A stretch of 22,261 nt of DNA from Streptomyces wedmorensis. GTDB taxonomy: Bacteria > Actinomycetota > Actinomycetes > Streptomycetales > Streptomycetaceae. The stretch is taken from positions 1 to 22,261 of the forward strand of contig NZ_JNWK01000086.1 in assembly GCF_000716445.1 (NCBI RefSeq), in the 5' to 3' direction. A model generated the notes under the pieces. It was not told the origin of the DNA and did not search any database. It was given only the letters and a program-made list of their open reading frames with translations. Position 1 is the first letter of the stretch; the number at the start of each line of letters is the position of its first letter. The translations under genes and the position numbers were made by a program. Below are positions 1 through 22,261 of this stretch, piece after piece.

Positions 1-92
1 CCAGTAGCTCCGCTACGAGGGCGCCCCGGCCGCACGCCGATCGCACGCACCGAACGACCCGGCCTGATCCGACGCGAATTGTCAGACAGGCC

Positions 93-392
93 CTAGGAGG
101 GCAGCTCCTCCCGGTACGCGGCGATCCCGTCGGCCGTCTTGGTCGCGTAGAACTCCGTGATCCGGTACGCGCACACGCCCTCGACGCTGAAGGGGTCGGC
201 CGCCGCGATCCTCTCGATCTCCGCGCGGTCGACCCCGGCGGCCAGGATCACCCCGCCGTCCCGCGGGTTCTTCCGGCCGGACGCGAGGAACACGCCCTCG
301 GCATAGCACGCGTCGAGCCACTCGACGTGCGCGTCGAGCAGCGCGTCCACCCGCTCGACGGGAGCGGTGTAGGTCAATTCGAGTACGAACAT
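93..392 (-). CDS. YciI family protein
   Basis: A 99-residue protein of the YciI-like ferredoxin-fold family (dimeric alpha/beta barrel). The family is small and cytosolic, and its members mostly lack a defined substrate; some act as lyases or dehalogenases. The N-terminus MFVLELTYTAP is the first beta strand. His22 in the AHVEWL segment sits where the conserved YciI histidine lies, and the GVFLASGRK segment (residues 33-41) is the typical second strand and loop. The length equals that of a full family member. The ATG at 392 begins at the fold's first strand. No Shine-Dalgarno is visible; instead a TAGCCT hexamer on the minus strand ends 7 nt before the ATG, which suggests a leaderless transcript. 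It lies 95 nt downstream of the GNAT gene on the same strand. The family call is confident; the function is unknown. Confidence 0.85.
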   Translation of the reverse strand: MFVLELTYTAPVERVDALLDAHVEWLDACYAEGVFLASGRKNPRDGGVILAAGVDRAEIERIAAADPFSVEGVCAYRITEFYATKTADGIAAYREELPS

Positions 393-487
393 GATCGCCA
401 GGCTACCCGTGCCCCCGGCGGCCGTCCGGCCCCGTCCCGATCCCACGTCCGGTCCACCCGGCGTGACCGGCCCACGGCGGGCGGGCT

Positions 488-1021
488 CTACAGCGGGCTC
501 GCGATCCGGTACAGCACGCTGGGGCGCAGCGGCCCCTCGGGCACGGTGAGGTCGTCGAAGTCGTCCTCCGGGGCGCGGGTCATGCCGATCCGGCGCATCA
601 CCGCCTGGGACCGGAGGTTGGCGGCCGTCGTCACGGCGAGGATCTCGGGAAGCCCGAGCGTCCCGAAGCCGTGGGCCAGGACCGCCCGCGCGGCCTCGGT
701 GGCGTAGCCGTTGCCCCAGGCCGAGCGGGCAAGCCGCCAGCCGATCTCCACGCCCTCGAACGGCAGGCCGTCGTCCACCTCGTCCAGGCCGGCGAAGCCG
801 GCGAACGCGCCGGTGTCCCGCACCTCGACCGCCCACCACCCGAAGCCGCGCCGCTCGAAATCGGCCTGGAAGCGGGCCACGGAAGCGTCGCTCTGCTCGC
901 GGGTGAGCAGGTCGCCCAGGTGCTCCCGGACCTCGGGATCGGCGTTCATCGCCGCCCACGGTTCCAGGTCGGAGTCACGCCATGCGCGAATGATGAGGCG
1001 GTCGGTACGCAGTTCGGTCAT
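488..1021 (-). CDS. GNAT family N-acetyltransferase (RimJ/RimL type)
   Basis: A 177-residue acetyl-CoA-dependent N-acetyltransferase of the RimJ/RimL branch (Acetyltransf_3). The opening RTDRLIIRAWRDSDL is the characteristic first strand of this branch. The acetyl-CoA pyrophosphate-binding loop is SAWGNGYATEAA near residues 100-111. A helix with ANLRSQAVMRRIGM (residues 134-147) is the usual C-terminal part of the CoA site. Length is normal for the family. Members acetylate protein N-termini, polyamines or antibiotics; the substrate here cannot be told from sequence. The ATG at 1021 fits the conserved N-terminus, with no good Shine-Dalgarno before it. The gene is divergent from endonuclease V across 123 bp. 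Family assignment is secure. Confidence 0.9.
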   Translation of the reverse strand: MTELRTDRLIIRAWRDSDLEPWAAMNADPEVREHLGDLLTREQSDASVARFQADFERRGFGWWAVEVRDTGAFAGFAGLDEVDDGLPFEGVEIGWRLARSAWGNGYATEAARAVLAHGFGTLGLPEILAVTTAANLRSQAVMRRIGMTRAPEDDFDDLTVPEGPLRPSVLYRIASPL

Positions 1022-1144
1022 GCCGCACAGCCAACGCGAGCCGTCCGCCCGGGACAATTCCTTTTCCCCGGGTGGCTTCCTGCCGGGCGCCGCCGACCCG
1101 GGCCCGATCGAGAGGACGAGGACACCGCCTAGGGTGGGCCCATC

Positions 1145-1849
1145 ATGACGATCATCGGGATTCCGGCGGGCTGGCCCGCCGACGAGGACGCCGCGCGGGG
1201 CGTACAGCGGGAGTTGCGGAAGCGGCTCGTGCTCGGGGAGAGCGGGCCGGTGCCGGGGGAGGGGCACGTCACCGGGCTCGACGTGGCCTACGACGACGAG
1301 CGGGACCTCGTCGCCGCGGCGGCCGTCGTGCTCGACGCGCGGACCCTGGAGGTGGTGGAGGAGTCCACGGCGGTCGGCCGGGTCTCCTTCCCGTACGTCC
1401 CCGGGCTCCTCGCCTTCCGGGAGATCCCGACCGTCCTCGCCGCGCTCGGCGCCCTCACCGCCGACCCGGGCCTCCTGGTCTGCGACGGCTACGGCCTCGC
1501 CCACCCCCGCCGCTTCGGCCTCGCCAGCCACCTCGGGGTGCTCACCGGACGGCCGTCCATCGGCGTCGCCAAGAACCCCTTCACCTTCACGTACGAGCAA
1601 CCGGGCGGCGCGCGCGGCGACTTCGCCCCGCTGCTCGCGGACGGGGAGGAGGTCGGCAGGGCCCTGCGTACCCAGGCCGGGGTCAAGCCCGTCTACGTCT
1701 CCGTGGGCCACCGCGTCTCCCTCGACAACGCCTGCGCCCACACCCTGCTGCTCTCCCCGCGCTACCGCGTGCCCGAGACCACCCGCCACGCCGACTCGCT
1801 CTGCCGCAAGGCGCTCAAGGAGGCACAGGGGGCACCCGGGTCCGTCTGA
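1145..1849 (+). CDS. nfi: Endonuclease V (deoxyinosine 3'-endonuclease)
   Basis: A 234-residue endonuclease V, slightly longer than the roughly 220-residue bacterial norm. The enzyme nicks DNA at the second phosphodiester bond 3' of hypoxanthine (deaminated adenine) and starts alternative excision repair. All expected active-site features are visible: the metal-binding Asp46 in GLDVAYDDE, the wedge motif FPYVPGLLAFRE (residues 82-93) with Glu93, Asp114 in CDGYGLAHPRR, and the lysine of SIGVAKN (Lys143). The ATG at 1145 gives the usual short N-terminal extension. A TAGGGT hexamer at 1130-1135 may be its -10 element, which would leave a very short leader. No partner gene is in the same operon; a possible damage-inducible promoter lies just downstream at 1882. 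Identification is very secure. Confidence 0.96.
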   Translation: MTIIGIPAGWPADEDAARGVQRELRKRLVLGESGPVPGEGHVTGLDVAYDDERDLVAAAAVVLDARTLEVVEESTAVGRVSFPYVPGLLAFREIPTVLAALGALTADPGLLVCDGYGLAHPRRFGLASHLGVLTGRPSIGVAKNPFTFTYEQPGGARGDFAPLLADGEEVGRALRTQAGVKPVYVSVGHRVSLDNACAHTLLLSPRYRVPETTRHADSLCRKALKEAQGAPGSV

Positions 1850-1881
1850 GTACCCCGGGTGAGTAGCCGTACGGATGCCAG

Positions 1882-1904
1882 TTGTCAGACCCTCGCGGCA
1901 GAGT
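1882..1904 (+). promoter_or_regulatory. Degenerate RecA-NDp (PafBC-type) promoter candidate
   Basis: TTGTCAGAC at 1882-1890, an 8-nt gap, then CAGAGT at 1899-1904. The actinobacterial RecA-independent DNA-damage promoter consensus is TTGTCRGTG-N8-TANNNT. Here the first seven bases and the spacing match; the TG of the -35 block and the first T of the -10 do not. The -10-like block ends 7 nt before the ATG of the 39-aa peptide. Confidence 0.4.
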
Positions 1905-1911
1905 GGGGGTC

Positions 1912-2031
1912 ATGACAGTTCGCGTTCCCGCACCCCGTGGTCTCACCGTCGCCCTCGCCGTCGGCGGGGCCTCCGCCCTCGCCTGGGCCTGCGCCATCCT
2001 GTACGTCCTCGCGGACTGGACGCTCGGATGA
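1912..2031 (+). CDS. Small single-span membrane peptide (39 aa), function unknown
   Basis: A 39-codon reading frame, ATG at 1912 and TGA at 2029-2031, encoding a short basic N-terminus (MTVRVPAPRG) followed by one hydrophobic span of about 24 residues that ends in ADWTLG. A purine-rich GGGGG run lies only 2 nt before the ATG, and a possible damage-type promoter ends 7 nt upstream, so the message may be leaderless. No family is recognised. Size and topology resemble small stress-induced membrane peptides such as TisB or SidA, but there is no sequence similarity that I can claim. It lies between endonuclease V and the 3' end of the oppositely oriented gene at 2179. A second frame starts on an ATGA overlap at 2028 but looks spurious. 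Without the promoter the coding call would rest on hydrophobicity alone. Confidence 0.5.
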   Translation: MTVRVPAPRGLTVALAVGGASALAWACAILYVLADWTLG

Positions 2032-2178
2032 CCGTACGCCCGCGCCGTGGCGCGGCCGACCGCCCGGACGCCCGCGGACCGGACGCGTTCCACCGCCGGT
2101 CGCCGGCGGAGAGGCGGCGCGCCGAGGCCCGGCGGGCGATCCCCTCCGCCCCGTCCGTCCCTGAGGCGGCGCCCCGCG

Positions 2179-3438
2179 TCAGCCCCGGTGGGCCACCCGG
2201 AAGCGGATGCCCGCCGCGCGCAGCCGTTCGGTGAGGGCATCGCCCATCGCCACCGCCGTCGTGACCTGCCCGGCGGTCTTCGGCAGCGGGTCGAAGGCGA
2301 GGCAGAGGGCCGATTCGGCGAGCATCTTGGCCGTCTCGTCATAACCGGGGTCGCCGCCCGACACCTCGGTGAAGACCCGCCGCCCGCCGCCCTCGCCGAC
2401 GAACCGGACCGAGAACCAGCTGCGGGCGCGCCGCTCGGCCGAAGGGCCCTCGCCCGCCGAGTAACGCTCCATCAGCCAGCCGCGCACCGAGGGGAGTTGG
2501 GCGGCCGCGACACCGGCGCCGACGGCGGCCGCACCGCCGAGGGCCATCGGCAGCGTCTTCACGGAGGCGTAGTGCCGGTAGCGGAAGTCCGGCCCGTACC
2601 GCTCCAGGCCCGCGGCCGAGCGCGCCACGATCTGCGGGTCGAGGGTCGGCAGCGGGAGCGCCCAGGTGCCGGTCTCCGTGCTGAACCGCGGTCCGCCCAG
2701 CGGCGCGCGGGCCCGGCGTCCCACCAGACGCGGTTCGTGCAGGTGCCGTTCGTGCGCGGCCCGCAGGATCTCCCGCCCCCGGCCGAGCGCGGTGAGCGCG
2801 GAGGCGAAGGTGCCGCCGGAGAAGGCGGCCCCGGCCCGGACGAATCCGTCGACGCGGAGCGGCACGCCCTCGGGGAGCTGCTGGACGGTGAAGTACACGC
2901 CCAGGTCGTGGGGGACGGAGTCGAAGCCGCAGGCGTGCACGATCCGGGCGCCGGTCTCCCGGGCGCGCGCGTCGTGCCGCACGTAGGTCAGGTCGACGAA
3001 CTCGGCCTCTCCGGTGAGGTCCACGCAGTCCGTGCCGGCCTCCGCGCAGGCGGCGACGAGCCCGTCGCCGTACCAGACGTAGGGCCCGACCGTGGTCGCC
3101 ACGACCCGGGTCGACTCGGCGAGGTCGCGCAGCGAGTCCGGGTCGTCGGCGTCGGCGACGACGAGCGGCAGCCCGGCGCAGTGCGGCCACCGCTCGGCGA
3201 GCCGGTCGCGGAGGGCGGCGAGCGCCGTCCGGTTGCGGCCGGCGAGCGCCCAGCGGCACTCCGCCGGAGCGTGCCCGGCCAGATACTCCGCGGTGAGCTC
3301 GCCGACGAACCCGGTCGCTCCGAAGAGGACCACGTCGTACGGCCTCTCACCGGAGGCGGCCGCCGTGCCGGCCGCCGCCTCCACCGCGTCCGAAGGTCCC
3401 GCCCCGGCCTCGCGCCCGGTGCCCGCCCCTGTGTCCAT
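2179..3438 (-). CDS. Saccharopine dehydrogenase-like / trans-acting enoyl reductase family NADP-binding protein
   Basis: A 419-residue cytosolic or membrane-associated oxidoreductase. After a low-complexity Ala/Gly-rich N-terminus (about 30 residues), the Rossmann motif VVLFGATGFVGELTA (residues 36-50) binds NAD(P). The central strand HACGFDSVPHDLG is typical of the saccharopine-dehydrogenase-like group that includes the mycobacterial trans-acting enoyl reductase of phthiocerol and phenolphthiocerol lipid synthesis (about 418 residues, so length agrees). A hydrophobic stretch LPMALGGAAAVGAGVAAAQL lies about three quarters along. True saccharopine dehydrogenase activity is unlikely. The ATG at 3438 is preceded by GAGGGCAGG; a longer in-frame start upstream would cross the divergent promoter region and was rejected. 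It is divergent from the beta-oxidation operon, so a role in acyl or lipid reduction is plausible but inferred. Confidence 0.85.
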   Translation of the reverse strand: MDTGAGTGREAGAGPSDAVEAAAGTAAASGERPYDVVLFGATGFVGELTAEYLAGHAPAECRWALAGRNRTALAALRDRLAERWPHCAGLPLVVADADDPDSLRDLAESTRVVATTVGPYVWYGDGLVAACAEAGTDCVDLTGEAEFVDLTYVRHDARARETGARIVHACGFDSVPHDLGVYFTVQQLPEGVPLRVDGFVRAGAAFSGGTFASALTALGRGREILRAAHERHLHEPRLVGRRARAPLGGPRFSTETGTWALPLPTLDPQIVARSAAGLERYGPDFRYRHYASVKTLPMALGGAAAVGAGVAAAQLPSVRGWLMERYSAGEGPSAERRARSWFSVRFVGEGGGRRVFTEVSGGDPGYDETAKMLAESALCLAFDPLPKTAGQVTTAVAMGDALTERLRAAGIRFRVAHRG

Positions 3439-3523
3439 GCCTGCCCTCGTCTCGGCCGTGCCGCGCCGCCGCGCGCGGTCGTCGTCGGCGGAGGATAGCG
3501 GAAGTCGGCGGCCCGCCGATTTC

Positions 3524-3533
3524 CAAGCGCTTG
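3524..3533. promoter_or_regulatory. CAAGCGCTTG palindrome, KstR2-like operator candidate
   Basis: A perfect 10-bp palindrome in the 181-bp divergent region. With flanks it reads TCCAAGCGCTTGCT, matching the KstR2 consensus ANCAAGNNCTTGNT except for the first base. It lies 15 nt upstream of the proposed -35 element of the operon. The binding protein is unknown; no TetR-family regulator is in the window. Confidence 0.45.
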
Positions 3534-3547
3534 CTCGGCCGGGGGGC

Positions 3548-3576
3548 TTGTGCCGAGTGGAACACGTTCCTAGCAT
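3548..3576 (+). promoter_or_regulatory. Core promoter candidate of the beta-oxidation operon
   Basis: TTGTGC (3548-3553) and TAGCAT (3571-3576) are separated by 17 nt, the optimal spacing for the housekeeping sigma factor. Transcription would begin near 3583, leaving a leader of about 37 nt with a G-rich ribosome site (GGGGG, 3611-3615) before the ATG at 3620. The spacer is filled by the inverted repeat described separately. Confidence 0.5.
3558..3571. promoter_or_regulatory. GGAAC-N2-GTTCC inverted repeat, KstR-like operator candidate
   Basis: TGGAACACGTTCCT: the arms GGAAC and GTTCC (3559-3563, 3566-3570) flank AC. The KstR consensus is TNNAACNNGTTNNA; all fixed positions match except the last, which is T instead of A. 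Occupation would cover the promoter spacer and block RNA polymerase, consistent with repression relieved by an acyl-CoA thioester. Confidence 0.5.
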
Positions 3577-3619
3577 CTCCGGTGTTACATCATTGGTGTC
3601 ACACACTCCTGGGGGCTCG

Positions 3620-4777
3620 ATGAGCACGACGCACACCGCCGTGAACGGCCCGCTCACCGGCGTACGCGTGGTCGAACTCGCCGGGATCGGCCCCGGGCCC
3701 TTCGCCGCCATGCTCCTCGCCGACCTCGGCGCCGACGTCGTCCGCGTCGACCGCCCCGGCGGCGCCGGGCTCGGCATCGACCCGGCCCGCGACCTCACCA
3801 ACCGCAACAAGCGCTCCGTCCTCGTCGACCTCAAGGCCGAGGACGGCCCCGCCACCGTCCTCGACCTCGTCGAACGCGCCGACATCCTCGTCGAGGGCTA
3901 CCGGCCCGGCGTCGCCGAACGCCTCGGCGTCGGCCCCGAGCCGTGCCTCGCCCGCAACCCGCGCCTCGTCTACGGCCGGATGACCGGCTGGGGCCAGGAC
4001 GGACCGCTCGCCCCCACCGCCGGGCACGACATCGGGTACATCGCGATCACCGGCGCCCTCGGCATGATCGGCCCCGACCCCGACGGCCCGCCGACCGTCC
4101 CCGCCAACCTCGTGGGCGACTACGCGGGCGGCTCCCTCTACCTGGTCATCGGCGTCCTCGCCGCCCTCCAGCACGCGCGGGCGCACGGCGAGGGCCAGGT
4201 CGTCGACGCCGCGATCGTCGACGGCACCGCCCACCTCACCACCATGATCCACGGCATGCTCGCGGCCGGCGGCTGGCAGGACCGCCGCGGAGTCAACCTC
4301 CTCGACGGCGGCTGCCCCTTCTACGGCGTGTACGAGACCTCCGACGGCGGCCACATGGCGGTCGGCGCCCTGGAAGAGCGGTTCTACGCCGAGTTCGTCC
4401 GCCTCCTCGGCGTCGAGGACGCCGCCCCCGCCCGCCACGACCTCGCCCGCTGGCCCGAACTGCGCAAGGCCGTCGCCGACCGCTTCCGGAGCCGCACCCG
4501 CGAGGAGTGGACGGCCGTCTTCGACGGCACCGACGCCTGCGTCGCCCCCGTCCTCTCCCTCCGCGAGGCACCCGGCCACCCGCACCTGGCCGCCCGTGCC
4601 ACCTTCACCGAGCGGGACGGCATCGCGCAGCCCGCCCCCGCACCCCGCTTCTCCGCCACCCCCGGCACCCTGCGCACGGGCCCGGCCCTCCCCGGCGCCC
4701 ACACCGCCGACGTCGCCCGCGACTGGGCCGTACCCGCCCTCGACAGCCCGACCGAGACCCAGGAGACCGAAGCATGA
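3620..4777 (+). CDS. Alpha-methylacyl-CoA racemase (CaiB/BaiF family III)
   Basis: A 385-residue member of the CoA-transferase family III fold. It most resembles the mycobacterial racemase MCR, which interconverts (2R)- and (2S)-2-methylacyl-CoA so that branched chains and sterol side chains can enter beta-oxidation. The residues that MCR uses are all present: Arg95 in VEGYRPG, His136 in TAGHDIGYIA, Asp167 in VGDYAGG and Glu252 in VGALEERFYAE. Other family blocks are VVELAGIGPGPFAAMLLADL near the N-terminus and GQVVDAAIVDG (192-202). The ATG at 3620 follows a G-rich ribosome site and starts at the usual N-terminus; an upstream in-frame extension would run through the operator region. Its stop overlaps the next gene's start by 4 nt (ATGA), implying translational coupling. 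A CoA-transferase is the alternative, less likely given the Glu252 context. Confidence 0.9.
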   Translation: MSTTHTAVNGPLTGVRVVELAGIGPGPFAAMLLADLGADVVRVDRPGGAGLGIDPARDLTNRNKRSVLVDLKAEDGPATVLDLVERADILVEGYRPGVAERLGVGPEPCLARNPRLVYGRMTGWGQDGPLAPTAGHDIGYIAITGALGMIGPDPDGPPTVPANLVGDYAGGSLYLVIGVLAALQHARAHGEGQVVDAAIVDGTAHLTTMIHGMLAAGGWQDRRGVNLLDGGCPFYGVYETSDGGHMAVGALEERFYAEFVRLLGVEDAAPARHDLARWPELRKAVADRFRSRTREEWTAVFDGTDACVAPVLSLREAPGHPHLAARATFTERDGIAQPAPAPRFSATPGTLRTGPALPGAHTADVARDWAVPALDSPTETQETEA

Positions 4778-5916
4778 AGCGCCAGCTGTACACCGCCGAC
4801 CACGAGGCCTTCCGGGCGGTCGTCCGCACCTTCCTGGAGAAGGAGGTGCTGCCCCACTACGCGCGGTGGGAGAAGGACGGCATCGTCTCCCGCGAGGTCT
4901 GGCTCGCCGCCGGACGACAGGGCCTGCTGGGCCTCGCCGTCGACGAGGAGTACGGCGGCGGCGGCAACCCCGACTTCCGCTACGGCGCCGTCCTCGCCGA
5001 GGAGTTCACCCGCGCCGGGGCGCCCGGCCTCGCCATCGGCCTGCACAACGACATCATCGGCCCGTACCTCACCTCGCTCGCCACCGAGGAGCAGAAGCGG
5101 CGCTGGCTGCCCGGTTTCTGCTCCGGCGAGATCGTCACGGCCATCGCCATGACGGAACCCGGCGCCGGCTCGGACCTCCAGGGCATCCGTACGACCGCCG
5201 AGGACCACGGCGACCACTGGATCCTCAACGGATCCAAGACCTTCATCTCCAACGGCATCCTCGCCGACCTGGTCGTCGTCGTCGCCCGCACCACCCCCGA
5301 GGGCGGCGCCCACGGCCTGTCCCTGCTCGTCGTCGAGCGCGGCGCCGAGGGCTTCGAGCGCGGCCGGAACCTCGACAAGATCGGCCAGAAGTCGCAGGAC
5401 ACCGCCGAGCTGTTCTTCACCGACGTACGCGTCCCCAAGGAGAACCTGCTCGGCGAGCTCAACGGCGCCTTCGTCCACCTGATGACCAACCTCGCCCAGG
5501 AACGCCTCGCCATCGCCGTCGCCGGCATCGCGGCGGCCGAGCACCTCCTGGAGATCACCACCCGGTACGTCAAGGAACGCGAGGCCTTCGGCCGTCCCCT
5601 CGCCAAGCTCCAGCACGTCCGCTTCGAGATCGCCGAGATCGCCACCGAGTGCGCCGTCACCCGGACCTTCGTCGACCGCTGCATCGAGGAGCACGCGGCC
5701 GGCGCCCTCGACGCCGTCCACGCCTCCATGGCCAAGTGGTGGGCGACCGAACTCCAGAAGCGCACCGCCGACCGCTGCCTGCAACTGCACGGCGGATACG
5801 GCTACATGAGCGAATTCCCGGTCGCCCGCGCCTACACCGACGGCCGCATCCAGACCATCTACGGCGGCACCACCGAGATCATGAAGGAGATCATCGGCCG
5901 TTCCCTCCTCGGCTGA
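4774..5916 (+). CDS. Acyl-CoA dehydrogenase, long-chain (LCAD) type
   Basis: A 380-residue FAD-dependent acyl-CoA dehydrogenase catalysing the first alpha-beta oxidation of acyl-CoA, passing electrons to an electron-transfer flavoprotein. The FAD/substrate motif is [16 protein letters not shown] (124-139), with the second block [13 protein letters not shown] (149-161). The C-terminus reads [18 protein letters not shown], then [15 protein letters not shown]. The usual catalytic Glu of short- and medium-chain enzymes is Gly364 here. The base is instead expected at Glu243 in LAQERLAIA, the arrangement of LCAD and isovaleryl-CoA dehydrogenase, both of which tolerate long or branched substrates. 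That suits the racemase with which it shares an ATGA overlap. No gene for electron-transfer flavoprotein is nearby. Confidence 0.94.
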
Positions 5917-5962
5917 CCTCCCGCCGCCCCGCTGTACCCACCCTCATCGCGAAAGGCTTCCC

Positions 5963-7177
<1,215 letters not shown>

Positions 7178-7215
7178 CCGTCCCGCCCGCACCCCTCTTA
7201 CGGAGAAGCAGAGCC

Positions 7216-9390
7216 ATGAGCGAGAGCACCACCATCCGCTGGGAACAGGACGCGACCGGGATCGTCACCCTCGTCCTCGACGACCCGAACCAGTCCGCCA
7301 ACACCATGAACCAGGCCTTCCGGGCCTCGATCAAGGCGATCGCCGACCGAGTCGAGGCCGAGAAGGACTCCATCCGCGGCATCATCTACACCTCCGCCAA
7401 GAAGACCTTCTTCGCCGGCGGCGACCTCAAGGACATGATCAAGGCGGGCCCCGAGCACGCCCAGGACATCTTCGACTCCGCCATCGAGATCAAGAACGCG
7501 CTGCGCCGGATCGAGACCCTCGGCAAGCCCGTCGTCGCGGCCGTCAACGGCGCCGCGCTCGGCGGCGGCTACGAGATCGCCCTCGCCTCCCACCACCGCG
7601 TCGCCCTCGACGCCCCCGGCTCCAAGATCGGCCTGCCCGAGGTCACCCTCGGCCTGCTCCCGGGCGGCGGAGGCGTCGCCCGCACCGTACGCCTCATGGG
7701 CATCACCGACGCCCTGCTCAAGGTCCTGCTCCAGGGCACCCAGTACAACCCGAAGCGCGCCCTCGACAACGGCCTCGTGCACGAGATCGCGGCCACCCCC
7801 GAGGAGATGATGGCCAAGGCCATCGCCTTCATCGACGCGCACCCCGAGTCCCACCAGCCCTGGGACGTCCCCGGCCACCGGATCCCCGGCGGCACCCCGT
7901 CGAACCCGAAGTTCGCCGCCAACCTGCCGGCCTTCCCGGCCAACCTGCGCAAGCAGCTGAACGGCGCGCCCTACCCGGCGCCCCGCGCCATCATGGCCGC
8001 CGCCGTCGAGGGCTCCCAGGTCGACTTCGAGACCGCGCTCGTCATCGAGAGCCGCTACTTCACCGAGCTGGTCATCGGCCAGACCGCGAAGAACATGATC
8101 CAGGCGTTCTTCTTCGACCTCCAGGCGGTGAACTCCGGCGCGAGCCGCCCCAAGGGCGTGGAGAAGCGCCAGGTCCGCAAGGTCGCCGTGCTCGGCGCGG
8201 GCATGATGGGCGCCGGCATCGCGTACTCCTGCGCCCGTTCCGGCATCGAGGTCGTCCTCAAGGACGTCTCCGCCGAGTCCGCCGCCAAGGGCAAGGCGTA
8301 CTCCGAGAAGCTCTGCGCCAAGGCCGTCTCGCGCGGCCGCACCACCCAGGAGAAGGCCGACGCGCTCCTCGCCCGGATCACCCCCACCGGCGACGCCGCC
8401 GACCTCGCGGGCTGCGACGCGGTCATCGAGGCGGTCTTCGAGGACACCGCGCTCAAGCACAAGGTGTTCCAGGAGATCCAGCACGTCGTCGCCCCCGACG
8501 CCCTCCTGTGCTCCAACACCTCGACCCTCCCGATCTCCGTCCTCGCCGAGGGCGTCGAGCGCCAGACCGACTTCATCGGACTGCACTTCTTCTCGCCCGT
8601 CGACAAGATGCCGCTCGTCGAGATCATCAAGGGCGAGCGGACCGGCGACGAGGCACTGGCCCGCGCCTTCGACCTGGTCCGGCAGATCAACAAGACCCCG
8701 ATCGTCGTGAACGACTCGCGCGGCTTCTTCACCTCCCGGGTGATCGGCCACTTCATCAACGAAGGCGTCGCCATGGTCGGCGAGGGCATCGAGCCCGCCT
8801 CGATCGAGCAGGCCGCCGCGCAGGCCGGCTACCCGGCCAAGGTCCTCTCCCTCATGGACGAGCTGACCCTCACCCTCCCGCGCAAGATCCGCAACGAGAC
8901 GAGGAAGGCGATCGAGGACGAGGGCGGCACCTGGGTCACGCACCCGGGCGAGGCCGTCATCGACCGCATGGTCGACGAGTTCGGCCGCCCCGGCCGCAGC
9001 GGCGGCGCCGGCTTCTACGAGTACGGCGAGGACGGCAAGCGCGGGAAGCTCTGGCCCGGCCTGCGCGAGCACTTCGCCAAGCCCGGGTACGAGATCCCGT
9101 TCCGCGACATGCAGGAGCGGATGCTGTTCTCCGAGGCCCTGGACACCGTCCGCCTCCTGGAGGAGGGCGTCCTCACCTCCGTCGCCGACGCCAACATCGG
9201 CTCCATCATGGGCATCGGATTCCCGGCCTGGACCGGCGGCATCCTCCAGTACGTCAACGGCTACGAAGGCGGCCTCCCCGGCTTCGTCGCCCGCGCCCGC
9301 GAGCTCGCCGCCACCTACGGCGAGCGCTTCGCCCCGCCCGCCCTGCTGCTGGAGAAGGCCGAGCGCGGCGAGGTCTTCACCGACTCCTGA
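7216..9390 (+). CDS. fadB: Bifunctional enoyl-CoA hydratase / 3-hydroxyacyl-CoA dehydrogenase (FadB)
   Basis: A 724-residue fusion of the two middle beta-oxidation steps, full length for the FadB family. The N-terminal crotonase domain (about 1-200) has the oxyanion segment FFAGGDLKDM, then Glu120 in LGGGYEIALAS and Glu142 in KIGLPEVTLGLLPGGGG, the two hydratase acids. A linker leads to the NAD-binding domain from residue 321, with VAVLGAGMMGAGIAYS (323-338). The dehydrogenase His457 and Glu469 lie in LHFFSPVDKMPLVEII. Two C-terminal dimerisation repeats follow, the first starting at VVNDSRGFFTSRV. It acts with the thiolase just upstream (38 nt), probably as a multienzyme complex. The ATG at 7216 is preceded by a GGAG ribosome site at 7201-7204. 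It is the last gene of the operon. Confidence 0.97.
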   Translation: MSESTTIRWEQDATGIVTLVLDDPNQSANTMNQAFRASIKAIADRVEAEKDSIRGIIYTSAKKTFFAGGDLKDMIKAGPEHAQDIFDSAIEIKNALRRIETLGKPVVAAVNGAALGGGYEIALASHHRVALDAPGSKIGLPEVTLGLLPGGGGVARTVRLMGITDALLKVLLQGTQYNPKRALDNGLVHEIAATPEEMMAKAIAFIDAHPESHQPWDVPGHRIPGGTPSNPKFAANLPAFPANLRKQLNGAPYPAPRAIMAAAVEGSQVDFETALVIESRYFTELVIGQTAKNMIQAFFFDLQAVNSGASRPKGVEKRQVRKVAVLGAGMMGAGIAYSCARSGIEVVLKDVSAESAAKGKAYSEKLCAKAVSRGRTTQEKADALLARITPTGDAADLAGCDAVIEAVFEDTALKHKVFQEIQHVVAPDALLCSNTSTLPISVLAEGVERQTDFIGLHFFSPVDKMPLVEIIKGERTGDEALARAFDLVRQINKTPIVVNDSRGFFTSRVIGHFINEGVAMVGEGIEPASIEQAAAQAGYPAKVLSLMDELTLTLPRKIRNETRKAIEDEGGTWVTHPGEAVIDRMVDEFGRPGRSGGAGFYEYGEDGKRGKLWPGLREHFAKPGYEIPFRDMQERMLFSEALDTVRLLEEGVLTSVADANIGSIMGIGFPAWTGGILQYVNGYEGGLPGFVARARELAATYGERFAPPALLLEKAERGEVFTDS

Positions 9391-9445
9391 CCGCGTCCGC
9401 GGGCCGCGGGGCCCCACCCGGAGCCGGCCGGTTCCGGGCCGGGGC
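9391..9445. terminator. Possible bidirectional terminator between convergent fadB and merR
   Basis: The 55-nt convergent gap is dense in G/C inverted repeats: CCGCG-GGC-CGCGG near 9398-9410, and an imperfect larger stem from GAGCCGGCC to GGCCGGGGCTC. There is no T-run, as is common for Streptomyces terminators. The position favours a terminator; the stems are not perfect. Confidence 0.35.
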
Positions 9446-10180
9446 TCACCGGCTCCGGAACGCCGTCCTCAGCTCCTCGCTCAGCGAGCGCTGGAACGCC
9501 GTGACGAGGGCCTGGACCACCATCGGCTGCATGTGCGCCGAGAGCGACTTCATCGCGCTCAGATGGTCCGGGTCCTCCCCGCTCTCCCGGTACGGGCTCC
9601 ACACCTCGTCCCGGAAGAGCCGGGAGAGTTCCTGGGCGGCGGCGCGCGCGTGCTCCAGGAGGACGGTCCGGGAGGCCAGGATCGTCTCGTGCTCGATCGG
9701 AACGTCCAGCAACTCCACGCCGAGCCGGAGCAGCGACCCGTCGAGCCGGTACGTGTCGGCCTCGTCGGTCCGGTCCAGCACCCCCATCGCGGCCAGCCGG
9801 GCCACGTCCCGCTCGGTCAGCGCCCGCCCGGCCCGCCGCTCCATCTCCCGCCGCGTGATCGTCTCCGCCGACTCCGGCGCCCACGACGCCACCAGCGCCC
9901 GGTGGATCGCCAGGTCCTGCGCGCTCAGGTCCGCCGGCAACTGCTCCAGATACCGCTCGATCGCCGCCAGCGTCATCCCCTGCCGCTGCAACTCCTCGAT
10001 CAACGCCAGCCGCGACAGGTGCTCCGCCCCGTACCGACCCACCCGCCGCGCCCCGATCACCGGCGGCGGCAACAGCCCCCTCGTCCCGTAGAACCGCACC
10101 GTCCGCACGGTCACCCCGGCCCGCGCCGCCAACTCGTCCACGGTGTAACCGGACTCCTGCGCGTCACTCGCCTGCTCCAT
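9446..10180 (-). CDS. MerR family transcriptional regulator
   Basis: A 244-residue DNA-binding regulator. The MerR-type winged HTH occupies about residues 12-80: YTVDELAARAGVTVRTVRFY is the recognition helix-turn-helix, GLLPPPVIGARRVGRYGAEH the wing, and LIEELQRQGMTLAAIERYL the start of the dimerisation coiled coil. The 160-residue C-terminal part has no cysteines arranged for metal binding, so a metal sensor is unlikely; an organic effector is more probable. MerR-type regulators (for example LiuR in Proteobacteria) control branched-chain and fatty acid catabolism, and this gene ends 55 nt from fadB, so control of the beta-oxidation operon is a reasonable inference. An ACAG-N5-CTGT repeat lies just upstream of its own start. 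The ATG at 10180 fits the family N-terminus. Confidence 0.92.
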   Translation of the reverse strand: MEQASDAQESGYTVDELAARAGVTVRTVRFYGTRGLLPPPVIGARRVGRYGAEHLSRLALIEELQRQGMTLAAIERYLEQLPADLSAQDLAIHRALVASWAPESAETITRREMERRAGRALTERDVARLAAMGVLDRTDEADTYRLDGSLLRLGVELLDVPIEHETILASRTVLLEHARAAAQELSRLFRDEVWSPYRESGEDPDHLSAMKSLSAHMQPMVVQALVTAFQRSLSEELRTAFRSR

Positions 10181-10186
10181 GGTTCA

Positions 10187-10199
10187 ACAGTATTGCTGT
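10187..10199. promoter_or_regulatory. ACAG-N5-CTGT inverted repeat, possible MerR autoregulatory site
   Basis: ACAGTATTGCTGT, an inverted repeat with 4-bp arms and a 5-nt centre, overlapping the proposed -10 element of the merR gene. Its position fits autoregulation. It also lies only 30 nt from the -35 element of the divergent macrodomain gene. Confidence 0.4.
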
Positions 10200-10216
10200 C
10201 TCACCAGCTGTGTAAA
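10187..10216 (-). promoter_or_regulatory. Promoter candidate of merR gene
   Basis: Read on the minus strand: TTTACA (complement of 10211-10216) and TACTGT (complement of 10187-10192) with an 18-nt spacer. The TACTGT ends 6 nt before the ATG, so the transcript would be leaderless or nearly so. Confidence 0.45.
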
Positions 10217-10228
10217 AGAGTGGCGCGA

Positions 10229-10251
10229 CTGTCGGTGGTGGGCCGTAGCGT
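10229..10251 (+). promoter_or_regulatory. RecA-NDp (PafBC-type) DNA-damage promoter of macrodomain gene
   Basis: CTGTCGGTG (10229-10237), exactly 8 nt, then TAGCGT (10246-10251). The consensus is TTGTCRGTG-N8-TANNNT, so only the first base differs. The -10 ends 7 nt before the ATG at 10259, indicating a leaderless message. Confidence 0.65.
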
Positions 10252-10258
10252 GATCGTC

Positions 10259-10741
10259 ATGAACGGGATCACCTGCGTCCGGGGGGACGCGACCGCACCG
10301 GGCGGCAAGGGCGTCAAGATCGTCGCGCACGTCTGCAACGACCTCGGGGGCTGGGGCAAGGGCTTCGTCCTGGCCGTCTCGCGACGCTGGCCGGAACCGG
10401 AGGCGGCCTACCGGCGCTGGCACCGCGAGCGGGCGCGGAACGACTTCGGACTCGGCGCCGCCCAGTTCGTCCAGGTCGGTCCGTACGTCTGGGTGGCCAA
10501 CCTGGTGGGGCAGCGGGGGATGCGGACGGCTCGGAGCACCGGCGCGCCCGTGCGCTACGAGGCGATCGACGCGGCGCTCGGAAGGCTCGCGGACAAGGCG
10601 GTCGAGCTCGGCGCGTCCGTGCACATGCCGCGCATCGGCTGCGGGCTCGCCGGCGGTTCCTGGGCCAAGGTCGAGCCCCTGGTCCTCCGGCGTCTCGTGG
10701 ACCGGGGGATACCGGTCACCGTGTACGACTTCGGCGGGTAA
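10259..10741 (+). CDS. Macrodomain protein, TARG1/DarG-like ADP-ribosyl hydrolase
   Basis: A 160-residue stand-alone macrodomain. It binds ADP-ribose and probably removes it from protein or DNA. Blocks in order: CVRGDAT (6-12) contacting adenine; IVAHVCNDLGGWGKGF (21-36) with Asn27 and the catalytic-loop GKG; MPRIGCGLAGGSW (123-135), the phosphate loop; and the final strand PVTVYDF. The MPRIGCGL...W and terminal TVYD elements are those of the TARG1/DarG class rather than MacroD. The Asp that follows GCGL in TARG1 is Ala131 here, so chemistry may follow the DarG-like lysine (Lys34), which is inference. ATG 10259 is preferred over an in-frame GTG at 10250, because the promoter -10 overlaps that GTG. 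No DarT toxin is adjacent. It is divergent from merR by 78 bp. Confidence 0.88.
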   Translation: MNGITCVRGDATAPGGKGVKIVAHVCNDLGGWGKGFVLAVSRRWPEPEAAYRRWHRERARNDFGLGAAQFVQVGPYVWVANLVGQRGMRTARSTGAPVRYEAIDAALGRLADKAVELGASVHMPRIGCGLAGGSWAKVEPLVLRRLVDRGIPVTVYDFGG

Positions 10742-10769
10742 GGGACGCGGGGGCGGGGTGTCGTCCGGG

Positions 10770-10792
10770 CTGTCGGTGGGGCGGGCTAGAGT
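10770..10792 (+). promoter_or_regulatory. RecA-NDp (PafBC-type) DNA-damage promoter of the tail-anchored protein gene
   Basis: CTGTCGGTG (10770-10778), 8 nt, then TAGAGT (10787-10792), again one mismatch to TTGTCRGTG-N8-TANNNT. Its 9-nt -35 block is identical to the one upstream of the macrodomain gene. Transcription would start near 10799, giving a leader of about 37 nt with a GGGGGAG ribosome site. Confidence 0.65.
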
Positions 10793-10835
10793 CGGCGGCT
10801 GTTCGAGTCGGGGGCTGTGGAGCAGGGGGAGTGGG

Positions 10836-11336
10836 ATGTACGCGCAACTCAGGGAGACGGCGGACGAGTTGGCCGGAGTCCTGTGGCGGGAGCACACCGT
10901 GTACCGGGAGCGGGGCGGTGGGGTGGTGATCCGGGGGGAGCACGTGCGCCGGTGGATCAGCCTCGCGCCGACCGGGGGCAAGGACAGGGCGTTGCTGCGG
11001 GCGGGGCGGATCCTGGACGGGGGGACGACGGCGCCGGCGCGTACGGAGGTGGTCGTGGACCTGACCGCCGGGACGGCGGAGCTGGCGGCGGTGTGCCGCC
11101 GGCTGCTGGCCGACGTGGCGGCGGCCGCCGAGCCCGTCGCGCAGCCGTCCCGGGCCGGAAGGCCGGGGAGGCCGGAGAAGCGCGGAAGGCCGGGCCGGGC
11201 GGCTCGTGCCGCCCGGCCCGGCCGTGGGCCCCGGAAGGAGCGGCACACGAGTGCCGGCTCCTGGGTGGTCCTGCTCTGTGTCGCCGGGGTGGTCGGCGTG
11301 TGGCTCTACAGCGTCTTCGGGTCGTCCCCTTACTGA
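10836..11336 (+). CDS. Tail-anchored membrane protein with AT-hook-like basic linker, function unknown
   Basis: A 166-residue protein of no recognised family. The first 95 residues form an alpha/beta-looking soluble domain, with the strands VVIRGEHVRRWISLAP and RTEVVVDLTAGTAELAAV. Residues 105-137 are a Gly/Pro/Arg-rich linker with KRGRPGR (115-121), resembling the RGRP core of AT-hooks. A single hydrophobic span (143-161, WVVLLCVAGVVGVWLYSVF) ends five residues before the C-terminus, so the soluble part faces the cytoplasm. There is no signal peptide. The ATG at 10836 follows a GGGGGAG ribosome site. It has its own damage-type promoter 95 nt after the macrodomain gene and may also be read through from it. 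The 3' end is only 10 nt from the convergent phosphodiesterase gene. The linker is encoded partly by a perfect hairpin. Confidence 0.75.
   Translation: MYAQLRETADELAGVLWREHTVYRERGGGVVIRGEHVRRWISLAPTGGKDRALLRAGRILDGGTTAPARTEVVVDLTAGTAELAAVCRRLLADVAAAAEPVAQPSRAGRPGRPEKRGRPGRAARAARPGRGPRKERHTSAGSWVVLLCVAGVVGVWLYSVFGSSPY
11188..11223 (+). repeat. Perfect 16-bp hairpin inside the coding region
   Basis: The arms at 11188-11203 and 11208-11223 are exact reverse complements (second arm GCCGCCCGGCCCGGCC) around a TCGT loop. It looks like an intrinsic T-less terminator but lies in codons 118-130 of the tail-anchored protein, just before its membrane span. Confidence 0.7.
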
Positions 11337-11346
11337 GGGGGCCCGG

Positions 11347-12333
11347 TCAGAAGCCGGTGACGGGGTAGTGGTCGGAGAGGTTGGTGTAGGTGTACCGCGT
11401 GCCCCAGCTGGAGACCGTCCACGGGGCGCTCTGCTCCAGGACCACGTGGTTGGTCCAGCCGGCGGGGCGGGCGTTCCCGGCCCGGTAGAGGACGTAGTCG
11501 AGGTCCTCGCGCGGGTCGTCCGGGTAGCGCTCGGAGGCGATCGAGTTCAGCTCGGTGTCGAAGGAGTACGGGTGGCCGGTGCGGGCGTCGGCCCCGGCCA
11601 GGCCCGCGTCGGCGAGCATCGTGCCGTACTCGGGGGTGTGCGAGTCGACGTTCATGTCGCCGGCGACGATGACCTGCTCGCCCGCCGGGATGTTCTTGGC
11701 GTCGAGGAAGGCGTCGATCGCCTTGAACTGGCGGCTGCGCATCTGCGCCGCCTCGCCCGCCGAGCACCCGGGGTCGGTGGACTGGGCGTGGGTGCCGACC
11801 ACGTGGACCCGGCTGCCGGCGACGTCCAGGACGGTGTAGGCGAAGCCCTTGTTCGAGTACCAGTCGGCGCCGCACGCGTCCTTGTAGACGTACTGCTCCT
11901 TGCGGACGATCGGCCACTTGCTGAGGATTGTCACCCCGCCGTCCTCGGGCGTGGTCGTGGAGTACGCCCCGCCGGTCGCGTCCCAGCCGGTCTTGCTGCG
12001 GCCCATGACGGGGGTCTGGTACGGGTACTGCGCGGCGGCGTTCGCCTTGAGGGCGTCCGACGCGGAGTTGTCGAAGGCCTCCTGGACGACCACGACGTCC
12101 TGCCCCTGGAAGAAGGGGGCGGCGGGTATCGCCTTGGCCCGGTGGTCCTGGCCCCAGTTCGGGTAGAGCGTCTTGGAGAAGAGGAACGTGTTGTAGGTGA
12201 GGACCTTCAGCCGGGGGGCCTCGGCAGCCGCGGAGGAGGCGGACGCGGCCGGGGCGGCGGCCGCCAGGGTGGCGGCGGCGAGCGCGAGGGAGAGGGCGGC
12301 ACCGGGGACGCGACGGAACGCGGCGATCGACAC
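11347..12333 (-). CDS. Secreted sphingomyelinase C-like phosphodiesterase (EEP/DNase I fold)
   Basis: A 328-residue exported metal-dependent phosphodiesterase of the endonuclease/exonuclease/phosphatase superfamily, closest to bacterial neutral sphingomyelinase, which releases phosphocholine from sphingomyelin. The Sec signal peptide is residues 1 to about 33 (cleavage after ASAS or ASA). Catalytic set: Asn48 in LTYNTFLFS, Glu85 in VVVQEAFDN, His182 in VGTHAQS, Asp226 and Asn228 in VAGDMNVDS, and His322 in LSDHYPV. Cys154 and Cys190 are placed for the family disulfide. Length matches Gram-positive sphingomyelinases. Start chosen: GTG at 12333, with AGGAG five bases before; a longer frame to 12378 lacks a ribosome site and would bury the signal peptide. 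A shared sequence element lies upstream at 12391. Other EEP phospholipases are possible alternatives. Confidence 0.88.
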   Translation of the reverse strand: MSIAAFRRVPGAALSLALAAATLAAAAPAASASSAAAEAPRLKVLTYNTFLFSKTLYPNWGQDHRAKAIPAAPFFQGQDVVVVQEAFDNSASDALKANAAAQYPYQTPVMGRSKTGWDATGGAYSTTTPEDGGVTILSKWPIVRKEQYVYKDACGADWYSNKGFAYTVLDVAGSRVHVVGTHAQSTDPGCSAGEAAQMRSRQFKAIDAFLDAKNIPAGEQVIVAGDMNVDSHTPEYGTMLADAGLAGADARTGHPYSFDTELNSIASERYPDDPREDLDYVLYRAGNARPAGWTNHVVLEQSAPWTVSSWGTRYTYTNLSDHYPVTGF

Positions 12334-12390
12334 GTGAACTCCTGTGGAGACGTGGGGGGTTGGGCTGGCGCCGCACATACAATCAGCCGT

Positions 12391-12408
12391 GGTTACCTTC
12401 CGGTAGCC
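12391..12408. promoter_or_regulatory. GGTTACC-N4-GGTAGCC inverted repeat, shared element copy A
   Basis: Arms of 7 bp with one mismatch around TTCC. The core TTACCTTCCGGTA (12393-12405) recurs with two changes at 19182-19194 before another secreted-protein gene. It lies 58 nt upstream of the sphingomyelinase GTG and 96 nt upstream of the b-subunit gene. Confidence 0.4.
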
Positions 12409-12491
12409 TTTGGGTGCCGGGAATCTTGCCGAGCGAGCACGATCACGCCAACTCTCCTCCCGGTGTCGGAATTGTCCTTGTTTGAACCAGG

Positions 12492-12497
12492 TAGAAT
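12492..12497 (+). promoter_or_regulatory. -10 element TAGAAT of the orphan b-subunit gene
   Basis: A good -10 hexamer ending 6 nt before the ATG at 12504, with no ribosome site in between, so a leaderless transcript is likely. No convincing -35 at optimal spacing: TTGTCC at 12472-12477 would leave only 14 nt. Confidence 0.45.
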
Positions 12498-12503
12498 GCG
12501 CGC

Positions 12504-12989
12504 ATGACCCTCGCGAACTCGCAGATCTTCAAGACGGACCTCGGTCCCCTCAACCCCGTCTGGGCCGAGCTCATCCTCGGCCTCGTGGTGTTCGGACTGA
12601 CCTTCCTCATCCTGGCGAAGGGCATCCTGCCGAAGATCAAGCGGACCCTCGAGGAGCGCGAGGACGCCATCGACGGCGGCACCGACCGCGCCGACGACCT
12701 GCGCGCCGAGGCCACGCGGATCCGTGAGCAGTACGAGGCGGAGCTCGCCGAGGCCCGCCACGACGCCGCGCGCATCCGCTCCCGCGCCACCGAGGAGGGC
12801 TCGGCCGCCATCGCCGCCGCCCGCGCCGAGGGCATCGCCGAGCGCGACGCCATCGTCGCCGCCGGCGTCGAGAAGATCGCCGCCGAGCGCGCCGCCGCCG
12901 AGCGCGAGCTCACCGCGGACGTCGACGCCTGGGCCCACGCCCTCGCCGCCCGCATCGTCGGCGAGCCGGTCGGCGCCGACCGCGGCTGA
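12504..12989 (+). CDS. Orphan F0 ATP synthase b-subunit-like protein
   Basis: A 161-residue protein with the layout of the ATP-synthase b subunit (AtpF). A short periplasmic N-terminus (MTLANSQIFKTDLGPLNP) precedes one membrane span, AELILGLVVFGLTFLILA (about 21-38). Then come the conserved polar hinge KGILPKIKRTLEEREDAIDGG and a long charged, Ala-rich coiled coil to the end. It is shorter than the usual Streptomyces AtpF (about 180 residues) and lacks the C-terminal delta-subunit-binding end. No other ATP-synthase genes are nearby, so this is a paralogue outside the atp operon. It may be an alternative stator, or a stand-alone membrane coiled coil. A possible leaderless promoter precedes it and a strong terminator follows, so it is monocistronic. 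Confidence 0.85.
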   Translation: MTLANSQIFKTDLGPLNPVWAELILGLVVFGLTFLILAKGILPKIKRTLEEREDAIDGGTDRADDLRAEATRIREQYEAELAEARHDAARIRSRATEEGSAAIAAARAEGIAERDAIVAAGVEKIAAERAAAERELTADVDAWAHALAARIVGEPVGADRG

Positions 12990-13006
12990 CCCGTACACCC
13001 CACAGA

Positions 13007-13046
13007 GGGGCCGTCGCCCGGCCGCGAGAGCCCGGGCGACGGCCCC
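13007..13046 (+). terminator. Strong intrinsic terminator after b-subunit gene
   Basis: GGGGCCGTCGCCCGG (13007-13021) and its exact reverse complement (13032-13046) form a 15-bp stem with a 10-nt loop, followed by TTCG. It starts 18 nt after the stop codon. Confidence 0.85.
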
Positions 13047-13088
13047 TTCGTCGTGAGTGGCAGCCTGGAACAGAGGAGGAGAGGAACC

Positions 13089-13970
13089 ATGCCGACCGGG
13101 ACGCACCCCGACCGGGCCCCGTCCGACGACCCGGCACCACCGCCCGTCGGCGGGGTGCTGTGGACCGTCGCCGGTGACATCCGGGCACTCCTCATGCTGC
13201 CCGCCGCCCTCGCCATGCAGGTCGCCCACCCCGCGATCGGTGCCGGAGTCGACGAGCACTCCGTCTTCCGCACCGATCCCTGGGGCCGCGGCGAACGCTC
13301 CCTGCGCTCGGTCCAGCTGTGGATCTACGGAGGCGAGGACGCGGCGCGGGAAGGCCGCCGGCTCCGGGAGCTGCACCGGGACATCCGGGGCACCGACGCC
13401 CACGGCCGCCGCTACCACGCGCTCACCCCGGCCTACTACTCCTGGGTGCACGCGACGGGATTCCCGGTCTACCTGCGCGGGCTCGGCCTCCTCGCCCGCC
13501 CCCTCACCGAGCCGCAGCAGCGGCAGCTGTACGCCGAGTGGCTCCAGGTCGGCCGGGTCCTCGGCATCCACGACCGGGACATGCCGCAGACGATCGAGGA
13601 GTTCTGGCCGTACTACCGCAAGGTCCTCGCCGACGAGCTGGAGGCGACCGTCGTCGTGCGGGAGCTGCTCGACACCGACCTCCCGGTGCCCGCCCCGGAC
13701 CGCGGCCCGCTGCCCGTCCGGCTCGCCCTCCGGCTCCTCTGGCCCGCCCTGCGCCGCCCGTTCCTGCGGCTGCGCGCCTTCCTCACCGTCGGCCTGATGC
13801 CGGGGGACGCCCGGGAGGCCATCGGTCTGGAGTGGACCGACGCCCAGGAGCGGACACTGCGCCGGTACGCCCGGATCGTCCGGGCCGTCGTGCCCGTCCT
13901 GCCCGAACGGCTCCGCTACCTGCCCCTGGCCAGGAAGGCGCGCGAGGCCGCCCGCAGCGCCGCGCGCTGA
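13089..13970 (+). CDS. Oxygenase MpaB family protein (DUF2236)
   Basis: A 293-residue protein of the DUF2236/MpaB group. Its relatives include the latex-clearing protein and the fungal mycophenolate side-chain oxygenase MpaB, and are b-type haem oxygenases or predicted as such. Conserved landmarks: an N-terminal helix with LLMLPAALAMQVAHPAIGAGVDEHSVF (His47, His57), the middle helix LTPAYYSWVHATGFPVY (His121, a candidate haem ligand or proximal site), then AEWLQVGRVLGI and a C-terminal helical bundle. There is no signal peptide and no complete membrane span. The ATG at 13089 is preceded by an excellent GAGGAGGAG ribosome site, so the in-frame GTG at 13053 is rejected. The substrate is unknown. 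It is convergent with the M1 peptidase gene, 24 nt apart. Confidence 0.87.
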   Translation: MPTGTHPDRAPSDDPAPPPVGGVLWTVAGDIRALLMLPAALAMQVAHPAIGAGVDEHSVFRTDPWGRGERSLRSVQLWIYGGEDAAREGRRLRELHRDIRGTDAHGRRYHALTPAYYSWVHATGFPVYLRGLGLLARPLTEPQQRQLYAEWLQVGRVLGIHDRDMPQTIEEFWPYYRKVLADELEATVVVRELLDTDLPVPAPDRGPLPVRLALRLLWPALRRPFLRLRAFLTVGLMPGDAREAIGLEWTDAQERTLRRYARIVRAVVPVLPERLRYLPLARKAREAARSAAR

Positions 13971-13994
13971 CGGACGGCCCGGTCACGGCAGGGC

Positions 13995-15560
13995 TCAGTG
14001 GCCGCCGTGCTCGTCGCGCTCGTGGATCGTGTCCGTCGCCGCGATCTTCTTCCACGACTTCGGCTGCACGGGCTTCACGGGCGTCCCGGCCCGGCCGGTC
14101 TTCCCGGCCGCGGAAGACGACGCCGCGGGTGCGGCCGACCGGGCTTCCGCGCCGGACGCGGCCGCCGTCGGAGCGGACGGCTTCGACGGCTGGTACAGCC
14201 AGGTGTCGAAGAGCGCCGCCAGCGGCTTCCCGGAGATCCGCTCCGCGTACCGCACGAAGTCGCCGACCCGCGCGTTGCCGTAGGCGAACTCCTGCGGCCA
14301 GCCCTTCAGGATCGCGAAGAAGTCCTCGTCGCCGATCTCGTTGCGCAGGGCCTGGAGCGCCAGCGCGCCCCGGTCGTAGACGGCGGTGTGGAACTGGTTG
14401 TCCGGGCCCGGGTCACCCGGCTTGACCGTCCAGAACGGGTCTTCGGCCGACCGGAGGGCGTACACGTAGTCCGCCAGCTCCTGCGCCGTGCCCTCGCCCT
14501 CCTTCTCCGACCACAGCCACTGGCTGTAGCGGGCGAAGCCCTCGTTGACCCAGATGTCCTTCCAGTCGTGGACGGACACGCTGTCGCCGTACCACTGGTG
14601 CGCCAGCTCGTGCACGACCACCGACACGTTCGCGCCGTTGGCGAACTGCCGCGGGCTGTAGAACGGCCGGGTCTGCGTCTCCAGCGCGAAACCGCTGGTC
14701 ACGTTCGGCACGTACCCGCCGAGGGAGTTGAACGGGTAGGGACCGAAGACCGATTCCAGCCACTCGGCGACCTCGGTCGTGCGCTCGATCGAGGCGCGCG
14801 CCGCGCCCGCGTTGTCGCCGAGATCCTTGCTGTACGCGTTGAGGACCGGCAGCCCGTTCGCCGTCTTGTCCGTCGTGATGTCGAACTTCCCGACGGCCAG
14901 AGTGGCCAGATAAGGCGCCTGCGGCTTGTTGGAGCGCCAGCTGTAGCGGGTCCAGCCGAGCCGAGACGACTGCGACTGCAGCACGCCGTTGCTGATGGCC
15001 TGGTGGCCGTCCGGCACCGAGACGGAGACGTCGAAGGTGGCCTTGTCCCGCGGGTGGTCGTTGGACGGGAACCACCAGACGGCCGAGTCCGGCTCCTGCG
15101 CGGCGACGCCGCCGTCCGGGGTGCGGGCCCAGGCCGACCAGCCGTCGATCTTGAACTCGGAGGGCTTGCCGGCGTAGCGGACGACGACCGTGACCGCCTT
15201 CCCCTTCTCCAGCGGGGTGGCCGGGGTGACCTCCAGCTCGTGGTCGCCCGACGTGGCGAGCCGCGCGATCCGGCCGTTGACCCGGACCTCGCTGACCTTC
15301 AGCCCGAGGTCGAGGTTGAAGCGGGACAGGTTCTGCCGGGTGGTGGCGAGGATCGTCGCCGTGCCCTCCAGGAGGTCCGTCGCGGGCTGGTACTTCAGGC
15401 GCAGGTCGTAATGGGAGACGTCGTAACCGCCGTTGCCGGCGGCGGGGTAGTACGAGTCCCCGATGCCGGTCGCACCGGGGGTGAAGTCGGCCGCCGATGC
15501 CGGGATCGCCAGCAGCAAGGAGGCCGCGAGGGCGCTCGGAACGATGATTCTGCGATGCAC
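13995..15560 (-). CDS. Secreted M1 family metallopeptidase (short form)
   Basis: A 521-residue exported aminopeptidase-like zinc enzyme. The signal peptide is residues 1-23 (ASLLLAIPASA, cleavage before ADF). The M1 N-terminal beta domain leads to the thermolysin-like domain with HELAHQWYGDS, giving His317, Glu318 and His321. The third ligand is Glu340 in WVNEGFARY, and the transition-state Tyr is Tyr395 in AVYDRGAL. The exopeptidase GxMEN strand is altered to TSGFALETQTR. The large C-terminal domain of PepN/ERAP enzymes (850 or more residues) is absent. The tail from residue 460 is a Ser/Ala/Lys-rich low-complexity linker ending in the His-rich HERDEHGGH. The GTG start at 15560 follows a GGAG ribosome site. 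It is divergent from the S15 peptidase. Confidence 0.93.
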   Translation of the reverse strand: MHRRIIVPSALAASLLLAIPASAADFTPGATGIGDSYYPAAGNGGYDVSHYDLRLKYQPATDLLEGTATILATTRQNLSRFNLDLGLKVSEVRVNGRIARLATSGDHELEVTPATPLEKGKAVTVVVRYAGKPSEFKIDGWSAWARTPDGGVAAQEPDSAVWWFPSNDHPRDKATFDVSVSVPDGHQAISNGVLQSQSSRLGWTRYSWRSNKPQAPYLATLAVGKFDITTDKTANGLPVLNAYSKDLGDNAGAARASIERTTEVAEWLESVFGPYPFNSLGGYVPNVTSGFALETQTRPFYSPRQFANGANVSVVVHELAHQWYGDSVSVHDWKDIWVNEGFARYSQWLWSEKEGEGTAQELADYVYALRSAEDPFWTVKPGDPGPDNQFHTAVYDRGALALQALRNEIGDEDFFAILKGWPQEFAYGNARVGDFVRYAERISGKPLAALFDTWLYQPSKPSAPTAAASGAEARSAAPAASSSAAGKTGRAGTPVKPVQPKSWKKIAATDTIHERDEHGGH

Positions 15561-15725
15561 GGGTGCTCCAAGTCATAAGAAACGTCGGACGCGTGGGTGG
15601 GCGTCGGTCCTTGGCGACGACACTATTCAGCGTCCCGACGCACCGTCACGTCCAGTGGACCCCCTGTCACACGATCGCCATTCGGCCGACATGAACCTTC
15701 CGCCACCCCATTCCCTCCGGCACTC

Positions 15726-15754
15726 TTTTGCACGGCAGTCGACCGGGGTACGTT
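15726..15754 (+). promoter_or_regulatory. Weak promoter candidate for the S15-M14 peptidase operon
   Basis: TACGTT (15749-15754) ends 7 nt before the ATG at 15762, with TTTTGC (15726-15731) 17 nt upstream. The matches are modest. The 201-bp divergent region holds no other clear element that I can defend. Confidence 0.25.
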
Positions 15755-15761
15755 CCGGCCC

Positions 15762-17816
15762 ATGCCGATGCGAAAGCGGAGAACCCGCGGAGCCCGACTG
15801 TCGTACGGAACCCTCGTGGCCACGGCCGCCCTGTTCGCGACCCTGGTCACTCCCGCCGCCGCAGGGCCCGAGCCCGCGGCGGCGACCGGTGTCGGCGGAC
15901 CGTCGACGACGGAGGCGGCCCCGTCCGCACCCGCCGTCCGCGAGTCCCGGCCCGTCCACTCGTACGCCGACGCCGTCCGCGAGTCCGTCTGGGTCGACAC
16001 CGGCCTCGACGGCGACGGCGACGGGCGCGGCGACCGGGTCGCCGTCGACATCGTCCGGCCCCGGGAGACGGCCGCGGCGGGCCGGAAGGTCCCGGTCATC
16101 ATGGACGCCAGCCCGTACTACGCCTGTTGCGGACGCGGGAACGAGGGCCAGAAGAAGACGTACGACGCCGACGGCAACCCCGTACGGCTCCCGCTCTTCT
16201 ACGACAACTACTTCGTCCCGCGCGGCTACGCCTTCGCCGCCGTCGACCTCGCGGGCACCAGCCGCTCCGACGGCTGCGACGACGTCGGCGGCCGCTCCGA
16301 CGTCCAGTCGGCCAAAGCCGTCGTCGACTGGCTGAACGGCCGGGCCCGCGGCTACACGACCCGCACCGGCGCGACCCCGGCCCGCGCCACCGGCTGGAGC
16401 ACGGGCGACGTCGGCATGATCGGCAAGAGCTGGGACGGCACCGTCGCCAACGGCGTCGCCGCCACCGGCGTCGAGGGGCTGAAGACGATCGTCCCGATCG
16501 GCGCGATCTCCTCCTGGTACGACTACTTCCACTCCCAGGGCGCCCCGCTCTACAACGCCAACCCGAGCTGGCTCTCCGAGTACGTGAACAGCCCCGAGGC
16601 GCAGGCCCGTTGCGGCGCGGTCCAGGACCGGATCGCCGCCGCCACCCCGTACAGCGGCGACCGGACCGCCGCCTGGGACGAGCGCGACCACGTGAAGGAC
16701 GCGTCCAAGGTCAGGGCCAGCGTCTTCGTCGTCCACGGACAGCAGGACCTCAACGTCCGCGCCAACCAGTTCGGGCAGTGGTGGGACGCGCTGGCCGCCC
16801 ACGGGGTCGAGCGGAAGATCTGGCTCTCGCAGACCGGCCACGTCGACCCCTTCGACTTCCGGCGCGCCGAGTGGGTCCGCACCCTGCACCGCTGGTTCGA
16901 CCACTACCTGCTCGGATACGAGAACGGCATCGACCGCGAGCCGGTGGCCGACATCGAGCGCGCCCCCGACCTCTGGACCACCGACCGCCAGTGGCCGCCG
17001 CGCGCCACCGCGACCACCACCATGCGCCCCGTGCGGAACGCCCGACCCGGCGCGGGCGGCCTCGGACTGACCCCCGCCGCACCCGGCTCCACCGCGACCT
17101 TCACCGACGACCCGGGCCTCGGCGAACTGGACTGGGCCGCCGGGATCGACTCCGCGACCCCCGAGAAGGCCGGCTTCGTCACCCGTCCGCTCTCCCGCGA
17201 CCTGCGGATCTCCGGCTCCTCGACGGTGACGGTCACCGCGACCCCGACCACCGCCACCGCGCACCTCTCCGCGGTCCTCGTCGACCTGGGCCCCGACACG
17301 ATCCGCGACTACGCGGCGGCGGGGGAGGGCATCACCACGCTCACGGACCGCACGTGCTGGGGCGCCAGTACCCCGGGCGACAGCGCCTGCTTCAAGGAGA
17401 CGGCGGCCCGTACCGCGGACGTCGGGTTCACGGTCGTCAGCCGCGGCTGGGCGGACCTCGGCACCTGGGCCGACCCCGGCCGGGAGCGATCGCTGACCCC
17501 CGGCAGGGCGTACACCCTCACCCTGGACCTCGCCGCCACCGATCACGTCGTCCCGGCCGGACACCGCCTCGCGCTGATCGTCGGCGGCACCGACAAGGAC
17601 CTGCTCGACCCCCCGTCGACCACCCCGACCCTCACCCTCGACCTGGCCCGCACCTGGGCGAGGCTGCCGCTCGTCGGCGGCGCGGGCGCCTTCGCCCGGG
17701 CCACGGCCGGACCGGTTCCCGCCGTGCCGTCGCCGCCGGTGGCCGTACCGTCCCTGAGCGGCCCCGTGCCGCCGGCCGCCGTGACGGGACCGCGCCTGCC
17801 GGGGGCCGTCCGATGA
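15762..17816 (+). CDS. Secreted Xaa-Pro dipeptidyl-peptidase (S15 family)
   Basis: A 684-residue serine peptidase of the S15/CocE alpha/beta-hydrolase class, which removes X-Pro dipeptides from N-termini. The N-terminus [10 protein letters not shown] plus a hydrophobic stretch ending in PAAAG is a Sec signal (cleavage about residue 34). Catalytic triad: Ser223 in [14 protein letters not shown], Asp329 in [10 protein letters not shown], and His360 in [10 protein letters not shown]. The C-terminal beta-jelly-roll domain runs from about residue 410. The Cys122, Cys123 and Cys172 neighbourhood may form disulfides. The start is ambiguous between the ATGs at 15762 and 15768; the first is kept. Neither has a ribosome site, while a -10-like TACGTT lies 7 nt upstream. 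It overlaps the M14 gene by 4 nt (ATGA), indicating coupled translation of two exopeptidases with complementary specificity. Confidence 0.92.
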
Positions 17817-19126
17817 GGCTCCGTACCGCGTACCGGAGTTCGCGGCGCGCCCTCGCCCTCGTGGCGGGGGCGGCCGCCCTCGGAATGCCGCTCGTCACCG
17901 TGCCCGCCAAGGCGGCGGACAGCGCGCCCGCGGCGCCGCCGCCCCGCACCGGCTTCGAGCTGAGCCGGGGAGCCCGCTGGACGAGCGAGGCCGAGGAACG
18001 GGACTTCCTCGCGACCGTCGACCGGGCGAGCGACCGGATGTCGGTGCGCGTGATCGGGACGACCGGGCAGGGCCGCCCGCTCCGGCTCGCGACCCTCGGC
18101 AGCGGGCACGGCGGGACCACCGTGCTGCTCGTCTGCAGCCAGCACGGCGACGAACCCGCGGGCCGCGAGGCCTGCCTGAGCACGGTGCGCGACCTCGCGT
18201 ACGCCCGGGACCAGGACACCCGCGGCCTCCTCGCCCGGACGACCGTCCTCGTCGTCCCCACCGCCAACCCGGACGGCCGGGCGGCCGACACCCGGGGCAA
18301 CGGCGCCGGCATCGACGTCAACCGCGACCACATCGCCCTGCGGACCGCCGAGGCGCGCGCCATCGCCGCCGTCCTCCGCGACCGGCGGCCCGAACTCGTC
18401 TACGACCTGCACGAGTACGGTGCCACCCCCCGGTTCTACGACAAGGACCTGCTCGCCCTCTGGCCTCGCAGCCTCGACGCCGACCGGCACGTCCACGACG
18501 AGTCGCGGACGCTCTCGGAGTCCTACGTCCGGCCCACCGCCGGACTCGCCGGCTACAGCAGCGGCATCTACGGCATCTGGACCGACCCCGTCACCGGGCA
18601 GCCGGTCAAGCAGGTCGCCGGCGACGGCCAGGAACGGATCCTGCGCAACACGGTCGGCATCAAGCACTCCGCCGGCCTCCTCGTCGAGACCCGGGTGGAC
18701 GCGCTCGACGACACGGAGGAGCAGGACCCGGCCCGCAACCACCGGCGGCGTGTCGCCACCCAGCACGCGGCCCTCGAAGGCGCCTTCGCCTACGTGAAGG
18801 AGCGGCGCGGGCCGCTCACCGCCGCCACCGCCGCCGCCCGGTACGCCGGGTTCGCCGACCGTGGCCCCGTGTACCTCGGCGGCGCCGACAACGACCCGCC
18901 CGCAGCCGACGAGGTCATCGCCGACCCGCCGTGCGGCTACCGCCTGGACGCCGCCCAGTACGCCCAGGTGGGTGACGAACTCGACCTGCACGGGATCACC
19001 GTCCGGCCGGACGGTGACGGGGTGTTCGTGCCCCTGCGGCAGTCGCAGCGCGCCCTCGTCCCGCTGATCCTGGACGGGCGCGCCGCCTATCACCTCGTCA
19101 GTGGGAGTCCTGTGGAGAGGTGTTGA
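17813..19126 (+). CDS. Secreted M14 family zinc carboxypeptidase
   Basis: A 437-residue exported metallocarboxypeptidase. The signal peptide is residues 1-35 (twin-Arg near [14 protein letters not shown], cleavage after AKA). Zinc ligands: His111 and Glu114 in [12 protein letters not shown] and His200 in [14 protein letters not shown] (151-156) and DVNRDH (168-173) carry the substrate-carboxylate arginine, and Glu292 in GLLVETRVD is the general base. The catalytic domain is complete; a roughly 120-residue C-terminal extension (about 318-437) ends in Cys and has no recognised domain. The ATG lies within the stop of the S15 gene, so the pair is co-translated. After it, 118 nt lead to the next gene. 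Confidence 0.92.
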
Positions 19127-19174
19127 CGATCGGGTGACCCGGTGGCGCCGTGGTGCGATTCCCCTCTTTGCCGA

Positions 19175-19194
19175 GGTAAAGTTACCAACCGGTA
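19175..19194. promoter_or_regulatory. GGTAA-N2-TTACC repeat overlapping shared element copy B
   Basis: A perfect GGTAA-AG-TTACC inverted repeat (19175-19186) whose right arm begins the 13-mer TTACCAACCGGTA (19182-19194). The 13-mer matches copy A at 12393-12405 in 11 of 13 positions. It lies 50 nt upstream of the small secreted protein start. Confidence 0.4.
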
Positions 19195-19244
19195 CTGACC
19201 ATGCCTCGAACCGGCCCCCACGGCCGTGAAGTTGGAGAACCACC

Positions 19245-19547
19245 ATGCGCCACATCAAGCCCGCCCGCCGCGCGCTGACGGCCCTGCTCGCCACGACGCT
19301 GCTCGCCGGGGGCGTGCTGCTCGGGCAGACCGCCACCGCGGCCCCCGCGGCCGCCGGCACCATCACCTGCAACATCTCCAAGCTGCGGGCCGACGCCCAC
19401 AAGGAGCGCGACCGCGCCGCGCAGCTCAAGCGCCTCGGCGCCACCACCGAGGCCCGCAAGGCCCTCGCCAGGGCCGACGCCCTGGAGCGGCGCGCCCGGC
19501 AGTGCGCCGACGCGGACAACAACAGCAAGCCGCCGCTCTGGAAGTAG
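19245..19547 (+). CDS. Small secreted protein with charged helical body, function unknown
   Basis: A 100-residue protein of no recognised family. A clear Sec signal runs from MRHIKPARR through a 20-residue hydrophobic stretch to ATAA/APAAAG. The mature part (about 62 residues) is highly charged and Ala/Arg-rich with heptad-like spacing, predicting one or two amphipathic helices (KLRADAHKERDRAAQLKRLG). Two cysteines, one at the start (TITCNIS) and one near the end (RQCADAD), could join the helix ends. The ATG at 19245 follows a GGAG ribosome site. It carries its own upstream inverted repeat and a downstream terminator, so it is probably monocistronic. Confidence 0.8.
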   Translation: MRHIKPARRALTALLATTLLAGGVLLGQTATAAPAAAGTITCNISKLRADAHKERDRAAQLKRLGATTEARKALARADALERRARQCADADNNSKPPLWK

Positions 19548-19571
19548 CGAAGGCGAAGGACTCGTCCTGAA

Positions 19572-19605
19572 GGGGCGGGCGGGCTCCCCGGAGACCGCCC
19601 GCCCC
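19572..19605 (+). terminator. Intrinsic terminator after small secreted protein gene
   Basis: GGGGCGGGCGG (19572-19582) and its exact complement CCGCCCGCCCC (19595-19605) form an 11-bp stem with a 12-nt loop, followed by TT. It begins 25 nt after the stop codon. Confidence 0.8.
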
Positions 19606-19789
19606 TTCGCGTGCGCTCGCACCCCGGTGGGGCGCGGTCGTTGACGCCCTGTTGGTGCGCTGTTGGCGGCCGGTTGGCGGGTCTTCGCAGGATGGCCGCA
19701 GGCGGTCGGCACCTGCTCCGCGGCGTGCCGCCCCCTCGTCCTGCCAGCCTCCCGGCGCCCCACGGGCGTCGGGTACCCACGAGGTGATC

Positions 19790-20212
19790 ATGAAGATTCG
19801 TCCTGTTCTCGGTGCCACCGCCGGCCTGCTGGCCCTGCTGACGGCTGTCGCCCCGGCCGCCTCGGCGGGCGGAAACTGGGACTACGGCACGTCGCGGACC
19901 AAGCTGTCCAACGGCTACCTGTTCACGCAGATCGCTGCCGACTGGGACTACCCGATCGAGCAGCCCGACGGCGGCGTGTACTGGAAGATGAACGAGTGGT
20001 ACGAGAAGACGGGCGGCGGCACCATCACCGCCCAGTTCGGCTTCAACTACCACGGCTACAGCTACAACCAGGGCTGGTTCAACCAGTCCGCCGGCACCAC
20101 CTCGCACGCGTTCTTCAACGGCCTCGGCTTCAACGACTGCTCCCACGTCGTCGGCTGGCTGGCCGTCCAGGGGCAGAACACGTTCTACAACGCACCGGTG
20201 ACCGCCTGCTGA
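19790..20212 (+). CDS. Aromatic-rich small secreted protein, function unknown
   Basis: A 140-residue exported protein. The signal peptide is residues 1-26 (MKIRPVLGATAG...PAASA, cleavage before GGNWDYG). The mature 114 residues are unusually rich in Trp, Tyr, Phe, Asn and Gly (six Trp), with few charges in the second half, as in beta-rich surface or toxin-like proteins. Two cysteines (FNDCSH and the C-terminal residue) could form a disulfide. The GGNWDYGTS start faintly recalls lactococcin-972-type bacteriocins, but the rest does not follow that family and it is about twice the length. The ATG at 19790 has a textbook GAGGTG ribosome site that overlaps an in-frame GTG. A strong hairpin follows the stop, separating it from the VanZ-like gene. 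Confidence 0.82.
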   Translation: MKIRPVLGATAGLLALLTAVAPAASAGGNWDYGTSRTKLSNGYLFTQIAADWDYPIEQPDGGVYWKMNEWYEKTGGGTITAQFGFNYHGYSYNQGWFNQSAGTTSHAFFNGLGFNDCSHVVGWLAVQGQNTFYNAPVTAC

Positions 20213-20218
20213 CGGCGT

Positions 20219-20248
20219 GCGCCGGCTCCCCTACCGGGGAGCCGGCGC
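20219..20248 (+). terminator. Intrinsic terminator after the aromatic-rich secreted protein gene
   Basis: GCGCCGGCTCCCC (20219-20231) pairs exactly with GGGGAGCCGGCGC (20236-20248) around a 4-nt TACC loop. It begins 7 nt after the stop. There is no T-run. It may attenuate rather than fully stop transcription into the gene at 20297. Confidence 0.75.
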
Positions 20249-20296
20249 CGCACAGCTCGTGCCCGCCGTCGATCCGCCCCACCGGGAACCATCACC

Positions 20297-21679
20297 ATGA
20301 TCGATGCCTCACTCGGCGCAAGTCCGTTCCTGATACCGGCCCTTGCCCTGATCCTCCTGGCCACGGCCGTCACCGCCTGGCTGCTGCACCGGCGAAACGG
20401 CCGGGTGCCGGCGGCCCCCCTGGGCGCCGCGGCCTCGGGCGCGGCGGTCCTCGCGGCCACCCTCTCGCCCCTCGGGACACACGCACCGGCGATGCGGGTG
20501 TGCTCGCTGCCGTCGGACCTGGCGGCCTCGCTCTTCGCGGACCAGGGCCTGATGAACATCGCCCTCTTCGTGCCGTCGGCCCTCTTCCTCACCGTGGCCA
20601 CCCGGCGACCCGTCACCGTCGTCGCCGCGCTGGCGCTGCTTTCCGGGGCCATCGAGGTGGCGCAGGCGCTGACCCCCGGCATGGCCAGAGCCTGCGACGC
20701 CTCCGACTTCGGCGCCAACCTGCTCGGCGCGCTGGTGGGTTGTCTCGCCGGGCGCGCGTGGAGCCGACGCCGCGCCGACCGTACGACCCCTCAGGCCACC
20801 GGCCACAGCCGGGCCCGCGACCTCCGCCTCGGCGTGATCGTCTCCGTCTGCGGAGGGATCCTGCTGTCCGCCGTGGCCCTGCCCGCGCTGGCGTTCACGG
20901 CGTCCGACGCGCGCGCCGACCAACGGCCGGACGCGGCCCAACTGGCGGCGGCGGCCGATGCCGTGCGGGCCTTCTTCGGACCCGAAGCGGTCCCGACCGA
21001 CGTCCGGTACACCCCGGCGACGGAACGGCGGCCCGGCAGGGTCGACGTGAGCACCGGATCGGGCAACATCACGCTCGCCTGGCCCTCTCGCGAGGTGACA
21101 TCGGGCCAACTCGCGGCCGTCGTGCCCGAGAAGGCCTCGCAGGCGAGGCTGACGGAGGGGACGGCCCGCGAGACGGGGGACGCGTTCGCCGCGAAGCACT
21201 TCCCCTGGGCCCTGCGGGGCAGCGAGGCGCAGGTCTTCGCCGCCGGCGGGCCCGATCAGCAGGCCAAGGTGGTGCAGTGGCGCAGTCGCGTCGACGGCGT
21301 CCTCATGCCGATGCGGCTGGACGTCGTCATCGGAGCCGACCGGAAGATCCTCTCCTTCGCCGCCAGGAACGAACACGCCACCGACCTCCCCCGCGCGACC
21401 GTGACCCGGGAGCAGGCCACGGCGAAGGCGCGGGCCGTGTACCCCGACGCGCGCGTCACCAGCAGCGAGTTGATGGCCCGGCTCGACAACCGGGGCCGTT
21501 GGCGCGTCTGTTGGATGGTCTCCCTCACCCCGCCCGCCGGAATGGCACCACCCACGACGACCACCGGTCCCGGAACCGCGTCGGGGCGGTCGGCGTCAAC
21601 GGGCCCCACACTGTTCGGACTTGCGTTCGACGCGGTGACTGGTGATCCTTTCTCGGGCCCGACCACGCCCCGCGCGTAG
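20297..21679 (+). CDS. VanZ-like membrane protein fused to PepSY-like extracellular half
   Basis: A 460-residue membrane protein. Residues 1-155 are VanZ-like: spans at about 9-30, 41-59, 86-101, 104-124 and 138-152. They carry the family signature NIALFVPSALF (Asn87), SGAIEVAQAL (Glu120, Gln123), then an Arg and Asp pair before ASDFGANLLGALVG (Asp137). VanZ proteins affect glycopeptide tolerance and envelope assembly by unclear means. A sixth span (178-200) leads to an external domain of 250 residues. Its end, VTREQATAKARAVYPDARV followed by GRWRVCWMVSL, looks like a PepSY repeat. The tail is Thr/Ser/Pro-rich. The ATG at 20297 follows a weak CGGGAA site. It stands between two small secreted proteins, both in the same direction. 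Confidence 0.78.
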   Translation: MIDASLGASPFLIPALALILLATAVTAWLLHRRNGRVPAAPLGAAASGAAVLAATLSPLGTHAPAMRVCSLPSDLAASLFADQGLMNIALFVPSALFLTVATRRPVTVVAALALLSGAIEVAQALTPGMARACDASDFGANLLGALVGCLAGRAWSRRRADRTTPQATGHSRARDLRLGVIVSVCGGILLSAVALPALAFTASDARADQRPDAAQLAAAADAVRAFFGPEAVPTDVRYTPATERRPGRVDVSTGSGNITLAWPSREVTSGQLAAVVPEKASQARLTEGTARETGDAFAAKHFPWALRGSEAQVFAAGGPDQQAKVVQWRSRVDGVLMPMRLDVVIGADRKILSFAARNEHATDLPRATVTREQATAKARAVYPDARVTSSELMARLDNRGRWRVCWMVSLTPPAGMAPPTTTTGPGTASGRSASTGPTLFGLAFDAVTGDPFSGPTTPRA

Positions 21680-21780
21680 CCGCCTCACCCGTACGTGTCG
21701 CTTCGGGCTTTCCCGCGTCCATACCCCGTGGACCGCACACCTCGGTCCGGAACTCCCGGGCCGGCCGAACAGGAGAAACC

Positions 21781-22167
21781 GTGTCCCACCGCACCACGAT
21801 CACCACGTCCCCGCTGCGCCGACTCGGCGTCGCCGCCGCGGCGGCGACCCTCGGCGGCCTCGCCGTCATGAGCGGCGCGAGCCCCGCGGCCGCCGGCAGC
21901 AACGGACAGCAGATCGCCTTCCACGACAGCCGGGGCATCATCTACTCGGTCCGCATCAAGGGCAGCAACCAGAACGGCCAGTACGTGGAGGCGTGCTTCA
22001 ACACCAACTACACGGACAACTACCTCTCCGGCTGGTGGTGGAAGGGACCGGTCAACATCACCGGCTACACCGCGGGTGAGTGCACGTCCGGCGCCACGAT
22101 CGCCTACATCGGCGAAGTGACCATCCCGACCCAGTACTCCGGGGACTACTTCCCCGTCTCCGGCTAG
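21781..22167 (+). CDS. Small secreted protein, function unknown; stop codon at probable IS boundary
   Basis: A 128-residue exported protein. The GTG start at 21781 is preceded by AGGAG with five bases between. The signal peptide spans residues 1 to about 38 (LGVAAAAATLGGLAVMSGASPAAA, cleavage before GSNGQ). The mature part of about 90 residues looks all-beta, with alternating polar and aromatic residues (GIIYSVRIKGSNQNGQYVEACF, WWWKGPVNITGY) and two cysteines for a disulfide. No family is recognised. The TAG stop is inside a CTAG that seems to be the target of the adjacent insertion sequence, so the natural C-terminus may have been longer or altered. It lies 101 nt downstream of the VanZ-like gene; a small GGACCG/CGGTCC hairpin occupies 21730-21748. 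Confidence 0.78.
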   Translation: MSHRTTITTSPLRRLGVAAAAATLGGLAVMSGASPAAAGSNGQQIAFHDSRGIIYSVRIKGSNQNGQYVEACFNTNYTDNYLSGWWWKGPVNITGYTAGECTSGATIAYIGEVTIPTQYSGDYFPVSG

Positions 22168-22261
22168 TCTTCTGAGTCAGGAATTCTGTTCAGATGTATA
22201 GGCTTGCCCTATGGCACGTACGGGGCGGCCGAAGGCCGAGTTGATCCTGTCGGATAAGGAA
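22167..22261 (+). mobile_element. Left end of IS630-type insertion sequence (partial)
   Basis: The 44 nt from 22167 to 22210 have about 45 percent G+C against about 70 percent or more around them. They lead straight into a transposase start. A CTAG at 22164-22167 fits the TA-targeting of IS630 elements. The terminal inverted repeat cannot be confirmed, since the right end is outside the window. Confidence 0.65.
22211..22261 (+). CDS. IS630 family transposase, N-terminal fragment cut by window end
   Basis: Seventeen codons are visible, MARTGRPKAELILSDKE, continuing past the window. This opening is characteristic of actinobacterial IS630-type transposases, whose N-terminus continues into a helix-turn-helix and later a DDE catalytic domain. 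The ATG lies 44 nt inside the proposed element end. Neither intactness nor activity can be judged from this fragment. Confidence 0.75.
   Translation, partial: MARTGRPKAELILSDKE

Follow-up and report, generated by a model that had tools for sequence, protein, structure and literature searches.

The 22,261-nt stretch of Streptomyces wedmorensis DNA analysed here (the window) carries two PafBC-type motifs in front of neighbouring genes, one for a macrodomain protein and the other for a predicted tail-anchored protein. Both are likely to be promoters of the −26/−10 PafBC type, site 1 as an old, conserved regulon member and site 2 as a lineage-specific one. The macrodomain half of this picture was already known; what is new is the genus-wide motif count and the second-gene family, whose predicted damage control occurs in only part of the species and thus lends itself to studies of how promoters enter and leave a regulon.

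Both motifs were read directly in the window sequence at the positions that the original prediction had given (Table 1). As it had also held, each departs from TTGTCRGTG-N8-TANNNT, a consensus reportedly due to Gamulin in 2004, only at the first base and keeps the exact 8-nt gap. Site 1 is CTGTCGGTG-gtgggccg-TAGCGT and site 2 is CTGTCGGTG-gggcgggc-TAGAGT; they share the octamer TGTCGGTG and match eight of the nine consensus positions each. That two such matches would be improbable by chance was confirmed. The core TGTCRGTG-N8-TANNNT has two exact matches in the window and still two when one mismatch is allowed, whereas shuffled windows searched with up to one mismatch gave a mean of 0.11, with two or more matches in 1 of 100 shuffles.

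Table 1. Features of the window discussed in the text.
Feature	Position	Strand	Basis
MerR-family regulator, transcribed divergently from the macrodomain gene; rival control point	9446..10180	−	Pfam MerR_1, E 6.7e-21
Site 1, candidate PafBC/RecA-NDp-type promoter CTGTCGGTG-N8-TAGCGT of the macrodomain gene	10229..10251	+	Motif match, orthologue conservation
Macrodomain ADP-ribosyl hydrolase, SCO6735 orthologue by sequence, 160 aa	10259..10741	+	PDB 5e3b, Pfam Macro
Site 2, candidate PafBC-type element CTGTCGGTG-N8-TAGAGT of the second gene	10770..10792	+	Motif match, orthologue alignment, chance tests
TGTTCGA, often CTTGTTCGAAT; expected transcription-start/5′-leader region of the second gene	10800..10806	+	Alignment of orthologues
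Second gene, 166-aa protein: predicted N-terminal alpha-beta5-alpha domain, linker, C-terminal hydrophobic helix	10836..11336	+	AlphaFold2 model
Sphingomyelin phosphodiesterase, transcribed towards the second gene; right-hand syntenic marker	11347..12378	−	TIGR03395, 312 bits (cut-off 248); synteny

The RecA-NDp motif is a strong signal throughout the genus. In the S. wedmorensis genome (9.38 Mb in 259 contigs), the core matches exactly 41 times, against 2 for the reversed pattern, and 49 same-genus genomes, this one included, hold 2263 sites in total against 26, with 20–76 sites per genome (median 44). Counts were mostly lower in 32 genomes from other families, three of which had none. One genome from another family of the same order (G045) held 108 exact sites, the top count among the genomes searched. 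Because the first base at the 41 S. wedmorensis sites is T in 20, C in 13, A in 4 and G in 4, this position appears hardly constrained. Such variation distinguishes these candidate sites from the mycobacterial PafBC promoters, with which they share the TTGTCRGTG-N8-TANNNT layout. The mycobacterial regulon is treated in the cited sections of PMC11804915, PMC8223512 and PMC6789036. The cited part of PMC8223512 also states that the RecA-NDp promoter reaches other Actinobacteria. For S. venezuelae, the passage cited from PMC9380542 reports that conservation of the M. smegmatis motif seemed lacking in an initial search and that a response was still to be shown. Our count over 49 genomes, in which S. 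venezuelae is not singled out, runs against that remark, and it opens the existence of a PafBC response in Streptomyces to direct testing. The open-licence PubMed Central literature yielded no title on an experimental PafBC regulon in Streptomyces. A PafBC regulon in this genus, strongly indicated but still putative, is the larger lead.

The genes that follow the 41 sites were also considered. The open reading frame downstream of each site was chosen mechanically, ruvC alone being picked by hand; 30 of the 41 were scanned besides the two window genes, and nine were left unscanned. DNA repair or replication families were matched by 12 of the 30. Family matches comprised recA, uvrB, pcrA/uvrD, radA, a dnaN-type clamp, a yoaA/dinG-type helicase, dnaX and ruvC, with uvrB, pcrA and the yoaA/dinG-type helicase scoring below curated cut-offs and being cut at the end of the fetched stretch. 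Further matches were AlkZ-like, PD-(D/E)XK, uracil-DNA-glycosylase (UDG) and RecD2-HHH. A WGR-domain protein, ribosomal S6, transport, protease and acetyltransferase families and families of unknown function account for others, and some scanned frames matched no family at the thresholds used. The names mfd and ogt were given by eye only, with no NCBIfam match at E ≤ 1e-30. Leaderless messages are suggested by the fact that the −10 element ends 6 or 7 nt upstream of the chosen start at 19 of the 41 sites.

The same genome encodes PafA (Pup_ligase, E 6.7e-162), followed on the same strand by two adjacent WYL-WCX proteins, the second of which matches HTH_PafC (E 1.9e-31); pafA, pafB and pafC thus lie on one stretch. 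Together, the apparent repair-gene targets and the pafA–pafB–pafC locus fit a PafBC-type regulon, and the mycobacterial PafBC regulon, in the published sections used here, likewise has recA, ruvA and uvr genes among its targets. The genome gives nine WYL-domain matches, so the motif might be read by a WYL-type activator other than PafBC. We regard this as quite improbable given both the pafA–pafB–pafC locus and the presence of recA, ruvC, uvrB and radA downstream of the sites, genes of the kind named as PafBC targets in the sections cited. Two other loci drew attention. On contig C52 (14500–17800, L149), a pair of oppositely oriented PafBC-type sites, separated by about 1.2 kb, precede uvrB and a gene that resembles, by eye, a DNA methylguanine methyltransferase. 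On contig C66, a perfect PafBC-type site is followed, 7 nt on, by the start of a WGR-domain gene with a beta-propeller-like part (L154:695-2125:+). WGR is a PARP-associated domain, a link that could be relevant to the identity of the ADP-ribose transferase.

With PafBC as the preferred reader of both sites, the activated regulator would dock on TGTCGGTG and bridge to sigma region 4, as described for mycobacterial structures in the cited part of PMC11804915. Housekeeping RNA polymerase would then start about 7 nt after TANNNT, a distance that we infer. By analogy with those complexes, binding of the −26 motif by the helix-turn-helix of PafB, with PafC set against sigma region 4, is highly probable at site 1 and, for site 2 in this strain, somewhat favoured. 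Site 1 would drive a leaderless mRNA for the macrodomain protein and would belong to the old, conserved part of a regulon found across the genus. Site 2 would be the own promoter of the unrelated tail-anchored protein gene, with a conserved −10 element and an upstream half that, here and in several lineages scattered over the tree, either turned into a PafBC element or has always been one. Because the PafBC half is found only in these lineages, induction of the second gene by damage through its own promoter would be a lineage-specific trait. Wherever the two genes adjoin with no terminator in between, transcripts begun at site 1 could run on into the second gene and contribute to this response.

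By full-length similarity and the conserved glutamine, the protein encoded behind site 1 is an SCO6735-type macrodomain. Its best PDB match is 5e3b (E 1.2e-81, query residues 1–159), and it has Gln at the position of the essential Gln85, counted on the 5e3b alignment. The Pfam Macro model gives 18.6 bits, under the cut-off of 22, and the protein is 92% identical in S. tanashiensis. In the cited sections of PMC9411070, an SCO6735-type macrodomain removes thymidine-linked ADP-ribose from DNA and loses activity without Gln85. The activity expected of this type is the release of ADP-ribose from thymidine in DNA or from glutamate. The start codon lies 7 nt after the −10 element, and the mRNA is therefore probably leaderless. 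A PafBC/RecA-NDp-type assignment of this promoter, as originally predicted, has strong sequence support and is already published for SCO6735. The portion of PMC5087735 used here (published in 2016) places a RecA-NDp promoter upstream of SCO6735 and its homologues in several Streptomyces species. It reports that SCO6735 is induced 5-fold by UV, that its deletion causes no significant sensitivity to UV or MMS and that the deletion mutant has raised actinorhodin; that portion mentions neither a second site nor a dependence on PafBC. Site 1 thus has its counterpart in S. coelicolor, at an orthologous gene with the same promoter type. A difference is the upstream neighbour, which in S. coelicolor is the amino-acid permease gene SCO6734, according to the cited part of PMC9411070.

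Site 1 is both known and well conserved. The comparison used 96 unique macrodomain loci, namely the fetched macrodomain loci, which are the best 80 of 570 and thus biased to close relatives, together with the second-gene loci. The full octamer with TANNNT was present in 77 of the 96, and at least seven of its eight bases with TANNNT in 89, so that the site is conserved upstream of orthologues; seven loci failed. In the 89, the −10 element ends 6 nt before the start codon in 65 loci and 7 nt before it in 15. An alternative is that the divergent MerR-family regulator mainly governs this region and that the RecA-NDp motif is secondary. A merR match (E ≤ 1e-10) is indeed found in the flanks of 61 of the 80 macrodomain loci and is divergent in all 61, as in the window, but it lies within 400 bases in 26 and farther away in the remaining 35. 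Moreover, site 1 is kept at seven or more octamer bases in 17 of the 19 loci in which no merR was detected, and the only sigma-70-like match of the scan (10189–10216) reads towards merR. UV induction still occurs in S. coelicolor, where the upstream neighbour is the permease gene (cited sections of PMC5087735 and PMC9411070). Principal control by MerR is accordingly very unlikely, and we retain site 1 as the probable promoter of the macrodomain gene.

The second gene encodes a protein without any Pfam or NCBIfam match at E ≤ 1. In the AlphaFold2 model, ten-residue block means of pLDDT are 85–97 over residues 1–100 and below 50 over residues 107–138, a disordered linker that is followed by a hydrophobic helix at residues 140–162. 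The modelled C-terminal helix agrees with the tail-anchored topology ascribed to this protein beforehand. Tentative candidates for the fold of the protein are a type III secretion chaperone-like and a CapZ-like one. Named homologues among those listed are Streptomyces proteins of unknown function; the S. venezuelae homologue (P0063) is 78% identical, and a DNA match to the gene at E ≤ 1e-10 was found in 79 of 392 same-genus genomes. The ATG lies 43 nt downstream of the end of site 2 and is preceded by a G-rich, ribosome-binding-like stretch.

Site 2 was followed across 92 unique second-gene loci, of which 81 had an accepted −10 element and were analysed. The other 11 were dropped, four of them with no candidate at all; one of the 11, L212, shows the beginning CTGTC close to the octamer position. 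The −10 element, some 42 nt upstream of the start codon and in most loci TAGAGT, is widely kept in the alignment. So is the TGTTCGA that stands just after it, in which, as in its frequent form CTTGTTCGAAT, no known operator was recognised. At the exact PafBC offset, the octamer is perfect in 5 of the 81 promoters (the window, L166, L046, L207 and L144) and matches at seven or more positions in 10. The 99 other offsets gave no perfect octamer and means of 0.00 rows at 8/8 and 0.04 rows at seven or more. Column frequencies of the motif-free rows predict 0.02 and 0.35, respectively, and shuffles of the rows give 0.004 and 0.07. When six of eight matches suffice, the peak is gone, with 13 rows at the exact offset against 19 at offset +3, where the mean octamer score is also higher (4.02 versus 3.60). 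An octamer with at least seven matches is absent from 71 of the 81 promoters, close relatives included, and site 2 is therefore not generally needed.

A tree was built from 80 of the 81 proteins, L161 (<90 aa) being left out. On it, the ten rows with site 2 account for 7 label changes, L144 and L207 being among them, compared with a mean of 9.6 for shuffled labels, so that the element has in part been passed down and in part arisen or disappeared independently. The rows are related, so the raw counts overstate independence and the 7 changes are the safer measure. The predicted PafBC promoter at site 2 thus holds in one respect, a frequency above chance at the exact offset, and falls short in the other, conservation, with at least seven of eight bases in only 10 of 81 orthologues. 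From these alignments, the element is more than chance, although most orthologues lack the octamer, and it is probably of the PafBC type, patchily distributed on a promoter that is conserved in other respects.

Coincidence would account for site 2 differently: the promoter would be of the ordinary housekeeping type, the G-rich upstream stretch would happen to read TGTCGGTG, and any damage response would come by read-through from site 1. The persistence of the −10 element without the octamer in most orthologues is in line with this view. Only 94 bases separate the macrodomain stop codon from the next ATG, and no terminator-like structure was found in 9400–12400, which includes the interval between the genes (a weak scan, shuffles giving 0.4), so that read-through is possible. 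At one locus (L173), only the first macrodomain codons seem to be left; a promoter resembling site 1, CTGTCAGTG-N8-TAGCGT, still stands in front, and the next gene is the second gene, without an octamer of its own. However, five perfect octamers at the exact PafBC offset, set against none at the 99 others and 0.02 expected, are difficult to reconcile with coincidence. Four of 80 remain when the window is excluded, and for two of these (L144 and L207) the fetched stretch shows no macrodomain gene. We therefore consider coincidence rather unlikely and keep to a PafBC-type element at site 2.

The original prediction had also proposed a joint role of the two proteins after DNA damage, which found no support beyond adjacency in some species. 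The genes adjoin in 37 of the 81 analysed loci. The order merR, macrodomain, second gene, sphingomyelinase occurs in 15 of the 80 macrodomain loci and the second gene in 16. Among adjacent loci, site 1 has at least seven octamer matches in 28 of 32 tested, against 7 of 37 for site 2, and is perfect in 25 of 32, against 3 of 37. Five of the 37 (L127, L159, L165, L178 and L186) were left out of the site 1 comparison, the macrodomain alignment falling short of the protein start. Site 2 was present in 7 of 37 adjacent and 3 of 44 non-adjacent loci, a difference that is not significant (Fisher p 0.17). In the alignments of the same five loci, the macrodomain gene looks broken or partial, and in some loci where it looks so, or is all but gone, the second gene is open. 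Such apparent decay, seen in several relatives, indicates that the second gene is retained at loci that are losing the macrodomain gene.

A second upstream element was encountered in this family. In 11 of the 80 tree rows, TGGYGTGTA-N8-TANNNT takes the octamer's position, and at L217–L226 it lies at the second gene exactly where the PafBC box would be, with TAGAGT in 9 of 10. Across 16 genomes, TGGYGTGTA-N8-TANNNT matched once in each of the 10 picked for it and not in the other 6, and the reversed pattern matched 3 times in the same 16. At the stringency used, these counts mark the element as private to the second-gene family and not as a regulon motif. More tentatively, and with less confidence than in the reading of the two sites above, Streptomyces may have a full PafBC-type damage regulon that comprises tens of genes, with leaderless messages for many. 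In this scheme, the tail-anchored family would keep a fixed −10 element whose upstream half switches repeatedly between a PafBC box, a TGGYGTGTA box and neither, and regulon membership would evolve by the swap of a nine-base module.

DNA-damage control in Streptomyces is also exercised by the LexA/SOS regulon, described for S. venezuelae in the cited sections of PMC9380542. The LexA consensus given there has no match with up to two mismatches in the part of the window from 9507 to 14773. An exact match to the LexA consensus TCGAAC-N4-GNNCGA lies at 21615–21630 on the − strand, towards the 3′ end within the open frame 20297–21679.
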